A DNA stretch of 35,017 nucleotides, taken from the IMG/VR virus record IMGVR_UViG_3300035034_003247, positions 1-35,017 of that record, one strand, 5' to 3'. The position numbers and the translations under genes are program-made. Under the pieces are notes generated by a model. It saw only the letters and a list, made by a program, of their open reading frames with translations. It was not told the DNA's origin and ran no database searches. The stretch is from a virus. Positions within the stretch are counted from its first letter, which is position 1; each line of letters begins with the position of its first letter. Shown here in pieces: positions 1 to 35,017 of this stretch.

Positions 1-1267
<1,267 letters not shown>

Positions 1268-1564
1268 TCAGTTCTCCTCCGCCCTCTCGGGCTCCTGGTC
1301 CATGATGCGGGCGGCGACGCGCGTTGCGCCGTTCTCGCCCTTCCACGCCACGGTCATTGCCGTGATCCTTCCGCCGCCGTGACCGGAGGCGTCCTCCGCC
1401 GCCGCGAGTGCGGCGCCGATGTTGGGTTCCTCCACGTCGAGCACGTCGCTCGCCGTGGCCTTCTCTCCGTACGAACTCGCGTTCACCGATCCGGCGAACG
1501 CGACGGTGGTGTGGATGTCGATGACACCCGAGACCACGCCGGCGAGCTCTCCGTAGTCGCTCAT
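1268..1564 (-). CDS. Hypothetical protein, 98 aa, between nuclease and ATPase
   Basis: Not recognised. The start is the ATG at 1564, which overlaps the stop of the Cas4-like nuclease gene by 4 bases (ATGA). Its own TGA is followed directly by the ATG of the RecA-like ATPase, so all three genes look translationally coupled. The protein (MSDYGELAGVVSGVIDIHT at the N-terminus) is small, alanine- and glycine-rich, has no cysteine or membrane segment, and ends in an acidic tail EPERAEEN. Position between two recombination proteins suggests an accessory role in the same process, for example an annealing or single-strand-binding partner, but no motif proves this. Confidence 0.75.
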   Translation of the reverse strand: MSDYGELAGVVSGVIDIHTTVAFAGSVNASSYGEKATASDVLDVEEPNIGAALAAAEDASGHGGGRITAMTVAWKGENGATRVAARIMDQEPERAEEN

Positions 1565-2472
1565 GCCCCCTCCTTGATCATGGGATCCCCGTGCTCCTCG
1601 TTGGGCACGGGCACGCCCCCGCATGGGATGCGGAAGTCGCAGTACTGGCAGGTCTCGCCATCAAGGCGGAACGGCCAGACGTCGTTGTCGTGCATCTTCT
1701 CGAGCTCCGCGGCGTGCCGACGGAGGCGCTCGAAGTCCTGCTCGGACCTGTAGCCGCCATCCTTCCAACGTCCGTTGGTGAGGTCGACCCACATGAACCG
1801 CCGCGGAGCCTCCTCGAGGCGCTGGTGCAGGGCCTCGGCCCGGTCACCGAACCCCTCGCTGGAGTAGCGCACGATCTCGTTGGAGCCCAGGCGCCGCAGG
1901 TCGATCTCGTGCGGCTTCCAGAACTCTGGTTGCAGGGAGGCGTAGGCGTAGATCGTCCCCTGGACGTTCCAGCGCAGGCCCCACTTCTGCTTGCCCGACT
2001 TGTAGTCGTCGATGTGCAGCTCGATCTGCGAGCGGCGCCGACGGATGACGAGCTTGTCGACCTCGCCGGCGAGCCAGTAGGGCGTGCCGAGCAGCGGCAC
2101 CGCGAAGGCGTACTCGATGGCGAGGACCTCGGCCTCCTCCACGGACATGATCTGCCACATGGAGCGCAGCGTCTTCTCGCCCTTCGCCAGCATCCCGCCG
2201 TACGAATCGGTGGCGAGCCATCCGTTGCTGGGGACCGGCTCGCAGATCGCCTCGATGTGCAGCGGGTGCCAGTAGTAACGGAAGGTGGCGAGCGACTTCT
2301 CCAGCGACTTCTCCATCACCATCACGGCCAGCGCGTGGTGCATCACGCTGCCGTAGGCGGTCCGCGAATTCGTGGACCCGCCAACGCCCGTCCGCTGGAG
2401 CTTGAACTCCTGGGCGCAGCGGTTGATGCTCTGGATGTCAGACTGATGGATCACCAGCGGGGGCTGCTTCAT
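1561..2472 (-). CDS. Cas4/RecB-like Fe-S exonuclease
   Basis: A 303-residue PD-(D/E)XK nuclease of the Cas4/AddB type, expected to resect DNA ends for recombination. Motifs in order: Cys19 (NRCAQEF); the GSVMHHA histidine motif at 41-47; Glu120; GEVDKLV with Asp139; IDDYKSGK with Asp155/156 and Lys158; QGTIYAYA (the QhxxY motif); and a C-terminal cysteine cluster Cys275, Cys278, Cys284 (CQYCDFRIPC). One N-terminal plus three C-terminal cysteines is the 4Fe-4S arrangement of Cas4 and AddB. The gene lies next to a RecA-like ATPase and no cas1/cas2 or CRISPR array is present, so this is a phage recombination nuclease rather than a CRISPR adaptation enzyme. It is the first gene after the lysis cassette and has a candidate promoter just upstream. 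Confidence 0.88.
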   Translation of the reverse strand: MKQPPLVIHQSDIQSINRCAQEFKLQRTGVGGSTNSRTAYGSVMHHALAVMVMEKSLEKSLATFRYYWHPLHIEAICEPVPSNGWLATDSYGGMLAKGEKTLRSMWQIMSVEEAEVLAIEYAFAVPLLGTPYWLAGEVDKLVIRRRRSQIELHIDDYKSGKQKWGLRWNVQGTIYAYASLQPEFWKPHEIDLRRLGSNEIVRYSSEGFGDRAEALHQRLEEAPRRFMWVDLTNGRWKDGGYRSEQDFERLRRHAAELEKMHDNDVWPFRLDGETCQYCDFRIPCGGVPVPNEEHGDPMIKEGA

Positions 2473-2495
2473 CTCGGCTCCGGGTCGGGCGAGAG

Positions 2496-2525
2496 ACCCT
2501 ACGACCGGGTGTGACAGCCGTCCAA
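2496..2525 (-). promoter_or_regulatory. Candidate sigma70-type promoter for the recombination genes
   Basis: On the minus strand TTGGAC (2525-2520) and TAGGGT (2501-2496) are separated by 18 bases and lie about 25 bases upstream of the Cas4-like start at 2472. This fits the loose actinobacterial pattern TTGNNN-N18-TANNNT. It is in one of the longer intergenic gaps of the window, between the lysis cassette and the recombination genes, where a new transcription unit would be expected. Inference from sequence only. Confidence 0.4.
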
Positions 2526-2551
2526 CGGATCAGACGTGGTCGTCGATCAGG

Positions 2552-2567
2552 CGCAGGACAACCTGCG
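2552..2567 (-). terminator. Short hairpin after the lysis cassette
   Basis: CGCAGG and CCTGCG form a perfect 6-bp stem around a 4-base loop, 40 bases past the stop of the last lysis gene. There is no T-tract. It overlaps an AACCTGCGTT site of the dispersed motif, so part of the symmetry may belong to that motif. It may be a weak terminator or simply a binding site. Confidence 0.3.
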
Positions 2568-2569
2568 TT
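2560..2569. promoter_or_regulatory. Dispersed-motif site AACCTGCGTT before the recombination genes
   Basis: In the 134-base gap between lysis and recombination genes, 35 bases upstream of the candidate -35 element. It overlaps the short hairpin at 2552-2567. Confidence 0.6.
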
Positions 2570-2606
2570 AGGCCCGGATGTCGTGCGCATGTCGGAGAAA
2601 GCAGTC

Positions 2607-2939
2607 TCACGAAGAGCGCCTGCCGCCCTCAGTGTGCTCGTCGTCCGAGTCCCTCCGGTCGTACTCCGGGAACAGCCCGTACAGCTCCTCGGCAAGCCGC
2701 AGCTCGACTGCGATCTGCTCCTCGGGCATCGAGAGCCCGGCGCGGTTGAACGCCCTGACGATCAACTCGGCGCGCAGGGCACGACGACGGAGCTCACGCA
2801 TCTGGAGGCGCAGCTCTGCAAGGTTCGCCTCCGCCATCTTGTCGTGACGAGTGAGCAGGAAGCGGAACAGGACGAGGAACCCCCCCACGAACAACCCGGG
2901 CTGGCCCAGGTCGAGCGCCTGAACGAAGAAGCTCTCCAC
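2607..2939 (-). CDS. Lysis-cassette membrane protein with one TM and a coiled coil
   Basis: A 110-residue protein with one membrane segment near residues 13-29 (QPGLFVGGFLVLFRFLL) followed by a charged helical region rich in Glu, Arg and Leu (about residues 34-95) and a polar acidic-basic tail. The GTG start directly follows the TAG stop of the previous gene, and GGAGG lies 5 bases upstream. It is the last gene of the endolysin-holin group. One-TM proteins with a coiled coil occur in lysis cassettes of actinobacterial phages, where they are thought to help holin or spanin-like steps. That role is inferred from topology and position; no family match can be claimed. Confidence 0.75.
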   Translation of the reverse strand: MESFFVQALDLGQPGLFVGGFLVLFRFLLTRHDKMAEANLAELRLQMRELRRRALRAELIVRAFNRAGLSMPEEQIAVELRLAEELYGLFPEYDRRDSDDEHTEGGRRSS

Positions 2940-3404
2940 CTACGCCTCCGGCCCCGGAATGGGTCCGGGGTCCGAAGGACGGTCGTTCGCCACGTCAAGC
3001 AGGTGGCGCAGGCCGCTCTGGTAACAGACCGAGGGCCAACGCAGGCCCACGACGAGCGGGAAGCCCCAGAGCAAGCTCATGGTCAGGACGTTGGGGAACT
3101 CCAGGAAGGCCGGGTAGGCGTCCAGGACGGCCGTCGCTCGAGCGATCGACACCATCGCCAGGACAGCGCCCGTTGCGGCTGCCGTCCTCGTGGAGTAGGG
3201 CATGACCATCGAGGCCACAGCCATCGCCGCCGTCAACGCGAAGAGGTAGGGCCAGACGCCCGGGTAGGTCGGCGTCGAGGCTGCTGCCGCAGCGAAGGCC
3301 ATCACGAAGAACGCGACCGCGACCCACAACTGAAGGGCGAACGCGCCCACCCACTTGCGGGCCCTCTTGCCTCGACGGAGGTCGTAGGGCGTCAGGGGAG
3401 TCAT
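2940..3404 (-). CDS. Four-TM membrane protein of the lysis cassette
   Basis: A 154-residue hydrophobic protein with a basic N-terminus (RRGKRARKW) and about four membrane segments: near residues 19-42, 51-70, 74-92 and 103-122. It ends in a Pro-rich soluble tail. ATG start at 3404, 4 bases after the stop of the small holin gene, with GGGAG about 9 bases upstream. It lies between a two-TM holin candidate and a one-TM protein, so it is probably a second holin-like or holin-modulating protein. Several actinobacteriophage cassettes carry such extra multi-TM proteins. Function is inferred from topology and context. Confidence 0.75.
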   Translation of the reverse strand: MTPLTPYDLRRGKRARKWVGAFALQLWVAVAFFVMAFAAAAASTPTYPGVWPYLFALTAAMAVASMVMPYSTRTAAATGAVLAMVSIARATAVLDAYPAFLEFPNVLTMSLLWGFPLVVGLRWPSVCYQSGLRHLLDVANDRPSDPGPIPGPEA

Positions 3405-3408
3405 GGAG

Positions 3409-3669
3409 TCATGCTCCCGACGTGAACGTCGTGGTGCTACGACGGTCGGAGATGGCGCCGCGCTCCTCGAGCGCGTTCTGGATGTACGTCACCAAGGCGA
3501 TGACGCCGGCGGTGCCAGCGGTGGCGAGCACCTCCTGGACCTGCGAGAGCGACGGGACAACGTCGGTTGGCAGGACGACGACCAGCGTGCCGAGGAACGC
3601 CTGCAAGAACGTCCGTGCGGCGCGGCGCACCGGATCGCTCTCGAGGATCGAGGTGATGAAGTCAGGCAT
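3409..3669 (-). CDS. Holin, two TM segments
   Basis: An 86-residue protein with membrane segments near residues 17-38 (containing FLQAFLGTLVVVLP) and 48-66 (containing AGTAGVIALVTYI), joined by a short turn, and a charged C-terminal tail (NALEERGAISDRRS). Size, two-helix topology and position immediately after the endolysin fit a small class II type holin that forms lesions in the cell membrane to release the endolysin. The ATG at 3669 was chosen because GAGAGG lies 7 bases upstream; the longer open frame upstream only overlaps the endolysin gene in another frame. Confidence 0.8.
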   Translation of the reverse strand: MPDFITSILESDPVRRAARTFLQAFLGTLVVVLPTDVVPSLSQVQEVLATAGTAGVIALVTYIQNALEERGAISDRRSTTTFTSGA

Positions 3670-3682
3670 GGCAGTTCCTCTC

Positions 3683-4537
3683 TCAAGCGCCCAGAAGGGC
3701 GGCCCACGTGTTCTTGCCGGCGATGGCGTCGATGCCCAGCCCGTTCTTGCGCTGGAAGTTCTCCAAGGCGGCCCGGGTGCCCGGACCACCGATCCCATCG
3801 AGCTGACCGTTCGAGTCGATGGTGTTCTTCGGCGCGTAGCCGGCGGCAACCAGGAGGCCCTGGAGGCGCTTGACGTCCTGGCCGCGAACCCACGTTGAGC
3901 TGTAGCTCGTGACCTCTCGGAGGCTGACCGTGTCCATGATGCTGATCACTTCCTCCCGCCAGTCCTTGGCGGGGGTCTTGGTGGGAGCGGGCTTGGAGAC
4001 CGTCTTCTTGAGGGCGGGAGTCCAGATGCGCTTGCCGGCCGAGAGCGGAACGACGACGTCGTGCATGGCCGGGTCGCCGGGGCACTGCGTCGGGGTCCCC
4101 TTGGCCTGGCGGTGGCCGATCACGTAGTCGCGGTCTGCGAACAGGAAGTCGTGGAGCTCCTGCACCGAGCGCAACATCGGCTCGCTGATCTCCTGCCCGA
4201 TGCCGTAGAGCAACAGGACGGCGTCGGTGTCGGTGTTGTTCGGGATCCCGTCCTCGTCGTAGTCCCCCGAGGTGGCCCCGGAACGCCCAGTGCCCCGCAG
4301 GACGCCAGCGTTGCCGCCGAGGTCGACCCAGTAGTCGTAGGCCACGCCCCACCAACCACGCTTCTGCTGGCTGGCCTCAATGAGGCCGAGGGACTTCATC
4401 GAGTCCTTGAGCGTGCCGGTGTGCTTGTGGCCCCAGCCGGGCCAGTGGTAGACCGAGCCGTCAACCTGCGTCGAGGACTCCTTCTTGCCGGCGTAGTCGG
4501 CCTTGAGGCCGATCTCTCCCGGGAGGATCAAGTTCAT
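3683..4537 (-). CDS. Endolysin: amidase with C-terminal peptidoglycan-binding domain
   Basis: A 284-residue lysin cutting the N-acetylmuramoyl-L-alanine bond of the host wall. The N-terminal PGRP/Amidase_2 domain (about 20-170) shows the three zinc ligands seen in T7 lysozyme-type amidases: His31 in VYHWPGW, His142 in VIGHRQAKG, and Cys152 in TQCPGD. A Lys/Pro/Thr-rich linker (about 178-198) leads to a PG_binding_1 domain at 215-284 (GQDVKRLQGLLVAAGY; GPGTRAALENFQRKNGL). There is no signal peptide, so release depends on the holins downstream. Start: ATG at 4537; the ribosome site is weak (AGGG), and the frame upstream runs into a 22-bp tandem duplication with a period not divisible by three, so longer starts are unlikely. 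Confidence 0.92.
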   Translation of the reverse strand: MNLILPGEIGLKADYAGKKESSTQVDGSVYHWPGWGHKHTGTLKDSMKSLGLIEASQQKRGWWGVAYDYWVDLGGNAGVLRGTGRSGATSGDYDEDGIPNNTDTDAVLLLYGIGQEISEPMLRSVQELHDFLFADRDYVIGHRQAKGTPTQCPGDPAMHDVVVPLSAGKRIWTPALKKTVSKPAPTKTPAKDWREEVISIMDTVSLREVTSYSSTWVRGQDVKRLQGLLVAAGYAPKNTIDSNGQLDGIGGPGTRAALENFQRKNGLGIDAIAGKNTWAALLGA

Positions 4538-4550
4538 GCCGCGCCCTGTC

Positions 4551-4594
4551 GTCTCGATGCACAGTGAAGCACGTCTCGATGCACAGTGAAGCAG
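4551..4594. repeat. 22-bp tandem duplication upstream of the endolysin
   Basis: Two head-to-tail copies of GTCTCGATGCACAGTGAAGC plus two bases (4551-4572 and 4573-4594) differ only in the last base. They fill most of the gap between the 64-residue gene and the endolysin start and lie beside an AACGCCCGTT site at 4599. They may be part of the endolysin leader or a binding-site pair; alternatively they are a recent slippage event. Confidence 0.9.
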
Positions 4595-4598
4595 ACTC

Positions 4599-4608
4599 AA
4601 CGCCCGTT
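4599..4608. promoter_or_regulatory. Dispersed-motif site AACGCCCGTT before the endolysin
   Basis: In the 94-base gap before the endolysin, 5 bases from a 22-bp tandem duplication. It is a fully symmetric AACGNNCGTT form. Confidence 0.6.
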
Positions 4609-4631
4609 GGGCAATCGCCTGAACCGTCTCG

Positions 4632-4826
4632 TCAGCCCCTCGAGGGGCTCTCGCGGCGCTCCGACCGACCAGGTCGATCAGCGGCGAGACGCGACCTCGA
4701 CTCCGCCACGTCGCTCTCCATCTGGGAGGTGTCGTCCTCCGAGCGTTCCATGAGCTGCTGGGAGCGCTCGAGCATCCGGTCGGCCATGAGGATCATGCGT
4801 TCAGCGGCGCGGGTCCTGGGGTCCAT
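4632..4826 (-). CDS. Small charged helical protein, 64 aa
   Basis: Not recognised. It begins at the ATG at 4826, preceded by AGGAG with 7-bp spacing, one of the better ribosome sites in the window, and 10 bases after the stop of the long fibre gene. The protein is highly charged and Met/Glu/Arg-rich (ERMILMADRMLERSQQLMER), likely one amphipathic helix or coiled coil with an Arg/Ser tail. It lies between the tail-fibre genes and the lysis cassette. It could be a fibre-associated or regulatory protein; nothing decides this. Confidence 0.65.
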   Translation of the reverse strand: MDPRTRAAERMILMADRMLERSQQLMERSEDDTSQMESDVAESRSRLAADRPGRSERRESPSRG

Positions 4827-4836
4827 CGTCTCTCTC

Positions 4837-7512
4837 CTAGATCACGAACCAGTTGGTGCCGTCCGAGATGAGCCGGACGGTGTCGTACTGAGCAGCGAGA
4901 ACGTAGGTTGCCGCGCCGTCGATCGTGCCCGAAGGCGGCGTGATGGTGGCCGCGTTCGCAGACACGTCCGTCTTCTTCAGCGTCAGGACCCGGCCTGCGA
5001 TGTGAGCTGGGAGCGTGATCGCCTGCGCGGCCGCCGTGGCGTCACACAACACCGTGCTGTCGCGCTGGGACTCATCGAGCGTGTAGGCTGCAACAGTCAC
5101 CGTGGTCACCCCGAGAGCGAACCCCCCGGGGAGGTGTGCGACGTTGGAGGGGCCGCCGAGCAGGGCCTCATCGTCGAACGCAGTGGTCTCCTCCTGGGTG
5201 GAGACGATGATGCTGTTCCTGTGCTGGGCACTGGCCCCGTAGCCGATGGCAATGGCGCGAGTCGTGGTCCCGTAGGTGTCGGCGACCCCGGCGCTGCCGA
5301 AGCGGAGCTCCCGAAGGAACTCGGTCATCGGGTCGGTCAGCAGCTCCAAGCCCACGGCCGCGTAGGTGTACGTCCCCTCCGGGTTGTTCCCACTCGAACG
5401 AAACACCTCGACCTCAACGGTGTCGGCGGGCAGATCGGCGACAAGCCAAGTGACGGTGATGGTGTCGCCGAGGGTCAGGTCTATGAAGCTGCCGGCGACC
5501 CGGGTGGTCCCGTAGCCGTTGGCGTCGATCCCTCGGTACTGCACATAGTGCCGACCGGCCGCGAGCCCGCCGGACGCAGCCACCGTGGCAACCACGACGA
5601 CGGGCAAAGGGAAGTTCGCCGTCGGGTTGGCCGAGGCGAACCCCCCGATTGCGACGCACTCGTCCAGCGAGTAGGCGTACGCGCCGAGCGCAGAGCCGAG
5701 GGTGGCCGCGTAGGTGTAGCCGCCGACGGCAGTTCCCACGGGTAACGAGGCCGCCCCCGGACCGACGGCCACCGAGTCGTAGCTGTACCCGAACTTGGGC
5801 ACCGGGTAGCTGTAGAGCACCGCCCCGGTGCCAAGGGCGAGAGTCTCGGTCATGCCGCCATTGGCCACGTAGGCGTTGGCTCCGCCGAAAAGGACAACGG
5901 AATCGGCCTCGGCGGTGGGCTGCATGGCGATCATGCGGGACCCGTGCAGGGTCAGGACGTTGTTGGTCAGGTCGAACTGCGAAGGGTCCACGCCGATGGA
6001 GGCATAGTCGGTCCCGTCGTAACGGACGTACTGCTGCATCCAGTCGTCGAAGAACAGGCTTCCCGCCTCGGGCGCCACGTTGGGGGCGGCCAGCAAGGTG
6101 AAGGAGATTTCGCTCGTGGTGTAGCTGGCAGACAGGTTCTCGAACTCGATCTCGACCTGGTGAGATCCAGCGGCGTACGGAACCGTCTGGTCGCTCAGGT
6201 CGGTGGCCGTGAGGTCCTCGTTGGAGATCTCCACGCCGTCGAACCGCACGATCCGACGCAGGTTCATCGAAGCCTGGGAGAGCACGGACCAGTCGATCGT
6301 CAACGTGCCATCGTCCGGCGCCTGCCAACTCCATGCGCCGATGGTGCGACGTGGAAGCGGCTGGACCGCCGGGTCCACGCTGCCCCCCGACAAGGCGGGG
6401 CAGTGCCAGTCGCCCCCCGAAGCCCCGCGCCACTTGCGACCTGCGGGGTTGGACCTGCCGCCGAAGGTCGCAAGTGGCGCGAGGTCATCGCGCGTCGGAT
6501 GGAAGCTGGTCTCGTCGAACCGGCCGGGGATGTCCTGCGAGGTGGCGAGCCTCAGATGCGTGAACTTCTGGGCCGGATGCCCGTAGGTGGCCCCCGTGTC
6601 GATCTCAGCCGACGGGATGAGCGTCTGGCTGCTCAGCGGAGGGCTGCCAGAGGTCAGCGGCACAGAGCCGTCGTCGATGTACTCCTCGACCAGCTGCGTG
6701 CCCGGGTCCGTCGTGGTCCCCGAGACGTCGGCGAGAAGCGACTGCCCGCCGTACACCCCGGCCTGGGTGCTGCGGTAGATGCGCCAGCGAACCGCCAACG
6801 TGGGTTCGACGAGGTCACCAGTCGGGGCCGTGATCGTGACCTGACCAGCGGCACCGGTGGAGTTCTCGTTCGGCGGCAGGTTGCCGGGCTCGCACGCGCA
6901 GGGGTCAGCGGCCACCGAACCGTCGTCGACGAACGGACTCGCCGGCGCCACGTTGTCGGAGATCCGGGTGAAGTAGCTCTCCGCCGGGCCCTGACGCCAG
7001 ACCGAAACGCCCGTTGCGCCGGCGGGCGCGACATAGGAGAGCTCCACCGTGTTGAAGTCGGTGATGTTGACCGACGCCACGCCGCTCAGCAGCGTCTCCC
7101 CCGAGGCATCGTGCGCCGACACCGCGTAGTAGTGCAGCCCCGTTGAGAGCGTGCCGCCAGCGATCGCATTGGTCCCGGGAGTGGCCGGGGTGGCGAGCTG
7201 CGGGTCCGTGACCACGCTGACCTCGTCGGACGGAGCCGTCTCGAGGCCGTCAGCGTCCACGTACGTGACTAGGTAGTAGAGGGTGGACCCAGCCGGCAGG
7301 TTGCCGCCCGCAGAGCTGTAGGCGGCCGTGGGAGTCGCAGACGGGTCCCCGAGGCGCTCCCCACCCGTGTGGTCGTGCACCTCGAGCTTCGAGATCAGCC
7401 GATCGATCAGCAGGCGGTCCGAGCCGGTGAACTTGTTGCGGTCGTCGCCAAGGGTCCCCGGGACGCTGCCGCCGAAGAAGTTGAACCCGAACCTGGGGGT
7501 CTTGCTAGCCAT
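4837..7512 (-). CDS. Large tail fibre or minor tail protein
   Basis: An 891-residue modular surface protein. N-terminal part: a short anchoring region ending in VHDHTGG, then repeated immunoglobulin or fibronectin-like beta modules (residues about 75-290), each with a LYYLVTYVDADG, LHYYAVSAHDASG or WRIYRSTQAG pattern. Middle: a beta-sandwich-like section. Near 570-620 Gly/Ala repeats (SVAVGPGAASLPVGTAVGG) resemble YadA/trimeric-adhesin head repeats. The C-terminus (AITLPAHIAGRVLTLKKTD and SDGTNWFVI) is a common end of trimeric phage fibres. ATG at 7512 follows AGGAGG with 4-bp spacing. Expected to reach out from the tail tip and bind the host surface. Architecture is clear; receptor is unknown. 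Confidence 0.85.
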   Translation of the reverse strand: MASKTPRFGFNFFGGSVPGTLGDDRNKFTGSDRLLIDRLISKLEVHDHTGGERLGDPSATPTAAYSSAGGNLPAGSTLYYLVTYVDADGLETAPSDEVSVVTDPQLATPATPGTNAIAGGTLSTGLHYYAVSAHDASGETLLSGVASVNITDFNTVELSYVAPAGATGVSVWRQGPAESYFTRISDNVAPASPFVDDGSVAADPCACEPGNLPPNENSTGAAGQVTITAPTGDLVEPTLAVRWRIYRSTQAGVYGGQSLLADVSGTTTDPGTQLVEEYIDDGSVPLTSGSPPLSSQTLIPSAEIDTGATYGHPAQKFTHLRLATSQDIPGRFDETSFHPTRDDLAPLATFGGRSNPAGRKWRGASGGDWHCPALSGGSVDPAVQPLPRRTIGAWSWQAPDDGTLTIDWSVLSQASMNLRRIVRFDGVEISNEDLTATDLSDQTVPYAAGSHQVEIEFENLSASYTTSEISFTLLAAPNVAPEAGSLFFDDWMQQYVRYDGTDYASIGVDPSQFDLTNNVLTLHGSRMIAMQPTAEADSVVLFGGANAYVANGGMTETLALGTGAVLYSYPVPKFGYSYDSVAVGPGAASLPVGTAVGGYTYAATLGSALGAYAYSLDECVAIGGFASANPTANFPLPVVVVATVAASGGLAAGRHYVQYRGIDANGYGTTRVAGSFIDLTLGDTITVTWLVADLPADTVEVEVFRSSGNNPEGTYTYAAVGLELLTDPMTEFLRELRFGSAGVADTYGTTTRAIAIGYGASAQHRNSIIVSTQEETTAFDDEALLGGPSNVAHLPGGFALGVTTVTVAAYTLDESQRDSTVLCDATAAAQAITLPAHIAGRVLTLKKTDVSANAATITPPSGTIDGAATYVLAAQYDTVRLISDGTNWFVI

Positions 7513-7539
7513 GTCGCCTCCTGGCGTGACGGTACATCG

Positions 7540-7549
7540 AACGCACGTT
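7540..7549. promoter_or_regulatory. Dispersed-motif site AACGCACGTT in the gap before the fibre gene
   Basis: A copy of the dispersed palindrome lies alone in the 38-base gap between the 750-residue tail gene and the 891-residue fibre gene, 18 bases upstream of the AGGAGG ribosome site. Position is suited to controlling read-through or translation. Confidence 0.6.
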
Positions 7550-7550
7550 G

Positions 7551-9803
7551 CTACTGGGGGAAGGTGAACCCGGTCGCCCCGATGCTGCCGCCAGGCGTGA
7601 ACTTGAAGGCACGCGGACCGAGCGCCGCGGCCAGCGTGTTCGGCATCACGCCCAACCTCCGGTCGAACAGGAGCGCGTGAACGCTGTGGACTGCGATGAT
7701 CTCGCCCGTCTGGGGGTCGATGCCATCCGGGACCGAGCCGGGATAGTCCTCAAGGATGGACGGGTAGTTCGGGTTGCCGCCGAGATACCTAGGGTCGGTC
7801 CTGTGGAAGTTCCTCCACTTCCCTGCACTGTCCCGCACCTTCCCGCGCTGATAGAAGGCGTCCCACCAGAAGTCACCGATCTCGTAGAACGCGCCGGCGT
7901 CGTAGTTGAACGGCTGCTCCGGGATGGGCCCGAGCGGCCTCAGTCGCTCGGCGTAGAAGTCCACGTACTCCCCACTTGGCCTCACTGTGACTGCATAAGG
8001 CCAGAGCGTCTGCCGCTCCGGCAGGTAGTAACCGCCCGAAGCGTAGGCGTTGTGGACGATGAAGTCGGAGTGCCAGAGGGAGCCGTCATCCAGTATCTCA
8101 GCGCTGTTGATCGTCAGGATGTAGCTCTCGTCGACGCCTTCGGGCGCCCACCCAGGGATCCGAAACTTCCCGGCCTCATCGAGGAAGTCCGCGTAGATGG
8201 CCTCCCGCAACGGGGTCCAACTGAACGAGTCCGTCACCCACGTTCCGGCCTGCGGGTCGTACACGCCGTGCGAGAACCCGTCGTAGTTATGGAAACCGAA
8301 GTTCTGTGGCGGCGGTGAGTCCGGCCCATAGAGCCCGTCCCTGGGGCGATAGTTGTCGTACCCCCACGGGAACGTCCATGAATGGCACTTGCCGTCGATC
8401 CAACGATGCGCTTGGCCATCAGCATTGGTCCACTCGAAGCCGTACGCGTAGAGCCGCGGCCACCTCCCCGACGGCTGGGTGTAGGCCACGCCCGGCGATG
8501 ACTCGTAGTTCCACACGGTGTCGAGGCTTCTGGAAACGAGGGGAGGGTCAACGTTGCTGGGTGAGTCGCCGCGATGCTCGTAGTCGTACCTCGTCACCCC
8601 TCCGTCATCGACGTTCATCGCGAACCACCCGTAGAACTGGTCGTCCTCCTGATGACCGTTGAGGACCGCAGTCGAGATGCGCGACGCACGGACGAACGAA
8701 GAGCGAGCATGGAACCTAATCTCTCGATCCTCGGGGAACCACCCGATGGCAGAGAAATCCGAGAAGAGCACGGCCAGCGGCTCGGGGCTGACCTCATTGC
8801 TGTGTCGCGGCCACGTCCACCCGTTGAAGTGACTCTCGTTGCCGGGAAGCGGGAAGGGAAAGCATCGCTTCCACTCGACCTGGAGCGTGGTCGGGTTGAA
8901 CTCCATCACGTTGAAGACGTGCCCCTTGTTCAGAACCCCCGCGTACCCCGTGTTGCCGTTCGAGAACTGGATTCTCTGGATGCCGAGCACCCCGGTCTCG
9001 GCGGTCTTCCTCCCCTCGGCGCGCCACGTGAGCCCGATCTCTCCGTTCCCTAGGTCGATCATGGTCGCCGGGGTCTGGAACTGCGCCTGCGAGAAGGGGT
9101 ACTCGCCAGCCTGCGTCGGGTGGGGGTTGCGGATCATGTCGTGAGTGCTGTTGGTGTCCATCGCGAAGCGGATGTCCAGCATGTCACCGACCCTGCCGTC
9201 CACGAACTCTGGTTGGACCGACCCCGCCCGCGACCCCCTGAATTCGCCTGTCTCGAAGTTCATCCCCATCGTCAAGATCATCCAACGCCCGTAGAGGAGG
9301 CTGTTGTTGACGTTCGCCGTGGCCTTGCTGATCGAGGTCTCCGCAGACTCGGTCAGGACATGGCCGGGTCTGAAAATGGCAACGAACGAGAACCACTTGA
9401 AGCCGTCGAACTCTCCGTGATACCAAGCAGGGTTGGAGTCGTTGCCATTCAGATCGAGCGCGTAGAAGAACGGGTCATTGACGGAAGTACCGTAGGTGTA
9501 GCCGTCCGGCTGGTAGGAGGAGAGAGGCGACTCGTCGTTGGGGTTGATGATCTGGTTGAAGAACGTCCTCTCGAACGTCCCGTCGGGGAGTGGTTGGATG
9601 CACAGGGCCGTAATGGCATCACGACGGCCACCGGGCAGGGGGTCGGAGAAGGAGTAGGTGTCGATCTGGGCGCTCAGCATGAACACATGGTCGCTGTTGA
9701 GCGAGGTGAAGATGTCAGCGCTGACCATCGCGAGCTCTGGGGGGAAGTTGCGACCGGTGTTGTCGTCGAACTCGAACAAGAGCTTGGTGGGGGGGAATCG
9801 CAT
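7551..9803 (-). CDS. Minor tail protein, possible receptor-binding protein
   Basis: A 750-residue protein starting at the ATG at 9803, which shares one base with the stop of the gene before (TGATG). The sequence is rich in Trp, Tyr, Phe, Asp, Asn and Gly with many short aromatic motifs (NSDHVFMLSAQIDTYSF; YGFEWTNADGQAHRW), as expected for a large all-beta protein such as a propeller or beta-solenoid. No catalytic motif is evident. It lies between small tail-tip proteins and the fibre gene, so it is probably a structural tip protein or receptor binder. Codon use looks slightly less GC-biased than the neighbours by eye (more CTA, TCT, AGA-type codons), which would fit acquisition from elsewhere. 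Family not recognised. Confidence 0.75.
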   Translation of the reverse strand: MRFPPTKLLFEFDDNTGRNFPPELAMVSADIFTSLNSDHVFMLSAQIDTYSFSDPLPGGRRDAITALCIQPLPDGTFERTFFNQIINPNDESPLSSYQPDGYTYGTSVNDPFFYALDLNGNDSNPAWYHGEFDGFKWFSFVAIFRPGHVLTESAETSISKATANVNNSLLYGRWMILTMGMNFETGEFRGSRAGSVQPEFVDGRVGDMLDIRFAMDTNSTHDMIRNPHPTQAGEYPFSQAQFQTPATMIDLGNGEIGLTWRAEGRKTAETGVLGIQRIQFSNGNTGYAGVLNKGHVFNVMEFNPTTLQVEWKRCFPFPLPGNESHFNGWTWPRHSNEVSPEPLAVLFSDFSAIGWFPEDREIRFHARSSFVRASRISTAVLNGHQEDDQFYGWFAMNVDDGGVTRYDYEHRGDSPSNVDPPLVSRSLDTVWNYESSPGVAYTQPSGRWPRLYAYGFEWTNADGQAHRWIDGKCHSWTFPWGYDNYRPRDGLYGPDSPPPQNFGFHNYDGFSHGVYDPQAGTWVTDSFSWTPLREAIYADFLDEAGKFRIPGWAPEGVDESYILTINSAEILDDGSLWHSDFIVHNAYASGGYYLPERQTLWPYAVTVRPSGEYVDFYAERLRPLGPIPEQPFNYDAGAFYEIGDFWWDAFYQRGKVRDSAGKWRNFHRTDPRYLGGNPNYPSILEDYPGSVPDGIDPQTGEIIAVHSVHALLFDRRLGVMPNTLAAALGPRAFKFTPGGSIGATGFTFPQ

Positions 9804-10252
9804 CAGAAGTCCAGTCGTCGCGAGTCGAGGGTGCCGGACGACAGGTCGTTGGTGATGTCCTCGCCGAGGTCCTTGAAAGCGATCCCCGACATCGAGAAGT
9901 GGTGCAGCGCACGGCACTGCGGGGTGGTGCTGCCGTCCAGTGAGCTCACCAGGACCGTCACGAGCAGGTAGCACCCGATGTAGAACCCACGTTCGTCGCG
10001 CTCCCACCTGCTGACGGACCCAGAGCAGGCCGGCGCCGAGTAGATCGCGAGGTCCGGCATCAGCGTGATCTCGCTGCCATAGGCGATGTGCGGCTTCACG
10101 GTGAACGGGTTGCTGAACTGCTGGAGGGCGACGAGCTGCGTCGTGCCAACGCCCGTTGTGGAGACCACGATCCGCTGCGTGCCGTCCCGGGCCGAGTTCT
10201 CCTCGAACTGGCTGCGCACCACCTGCGCATGGGCGAGGTCGCGGTAGCTCAT
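9803..10252 (-). CDS. Small minor tail protein, 149 aa
   Basis: Start at ATG 10252, overlapping the stop of the hub-like gene by 4 bases (ATGA); its own stop overlaps the next ATG by one base. Predicted mostly beta (RIVVSTTGVGTTQLVALQQ; GFYIGCYLLVTVLVSSLDG), no membrane anchor, no catalytic motif. Its tight coupling between the hub-like protein and the large tip protein indicates a tail-tip structural component. Family not recognised. Confidence 0.7.
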   Translation of the reverse strand: MSYRDLAHAQVVRSQFEENSARDGTQRIVVSTTGVGTTQLVALQQFSNPFTVKPHIAYGSEITLMPDLAIYSAPACSGSVSRWERDERGFYIGCYLLVTVLVSSLDGSTTPQCRALHHFSMSGIAFKDLGEDITNDLSSGTLDSRRLDF

Positions 10253-12405
10253 GCGCCCTCCTCCGCGCTCAGGAACAGGTTGTCCAGGAAGAGCCTGGCC
10301 TCCCGGCTCAACTGCCGTCGGTCGAACGCCCACCGCCTGAAGGGCTGCACGCCCAGCCAGTGCGTCGAGAGGTCGTAGGTCCAGAGGCCAGAGGCGAGGT
10401 CGTGCTCGCTGGAGACGCCCGTGACGTAGTGCACGAACCCCTCCGCGGTGTGCCGCTCGAGGATGCGGATCTGGTCATCGACCTGGATCCTCGGGTACGC
10501 CGGGATCGTGAGGCTGTCGGTGCGGTAGCGGAACATCTGACGGAGCGTGATCATCTCGGCCATCACCCGTGCCTCGCCCTGCGAGGAGAAACGCTGGTCG
10601 GTCCACCCGCCGACGCGCCGGATGCCGGTCGGGTTCGGGTTCCAGCCCTGCACCATCGAGGCTGCGGATCCGTCGGTGTTCGACACGAAGACGCGCTCAC
10701 GCACGTTGGCGCTGTCGAGCACCTGGTTCAGGCCGAGCACCGAGATGCGGTCGTCGATCACGGGGAGCTCGAGCGTCCTGTTGCCCGCCGCCCGACTCTC
10801 GTTGCGGATCAGGTTCCCGGTCTCGTAGATGTTCGGCGGGCGGAAGACGGCGCCGCCGTTCTCGTCGATGTAGAACAGGAACCCGAGGATCTCGGCGACG
10901 TACATGATGCAGTCCAGCAACGGCTTCTTGTCGAACAGGTCGGCGGTGAGGGTCGCTGGGCCCGCCGTGCCGGCGATCTTGAAGTCGCCCCAGACCCTCC
11001 CGAGGGAGATCGTCACGGCCTTGTCCGCGCGACTCCAGGCGCGAGCAACCTCCGTTCCGTCGGTGTCCTTGATGAAGCCCGCCTCGGGCCAGTGGAAGCC
11101 ACCCCACGCGAGGAACAGCTTGACGATGTCGGTGTAGTCCTTGTAGTTCGCGAGGTCGTAGGTCGTGCGCTCCTCGCGGGAGAGCTGGCCGCCGTACGCC
11201 TTGAGCTCGCGCATCGCGGCGCGGTACGGGCGAGCGGGTCGGTCGAACGGGCTGTTCCACAAGCTCGTGAACGTGATGCGCACCAGCGTCGCGTTCGGGA
11301 TCGGCTCAGGGAGTACGACCTCGACCTCATCGAGCCCCGTCACGAACAGCGACGTGAGGTACTTCTTGTCGCTGCCGTTCGGCGCCGAGAACGGGTGGTT
11401 CTGGTCGTAGGGGACGGTGTTGGTGCCCTTCCACTCGCCATCCGCGTAGACGCCGACGTAGCAGGTGTAGCCCGCACCCTCGACTCGGAACCGAACGCTG
11501 GAAACGGTCGTTCGGCTGCAACGCCCCTGGACCCACTCGAACGAGTAGCCCTGGTCGGGACGCGGGTTGCCGATCGAGAGCCAGTAGGTGCTCGGGTCCC
11601 CATCGAACGCCTCGCTACCCCGGTGGCCGCGGTAGAGCGCGTCCTTGCCGCCCGAGATGTAGGGGGTGTTCGAGGTGTCGTCGAAGACCAGCGGGACGCG
11701 CTGCGGGTCCACCGGGACGTTGGCGATGGTCGCGGCGGGGTTCACCGACTGGAACTGGACCGGGTAGGCGTACTTGCCCTTCGGGAACTCCGTGCTGATC
11801 GGGCCAGCGTTGAACGGCACGACCGGCGGGAAGGCGATCTGGTCGATCAGCAGCCGGCCGACGTCCGAGCACTCGATCTTCATGTCCCCGGAGGCGCTGA
11901 AGTCGATCCGGTCGATGATCCAGACCCCGGTCTGGACCAGGAACGGGTCGCTGCTCGGCGGCACGCCGGTGTCCCACCCGTACCCCTCGTAGGTCCGCAG
12001 CAGGTTGTCAGGCATCAGCAGATTGGCGTACTCGTTCGGGACGTGGCCCCACAGGCTCGAGTAGTTGGTCGAGCCGTGCTGCGGGTGGAACCAGCCCTGG
12101 ATGTGGGCCGGGTCCCCGGGGCTCATCTCCGACTCGTCGAGCTGACGCACGTTGCGCAGCGTGATCGTGCAGGTGGAGATCGGCGCATCAGTGCTGCGGT
12201 CCCAGCTGATCGAACGCACGTTGTCCGGCGGCAGCTCAAGGACCGGGTTCGAGTTGTTGAGCACGTAGCTCGAGTAGAGGTTGGTGTCGGAGGACGAGAA
12301 CACCATCTCGCCTCGCTGGACCGTCACGCGAGCGCGAGAGCGCTGGTCGTCCACGAAGGAGCCCTCGCGCCAGGCGTTGGTCATGGATGCGGGGACGTTC
12401 CTCAC
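10249..12405 (-). CDS. Tail-tip hub-like protein with a discoidin-like insert
   Basis: A 718-residue protein, third of the tail-tip block after the tape measure. The N-terminal (about 30-190) and C-terminal (about 420-700) parts look like the beta-rich halves of tail hub proteins (gp27/gpD-like): LWGHVPNEYANLL, WIIDRIDFSASGDMKIEC, and the late RIQVDDQIRILERHTAEGFV. Between them, about residues 265-415, is a section with DGDPSTYWLS, SSVRFRVEG and TLVRITFTS, a pattern typical of F5/8 type C (discoidin) carbohydrate-binding folds. The GTG start at 12405 overlaps the previous stop (GTGA); ATG at 12384 is an alternative. Hub role is inferred from position and fold pattern; the discoidin-like call rests on motif spacing only. 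Confidence 0.7.
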   Translation of the reverse strand: MRNVPASMTNAWREGSFVDDQRSRARVTVQRGEMVFSSSDTNLYSSYVLNNSNPVLELPPDNVRSISWDRSTDAPISTCTITLRNVRQLDESEMSPGDPAHIQGWFHPQHGSTNYSSLWGHVPNEYANLLMPDNLLRTYEGYGWDTGVPPSSDPFLVQTGVWIIDRIDFSASGDMKIECSDVGRLLIDQIAFPPVVPFNAGPISTEFPKGKYAYPVQFQSVNPAATIANVPVDPQRVPLVFDDTSNTPYISGGKDALYRGHRGSEAFDGDPSTYWLSIGNPRPDQGYSFEWVQGRCSRTTVSSVRFRVEGAGYTCYVGVYADGEWKGTNTVPYDQNHPFSAPNGSDKKYLTSLFVTGLDEVEVVLPEPIPNATLVRITFTSLWNSPFDRPARPYRAAMRELKAYGGQLSREERTTYDLANYKDYTDIVKLFLAWGGFHWPEAGFIKDTDGTEVARAWSRADKAVTISLGRVWGDFKIAGTAGPATLTADLFDKKPLLDCIMYVAEILGFLFYIDENGGAVFRPPNIYETGNLIRNESRAAGNRTLELPVIDDRISVLGLNQVLDSANVRERVFVSNTDGSAASMVQGWNPNPTGIRRVGGWTDQRFSSQGEARVMAEMITLRQMFRYRTDSLTIPAYPRIQVDDQIRILERHTAEGFVHYVTGVSSEHDLASGLWTYDLSTHWLGVQPFRRWAFDRRQLSREARLFLDNLFLSAEEGA

Positions 12406-12809
12406 GAAGCGAGCAGCTGTGTCGGGGCGGTCGGGGTCGTGATGATCTGCGCTGCAACGACGTACTCGTGGAGCCACGGGCGCCGCGCGTCGCGCCGAGG
12501 TGTGGCGTCGAAGCGCTCGAACAGGACCCAGAACTGGCGACCGAAGTGGTCAGTGACCCGGATGCGGGAACGGCGGGACGTCCAGTCGACGAGAGCCGCG
12601 TGGTCAACCTGCGTTCGCACGGCGCCGGCGAACGTCCAGGAGCGCGGCGGAGTGTTGCCCTCCCAGTAGATGTTCGACCCGTCGGTCGCCGTCGTCGACT
12701 CGAAGGAGAGCGCGCGACCGCGGTAGATGGGCTCCATCTCACGCGGGTTGATGGCGAAGACGTACGTCTCCGGCACCGTGGGGTCGTAGAGCCGCCAACG
12801 AGTCACCAT
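12402..12809 (-). CDS. Distal-tail-like minor tail protein, 135 aa
   Basis: First gene after the tape measure; ATG at 12809 with GGAAGG 7 bases upstream and only two bases after the tape-measure stop. The sequence (WRLYDPTVPETYVFAINPRE; FWVLFERFDATPRR; WLHEYVVAAQIITT) is a compact beta-rich domain like the first domain of distal tail proteins or small tail-tip adaptors. In siphoviruses this position usually holds the protein joining the tail tube to the hub. Its stop overlaps the GTG of the hub-like gene, consistent with coupled production. Confidence 0.65.
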   Translation of the reverse strand: MVTRWRLYDPTVPETYVFAINPREMEPIYRGRALSFESTTATDGSNIYWEGNTPPRSWTFAGAVRTQVDHAALVDWTSRRSRIRVTDHFGRQFWVLFERFDATPRRDARRPWLHEYVVAAQIITTPTAPTQLLAS

Positions 12810-12811
12810 GT

Positions 12812-15800
12812 TCAGACCTTCCTAGCTGCTGTCAGCGGAGAGCGACGCCCGATCGCCGGGGTCCCGAGCTGCTCCCGGAGGATGGCACGAACGCGGTCCT
12901 CGTCGCCACCGTTGATGTTGATCTCGATCTTGCGGTTGTCGACCGAGGCCCCGCCCCCCGGCGAACGGAAGTTGGACGACATGAACCTGCCGACCTCGGC
13001 GGTGCGCTCCTCGATGGCCCGGCGCGCCTCGAACGGCGTCGGGACGTTGATCGAACCGAGGTTGAACTGCCCCTCGAGCGCCGAGTTCGCGCCCTGGATC
13101 GCCCGGTCGATGTCGTCGAGCAGCTCCTTCTGCTGCCGCGTCCGCTCCGGGATGGCCCGCAACTGGTTGCCCCACGTCGTCAGGGTGCGCAGGTACTGGG
13201 CCTGCGTGAGGCGCCCGAGGTCGAGGTCGGTGTTGAGGTCACTGAGACGCTGAGACGCCGACGCCTGCTCGGCGGCAGCAACCGCCCGGTCAAGGTCGAT
13301 CTGGTTCTGGAGCTGCGTGTCCTGGCCGGCGCCGCGGGCGGCGTCACGCGCGACGCGCTCACGCGCGACGCGCACCTCCTCCTGCGCCTGGGCCACGGGG
13401 TCGGTGAGGTCGATGGAGTCGAGGCGCCGCAGTGAGGCGAGGTTGGCCTCCTCCTCGGCGAGCGCCACCTGCGACGCCCGGAGGTCCCCGACCGCGTTCC
13501 AGTACTCCTCAGACCCCCGCAGCGCGAGCGAGACCGACACCTGCGCGTCGAGGACGTCGTTGCGGGCGTCTGCCAGCCCGGAGCCGATCACGCCCGTAGC
13601 GCTGCGCCTGGCGCCCCGTACGGCGGCCTCCTTGGCGGCGAGGTCCTGCACCGCCTCGGCGCGCCGGATGATGAGGTCGTTGTACTCCTCAGTGCCCGGG
13701 AGCTCGAGGTTGAGCTCGGCGCCGATGTTCAGCAGCTCGGCGCGAGCCCTGCCGACGTCGTCGCGCGGGTCCAGACGTGCGTTGCGAGCGGAGTTCGCGC
13801 GAGCCACCTCGAGCTCGAGCTGCTGGAGCTGGGCCTTGCGGATCTCCGTGGTGATGTCCGCCCGTTCCTGCGACCCGGGCAGGGACGCGAGAAGGTCCGC
13901 CGCGAGGGCGTCGAGCTCCACGGCGATGGCCCCGAGCTCGTCGCGCGGGTCGAGGGACGCCAGTGCGCGCGACTTGGCGAGGTCGCGAACGGCCTGCGCC
14001 TCCGCGATGGTCGCCTCCGCGAGACGCTGACGGGCTGCCTGGTACGCGGAGCTCACCGTGTCGCCCTGCGACGCGAGGAACTCCAGTTCTGCGGCAGCGG
14101 CGTCGATCTCGTTGCCGGCCTTGGCCACGGTGTCGCGCGGGTCGATGTCGGCTGCGGCCTGTGCGATGCCACGCTCGAAGTCGGTCCGAGCGATCTGACG
14201 CAGGAGGTCGTTGCGCGACGCGGTGAGCGTGCGAACCTCCTCGGCGTCGTTGTTCCCGGCGAGCTGCTGTTCGATCGTCGTGAGCTGGGTCTGGAGGCGC
14301 TCGAGGTCCAGTGTGTCGGTGATCGAGCTGATGGCCAGCTCCCCGAGGGCCGCGATCTCGGCGCGCTCAGCCTGCTCCACTGCGAGCAGGGCGGCGTTCT
14401 TCGCGCGGTTGTACTGGAGGAAGTCATCGGGGCTCAGCTCGTCTCGCTCGCCGAGCAGGGCGAAGTTGCTCTTGAGCGTGTCCAGGACGCTGCGCGCCTC
14501 GACGATGCCCGCCGGCCCACCTCCGTTGAGGCGCGCCGTGACGCCGGCGTCCGCGCCCTGCGCCTGCGCGAGGGCCGGGACCTGGGCGATGTACTCGAGC
14601 AGCTCGGTGCGGGTGAGCTCGGGGAGGCCAGCCGCAACGCTGGCTGCGGCCCCCTGGAGTGCGATCTCGAAGTACTCGGAGACGGCAGCCGCCGTCTCCC
14701 GGTCCAGGTTCAGCTCGTTGGTCAGCTGCCTCGCCTGATCCTGCGCAATGGCCGTGACCTCCGCGGGGTCCAAGGTCCCACCCGCGTTGTTGAGGGACTC
14801 CAGAATCGTGCGCTGCGCCTGGGCGACGAAGTCCGCCTGGTTCAGGTCCTCGCGATTCAGCGCCTCAGTGAGCGGGTCGCCCGGCGCCGGCACGCCGGCG
14901 AGGACCTGGGAGGCATCCCGCGAGTCCGGCCCGAGGATGCTCTGACCGTTCTCGCCAAGGATCCGGAGCTGGTCGAGCTCGGCGTAGATCGCGTCAGCGA
15001 ACGCGATCGAGATGCGGGTGTTGTCGATCCCCTCGCCGAGCACGATCGTGCCCTCGGTGGCGAGGCGGGTCTGCTCGTTGAGGCGACCGAGGGCCGACTC
15101 CAGTGCGTTGATCTTCGCGGCGGCATCCCGACCGCTGGAGCTCAGCAACTCGAGCCCCGACGAGATCCCCTCGGCCTCGTCGAAGCGGATCAGCGCAGCG
15201 TCGCCGCCACCATCGGCAACCGCGGCCTTCTTGGCCTCCTCCAGCAGCTCGACGAAGCCGATGAGGAGGTCGGCGCGGTCCTCGGTCCGGTCCCCCTCGA
15301 AGGCGTTGCGACGGCCGTTGATCAGATCCGTCAACAGGTTCAGGTTGAGGATGTTGCCGACGTTGAAGCCAGAGACGCGACGCGACTCGGCCGCTGCCGA
15401 CTGGAGCTCGTCAACCTGCGTTCGCAGACCGTCGCTGCCGCCCTCGAGGTCGGCGCGCTGGCGTCGGGTGTTCTCGGAGTTCTCGAAGGCGATCCGCGCC
15501 TCGCGCACCGCGTCGAACGCGCGCTGGAGGCCAAGAGCGCCGATGGTGATCACAGAGATGAGTCCCGTGGGGGAGTTGAGTCGCTGGCGGAGCAGTGCGG
15601 CCTGCTGGAGGAAGGCCGCGCGCACAGCGATGCCACCCGTCTTGACCGCAGCGCTGGCGAACCCGAACGCGCCGCCGATGCCGGCCCTGCGGATCAGGCC
15701 AGCCTCCGTTGCGATGGACTTGCCGAAGTCGCTCAGGCTGCCCTGGAAGGCGTCGAAGTCGCGCAGGCGCGGGCCGGTCGGGGCCCGGAACCCAGACGGA

Positions 15801-18724
15801 GGGATCGCGTTGCCCCCGCGATCGAGCAGGGGTCCCGGCGAGGGCGCGCCGAACGGAAGGCCCGTGCGCGGATTGGTGAGCGTGATGGGAGCCACTGGCG
15901 CCCTCTGGCCGAACGGGAGCCCAGTACGGGGGTTGGTGAAGGTGGTCGAGATGCGCTCACGAGTGCTCTGACCGAACGGCAGTCCAGTCCGAGGGTTGAT
16001 GATGCTGGCCACGCTCCCGAACGGGCGCCCGGTCCTGGGGTTGACGATCCCACCGGAACGGCTCTGGCCGAACGGGAGTCCGGTACGAGGATCGAGCAGA
16101 CGGATCGAGTCGCGAGGACGGATGGCCGGACGAAGGCGGTCACGCAGACGGGAGCCGAGGGACGCCCCGCGGGGGGCGTCGGGGTCCCGGGTGATCGCCT
16201 GGAACGCCTTGAAGATGGCGAAGGCCGCGATGAGCTGCTGGAGCCCGTCACCGAGCCCGAACGGCACGATGCTCGCCAGCGACTCGTACGCCTGAAGCAG
16301 ACGGTTCGTCAGTGACAGGACGTTCTGGAGGACCTCGAGGAGGATCTCGAACGGGAGGAAGATCTCGCTCTGGAACAAGGCGACCTGGATGCCGTCGATG
16401 TCACCCTTGATGAGCTTGATCGTCCCGCTGATCGTCTCCAGTCGCTTCTGGAACTCCTCCTCGCCCTGACCGGAGCCCTCGAGGCCGACCTGCTCGGACT
16501 CGCGGATCTTGTCGATGTCGCGCAGGAACGCCACGAACTCACGGGTGGAGGACGTGCCGCCGATCTGGTTGCGGATGAGGGACTGCTGCGACTCCGAGAG
16601 CGTGTCGTAGATCTCGGCGAGACGGAGCAGCTGGGAGGCAGTGTCGCCGGTGATGTCGACCTGGCGCTCGGGCTCGAGCTGCTGGTTCAGGCCGAAGAGG
16701 GCACTGCGGCCAGCGGAGCCACCGGCCGTGGAGGTGACGCGGCTGAAGCGCGTGGCGATAGCCGAGCCGGAGAGGTCGGTCTGCGAGTTGATCGAGGCCA
16801 CGATGGACGCGGTCTGCTGAAGCGAGAACCCGGCCTCCTGCGCAGTCGCCGCGACGGCGGCGAGGCCGTTGCTGATGACGTTGGCGTCGCCACCCACCTC
16901 GCGCTTGGCAACCGCGACCGCGTCGGTGATCCGACCGAGAGCCTCGACCGGGATCTCGAACGAACGCCCGATGGCCACGAGGTCACCGGCGGCTGCCGTC
17001 AGTGTCGCGTCGGAGATGAGCGCGAGCTTCGCGGCCGTGTCCGCAGCCTGGCGGCCGACCCGGCCGAGGTCGTCCTCGCCACGACCGAAGGCACGGATGC
17101 CGTTGGTGGCAACGTCGATCGCCTCGGAGATCGGGGCGCCGGCGACGCGGGCGACCTGCTGGAGGTCCGCGACGAAGCGCCCAGTAACGGGCGTCTGGCC
17201 GCCTAGGGCGACCTCGAGCTCCGCGATCGAGTCAACGAACTTCTGGACCTCGGCGATGGTGTCGGCGATGGCGGCCGTGACGGTCGAGAACACCGCGGCG
17301 GCGATGATGAAGCGACCGAAGCTCGCCGCCGACTTGCCGATGCGCTCGGGGGAGAACTGCGCCTCCTGCACTCGGACGGTCTCGCCCTTGGCGTTGACCT
17401 CGAACTGGTCCTCGGCCAACGCCGCGCGGAAGCGGTCGAACGGCGAGCCGCGCCCACCGGTGCGACCCGGTCCACCGCCGTCGCCACCACCGCCGCCGAC
17501 CCCACCGCCGCCGACCCCACCACCGCGAGCCTCCTCGCGGGCAGCCTGCGTCCTGGCTCTCGCGGCTCCCTCCGACCGCGCAGTAGCGAGCTTCTCCTCG
17601 GCGCGGGAGACGTCCTCGGTGACCTTGGAGGCCCGCGACCGCTGACGATCGAGGCGCTCCTGGAGGGTCTGGACCTGAACCGGGTCGGTGACCCGAGCAG
17701 CTTCACCGTCGGGGCGCTGCGACACGCGGAAGAAGTCGTCCTTGCCCTGCGCGTTGGAGCGCGTGAAGGCGCGGTCGGACCCGAGCTTGCCAACGGGAGT
17801 TAGCGCGCCGGAGTCGATCTCCTTGGCGAGCTCGCGACGAAGTCGCTGGCCCTGAGTGATCGCCGAACGCTGGTTCTGAGTGGCGACCTGCTCGACGCGG
17901 GCCCGCTGCGCAGCGGCCTGCTCGATCTCGCTCGTCGACGCCTTGCTCTGCTGGACGGCCTCGGCGTCGGCCTTCTTCTGCGCGTCCCTGGCCTTCTTCT
18001 GCTCGGCACGGACGCGCTTGCGCTCCTCGGTGGCGTTCTCGTTCCCCTGAACGCGAGTCTCGCGCTTGATGTCCCTCCCCTCGCTGGCGAGGCGCTTCTT
18101 CTGCGTCTCCCCGGCGAGCAACAGCCCCTTGGACCCGGTCCCCTTGGCCCTCGCCGAGTTGAGCTGGGCCTCGGCCCTCGCGTTCTCGATCTGCTCCTTG
18201 CTGATGTTGGTCAGGCGGGAGGGCGCGAGCCCGAGGCCGGACAGGCCACCGAGGCGAACCTGCTCGACCTGAAGCGAGATGGCCCTGAAGACCTCGGCTA
18301 TCGCGCGCTGGATCTCGCGCTCCAACGCCTTGCCCTGCGCCCTGGCGGCGCTCTTGAGCTCCTCGTCGGGGAAGGAGTCAGCGAGCGCCTTGAAGGTCTC
18401 CTGGACGTCCTTGATCGCATCGCCGCCGAAGGTGTTGATGCGGCGGGAGACGTCATTGCCACCGGGGAGACTCGCGGCTCGCCGACCGCTGCCGGTCTTG
18501 CTGGCGGTGGTCACCTCCTCAGCGAGGAGGGCTGCCTGCTGCCGGAGGCGAGCGATGGACGCCTGGCCCTTGGTCACGGCGCCCGCGAACGGATCCCTGG
18601 CGTTGGTCGCGCCGATCCTGTTCGCGGTCTGAGCGAACTCCTGCTCGATGAGCCCGAGCCCCCGACGCACGTTGGCGACGGCCTGGTCGACGGATGCCGC
18701 CGCTGTGAGGTTGAAGTCAGCCAC
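12812..18724 (-). CDS. Tail tape measure protein
   Basis: The longest gene: 1,970 residues. It sets tail length and fills the tail tube; at about 0.15 nm per residue this predicts a tail near 295 nm. Order: coiled-coil N-terminal region (1-395) with ADFNLTAAASVDQAV at the start; a Gly-only linker (about 400-430); a hydrophobic stretch FIIAAAVFSTVTAAIA near 468-485; the conserved tape-measure core of TP901 type (about 485-680); a five-fold NPRTGLPFG repeat (about 877-960); further hydrophobic segments; and a C-terminal set of about 70-residue repeats (about 1520-1800). GTG start at 18724 with AAGGA 8 bases upstream, just past the stop of the frameshifted chaperone. Identity is very secure from length, position and composition. 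Confidence 0.96.
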   Translation of the reverse strand: MADFNLTAAASVDQAVANVRRGLGLIEQEFAQTANRIGATNARDPFAGAVTKGQASIARLRQQAALLAEEVTTASKTGSGRRAASLPGGNDVSRRINTFGGDAIKDVQETFKALADSFPDEELKSAARAQGKALEREIQRAIAEVFRAISLQVEQVRLGGLSGLGLAPSRLTNISKEQIENARAEAQLNSARAKGTGSKGLLLAGETQKKRLASEGRDIKRETRVQGNENATEERKRVRAEQKKARDAQKKADAEAVQQSKASTSEIEQAAAQRARVEQVATQNQRSAITQGQRLRRELAKEIDSGALTPVGKLGSDRAFTRSNAQGKDDFFRVSQRPDGEAARVTDPVQVQTLQERLDRQRSRASKVTEDVSRAEEKLATARSEGAARARTQAAREEARGGGVGGGGVGGGGGDGGGPGRTGGRGSPFDRFRAALAEDQFEVNAKGETVRVQEAQFSPERIGKSAASFGRFIIAAAVFSTVTAAIADTIAEVQKFVDSIAELEVALGGQTPVTGRFVADLQQVARVAGAPISEAIDVATNGIRAFGRGEDDLGRVGRQAADTAAKLALISDATLTAAAGDLVAIGRSFEIPVEALGRITDAVAVAKREVGGDANVISNGLAAVAATAQEAGFSLQQTASIVASINSQTDLSGSAIATRFSRVTSTAGGSAGRSALFGLNQQLEPERQVDITGDTASQLLRLAEIYDTLSESQQSLIRNQIGGTSSTREFVAFLRDIDKIRESEQVGLEGSGQGEEEFQKRLETISGTIKLIKGDIDGIQVALFQSEIFLPFEILLEVLQNVLSLTNRLLQAYESLASIVPFGLGDGLQQLIAAFAIFKAFQAITRDPDAPRGASLGSRLRDRLRPAIRPRDSIRLLDPRTGLPFGQSRSGGIVNPRTGRPFGSVASIINPRTGLPFGQSTRERISTTFTNPRTGLPFGQRAPVAPITLTNPRTGLPFGAPSPGPLLDRGGNAIPPSGFRAPTGPRLRDFDAFQGSLSDFGKSIATEAGLIRRAGIGGAFGFASAAVKTGGIAVRAAFLQQAALLRQRLNSPTGLISVITIGALGLQRAFDAVREARIAFENSENTRRQRADLEGGSDGLRTQVDELQSAAAESRRVSGFNVGNILNLNLLTDLINGRRNAFEGDRTEDRADLLIGFVELLEEAKKAAVADGGGDAALIRFDEAEGISSGLELLSSSGRDAAAKINALESALGRLNEQTRLATEGTIVLGEGIDNTRISIAFADAIYAELDQLRILGENGQSILGPDSRDASQVLAGVPAPGDPLTEALNREDLNQADFVAQAQRTILESLNNAGGTLDPAEVTAIAQDQARQLTNELNLDRETAAAVSEYFEIALQGAAASVAAGLPELTRTELLEYIAQVPALAQAQGADAGVTARLNGGGPAGIVEARSVLDTLKSNFALLGERDELSPDDFLQYNRAKNAALLAVEQAERAEIAALGELAISSITDTLDLERLQTQLTTIEQQLAGNNDAEEVRTLTASRNDLLRQIARTDFERGIAQAAADIDPRDTVAKAGNEIDAAAAELEFLASQGDTVSSAYQAARQRLAEATIAEAQAVRDLAKSRALASLDPRDELGAIAVELDALAADLLASLPGSQERADITTEIRKAQLQQLELEVARANSARNARLDPRDDVGRARAELLNIGAELNLELPGTEEYNDLIIRRAEAVQDLAAKEAAVRGARRSATGVIGSGLADARNDVLDAQVSVSLALRGSEEYWNAVGDLRASQVALAEEEANLASLRRLDSIDLTDPVAQAQEEVRVARERVARDAARGAGQDTQLQNQIDLDRAVAAAEQASASQRLSDLNTDLDLGRLTQAQYLRTLTTWGNQLRAIPERTRQQKELLDDIDRAIQGANSALEGQFNLGSINVPTPFEARRAIEERTAEVGRFMSSNFRSPGGGASVDNRKIEININGGDEDRVRAILREQLGTPAIGRRSPLTAARKV
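13330..14170 (-). repeat. Tandem about 70-residue repeats in the tape measure
   Basis: About five successive units each begin near a [LI]DPRD-type motif (DIDPRDTVAKAG, SLDPRDELGAIA, RLDPRDDVGRAR, then degenerate GSGLADARND and IDLTDPVAQAQ) and contain a helical Ala/Glu-rich stretch with an LPGSQE, LPGTEEY or LRGSEEY turn. Spacing is about 55-70 residues. Internal repeats of this kind in tape measures reflect stepwise changes of tail length by duplication or loss of units. Confidence 0.75.
15847..16092 (-). repeat. Five NPRTGLPFG repeats in the tape measure
   Basis: Five copies of [ND]PRTG[LR]PFG lie 15-20 residues apart in the tape-measure frame. The DNA of the copies differs at many third positions, yet the peptide is almost unchanged, so the repeat is selected at protein level. 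They sit in a Pro/Arg-rich, probably non-helical section between the core and the C-terminal half. Confidence 0.92.
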
Positions 18725-19795
18725 CGCGCAAGTCCTTCGTCAGCTCATTCTCGTCCATGTCGGGGATGGGCTCACGCCCACCACCATCGCCGCGCCGTGT
18801 CTCGATCCTCTCGAAGTGTGCCGCAAGGGCCTCGTCATCGAGCCACATCTCGCGCGGTGGGCGATCCTCGGTCGGCATCTCGAAGTACGCCAGGACGTTC
18901 AGAGCGTGCTCCACGGCCAGGACTAGGCCGTGTCCTGCTCGGATGACTTCTCCTCCGGGCCAGAGGGCTCCGATGCCCCCTCCTCGCTTGGCAGCGGCGA
19001 CGAGTCGGAGGAACTCGCCGGACTGCCCGATCCTTTTGCATCGAAGTCGCTCACTGTCACTTCGTCGATGGCCACCGAGATCGCGTCGAACATCTGCTGG
19101 GGGAGAGAACGGACCTCTTCGATCGAGTCGAACGCACGTTCGACGTGGTGGTCGCAGTCCTCGTGGGTCCACTTGCCCTCGTCGTCGCGCACGCCCTCGC
19201 ACACCCTGGCGCCGGCGTAAACCTCCTGCAACTGGAGTTCCTCGAGCGCCGCCTGCCCCCCACGTATCTCGAGGCGCAGGTCGATGAAGCGCTCGAGGAC
19301 CTCGTCGTCGGTCATGGCGTTGAACTTCTGGAGCTGCCAGTCCTTCTCCTTGTCGATCTCCTCGCTGACGTGGCGCGCGTACTCCAGCGTGATGTCGGCG
19401 AGCAGCACCAGCTCGGGGTCGTCCGAGGCCCTGGCCTTGAGGTCGACCTCGCGAGTGCGGGCGATGATCTCGAGCTTCTCGCTCCACTCCTCGGAATCGA
19501 GGTCTTCGCGGGTGAGGTCGGTGTAGCGCTTCGAGATCTTCGACTGGACCAAGGCCTCGATGGCAGCGTTGCGACCCTCGTTGTAGAACTGCGCGCGGAC
19601 GGTCTCGGCCTCCTTGGCCTCGGGACCCTTGAGCGCCATGATCACACGCGAACGCGCCGCCTGAGCGCAGCGGCGCGACTCGTCGATCTCGAAGTCGTTG
19701 AGGACCTGGACCCACATCGGGATCCCGTCGTCAACCTCGATCACCTGACCGACCGTGTAGAGGTCGGCCACCTTCTTGTACTTCGAGCGTGACAA
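18717..19795 (-). CDS. Frameshifted tail assembly chaperone (long form)
   Basis: Long form produced by a -1 shift from the shorter chaperone frame, analogous to lambda gpGT. From the TTG at 19795 the ribosome would read 254 codons, slip at GCAAAAG (19039-19033) and continue in the -1 frame to the TGA at 18717-18719, giving about 359 residues. The -1 extension (RIGQSGEFLRLVAAAKRGGG, then a region with LWPGGEV and ending DENELTKDL) looks like a real folded domain, whereas the zero-frame tail is low-complexity Ser/Pro/Glu. The tape-measure GTG follows 5 bases later. Presence of the two-frame arrangement is well supported; the exact slip position is inference. Confidence 0.78.
18923..19795 (-). 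CDS. Tail assembly chaperone (short form)
   Basis: A 290-residue soluble, acidic, helical protein directly upstream of the tape measure and after the major tail gene, the standard place for the G-type chaperone that binds tape measure and tube subunits before assembly. TTG start at 19795 with AAGGAGG 4 bases upstream; GTG at 19771 is a weaker alternative. Main body residues 1-250 (VLNDFEIDESRRCAQAARSR; TREVDLKARASDDPELV); the last about 36 residues are low-complexity Ser/Pro/Glu (GSGSPASSSDSSPLPSEEG), as expected for an end sharing DNA with the other frame. A perfect TCGAAC-N4-GTTCGA box lies inside at 19128-19143. Confidence 0.88.
   Translation of the reverse strand: MSRSKYKKVADLYTVGQVIEVDDGIPMWVQVLNDFEIDESRRCAQAARSRVIMALKGPEAKEAETVRAQFYNEGRNAAIEALVQSKISKRYTDLTREDLDSEEWSEKLEIIARTREVDLKARASDDPELVLLADITLEYARHVSEEIDKEKDWQLQKFNAMTDDEVLERFIDLRLEIRGGQAALEELQLQEVYAGARVCEGVRDDEGKWTHEDCDHHVERAFDSIEEVRSLPQQMFDAISVAIDEVTVSDFDAKGSGSPASSSDSSPLPSEEGASEPSGPEEKSSEQDTA
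19033..19039 (-). other. Probable -1 frameshift slippery site GCAAAAG
   Basis: In the zero frame the codons are GCA AAA GGA; a P-site lysine tRNA on AAA can re-pair perfectly one base back because four A residues are present. The run is rare in this GC-rich gene and lies exactly where the frame that looks like protein switches from zero to -1. A second possible slip is the GAGGGGG run near 18978, but its location would place part of the conserved-looking extension in the wrong frame. Confidence 0.6.
19128..19143. promoter_or_regulatory. Perfect SOS-box-like palindrome TCGAAC-N4-GTTCGA
   Basis: The 16 bases TCGAACGCACGTTCGA match the mycobacterial/actinobacterial LexA consensus TCGAAC-N4-GTTCGA at every defined base. 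It is inside the tail-chaperone gene, not at a promoter, and it is the most extended member of the dispersed AAC-N4-GTT family. Confidence 0.6.
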
Positions 19796-19816
19796 GACGC
19801 CTCCTTCTCCAGTTCC

Positions 19817-19826
19817 AACTTCCGTT
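19817..19826. promoter_or_regulatory. Dispersed-motif site AACTTCCGTT before the tail chaperone
   Basis: Lies 22 bases upstream of the chaperone TTG start. On the minus strand it is embedded in GGAACGGAAGTTGGAAC, with a further GTTCC a few bases upstream, so local symmetry is greater than in most copies. Confidence 0.6.
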
Positions 19827-19852
19827 CCACGAAGGAACGTACGCGGTCTTCG

Positions 19853-19870
19853 CGACGGGGGTTGCAGGAC
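19853..19870 (-). repeat. Intergenic element shared with 21216-21233
   Basis: On the minus strand GTCCTGCAACCCCCGTCG here and GTCCTGCAACCTCCGTTG at 21233-21216 agree at 16 of 18 positions. One copy precedes the tail-chaperone gene and the other precedes the major tail gene, each in the intergenic gap. The second copy contains a dispersed-motif site; here that core is degenerate (AACCCCCGTC). Confidence 0.65.
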
Positions 19871-19902
19871 TCACCAACCCTGACGTCATGGCTCCCTACG
19901 CG

Positions 19903-19930
19903 AAGAGCCCCCGCCGAAGCGAGGGCCCTT
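19903..19930 (-). terminator. UUCG-loop hairpin after the major tail gene
   Basis: On the minus strand AAGGGCCCTCGC and GCGGGGGCTCTT pair over 12 bp (two G-U pairs) around the extra-stable C(UUCG)G loop, 13 bases past the major tail stop at 19944. No T-tract follows, as is common for actinobacterial terminators. It would lower transcription into the chaperone and tape-measure genes relative to the abundant tube protein. Confidence 0.8.
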
Positions 19931-19943
19931 GCGTGTCGATCGG

Positions 19944-21155
19944 TCAGGGCTTGGCGCCGTTGTAGACGAGCAGCGTGCCGCCGCGGGACTCGAACTGGAA
20001 GTCCACGGTGAGCTTCTGCTGCACCTGCCCCGAGTAGCCGGGCAGCGAGAGCTCGGCGTCGGGGATGTAGAGGGTCTTGAGCGCGGCGCCGTCGGCCGGG
20101 CTGTGGATGATGATCTCGATCTCGAGCGGGGTCGCGGTGAGCGGACCGACCGACTCGTTGCCGACGACGCCGGCGGTCTGCTTGACCCGCGCGATCAGCT
20201 CGGCGAAGTCGCGCGGCTTGACCTGCACGGAGCCGGTGACCTCGGCGACGTCGAAGTCCTGGGCGACGATGTTGGCGTTGCCGAGCTCCTCGTCCGGGTC
20301 GAGCTGCACTCGCCAGTCGACGTTCACCGACTGGACGCTCGACCAACGGTCGTTGATCGTCAGGCCGCCGATGCGGACCTCGATGTCACGGCCACGAACC
20401 GCGGCGGGCCGCGTCGCGGAGGCGACCGGGTGGACCGCCTGCGGGTAGGTCGCGATCACGGCGGACTGGTAGGCAATGCGGATGGTCGAGGTGACCGGCA
20501 CGGCCTCGAGAACCGTGATCTCGGTCACGGTCTCGGTGTAGTCGACCCCCGGCGTGAGCCGCTCGCCGGTCTCCACGATGGTCACCGCGAGCGCGTAGCG
20601 CGTCCCGGCCACCGAGTCGCCGTTGTACTCGATCGGCGTGTTGGTGAACGCGACCGTCTGGTTCGGGGTTGCAGTACCGACAGCCTCGTCGGAGAACGCG
20701 GACGCCTCGGCGTAGTAGAGGCCGTCGCCACGCAGGGAGGCGTTGATGCCGGCGTTGTCCCGGATGCCGAAGCGGTAGGACAGCGACTCGAGCGTCAGGT
20801 ACGGGATGACCACGGACCCGACGACGTTGTCCGGCGCCAACGCGGTCTTGGCCGCGCGGAACTGGCTCAGCACGTTCAGCGGGAGGGCCTGCGAGATGTC
20901 GTACTCGGTACCCGCCGCGTCGGTGCCGAAGTCGCCGTTCAGCAGCATGGCCTCGATCTCGGTGGAGACGTCGAACGACTCCAGCGAGAACGTGAGGTCG
21001 GGGGTGTCGCGGACGATGCCGGTCGACTCCCGGTTGCCGAGCTCGTAGATCTTCTCGGTGTTGATGTTGACCTGACCCGGACCACCGGTCTGGATGCGGT
21101 CCACCAGGACGCCGCCACCACCGACATGGATCAGCTCGCCAGCCTTGATGCTCAT
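19944..21155 (-). CDS. Major tail (tube) protein
   Basis: A 403-residue tube protein, first of the tail block. The N-terminal half has the beta-rich pattern of tube subunits (MSIKAGELIHVGGGGVLVD; DTPDLTFSLESFDVSTEIEA), and the C-terminal part contains a second beta domain (SVQVKPRDFAELIARVKQ; LTVDFQFESRGGTLLVYNG). An inserted beta-sandwich-like section about 195-260 (VDYTETVTEITVLEAVPVTS) may be a surface domain. The ATG at 21155 is preferred over the GTG at 21176 because AAGGAG lies 6 bases before it. A strong hairpin follows the gene, fitting high expression. Position between connector genes and the chaperone pair makes the call secure. Confidence 0.9.
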   Translation of the reverse strand: MSIKAGELIHVGGGGVLVDRIQTGGPGQVNINTEKIYELGNRESTGIVRDTPDLTFSLESFDVSTEIEAMLLNGDFGTDAAGTEYDISQALPLNVLSQFRAAKTALAPDNVVGSVVIPYLTLESLSYRFGIRDNAGINASLRGDGLYYAEASAFSDEAVGTATPNQTVAFTNTPIEYNGDSVAGTRYALAVTIVETGERLTPGVDYTETVTEITVLEAVPVTSTIRIAYQSAVIATYPQAVHPVASATRPAAVRGRDIEVRIGGLTINDRWSSVQSVNVDWRVQLDPDEELGNANIVAQDFDVAEVTGSVQVKPRDFAELIARVKQTAGVVGNESVGPLTATPLEIEIIIHSPADGAALKTLYIPDAELSLPGYSGQVQQKLTVDFQFESRGGTLLVYNGAKP

Positions 21156-21215
21156 CTGGATCTCCTTCGTCGCCACGGGCGGGGGCGTCCTGCCAGCAGG
21201 CTAGCCCTTGGCTGC

Positions 21216-21233
21216 CAACGGAGGTTGCAGGAC
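21216..21233 (-). repeat. Second copy of the shared intergenic element
   Basis: Minus-strand GTCCTGCAACCTCCGTTG, 61 bases upstream of the major tail ATG. It includes the dispersed-motif site AACGGAGGTT (21217-21226). See the partner at 19853-19870. Confidence 0.65.
21217..21226. promoter_or_regulatory. Dispersed-motif site AACGGAGGTT before the major tail gene
   Basis: In the 88-base gap between the neck protein and the major tail protein; flanked as CCAACGGAGGTTGC. It lies inside the 18-bp element shared with the gap before the tail chaperone. Confidence 0.6.
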
Positions 21234-21243
21234 GTGCAGCGGG

Positions 21244-22029
21244 TCACCTCCGGTCGGTGACCTTCAGCCCCATGTACTCCTTCAGCGTCTCCGCGTGCTG
21301 GGCGAGGAACCGGGTGCCGCCCGGGCTGGTGGTCCCGGTCCCGCCGGCGATCCCCCTCGGTGCGCGGCTCTGCTCCTTGATGACCTGCTCGACGGCCTTC
21401 TTCGCCATGCCCTGCGAGTAGTCGTAGCCCTTGATCGGGTTGCGGACAACGGCGTAGCCCCGCGCTGACGAGCGGATGTACTGGAAGCTCGGTATGCGAT
21501 AGCCGGCCGCGCTCCTCGCCGCACCGTCCGGCGTTCCGAGCCGGCCGCCGAGAGTCAGCTTGTCGCCGAGGAACTGACGAGAACCCACGTCCTGGATCGC
21601 GTAGTAGAGCTTCACCCTCGGGTCCGACTTGCGCAGCTCCTCGCGGTTGAAGCTGAACCCCGTGTAGCCCGGACTGGTCTTCCAGGCCGACTCGGTCGTC
21701 CTCAGTGCGTTCGCGAGGAGCCCCTGGCTGTCGCCAGTGATGTCGATGCGACGGCCCGCACGCCCGGTGCCCCGCTCGATCTCGGTCTTGAGCAGCTGGG
21801 AGTGGACGACCCTCACCCGCGGGAAGAACACCTGCCGGTAGTACTCCGCGGCCTTCAGCAGCGCCTTGGACGAGTAGCGGCTCTGTGCGTCCTTGAGGAA
21901 GCTCTGGATGCGCCGGAGCTCGGCCGGATTGAGCAGCTCGAACGTGATGATCGGCCGCGGCCCCGGCCCCTGTCGCGGGGTGAAGGGAGAGCGCGCGGGG
22001 TTCGGCTGGAAGGGCGGGCGTCCGACCAT
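21244..22029 (-). CDS. Neck or minor structural protein, 261 aa
   Basis: ATG at 22029 shares one base with the stop of the 85-residue gene. A basic, Arg/Tyr-rich protein with a Pro-rich N-terminus (RPPFQPNPARSPFTPRQ), a helical middle (RIQSFLKDAQSRYSSKALLK) and a beta-rich C-terminal half (KLYYAIQDVGSRQFLGDKL; SAAGYRIPSFQYIRSSARGY). In the head-tail joining block just before the major tail gene, this place often holds an HK97 gp10-like or related neck component. No diagnostic motif is visible, so this is by position only. Confidence 0.6.
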   Translation of the reverse strand: MVGRPPFQPNPARSPFTPRQGPGPRPIITFELLNPAELRRIQSFLKDAQSRYSSKALLKAAEYYRQVFFPRVRVVHSQLLKTEIERGTGRAGRRIDITGDSQGLLANALRTTESAWKTSPGYTGFSFNREELRKSDPRVKLYYAIQDVGSRQFLGDKLTLGGRLGTPDGAARSAAGYRIPSFQYIRSSARGYAVVRNPIKGYDYSQGMAKKAVEQVIKEQSRAPRGIAGGTGTTSPGGTRFLAQHAETLKEYMGLKVTDRR

Positions 22030-22286
22030 CAGTCTGCCCTTGCAACTTCGGCGTGGATCTCCGCGAGCATCCGCATCGCGTGCTCGTTGCGCAGGACCCC
22101 GTCGTCGCGGGCCCCCACGAGGTCGAGCACGAAGTCGTGGTAGACGCCCACGGCGTCCATGACCTCGGTCCGGAGCTCCGGCGGCGCCGGCGTGACGTCG
22201 AACTCCCGTTCCACGGAACCCAGGAGCCTGGCCACCAACCTGCGTCGCTGGGAACCGAGGAGCTGCCGAGCCAGGTCGTCCGCCAT
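22029..22286 (-). CDS. Small helical protein of the neck block, 85 aa
   Basis: ATG at 22286 overlaps the stop of the preceding gene by one base and its own stop overlaps the next ATG in the same way. Sequence is almost all helix-forming (RQLLGSQRRRLVARLLGSVE; NEHAMRMLAEIHAEVARA). Not recognised. It could be a neck or chaperone-like protein; its tight coupling to structural genes on both sides is the only functional clue. Confidence 0.7.
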   Translation of the reverse strand: MADDLARQLLGSQRRRLVARLLGSVEREFDVTPAPPELRTEVMDAVGVYHDFVLDLVGARDDGVLRNEHAMRMLAEIHAEVARAD

Positions 22287-22780
22287 CAGCTCGCCTCGGG
22301 CAGGTAGATCACGTTCAGCATCGTTCGCACCTCGCGCCAGTTCCTCTTGAAGTCCGTGGCACCGTACGACTGCTCGGGGCGGTACAGCGCGCAGGTCGCC
22401 ACCTCCGCCTGCACGCCGGACACCACCGGTGGATCCTGCGTGTGGTCCAGAACGTCCACCACGCGCCCGGAGAGGTAGTCCTTGATGTCGCTCGCCAGGG
22501 ACACCGCGACGGCCGGCTTCGCGCCGTAGACGTCGATGTAGAGGGGCATCTCCACGGTCACAAGGCCGCCGAGCTCGAACTCCTCCTCGCTGTACTCCTC
22601 GGGGACCGTGAAGGCCACCACGTTGCCGGAGATCGGGGAGACGCCATCAGGCTCGAGTTCGCGCACGTCAACGGGCGTTGTGCCGAGCGGCGCCGGATCG
22701 TTCATCCAGTCCAGCGCGATCAGCCTGGCCTCGACGAGATCGGCGAACGTCTGTTGGACGTGCCGGATGCGGAACCTCAC
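22286..22780 (-). CDS. Putative tail terminator
   Basis: A 164-residue protein from the GTG at 22780 (GTGA overlap with the previous stop). The pattern of an N-terminal helix (VQQTFADLVEARLIALDWMN), a long beta hairpin region (LGGLVTVEMPLYIDVYG), a helix followed by KDYLSGRVVDVLDHTQ, and a C-terminal FKRNWREVRTMLNVIYLPE strand fits the compact alpha-beta fold of tail terminators, which cap the tube at the head end. It is one to three genes before the major tail gene, as usual. Assignment is moderate and based on pattern and order. Confidence 0.6.
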   Translation of the reverse strand: MRFRIRHVQQTFADLVEARLIALDWMNDPAPLGTTPVDVRELEPDGVSPISGNVVAFTVPEEYSEEEFELGGLVTVEMPLYIDVYGAKPAVAVSLASDIKDYLSGRVVDVLDHTQDPPVVSGVQAEVATCALYRPEQSYGATDFKRNWREVRTMLNVIYLPEAS

Positions 22781-23241
22781 GTCTCGCTCCTTGCCGCGAA
22801 GTGGAGCCGGTAGATGCCGACCTCGCCGAGGCCCACGGGGGGCTCGGTGAGGCGGAAGTCGTAGCGGTCGCCGTCGATGATGACGTGGCTGCACCCCTCG
22901 ATCAGGGCGTGGTCCTCGTCGAGAACGGTGACGACCAACCTCGTCGGCTGGACGATGCCGAACGCCTGCGCCGCCTGACCCGCGTTGTCGGTGAACTCGA
23001 TCGCGCAGGCCCGCGAGAAGTCGGGGTACGGGAGCCTCACGGGGTCCGGCGTCGTCGCCACGGTGGCCGCAGCGGGGTCGAACGGCGTGCTGCTCTCGTC
23101 GAGGACGGACGCGGACGAGATGCTCGATGGGAAGTGGAAGACCGGGCGCCTCTGGATGTCCGGAGACGCGCCGATGCGCATGGCGAATCGGATGTTGGCC
23201 CTGAAGGCTTCCGGGTCGAATCCCGGGATCGTCCCGGCCAT
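22777..23241 (-). CDS. Head-tail connector (stopper-like), 154 aa
   Basis: ATG at 23241 overlaps the preceding stop by one base. A small protein with a short N-terminal helix, a Ser-rich loop, and a beta-rich C-terminal half (QPTRLVVTVLDEDHALIEG; HVIIDGDRYDFRLTEPPVGL; IYRLHFAAR) like the small beta-barrel stoppers of siphoviral necks (HK97 gp7/SPP1 gp16 class). It is the second protein after the adaptor candidate, matching the usual order adaptor, stopper, terminator. Confidence 0.62.
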   Translation of the reverse strand: MAGTIPGFDPEAFRANIRFAMRIGASPDIQRRPVFHFPSSISSASVLDESSTPFDPAAATVATTPDPVRLPYPDFSRACAIEFTDNAGQAAQAFGIVQPTRLVVTVLDEDHALIEGCSHVIIDGDRYDFRLTEPPVGLGEVGIYRLHFAARSET

Positions 23242-23753
23242 CAGACGTTGCCGAGCTGAAGGATCTCGTTGAGCGTCGGGGCGAACGGGTGGCCGTAGTC
23301 GACCGTGGCGCGCACCGCGTAGGCGTCGACCACGACGGCGTCGGTCGCGTACTCCGCCCGCTCGAGTCGCTCGAGGAGGAACTGCTTGCGGGCCCGCAGG
23401 TCCTTCAGCCGCTCGGAGAGCACCTGGGAGCCGAAGTCCGTCTCGGAGAGCACGCCCGGAGCCTCATAGCGAACGTGCGTTGGCGTGTTGCCCAGGACGT
23501 TCTCGAGCACGCGGTTGGCGCCGAACAGCACGATGACCGCACTGCCCTCGGTGGACCAGTCGGGCGTGACCACGCCGGCGTCCACGTCGAGGCTGAGCTT
23601 GGAGAAGAAGCCGTAGAGCTTCGACTCGGCGAAGGCGTCCGCGAGGTAGCCCTCCATGTCGGTGTCGGTGGCGTCGGCGTAGAGCTCGTCGAAGCGACCC
23701 GGGGGGCTGACCGCGCGCTTGAGCGGGTCGATGAGATCGAACAGCTCGGACAC
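23241..23753 (-). CDS. Head-tail adaptor, 170 aa
   Basis: First connector gene. The GTG at 23753 is preferred to the TTG at 23759 because GGAGG lies 6 bases upstream of the GTG. Mostly helical N-terminal and C-terminal parts (ELFDLIDPLKRAVSPPGRFD; FGSQVLSERLKDLRARKQFL) around a beta section (STEGSAVIVLFGANRVLE), as in gp6/gp15-type portal adaptors. It follows the capsid genes and precedes the stopper candidate. The ribosome site is part of a dispersed-motif site (AACCTCCGTT on the plus strand). Confidence 0.65.
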   Translation of the reverse strand: MSELFDLIDPLKRAVSPPGRFDELYADATDTDMEGYLADAFAESKLYGFFSKLSLDVDAGVVTPDWSTEGSAVIVLFGANRVLENVLGNTPTHVRYEAPGVLSETDFGSQVLSERLKDLRARKQFLLERLERAEYATDAVVVDAYAVRATVDYGHPFAPTLNEILQLGNV

Positions 23754-23757
23754 GGCC

Positions 23758-23767
23758 AACCTCCGTT
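23758..23767. promoter_or_regulatory. Dispersed-motif site overlapping the adaptor ribosome site
   Basis: CCAACCTCCGTTGG lies 5 bases upstream of the GTG start of the adaptor gene, and the minus-strand core AACGGAGGTT contains the GGAGG ribosome-binding sequence. A protein bound here could block translation-coupled transcription. Confidence 0.6.
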
Positions 23768-23814
23768 GGTGGATGCTTCAGTCTGGCCGACTCCACCGCG
23801 ATCCGCCGGCATCG

Positions 23815-23964
23815 TCAGCGCTTCATCTTGACGTTCGCCGAGGGGTCACTGGAGTCCCACATCCGACCGCAGGTGCAGACGAGCCAACGGCACAGCGCCG
23901 CCGAACAGTGCTGGCGATCGAACTCCTTGCCGCACTCGGGGCACTTGTGCGTCGGCGAGCTCAC
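23815..23964 (-). CDS. Zinc-ribbon protein, 49 aa
   Basis: A small gene found by reading the gap. GTG at 23964 overlaps the stop of the 183-residue gene by 4 bases (GTGA), and the frame runs 49 codons to TGA at 23815. The protein begins MSSPTHKCPECGKEFDRQHC and has six cysteines: CPEC at 8-11, Cys20, Cys25, and CTC at 30-32, ending in a basic VKMKR tail. CPEC plus CTCG is a zinc-ribbon arrangement. It lies among head-completion genes and may be a small structural or DNA-contact protein. Gene reality is supported by the start overlap and motif; function unknown. Confidence 0.75.
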   Translation of the reverse strand: MSSPTHKCPECGKEFDRQHCSAALCRWLVCTCGRMWDSSDPSANVKMKR

Positions 23965-24512
23965 GAGATGCGCTCCCCCGCCTGCATGTCACCGGCGTCC
24001 ATGAGCTCCTGCACGGTGCGCTGGGTTCCTCCGGAGCGCCACTTCTGGTCGAAGACCTCGAAGTAGACCTCGCGCTGCCAGCCGGACCCACGGTCCTCCA
24101 CCACGTCACGGATCTGCCGGAAGAGCAGCTCGTGGGTGATCGACTCGAGGGCGAGACGGAAGTCCGAGGCGTCATCGACCTCGAGTACCGAACCGACCTT
24201 GTCGTCGATGCCCTCGTCGAGCCGCTTCTCGTTCTTGACCTGCACGAACACGCCGTTGTTGAAGGGGTCGAGGTGGCGGTTCTCCTCGGGGATCTGCTCC
24301 TGCGTGTAGTGGCTGTCGTCCGCCGTGATCCGCAGGCGCTTCGGCCCGTTGCTGCCGACCGCGACGGGCACGTAGGTGTTCGCCCGACGGTCGAAGCGGT
24401 GCGCCCACACGCGGCCCGGGATGGTGATCTCCCACACCTCGTGGGCGTCCTTGGGGTTCTCGACGTCCCCCGGGTAGTACTTGCGAGTGTCGCTCGTGGT
24501 TGGTGTCGTCAT
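23961..24512 (-). CDS. Head protein of unknown function, 183 aa
   Basis: ATG at 24512 with AGGAG 6 bases upstream, following a strong hairpin after the capsid gene. The sequence shows a beta-rich N-terminal part (VWEITIPGRVWAHRFDRRAN; GPKRLRITADD), a central NNGVFVQVKNEKRLDE and a helical C-terminal part (RLALESITHELLFRQIRDVVEDR), ending in QRTVQELMDAGD. Not recognised. Position right after the major capsid gene suggests a head-completion or capsid-associated protein. Confidence 0.7.
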   Translation of the reverse strand: MTTPTTSDTRKYYPGDVENPKDAHEVWEITIPGRVWAHRFDRRANTYVPVAVGSNGPKRLRITADDSHYTQEQIPEENRHLDPFNNGVFVQVKNEKRLDEGIDDKVGSVLEVDDASDFRLALESITHELLFRQIRDVVEDRGSGWQREVYFEVFDQKWRSGGTQRTVQELMDAGDMQAGERIS

Positions 24513-24528
24513 GCTGCGCTCCTGAATG

Positions 24529-24564
24529 GATCCGGTCCCGCACCAGAAGGTACGGGACCGGATC
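24529..24564 (-). terminator. Strong hairpin after the major capsid gene
   Basis: GATCCGGTCCCG (24529-24540) and CGGGACCGGATC (24553-24564) form a perfect 12-bp stem around a 12-base loop, in which ACC and GGT can pair further. It starts 20 bases past the capsid stop and ends about 16 bases before the next ATG. No T-tract. It would reduce read-through from the highly expressed capsid gene to the connector genes, or protect the capsid mRNA 3' end. Confidence 0.88.
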
Positions 24565-24583
24565 GCGAACAGGGTGACTCAGA

Positions 24584-25546
24584 TCACGGGGTGATCGAGG
24601 TGTCGATGATCCGACGGGCCTGCTCCGGGTGGTGGACGAGGCCACCGATGTCCTGGCGAGCGCGGTAGTGCATGTAGTCGACGGTGTTCTCCTCCCAGGA
24701 CTTCACCTGGGGGGTGCCGTACATCGCGAACTTGCCGACGGTGCCGCCGAAGACCCACAGCTCGTTGGCCGGGATGTAGGAGGCGCCGTCCTCGTCGGTG
24801 TAGTTGATGACCTGCACGATGTTCGCGCCGCGGTAGGTGCCGAGACGGCCGCGCGAGCGAACCTCCTCGAGCGCCTCGTCGGCGTACCCCGTGAAGTCGG
24901 AGATCTGGTCGACCATCGTGGACCGACCGATGATCGTCACCGGCACGGGGCCGACGCCGTTCGGGCGGATGGCGTCGCGCACGTCGCGCAGCGCCGCGTT
25001 GAGGGTGGTCGACGTGAAGCCGGCCGCCTCGGAGTAGAAGGGCGAGCCGTTGGGAATCGCCTCCTGGAGCAGCGAGAAGATGCGGCGGTTGACCTCCGCC
25101 TCCATCCGCGCCCGACCGAGCGAGATGACCTCCTCCATGCGGTGGGCGAAGCCCGCCCGCAGCTTGTCGGAGAACTCGCTGACGTGGAAGCCCAGCGTGT
25201 CACGCGGGAGCTCCCATGCCTCGTCGCGCAGGGTGCTCTCGTCGATGTACCCACCCCGGGAGGTGTAGAACACCTTGAGGCCGCGGACCTCACGCACGTG
25301 GACCCGGTCGAACTCGCCGACGGTCTCCACCTGGAAGTAGGAGCCGAACAGGTTGTCGAACGTGAACCCGTAGGCGAGGCTCGACTCGATGTCGGCCGCC
25401 ACCTCGCGGTGCCACGCCGGGTCGTCCCAGCGCTCACGCGCCTCGGCGTCCAGCGCTTCGGCCGCCTGTCGGTACGCGTCCACGTCACCGTGATCGCGCC
25501 CCCACGGGTCTGGCATCGTGCTCTGCATCGTCTTGATCTTGCTCAT
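24584..25546 (-). CDS. Major capsid protein, HK97 fold
   Basis: A 320-residue shell protein. Order of genes (protease, scaffold, decoration-like, capsid) and length fit. N-terminal helical arm (DHGDVDAYRQAAEALDAEA), then an E-loop-like section (EFDRVHVREVRGLKVFYTSR), the long spine-like helix with FAHRMEEVISLGRARMEAEV, the peripheral domain with VPVTIIGRSTMVDQISDF, and a late YRGANIVQVINYTDEDG strand pair. ATG at 25546 preceded by GGGAGGG with 7-bp spacing. The strong hairpin after the gene fits high expression. The independent scaffold gene suggests no long cleaved delta domain. Confidence 0.92.
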   Translation of the reverse strand: MSKIKTMQSTMPDPWGRDHGDVDAYRQAAEALDAEARERWDDPAWHREVAADIESSLAYGFTFDNLFGSYFQVETVGEFDRVHVREVRGLKVFYTSRGGYIDESTLRDEAWELPRDTLGFHVSEFSDKLRAGFAHRMEEVISLGRARMEAEVNRRIFSLLQEAIPNGSPFYSEAAGFTSTTLNAALRDVRDAIRPNGVGPVPVTIIGRSTMVDQISDFTGYADEALEEVRSRGRLGTYRGANIVQVINYTDEDGASYIPANELWVFGGTVGKFAMYGTPQVKSWEENTVDYMHYRARQDIGGLVHHPEQARRIIDTSITP

Positions 25547-25577
25547 GTGGTCACCCTCCCTTCAGGGGGTCGACTGC

Positions 25578-26135
25578 TCAGCCGAGCAGGACGGCCTCGA
25601 CGTAGTCGGTGCCGTTGGTCTCAAGGACGCGCATCCACGCCCCGTCTGCGGTGACCACGGTGGCCGCCGTCTTCACCCACGCGGTACCGGACCAGCCGAG
25701 CAGGCCGCCCCGCCCGATCGTGGTGCCGGCGCCGGCGGCGTCATCGTCGAAGTCCACCATCGTGACGGCGTCGATCGAGCGGCCGTCCGCCCGCGTCTCC
25801 GCGGCGGTGTTCTTGAGCCAGATCTTGACGCCGTTGCCGCTGGTGATGACCGCCCGGCGGTCGGGCTTGGCGACGCCCAGCAGGTACGAGTCGGTGAAGA
25901 CCGCCTCGTAGAGCGAGTAGTCGAACTCCTCGGACATGAGGAGGCCGGTGAACCCGGTCTCGAGGGTGTCGGCCGCGTCTGCGACCTCCAGGCGGCCAGC
26001 GTTCGTGGTGTCGACCTTGACGGCCGTTCCCATCACGAGTGGCGTGCCAGTCGGGGTCTTGTAGCGACCCTCAGAGACTCGCAGCGACTCGTCCGAGCGC
26101 CGGAAGCCGAAGTTGCGTCCGTAATCGGATGCCAT
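25578..26135 (-). CDS. Capsid decoration-like protein, 185 aa
   Basis: ATG at 26135 with AAGGAGG 7 bases upstream. A beta-rich protein (ESLRVSEGRYKTPTGTPLVM; GNGVKIWLKNTAAETRADG; TTIGRGGLLGWSGTAWVKTA) between scaffold and capsid genes. In many actinobacterial siphoviruses this slot encodes a head decoration or capsid-stabilising protein, like lambda gpD by position. The VMGTAVKVDTTNAGRLEVAD part also resembles small capsid-associated proteins. Assignment by position and composition. Confidence 0.65.
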   Translation of the reverse strand: MASDYGRNFGFRRSDESLRVSEGRYKTPTGTPLVMGTAVKVDTTNAGRLEVADAADTLETGFTGLLMSEEFDYSLYEAVFTDSYLLGVAKPDRRAVITSGNGVKIWLKNTAAETRADGRSIDAVTMVDFDDDAAGAGTTIGRGGLLGWSGTAWVKTAATVVTADGAWMRVLETNGTDYVEAVLLG

Positions 26136-26156
26136 GACAGTGCCTCCTTCTGCTTC

Positions 26157-26783
26157 TCAGCGGTTGGTGGGGAGGTGGCCGGCAACCTGGAGGAAGCGAC
26201 CGGACTTGCTGCCCTTCGGGGTGTCCGAGGGGCTCTTGCCACCCGAGAACGCTGCGGTCTCCCGCTCGCCCTTGGGCTCCTGTGCCTCCGCGGCGGCCTT
26301 CTCGGCCTTCGCGTCGACGTGGATCGTGATCAGCGCCGCGCGCCGCTCGTCGCCCTCGAGGTCCGCCAGCGCGGCGGCCTTCTCCGGGGAGAGGCGTGCG
26401 ATCGCCGCGTCGGCGTAGTCGCCGACGAGGTCGTTGAAGGGGGCGTCCGCCATCTCCGCCCAACGCAGCTTGCGCGCGTCGGTGAAGAAGGAGTCGGGGA
26501 GGTCGCCGGCAACCTCGCGGACCTGGGCCTCGCGGGCCTCGGTGCGCTCGATGGCGGCGGCGGCCTCGGCCTCGGCCTGCTTGTGCTCGGCGAACTCGCG
26601 TTCGGCGACGGCGGCCTTCTCGGTCGCCGCGGCCTTCTCGGCCTCGAGCACCTCGATGGTGTTCTCGAGCTCGACCACCAGCGCGTCGCGCTCGGCGTTC
26701 GACTCCTCGACCGCCCGCTCGACCGCAGCGGTCAGGATCGCCTGGTGCTCGGACTGGCTGTAGGTCTTGTCGGTGTCGCTCAC
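26157..26783 (-). CDS. Capsid scaffolding protein
   Basis: A 208-residue protein dominated by a long Ala/Glu-rich coiled coil (residues about 10-95, e.g. AERDALVVELENTIEVLEAE), then a helical section and a Gly/Ser/Lys-rich C-terminus (GGKSPSDTPKGSKSGRF). GTG start at 26783 with GGAGGA 7 bases upstream. Coiled-coil scaffolds of this size stand between the protease and capsid genes and guide procapsid assembly, then are removed by the protease. Composition and order make this a good call. Confidence 0.85.
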   Translation of the reverse strand: MSDTDKTYSQSEHQAILTAAVERAVEESNAERDALVVELENTIEVLEAEKAAATEKAAVAEREFAEHKQAEAEAAAAIERTEAREAQVREVAGDLPDSFFTDARKLRWAEMADAPFNDLVGDYADAAIARLSPEKAAALADLEGDERRAALITIHVDAKAEKAAAEAQEPKGERETAAFSGGKSPSDTPKGSKSGRFLQVAGHLPTNR

Positions 26784-26809
26784 GGAAGTCTCCTCCGGGT
26801 GGGGGCGTC

Positions 26810-26819
26810 AACCCACGTT
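26810..26819. promoter_or_regulatory. Dispersed-motif site AACCCACGTT before the scaffold gene
   Basis: In the 93-base gap between protease and scaffold genes, 27 bases upstream of the scaffold start. The adjacent gap sequence also holds a tandem duplication and a weaker AACTGGGGTT match at 26840. Confidence 0.6.
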
Positions 26820-26836
26820 GGGACGAGGCTAACCGA

Positions 26837-26895
26837 ATGAACTGGGGTTACGCGCGAGCGAACGCGATGAACTGGGTTACGCGCGAGCGAACGCG
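26837..26895. repeat. 30/29-bp tandem duplication of the protease gene 3' end
   Basis: Copy one (26837-26866) and copy two (26867-26895) are identical except for one base in a G run (GGGG against GGG). Copy two contains the last codons and TAA stop of the protease gene; copy one repeats that end, including a second TAA, in the intergenic gap. It is a recent-looking duplication that does not alter the protein. Confidence 0.92.
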
Positions 26896-28025
26896 ACGAC
26901 CTGCGCCATCATCTCCGGCCACGAGTCCTTGACGGCCTCCGGACTCCCCGCTGCGAGGAAGCTCTCGGAGAGCGACGAGGCGGCCTCGCGCATGATGTCG
27001 AGGTTGGCGTCGGCCCACCCCGGCCTGACCGGCGGCAGGACCACCGCGGCGCCGAGGAAGGTCGGGTCCTCCATGCGCCGAACGCCACTGCGGTCGCCCA
27101 TATGGTCGCACACCGCGTCGGCCTTCTGGATGAACTCCATGTAGGAGACGACCCGGTCGCAGTCCTGCTCCATGCAGCGGACGCGCTCGCTGACGCACTC
27201 CATCGAGTACCAGAGCTTGCCCGCGTCGGCGGCGAGCTCGATGGCTGCCACCTCGCCACGGTTCATCCAGCGCCAGACCTGCGAGTCAGCCTCGATGTGC
27301 GGGAGGTGCGTGCCTCCGTCGGCGGAGAGCTCCCGATGGCCCGAACCACGGCCCTCGCGACCCGGGACCAGGCGCGAGTCGCTGATCACGCCCACGACCT
27401 TGCGCTCGTCGTGCAGCCAGTTCAGCGGGCCGAGCGAGACGCTGGGCATCCCGAGCTCGAGGTCGCCGGCGGTCCAGAAGGCGTTGTTGCGGTTCGGCTC
27501 CTCCGCCCCGACGAGGCGACCAAGCAGGTTCAGCAGCCGCTCGCTCTTGACGGAGGCGATCGTCCGGAACGGCGCGGTGAGCACGACCCGGTCGTCGACC
27601 TGGGAGAGGAACGCCCGTTCGCGCTGATCAGGCAGGCCCGGCGACAGCTTCGACTCGACGCTGGGCGTCACGAACCCCTGCTCGCGCAGGAACTCCGTCA
27701 CGCTGAAGCTGGACGACTCGCGCTTCGCCTTGGACTGCTGGCTCGAGGCCCAGCTCTTGCCGGCGTCGCCGCCCCACAGCAGCCATGCGATCCAGCCGTT
27801 CGACGGCTCGCCGTTGTCCTGCGTCTTCCACCCGTCCTTGTGCTGGGCGCCGTGGCGGGCGAAGAACGAGACCATCCGGTTGATCGTCGAGATGGAGATG
27901 TCGCGACCGTTCGACAAGTCGCGCGCACGGCCGATGCCAACGGACGTTCCGCCGCGGCCGTACTCGCTGCGGAGCTTGAGGCCACGGGCCGCCGCGGAGC
28001 GGACTGCCTGGGGAGGGACTGGCAT
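26877..28025 (-). CDS. Putative capsid maturation protease with an N-terminal accessory domain
   Basis: A 382-residue protein between portal and scaffold, where the prohead protease belongs. Residues about 1-98 form an extra domain (RSEYGRGGTSVGIGRARDLS; WIAWLLWGGDAGKSWA) seen fused to several actinobacteriophage head proteins; its role is not known to me. The rest (about 105-382) has GPLNWLHDERKVVGVI (candidate catalytic His) and LWYSMECVSERV (candidate catalytic Ser), an arrangement like XkdF/U35-type serine proteases of prohead maturation. ATG at 28025 with AGGAG 7 bases upstream, 10 bases after the portal stop. Protease assignment rests on order and these two motifs. Confidence 0.68.
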   Translation of the reverse strand: MPVPPQAVRSAAARGLKLRSEYGRGGTSVGIGRARDLSNGRDISISTINRMVSFFARHGAQHKDGWKTQDNGEPSNGWIAWLLWGGDAGKSWASSQQSKAKRESSSFSVTEFLREQGFVTPSVESKLSPGLPDQRERAFLSQVDDRVVLTAPFRTIASVKSERLLNLLGRLVGAEEPNRNNAFWTAGDLELGMPSVSLGPLNWLHDERKVVGVISDSRLVPGREGRGSGHRELSADGGTHLPHIEADSQVWRWMNRGEVAAIELAADAGKLWYSMECVSERVRCMEQDCDRVVSYMEFIQKADAVCDHMGDRSGVRRMEDPTFLGAAVVLPPVRPGWADANLDIMREAASSLSESFLAAGSPEAVKDSWPEMMAQVVAFARA

Positions 28026-28035
28026 GGTGAGGCTC

Positions 28036-29637
28036 CTAGGTGGAGGGGTTGCCGTTCTCGGTCTGCTGCTTCGGCTCGCCGTTGTCGGGGCTGTCGCCAC
28101 CCCCGACGGGCCTGCCGCCCTGCCCGCCGCTCACCGCTGGCGCGGAACCGTGCGGAACGATCGTCTGGAAGGTGTCGTCGTAGATCTCCTCCTCGAGCCG
28201 GCGGCGCGCGGCCTCCACGGACTGGCTGAGCCCGAACTGCTCGAGGATGGACTCGCGGGAGATCTCCTTGGCCGACCGCAGCGCGAGGAGCGCCTGAATC
28301 GTCGGCTGGTCAGTGTCGAGCGCGATCTGGTTCGGCGTGAACGCGAGGCGCTGCTCCTCGTTGAGGCGCAGACCCTCGTTGCGCGGGTGCTCGCGCACGT
28401 CACGCATCACGCGCTCGAGCTCGCGGGCCATCATGTGGCGCTTGTTCTGGAGGCCGCGACCGAGCGAGTGCGAGAGCGTCTGGTTCGTCTCGTTGCGCTG
28501 CCCCTTGCTGGAGAACGTCAGCGTGCCGAGCTGCCGTGCGAGGAGGCGCGTGTCGATGGTGTCGTAGCGATCGCCCCGGAGCACGAAGTCCGTCTTCGGC
28601 GCGATGATGTCGACGCTGAGTCGGTGGTCGCTGATGATGACCGGGAGCCGCGCCAGGAAGTTGTAGTTGCGGCGCAGCGCGTCGACCTCGTCCTGCTTGC
28701 CCGGCTGGGCATCGGTGCCCTTGCGCAGGAGCAGGATGTAGTTGGCGGCGCCCACGAGCATCGCCCGGTCGGCGTCGATGAGCTGCTGCTTGAGGTCGAG
28801 CAGCTTGAAGATCGACCTCATGCGCAGGTCGGGGAAGCGCTCGTAGTCCGGGCGGGTGAGCGTGAACCGCCACACCGAACTGGGGTTGAGCACGAAGATC
28901 CGGTCCGGGTTCACGCCCATCGTCGCGAACGAGGCGCGGTCCGCCATCGACGGCACGTACTTCTCGGTGAAGAACTGCGTCATCAGCGGGTCGTCGTAGG
29001 TCCCGTCCTTGACGGCGTCCCAGCGCGTCCACTCGCTCTCGTCAGCCATCCAGCCCAGCAGGTCGGGCCCGAACGGGTTGGGCGACAGCGGGATGATCTT
29101 GGTCGGGTCCAGCGTGCGGATCTCGATGGGGCACCAGACGCGGTAGGTCTTGCGCCGCGGGGCGCCGCTCGAGGTCACGCCGCGCACGCGGTAGTCGCGC
29201 CAGCCCCACATGGAGCCCGCGTAGTACTGCGAGTAGGCGTAGACGTCGCGCCACATCTTGCGCACGACCTCGTCGAGGTTCAGGTCCCGGTTGATCTGGT
29301 TGAACAGGTCGCTCTGGTCGTGGTCCTCGCTCTGCCACCGAAGGCCCTGGAACGCGAACGCCTCAGTGATCTCGGCGACGCCGCCCACGATGTCGTCGTG
29401 CAAGGCGGCCCGCGCCGAGCGCATCTGGTCGTACGGGTTGTCGCTGGGGGTGAAGGTGGTGCGGTCGAACATCGACGTGCTCGGGCGGCTGCGCGTCCGG
29501 TCGACCCACGACGAGAGCTCACGCGCGACGCGCATCAGCTCGCGGTCGCCAGCGATGGTGTTCTCGTCCAGTCCACTGACGTTGATCAGATCCAGGCTGG
29601 AGCCCGGCACGTCAACGATCCTTCCGCCCTCACGCAT
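28036..29637 (-). CDS. Portal protein
   Basis: A 533-residue portal, which forms the dodecameric ring for DNA passage at one capsid vertex. Features: N-terminal region with TTFTPSDNPYDQMRSARAAL; a wing-like helical part with WRDVYAYSQYYAGSMWGWRD; mid-region LTRPDYERFPDLRMRSIFKL; the long crown/stem-like helices near 320-480; and a Gly/Pro/Asn-rich C-terminus (GGQGGRPVGGGDSPDNGEP). ATG at 29637 was chosen because AGAGG stands 8 bases upstream; a GTG at 29646 overlapping the previous stop (GTGA) is possible. Position after the terminase and before the protease agrees. Confidence 0.88.
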   Translation of the reverse strand: MREGGRIVDVPGSSLDLINVSGLDENTIAGDRELMRVARELSSWVDRTRSRPSTSMFDRTTFTPSDNPYDQMRSARAALHDDIVGGVAEITEAFAFQGLRWQSEDHDQSDLFNQINRDLNLDEVVRKMWRDVYAYSQYYAGSMWGWRDYRVRGVTSSGAPRRKTYRVWCPIEIRTLDPTKIIPLSPNPFGPDLLGWMADESEWTRWDAVKDGTYDDPLMTQFFTEKYVPSMADRASFATMGVNPDRIFVLNPSSVWRFTLTRPDYERFPDLRMRSIFKLLDLKQQLIDADRAMLVGAANYILLLRKGTDAQPGKQDEVDALRRNYNFLARLPVIISDHRLSVDIIAPKTDFVLRGDRYDTIDTRLLARQLGTLTFSSKGQRNETNQTLSHSLGRGLQNKRHMMARELERVMRDVREHPRNEGLRLNEEQRLAFTPNQIALDTDQPTIQALLALRSAKEISRESILEQFGLSQSVEAARRRLEEEIYDDTFQTIVPHGSAPAVSGGQGGRPVGGGDSPDNGEPKQQTENGNPST

Positions 29638-29642
29638 CTGGT

Positions 29643-30032
29643 TCACCTCTCGAGGCTGATGTCCTGCCGGCGGATCTCGACGATCCGGCTGGCGAGCTTG
29701 TGCTGTCTGTCGATCTCGTTGAGCAGCGGCACGACCTGCTGGGTGCGGATCTGCCGGTACGAACGGTCCTTGGTCTCGGCCCGGTGGAGGTGGATGTAGA
29801 GCTCGGTGAGCCTGGCGCTGAGCCCTGCGCACATCCGCATCGACTCGTCGGGCTCCATCTGCCACAGAACCCGTAGCGCCCGGGAGATGTAGTCGATCTC
29901 GTCCTCGACCTCCGCCCTGGTGCCGATCGCCCTGGCCGAGAGTCCAGCCACGACGTCCGGGACGAGATCTCCGAGGAAGCCACCCTCCTTCGTTCCTTCC
30001 ACCGTGTAGGTCTTGCCATCAGAGGATGCCAT
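29643..30032 (-). CDS. Hypothetical protein between terminase and portal, 129 aa
   Basis: ATG at 30032, GGGAG 6 bases upstream; the TTG two codons earlier would overlap that ribosome site. Mostly helical and charged (EVEDEIDYISRALRVLWQME; AETKDRSYRQIRTQQVVPLL; ASRIVEIRRQDISLER). No cysteine cluster, no membrane segment, no recognised family. It may assist packaging or portal assembly, as small genes in this slot sometimes do. The upstream ribosome site is shared with a dispersed-motif copy. Confidence 0.7.
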   Translation of the reverse strand: MASSDGKTYTVEGTKEGGFLGDLVPDVVAGLSARAIGTRAEVEDEIDYISRALRVLWQMEPDESMRMCAGLSARLTELYIHLHRAETKDRSYRQIRTQQVVPLLNEIDRQHKLASRIVEIRRQDISLER

Positions 30033-30036
30033 GCTC

Positions 30037-30046
30037 AACTCCCGTT
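30037..30046. promoter_or_regulatory. Dispersed-motif site overlapping the 129-aa gene ribosome site
   Basis: AACTCCCGTT on the plus strand (AACGGGAGTT on the minus strand) contains the GGGAG ribosome sequence of the 129-residue gene. Second case in which a motif copy covers a ribosome-binding sequence. Confidence 0.55.
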
Positions 30047-30080
30047 AGCCCAGATCAGTCCCGCCTCAGCCGCAACGAGC

Positions 30081-30158
30081 CTAGATCAGCCCCGTGACAA
30101 CCATGAAGATCGTGACGGCCACACCGATGACAACGCCCTGAATGACGTAGGTCAGCAT
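30081..30158 (-). CDS. Tiny hydrophobic ORF, 25 aa, single TM
   Basis: In the gap after the large terminase there is an ATG at 30158 followed by 24 further codons and TAG. The product, MLTYVIQGVVIGVAVTIFMV plus VTGLI, is one uninterrupted membrane helix. The ribosome site is weak (GGA close to the ATG), so coupling to terminase translation (stop 18 bases upstream) would be needed. No neighbouring ORF explains the hydrophobicity. Real gene or chance cannot be decided; T at the second codon position is strongly enriched, as expected for a membrane peptide. Confidence 0.4.
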   Translation of the reverse strand: MLTYVIQGVVIGVAVTIFMVVTGLI

Positions 30159-30175
30159 CAGTCCGACAAGGGTCC

Positions 30176-32845
30176 TCAGTAGCCGCCCACGAACTGGTCG
30201 ATCACGCTGGTGACCTTCTCCTCGCGGTCGCGGGCCTCGTAGACCTGCGGCAGTGTGATGCCCGCGACGAGCAGCTTCGCGGCGTCCAGCGTGTGGAGGC
30301 CGCCCTGCGAGTAGGACCGGCGCCCCTTGCCGTACGGGTCGCCGGACGTCTTCTCGATGCGGTAGGTCTGCCCCTGGAACTCACCGATGAGCTCGCGGTC
30401 GAACGGGATCCGGATGCGCTTGCGGTCGACGAAGTCGTTGCGCAAAACGTCCGTTGCGTGCTCGACGAAGCGACGCTCGATGACCAGGTCGGCCTGCGTC
30501 TCCTTGCCCTCAAGCTCGCGGTCCTCGAAGTCGACGGGGACCTTCTCGTCGAAGGTCCAGCCCCACAGCTTCTCCTCGCCGTGCTCACGGACGAGGGACT
30601 GGTAGATCGGGAAGCCGATGCCGCCGCGGTCGATCGAGAACCTCTTGAGCTTCCCGTAGCGCTCGAAGAGCTCGCGCACGATGGCGCGCTGTAGGTCCTC
30701 CTCGATCCGCTCCAGCGTCACGCGGAGCAGCAGGTCGATGCCGCCATCCTTGCGCTGGCCGGCGATGAGGATCTCGCTCGGGTGGTTCGTCAAGCCGACG
30801 TCCATGCCGCCGAAGTAGGCGCCGTAGGAGGCCGCCTTGGTGCCCGCCCCCCAGCCGCGGTGCGTTCCCGGGATCCCGTCGAGGGTCTGGGAGACCAGCG
30901 CGAGCTTCGCAGCCTCGTCGCCGGCGTCCTCCAGCATCTCGGCGTTGATCCGCATGTGCTTGTAGACGTCGACGTTGTACTCGGACCCCTGGTCCTGGTC
31001 CACGCAGTCCATGAGGCGCGCGAGGACGAAGACGGCGTTCGTGAGGTCGCCGTGCTCGCCGTAGATGTTGCGCTTGTAGTCCGGGTTCTGGCGGCTGGAG
31101 CCGTACTGCTGGATCTTCTCCTCGCGCTCCTCCGGGGACCACGAGGGGCGGTTCATGCCCATGAGCTGGTGCACGGTCCACTGGCTGTCCGGGCGGCTGA
31201 TCTTGTAGAACTCGTCGCGCACACCGCGGGCCACGCCGTGGCAGAGGAACATCGAGCCCTCACTCCAGCGGTTGCGGGCCTCGATGATCTCGGTCCAGCC
31301 GGCGACGGGGTAGTCCTGCGCTTCGTCCAGCTCGATGATGAGCGAGTGCATACCCTTCACGCCCTTGCCGTCACGGCCCGGGAGGCGGCTGATGATCACG
31401 GCGCCGTTGGCGAAGCGAGCGGTCCAGTGGGGCTGACGCTTGATCCCCTGCCCCTTCTTGCGGGAGACCATCTCGCGCCCGAGACGCACCGAGAGGATCC
31501 GCTGCTCGACCTTGTCGGTGATCGGCTGGAGGTGGTTCAGCTCCGGCGCCGTCAGCAGCATCTCGCGACCCGGGTAGTTGAACGGGAAGGCGAAGGCGCG
31601 CATCTGGATGCGCTGGGTCTTGCCCACCGCTCGTCCGCAGGAGTCGGCCTGCATGGAGTCCTCGCACGAGAACCACGGCCACTGGTAGTCCCACAGGCGA
31701 TAGATCCCGTCCTCGCGCTCCTCGTCCACCCAGCAGTTGTGCACGAGCACACCGTTGGCGACGAACGAGTGATCCTCCTCGACGCCGATGTCGTAGACCC
31801 GGCGCATCCCGACTTCCTCATACCCCTTGAGTGGCGACCACTGCACCCCCTCCTCGAAGGTCGACAGGCCCCCACTGGTCGCCATCGTGAGATACCAGAT
31901 GTCAGCAGCCTCGACGGTCGTCTCGAACTTCTCCCTCTGGCCACCCCGCTCGAAAGTGGTGGACACGCTCCACCCGATCGTCGCAGCAAGCACCCGCAGG
32001 TCACAGGCGAGTCGCTCCGAGACCGTGCTTGCCTCCCAGCGACCACCACCGTCGGGGGAGTAGCCGTCCCCCGACAGGTAGCCGTCCATCAACGCGACCC
32101 TCAGGTTCTCCTTGCTGCTCAACCACGTCGGCGTCAGGCTCTTGTTCTGGGCGCCCCCCTGTGGAAGCCAATCGAACCAGGTCTTACTGCTGATGCCCAC
32201 GCTGACGCACTCGTCGCTCTGTGTTCCCGAGACCCAGAACGGCCCCACCCCGGCGTCGCTCATCCGACGCTCGAACTCGTCCAGATCGCGCGTTCGCACA
32301 GCCCAGGAGACGGAATATCCGGCGCGGTGGTGGTGGTACTTGCTGCCATCCGCGATCCAGCGGCCGTACAACCACGCTTCAGCCTCCAAGCACGTCACCT
32401 GATCGCCAACAACCTCGCTCGGCGTCCCGTAACGGGCATTGCGGATGCGCCCTCGGCTGCCGTACTCCGTCGCGTCGACGCGCGTCCACTCCGGTGATTC
32501 GAGGAACACCAGACGATGTCCCTCGACAGACTTGAGGCCCTGCCGAGCAGCGCGCGACCAGAGCTGGTGGTCCGGCGTGAGCACGAGCGAGGCGAGACCG
32601 ACGCCACGCAGCTCCACCACCGGCTTGACGCCCATGTCGGTGACATGCTGCACCGCGCGCCAGCGCCCCCTGTGCGTCAGCACCTCGTCCCCGACCGTCA
32701 CGTCCTCGATCGGCACGTGACCACGTCGAGTCAGCACCATTGACCCCTCGGCGATGCAGAACTCGGCGAGGTCGATGCCGCTCGGGTCGTCGAGGATCGC
32801 AGCGAGGTAGAGCTCCTCCTCGTCCAGCCCCGTCAGCGCGACCAT
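30176..32845 (-). CDS. terL: Terminase large subunit, intein-containing precursor
   Basis: The packaging motor, made as an 889-residue precursor and reduced to 548 residues after removal of a 341-residue intein. ATG at 32845 (TGATG overlap with the preceding stop, GAGGGGG 7 bases upstream) is preferred to the start at 32872 inside the previous gene. In the spliced protein: an adenine-binding region LWDYQWPWF just before Walker A GRAVGKT (about 63-69), Walker B LIIELDEAQD with Asp166/Glu167, then a nuclease domain with FGGMDVG, FSIDRGGIG and LHTLDAAKLL carrying the acidic residues of the RNase-H-like fold. The intein breaks the N-terminal region about 32 residues before Walker A, so unspliced protein should be inactive. 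Confidence 0.95.
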   Translation of the reverse strand: MVALTGLDEEELYLAAILDDPSGIDLAEFCIAEGSMVLTRRGHVPIEDVTVGDEVLTHRGRWRAVQHVTDMGVKPVVELRGVGLASLVLTPDHQLWSRAARQGLKSVEGHRLVFLESPEWTRVDATEYGSRGRIRNARYGTPSEVVGDQVTCLEAEAWLYGRWIADGSKYHHHRAGYSVSWAVRTRDLDEFERRMSDAGVGPFWVSGTQSDECVSVGISSKTWFDWLPQGGAQNKSLTPTWLSSKENLRVALMDGYLSGDGYSPDGGGRWEASTVSERLACDLRVLAATIGWSVSTTFERGGQREKFETTVEAADIWYLTMATSGGLSTFEEGVQWSPLKGYEEVGMRRVYDIGVEEDHSFVANGVLVHNCWVDEEREDGIYRLWDYQWPWFSCEDSMQADSCGRAVGKTQRIQMRAFAFPFNYPGREMLLTAPELNHLQPITDKVEQRILSVRLGREMVSRKKGQGIKRQPHWTARFANGAVIISRLPGRDGKGVKGMHSLIIELDEAQDYPVAGWTEIIEARNRWSEGSMFLCHGVARGVRDEFYKISRPDSQWTVHQLMGMNRPSWSPEEREEKIQQYGSSRQNPDYKRNIYGEHGDLTNAVFVLARLMDCVDQDQGSEYNVDVYKHMRINAEMLEDAGDEAAKLALVSQTLDGIPGTHRGWGAGTKAASYGAYFGGMDVGLTNHPSEILIAGQRKDGGIDLLLRVTLERIEEDLQRAIVRELFERYGKLKRFSIDRGGIGFPIYQSLVREHGEEKLWGWTFDEKVPVDFEDRELEGKETQADLVIERRFVEHATDVLRNDFVDRKRIRIPFDRELIGEFQGQTYRIEKTSGDPYGKGRRSYSQGGLHTLDAAKLLVAGITLPQVYEARDREEKVTSVIDQFVGGY
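31736..32758 (-). mobile_element. Intein with LAGLIDADG homing endonuclease
   Basis: In-frame insertion of 341 codons. N-terminal splice block begins CIAEGSMVLTRRG with Cys1 (TGC at 32758-32756); block B LVLTPDHQLW contains the conserved T-x-x-H; the endonuclease blocks are LYGRWIADGSK and LMDGYLSGDGYS, each with its acidic residue; blocks F and G are VYDIGVEEDHSFVANG and VLVHN followed by extein Cys+1 (TGC at 31735-31733). Penultimate His and terminal Asn are present, so both splicing and homing activity look intact. Flanking exteins read ...DLAEF/CWVDEE.... Boundaries are exact from the motifs; activity is inferred. Confidence 0.95.
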
Positions 32846-33066
32846 CAGCCAGCCCCCTCGACTCGTCGCCACCCCTGGTCTTCGCCCCCGTAGATGTCGA
32901 CCATCTGGCGCATGAAGGAGGGCCCTGACGCCACACCTGCCGGCCCGGAGCCGGTGACGATGACCTCGTCATCACGCTGCGTGGCAACGAGCCCGCGGCG
33001 GCGTCCCCACGCCACCGCGAGCTCGGCCCGTGTGTAGCTCTCGCACCTCAGGATCCACTTCATCAC
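32845..33066 (-). CDS. Small hypothetical protein, 73 aa
   Basis: Starts at GTG 33066 (GTGA overlap with the stop of the gene before) or ATG 33063 one codon later; stop shares a base with the terminase ATG. A small basic protein (RAELAVAWGRRRGLVATQRD; PSFMRQMVDIYGGEDQGWRR) without recognised motifs. It is translationally coupled between the two terminase genes and may aid packaging; this is by position only. Confidence 0.7.
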   Translation of the reverse strand: MMKWILRCESYTRAELAVAWGRRRGLVATQRDDEVIVTGSGPAGVASGPSFMRQMVDIYGGEDQGWRRVEGAG

Positions 33067-33710
33067 AGCTCCCTAACCCAGTAACGCTGGTTGTTGAGGC
33101 GGAACTTCTCGTCGATCTCCTCGAACTCGGGGATCGCCTTGGTGCGAATCCAGTCAAGGATCTCGGCCTCGGACTCGAACCCGAGCTTCTCGCGTTCCTC
33201 CTGGTCCGAGCGGTCGTACGCCCCGATGATCGCGGCGAGCTCGTTGAACAGCGAGAGCGCCTTGATCACCTGCGTCTCACGGTGGACGCCGAACATCTTG
33301 GCCCGCTGCTTCAGCTCCGCGAGGTACTTCGCTGGCGAGTCGAGGTTGCGCGTCGCGTCTCGGGACGCCTTGTCGAGCCCCATCGAGGACTTGAGCCGCG
33401 TCAGCTCGGCGGAGTACTCCTTGATCGAGCGACGCAACTTCTCGGCGTCGTCGTCGATGATGAGGCCGCCGTAGTCCTTGCCGCTGACGATCCACTGCGT
33501 CCAGCGGTAGATCATCAGCTCGAGCACCAGCACGCGGTCGAGGTCGGCGTAGTCGGTGTGCTCGGTGAACTGCGTGTTCGAGAGGTAGGTGTCCCGCGCG
33601 CTCTCGAACCAGTCGGCCTCGGCCTGGTTCATCACCTCGAGGTCGGTTCCGGCGACCTGCGACACGGTGGCGCCACTACCGGTGGTGGTGATCGGTGGGA
33701 CTGCACTCAC
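33063..33710 (-). CDS. Putative terminase small subunit, 215 aa
   Basis: GTG at 33710 overlaps the resolvase stop by 4 bases; longer readings upstream overlap the resolvase gene. Helical protein with LDRVLVLELMIYRWTQWIVS, then SAELTRLKSSMGLDKASRDA, a pattern close to the helix-turn-helix and KSSMGLD(K)ASRD segment of P27-like small terminases, and a charged C-terminal half (FESEAEILDWIRTKAIPEFE). One small gene separates it from the large terminase. It would recognise the pac or cos site. Moderate confidence; position is the strongest argument. Confidence 0.65.
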   Translation of the reverse strand: MSAVPPITTTGSGATVSQVAGTDLEVMNQAEADWFESARDTYLSNTQFTEHTDYADLDRVLVLELMIYRWTQWIVSGKDYGGLIIDDDAEKLRRSIKEYSAELTRLKSSMGLDKASRDATRNLDSPAKYLAELKQRAKMFGVHRETQVIKALSLFNELAAIIGAYDRSDQEEREKLGFESEAEILDWIRTKAIPEFEEIDEKFRLNNQRYWVREL

Positions 33711-34198
33711 GAGAGGCCATCCAGTGCCGAGAGGTGGGACTGGGGGAAGGTAGGGGCGTTGGATCGCCCGAGGTGGTTCATGGCCAGGGCCCACAGCAGC
33801 CAGGCGTCAGCCTCGTCGGAGTTGTCGAACGTCCGTTGCGAGCGGCTGGTCGCCGAGCTGATCATCAGCTCCTTGCTCGCGTTGCCCTTGCCGGCGCCGA
33901 ACTTCTTGAGCGTCGAGGGCGGCACGACGACCATCCTCACGCCGGAGTAGTGGGCCGCGAGGCGCAGCACGCCGCCGAGCTCCCCGATCTGGTGGGACTG
34001 GTTGGCGCGGGCGTAGGCGTACCCCTCGAGGTAGACCACGTCGGCGTCGACGATGCGCTCGAGGAACCAGAGCTCGAGCTCGGCGAGACGCTCGACGCCC
34101 TTCTTCTTCGGTCGGACAACGCCCGTTGAACCGTCATCCAGGGCGAACCCGGTGCTCGTCAGGCTGGCGTCGACGGCCAGCAACCGAAGCCGACTCAC
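33707..34198 (-). CDS. RuvC-like Holliday junction resolvase
   Basis: A 163-residue RNase-H-fold resolvase. Acidic motifs: Asp10 in LAVDASLTSTGFAL, Glu58 in VVYLEGYAYARANQS, and Asp128/Asp131 in NSDEADAWLLWALA; the basic PPSTLKKFGAGKGNASKE segment is characteristic of phage RuvC-like enzymes. It cuts branched DNA before or during packaging, and it stands directly upstream of the terminase genes. GTG at 34198 overlaps the preceding stop (GTGA). Confidence 0.9.
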   Translation of the reverse strand: MSRLRLLAVDASLTSTGFALDDGSTGVVRPKKKGVERLAELELWFLERIVDADVVYLEGYAYARANQSHQIGELGGVLRLAAHYSGVRMVVVPPSTLKKFGAGKGNASKELMISSATSRSQRTFDNSDEADAWLLWALAMNHLGRSNAPTFPQSHLSALDGLS

Positions 34199-34383
34199 TG
34201 CTTGGCCAGCGTGGCGTGCACGTACATGCGCGGCGAACGGAGCTTGTAGAGCAACTCCCCGAGGCGCAACTCAGCGGGGCACCGGCCCTCGTCGTCGAGT
34301 GCGATGGTGATCTTGGTCCCGTCGAAGGCGCCGCCGACGAGGTCGGCCTGCACGATGGGGTCCCACTCGCGGTCATCAGTCAT
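34195..34383 (-). CDS. Small hypothetical protein, 62 aa
   Basis: ATG at 34383 overlaps the previous stop by 4 bases (ATGA); stop overlaps the resolvase GTG. Sequence includes ADLVGGAFDGTKITIALDDE and LLYKLRSPRMYVHATLAKQ, suggesting a small beta-rich fold. No family recognised. Confidence 0.7.
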   Translation of the reverse strand: MTDDREWDPIVQADLVGGAFDGTKITIALDDEGRCPAELRLGELLYKLRSPRMYVHATLAKQ

Positions 34384-34586
34384 GCGTCGTGCTCGTCGTA
34401 ATCGCGCTCGAAGACCCACTGGTCGTGCGACTTGACCTTCAGCCGATCGGGCGGATGAACGTCCGCGAAGAACTCACTGGCGGGCCACTCGCCGGCGTCG
34501 TGCGGCCAGGTCCGTTCGGCCCAGTCAAGTGCCGCGCCGATGGCGTGCACCTCGTGCGCCCAGATGATCTTGCTCGGATCACTCAC
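34380..34586 (-). CDS. Small hypothetical protein, 68 aa
   Basis: GTG at 34586 overlaps the preceding gene end by 8 bases. Acidic, Trp-rich (IIWAHEVHAIGAALDWAERT; DRLKVKSHDQWVFERDYDEH). No recognised motif. Part of a run of tightly overlapped small genes before the resolvase. Confidence 0.65.
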   Translation of the reverse strand: MSDPSKIIWAHEVHAIGAALDWAERTWPHDAGEWPASEFFADVHPPDRLKVKSHDQWVFERDYDEHDA

Positions 34587-35001
34587 TGGCTGCCTTCACT
34601 ACGGCGGCGTCGAGCTCTGTTGCAAGGCGCTCAAGATCGGCGCGCATCTGCTCGGCTTCACGGATCGCCTTCTTGACCTTGCGCTTCATGGCCCAACGAG
34701 AGGCGACACTCTGGTCGCCAGACAGCGCGCCGAGCGCGAAGGACATGGCGTTCTCGAGCTCGCCAGAGCGATCGGGCGAAGCCTCCTTGCGAGCCTCGTG
34801 CCAGTCGGGTGTGTAGGCCCACCACGTCCCAGTGGCGCCCGTGCCGAGCCTGGCGGAGGCCCACAGCATCGCCTCGATGTCCTTCGGGCTCGCGAAGGCG
34901 CTGCTGGCCGCGATCGTGTCCCACGTCTCGCTGGAGCAGTGCAGGACGAAGCGAGTGATGTCGCCGGCCGGCATCACGCTCACGTAGTTGACCTGCCCCA
35001 C
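34579..35001 (-). CDS. Hypothetical protein, 140 aa or longer
   Basis: GTG at 35001 has GGAGGA 10 bases upstream and is the chosen start, but the frame stays open to the right edge, so a start outside the window is possible. Contains SETWDTIAASSAFASPKDIE, a Trp pair in GTGATGTWWAYTPDWHEARK and a basic helical C-terminus (RWAMKRKVKKAIREAEQMRA). Family not recognised. Confidence 0.65.
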   Translation of the reverse strand: MGQVNYVSVMPAGDITRFVLHCSSETWDTIAASSAFASPKDIEAMLWASARLGTGATGTWWAYTPDWHEARKEASPDRSGELENAMSFALGALSGDQSVASRWAMKRKVKKAIREAEQMRADLERLATELDAAVVKAASE

Positions 35002-35017
35002 CGGCAGCGAGTCCTCC

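Follow-up and report, generated by a model that had tools for sequence, protein, structure and literature searches.

The stretch of DNA analysed here, referred to as the window, is 35,017 nucleotides long and comes from IMG/VR record IMGVR_UViG_3300035034_003247, a metagenomic contig, of unknown quality, from an uncultured virus. On its minus strand, an open reading frame at 30176-32872 encodes 898 residues from a GTG start or 889 residues from an ATG at 32845 (M10), and a GAGGGGG-like ribosome site precedes this ATG. The frame encodes a protein that, by the modelled fold of a relative, is a large terminase (TerL), interrupted near its N-terminus by an intein. The features of the gene are as follows:

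32872, minus strand: alternative in-frame GTG start of the N-extein, adding 9 aa
32759..32845, minus strand: N-extein of TerL, 29 aa from the ATG at 32845, ending in DLAEF; read from the sequence and its translation, and collinear with the N-termini of intein-free relatives
31736..32758, minus strand: class 1 intein with a LAGLIDADG homing endonuclease, 341 aa, CIAEGSMVLT...NGVLVHN; predicted from profiles, an AlphaFold2 model and Foldseek
32720..32758, minus strand: block A with Cys1 (32756-32758), which is invariant in an alignment of 27 inteins
32558..32587, minus strand: block B, TPDH (Thr61, His64), His64 being invariant in the same alignment
32345..32374, minus strand: LAGLIDADG motif 1, WLYGRWIADG (Asp137), aligned with LLGLWIGDG of PI-SceI
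32063..32092, minus strand: LAGLIDADG motif 2, LMDGYLSGDG (Asp231), aligned with LAGLIDSDG of PI-SceI
31736..31798, minus strand: blocks F and G, VYDIGVEEDHSFVANGVLVHN, with the penultimate His and terminal Asn; NCBIfam TIGR01443 (E 3e-10) and the alignment of 27 inteins
31733..31735, minus strand: Cys+1, the first residue of the C-extein, at the junction VHN/C; Cys or Ser in many empty-site relatives
30176..31735, minus strand: C-extein of TerL, 519 aa and stop, with predicted ATPase and RNase H-like nuclease domains; from the fold of the empty-site relative L020 and a weak Terminase_6C match
31682..31690, minus strand: presumed Q-motif (DYQ) of the adenine-binding region; Gln18 of the C-extein is invariant in 12 relatives
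31616..31636, minus strand: Walker A (GRAVGKT); G38 and K39 of the C-extein are invariant
31322..31342, minus strand: Walker B region (around IELDEAQ); E135, L136, D137 and E138 of the C-extein are invariant

Upstream of terL lie two further minus-strand genes. One (33707-34198) encodes a RuvC-like Holliday junction resolvase (PHROG 159, E 2e-33). The other (33063-33794) encodes a 243-aa protein that matches no PHROG or Pfam family and is, by its position, a candidate small terminase. Downstream of terL, a 609-aa protein (28036-29865, minus strand), likewise with no PHROG or Pfam match, is by position a candidate portal. Searches revealed neither a tRNA in the window nor a consensus promoter near terL.

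The host protein is a divergent large terminase

Family profiles gave little purchase on the exteins. Pfam and NCBIfam returned no TerL family for them, PHROGs gave matches only to intein-bearing proteins or weak matches, and Terminase_6C was matched weakly in 4 of 32 relatives. The fold was therefore modelled on an intein-free relative, L020, which has Cys at the +1 position, shares 47% identity with the spliced window TerL and served as its stand-in. Folded with 31 relatives, L020 reached a pLDDT of 86. Its model matched T4 gp17 across both domains (E 7e-15). A structural aligner matched it to the ATPase domains of P74-26 TerL (Z 21.6) and T4 gp17 (Z 21.3), and to the nuclease domain of G20c TerL (Z 17.9 over 181 residues). 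Because of these matches, we assign the exteins to a large terminase, as the first-pass annotation had done, and to a divergent family of that enzyme. The window TerL has the motifs of a P-loop ATPase (Walker A, Walker B and Q-motif) and a predicted RNase H-like nuclease domain. Relatives of this protein were present in only 4 of 50,697 phage records, and scanning the named genomes of bacteria and archaea revealed none.

The insertion site is empty in most relatives and occupied in one

The place of the insertion was established by comparison with dozens of viral-contig relatives that lack the intein, share about 35-52% identity and are contiguous across the junction AEF/(C/S)W. Where the window reads DDPSGIDLAEF/CWVDEEREDGIYRLWDYQW, L020 reads DDPSGIELAEFCWIDEENDDGCFRLWDFQW. 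The junction AEF/CWVDEE, given in the first-pass annotation, is thus borne out by relatives that align straight across it. The 341 residues are not part of the normal enzyme, as intein-free homologues do without them. The +1 Cys is already present in the intein-free L006, L019, L020 and L043, and several relatives have Cys or Ser here. The window junction corresponds to F29/C30 of L020, at the end of an N-terminal helix. Counted downstream from it, the Q-motif is about 15 residues away, the glutamine of that motif 17 and GRAVGKT, at its first glycine, 33; the earlier figure for the last distance was about 32.

One distant relative, L053, from an independent metagenome contig, carries a 356-aa intein that is 37% identical to that of the window and sits at the same junction (AEF/CIGGG...VHN/CWKD). 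Since the intein-free relatives are collinear and a homologous intein interrupts L053 at the same place, chance can be excluded as the source of the insertion. The third-position GC content (GC3) of the intein is 0.84 vs 0.96 for the C-extein, a difference that an acquired element would show. The tree gave no support to the window and L053 inteins as sisters, and holding the two together was not rejected (AU p 0.27 with a reduced set of inteins). It is possible that they arrived at this site independently. With a same-site partner in L053 and empty-site relatives, the site before the Q-motif provides material for a homing test.

Splicing and endonuclease parts of the intein

Within the 898-aa frame, the intein runs from residue 39 (Cys1) to residue 379 (Asn341), so the extent first proposed, 31736-32758 or 341 aa, is exact to the residue. 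Pfam Hint_2 matched the intein above the cut-off (E 4e-7), and NCBIfam intein_Cterm (TIGR01443) matched its C-terminal end at the E-value listed above. Cys1, the block-B His64 and Asn341 are invariant across the 27 related inteins aligned. The Thr B:7 and His B:10 of block B have assigned roles in splicing (PMC4031507). An AlphaFold2 model built on the intein alignment had a pLDDT of 92, and its top Foldseek matches were PI-SceI (1ef0, E 7.6e-18) and TliVMA (7qsu, E 1.3e-17). The intein has Cys1, the block B TxxH, a His-Asn end, Cys+1 and a Hint fold, which are the marks of class 1.

The homing endonuclease has two LAGLIDADG motifs that align with their catalytic counterparts in PI-SceI, so that each catalytic acid, Asp137 and Asp231, is present and matches a PI-SceI position. 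The splicing blocks, both LAGLIDADG blocks and the Cys1, His-Asn and Cys+1 residues that the first-pass annotation had listed are all there, the former in profiles, the PI-SceI alignment and the fold, the latter in the translation. Judged from sequence and model, the endonuclease part and the splicing part both look intact, and the insert is an intact, otherwise ordinary class 1 intein that is predicted to be active.

A probable mobile intein and its alternatives

We are almost certain that the locus holds a mobile class 1 LAGLIDADG intein, lodged in the conserved AEF/C codons of a divergent terL, which would be removed by splicing and spread by homing. The terL gene would be translated as a precursor of 889-898 aa. 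Because the catalytic residues are intact, and from what is known of the family (PMC4031507), the chemistry is expected to be canonical: Cys1 would form a thioester that Cys+1 attacks, Asn341 would cyclise with the assistance of His340, and the exteins would be ligated. The predicted spliced TerL is 548 aa counted from the ATG (M10), the length given earlier. Once excised, the intein would cleave the intein-less terL alleles of co-infecting phages, and repair of the break would leave a copy of it in the cut allele. Splicing, DNA cleavage, homing and movement between sites are thus what we infer for this intein. As the insert adjoins the nucleotide-binding region, it is plausible that the precursor cannot package DNA.

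The same adjacency would suit an intein kept by the phage as a regulatory switch, whose splicing, conditional on redox state, DNA damage or stage of infection, would make TerL active only late. Regulation of this sort has been put forward for TerL inteins (PMC5050341; PMC7156551), and the Cys-based class 1 chemistry is in keeping with it. The intein is present only sporadically, however, with 71 of 89 distinct relatives lacking any insert of at least 110 aa, and so is dispensable to the motor; the intact endonuclease motifs also fit a selfish element that brings its host no benefit. We therefore consider a switch unlikely. Much less probable still is a degenerate insert that does not splice, leaving a dead gene or a permanent domain in a phage that packages by other means. 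Non-nucleophilic +1 residues do exist among TerL inteins of this family (L011 and L050), but in the window all catalytic residues are present, no stop interrupts the 898 codons of the frame, the Q-motif, Walker A and Walker B of TerL are intact, and relatives work without the insert. That an assembler joined the intein of another gene into terL is scarcely credible even for a metagenomic contig of this kind, as Asn341 is directly followed by a correct +1 Cys and the frame is kept on both sides, and L053, from another metagenome, has the same arrangement.

Inserts across the TerL family

TerL-based scans yielded 89 distinct full-length frames of the window TerL family, 18 of which carry inserts, 24 in total, at the threshold of at least 110 aa. 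In L020 numbering, the inserts lie near positions 30, 64, 69, 158, 169, 194, 277, 338, 396, 461, 508 and 514. These roughly one dozen positions cover the ATPase and nuclease domains, and several TerL proteins carry two inserts. As read from the sequence, the insert ends resemble those of inteins.

Several of these proteins merit description of their own. L193 (contig 3300017788_003124) has two related inteins, one in the P-loop (GSR/SVGKS) and one at Walker B (DEA/S), both of them members of the TerL intein clade described below. L011 (2993-3997) and L050 (4373-5401) have otherwise intact inteins with endonuclease at TerL site 158, before Walker B. Classical class 1 splicing requires Cys, Ser or Thr at +1. 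The +1 residue is Gln in L011 (HN/QHVVN) and Ile in L050 (HN/IHPIW), and intein-free relatives have the same residues there. Neither record yielded a second terL. These inteins may splice like bacterial intein-like domains, or they may be broken.

The inserts of L045, L170 and L197, at a K/T junction of the nuclease domain (TerL position 396), start with MQPVSEPVLT, end with THN/T and lack Cys1; they are possibly class 3-like inteins. Two mini-inteins, of about 162 aa at TerL position 514 (L148) and about 132 aa at position 64 (L161), have no room for an endonuclease. Family inserts that start with Ala or Met, or end with TGN, were missed by intein searches and look like separate invasions.

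A probable single intein lineage at several sites

In a tree of 38 inteins, the window intein and 11 other TerL inteins, together occupying five sites, formed one clade (96/95; 94% of bootstrap trees). A tighter clade around the window intein held eight inteins from four sites (98/98). Inteins of the same site mostly clustered. L148 and L161 were excluded from this tree; they sat on long branches when a broader tree, built quickly, took in many distant inteins. Endonuclease columns alone kept the TerL inteins together with a support of 89. With splicing columns alone, no TerL intein clade was recovered and the clade was not rejected (p 0.28). The signal for the clade thus comes mostly from the endonuclease columns.

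Since a single clade unites 12 TerL inteins from five sites, one lineage has apparently moved between sites. On balance, we favor the view that the inteins at these five TerL positions, including the one before the Q-motif, share one ancestor whose descendants spread from site to site. If so, this TerL family is a natural record of site-switching by inteins. The related group of 12 makes it testable, inside one gene, how inteins come to change their sites. For an uncultured TerL family with about a dozen intein positions, the spread of one lineage is the most interesting part.

Comparison with known terminase inteins

The nearest described systems by host gene are the TerL inteins of mycobacteriophages. 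Kelley et al. (2016) defined seven terminase sites, TerL1-a to -e, TerL6-f and Pham3880-g, two of them in the P-loop, two in a helix of unknown function, and one each in Walker B, the C-motif and the end of the ATPase domain (PMC5050341). Several of these inteins splice, and endonuclease activity was tested for BAKA and Bethlehem (PMC5050341). Like the window intein, they bear endonucleases and occupy several sites per protein family of large terminases. The mycobacteriophage sites are in the P-loop or beyond it, whereas the window site lies before the Q-motif, and the window junction matches none of the seven. The host proteins also differ, as the window TerL belongs to a divergent family that no Pfam profile matches confidently, and the cultured mycobacteriophage records contained no relative of it.

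Outside the mycobacteriophages, the TerL intein of phiCbK begins with Pro at a K/S junction (PMC3556154), and cyanophage Mic1 has two TerL inteins, one in the ATPase and one in the nuclease domain (PMC7156551). Neither phage's inteins are reported before the Q-motif. The crAss-like delta phages also carry TerL inteins, for which no position was found (PMC7886860). No report of a terminase intein before the Q-motif or P-loop was found in the open-access full-text literature, and this insertion site appears to be undescribed there.

By intein sequence, the closest relatives from cultured phages are inteins that mycobacteriophages, Doug and Pacc40 among them, carry in a DNA methylase (DNMT); these inteins are 32% identical over the full 341 residues. 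Their host gene is a methylase, and in trees they fall outside the TerL intein clade. Across the 50,697 phage records, matches to the window intein were mostly in DNA methylases, at most 32% identical, and none was annotated as a terminase. PI-SceI and TliVMA, whose structures are solved, have the fold, splicing motifs and catalytic aspartates in common with the window intein, but they are only about 15-19% identical to it and reside in a V-ATPase subunit. That a gene can carry related inteins at more than one site has a precedent in the mycobacteriophages, where the TerL1-c and -e inteins form a clade (PMC5050341).
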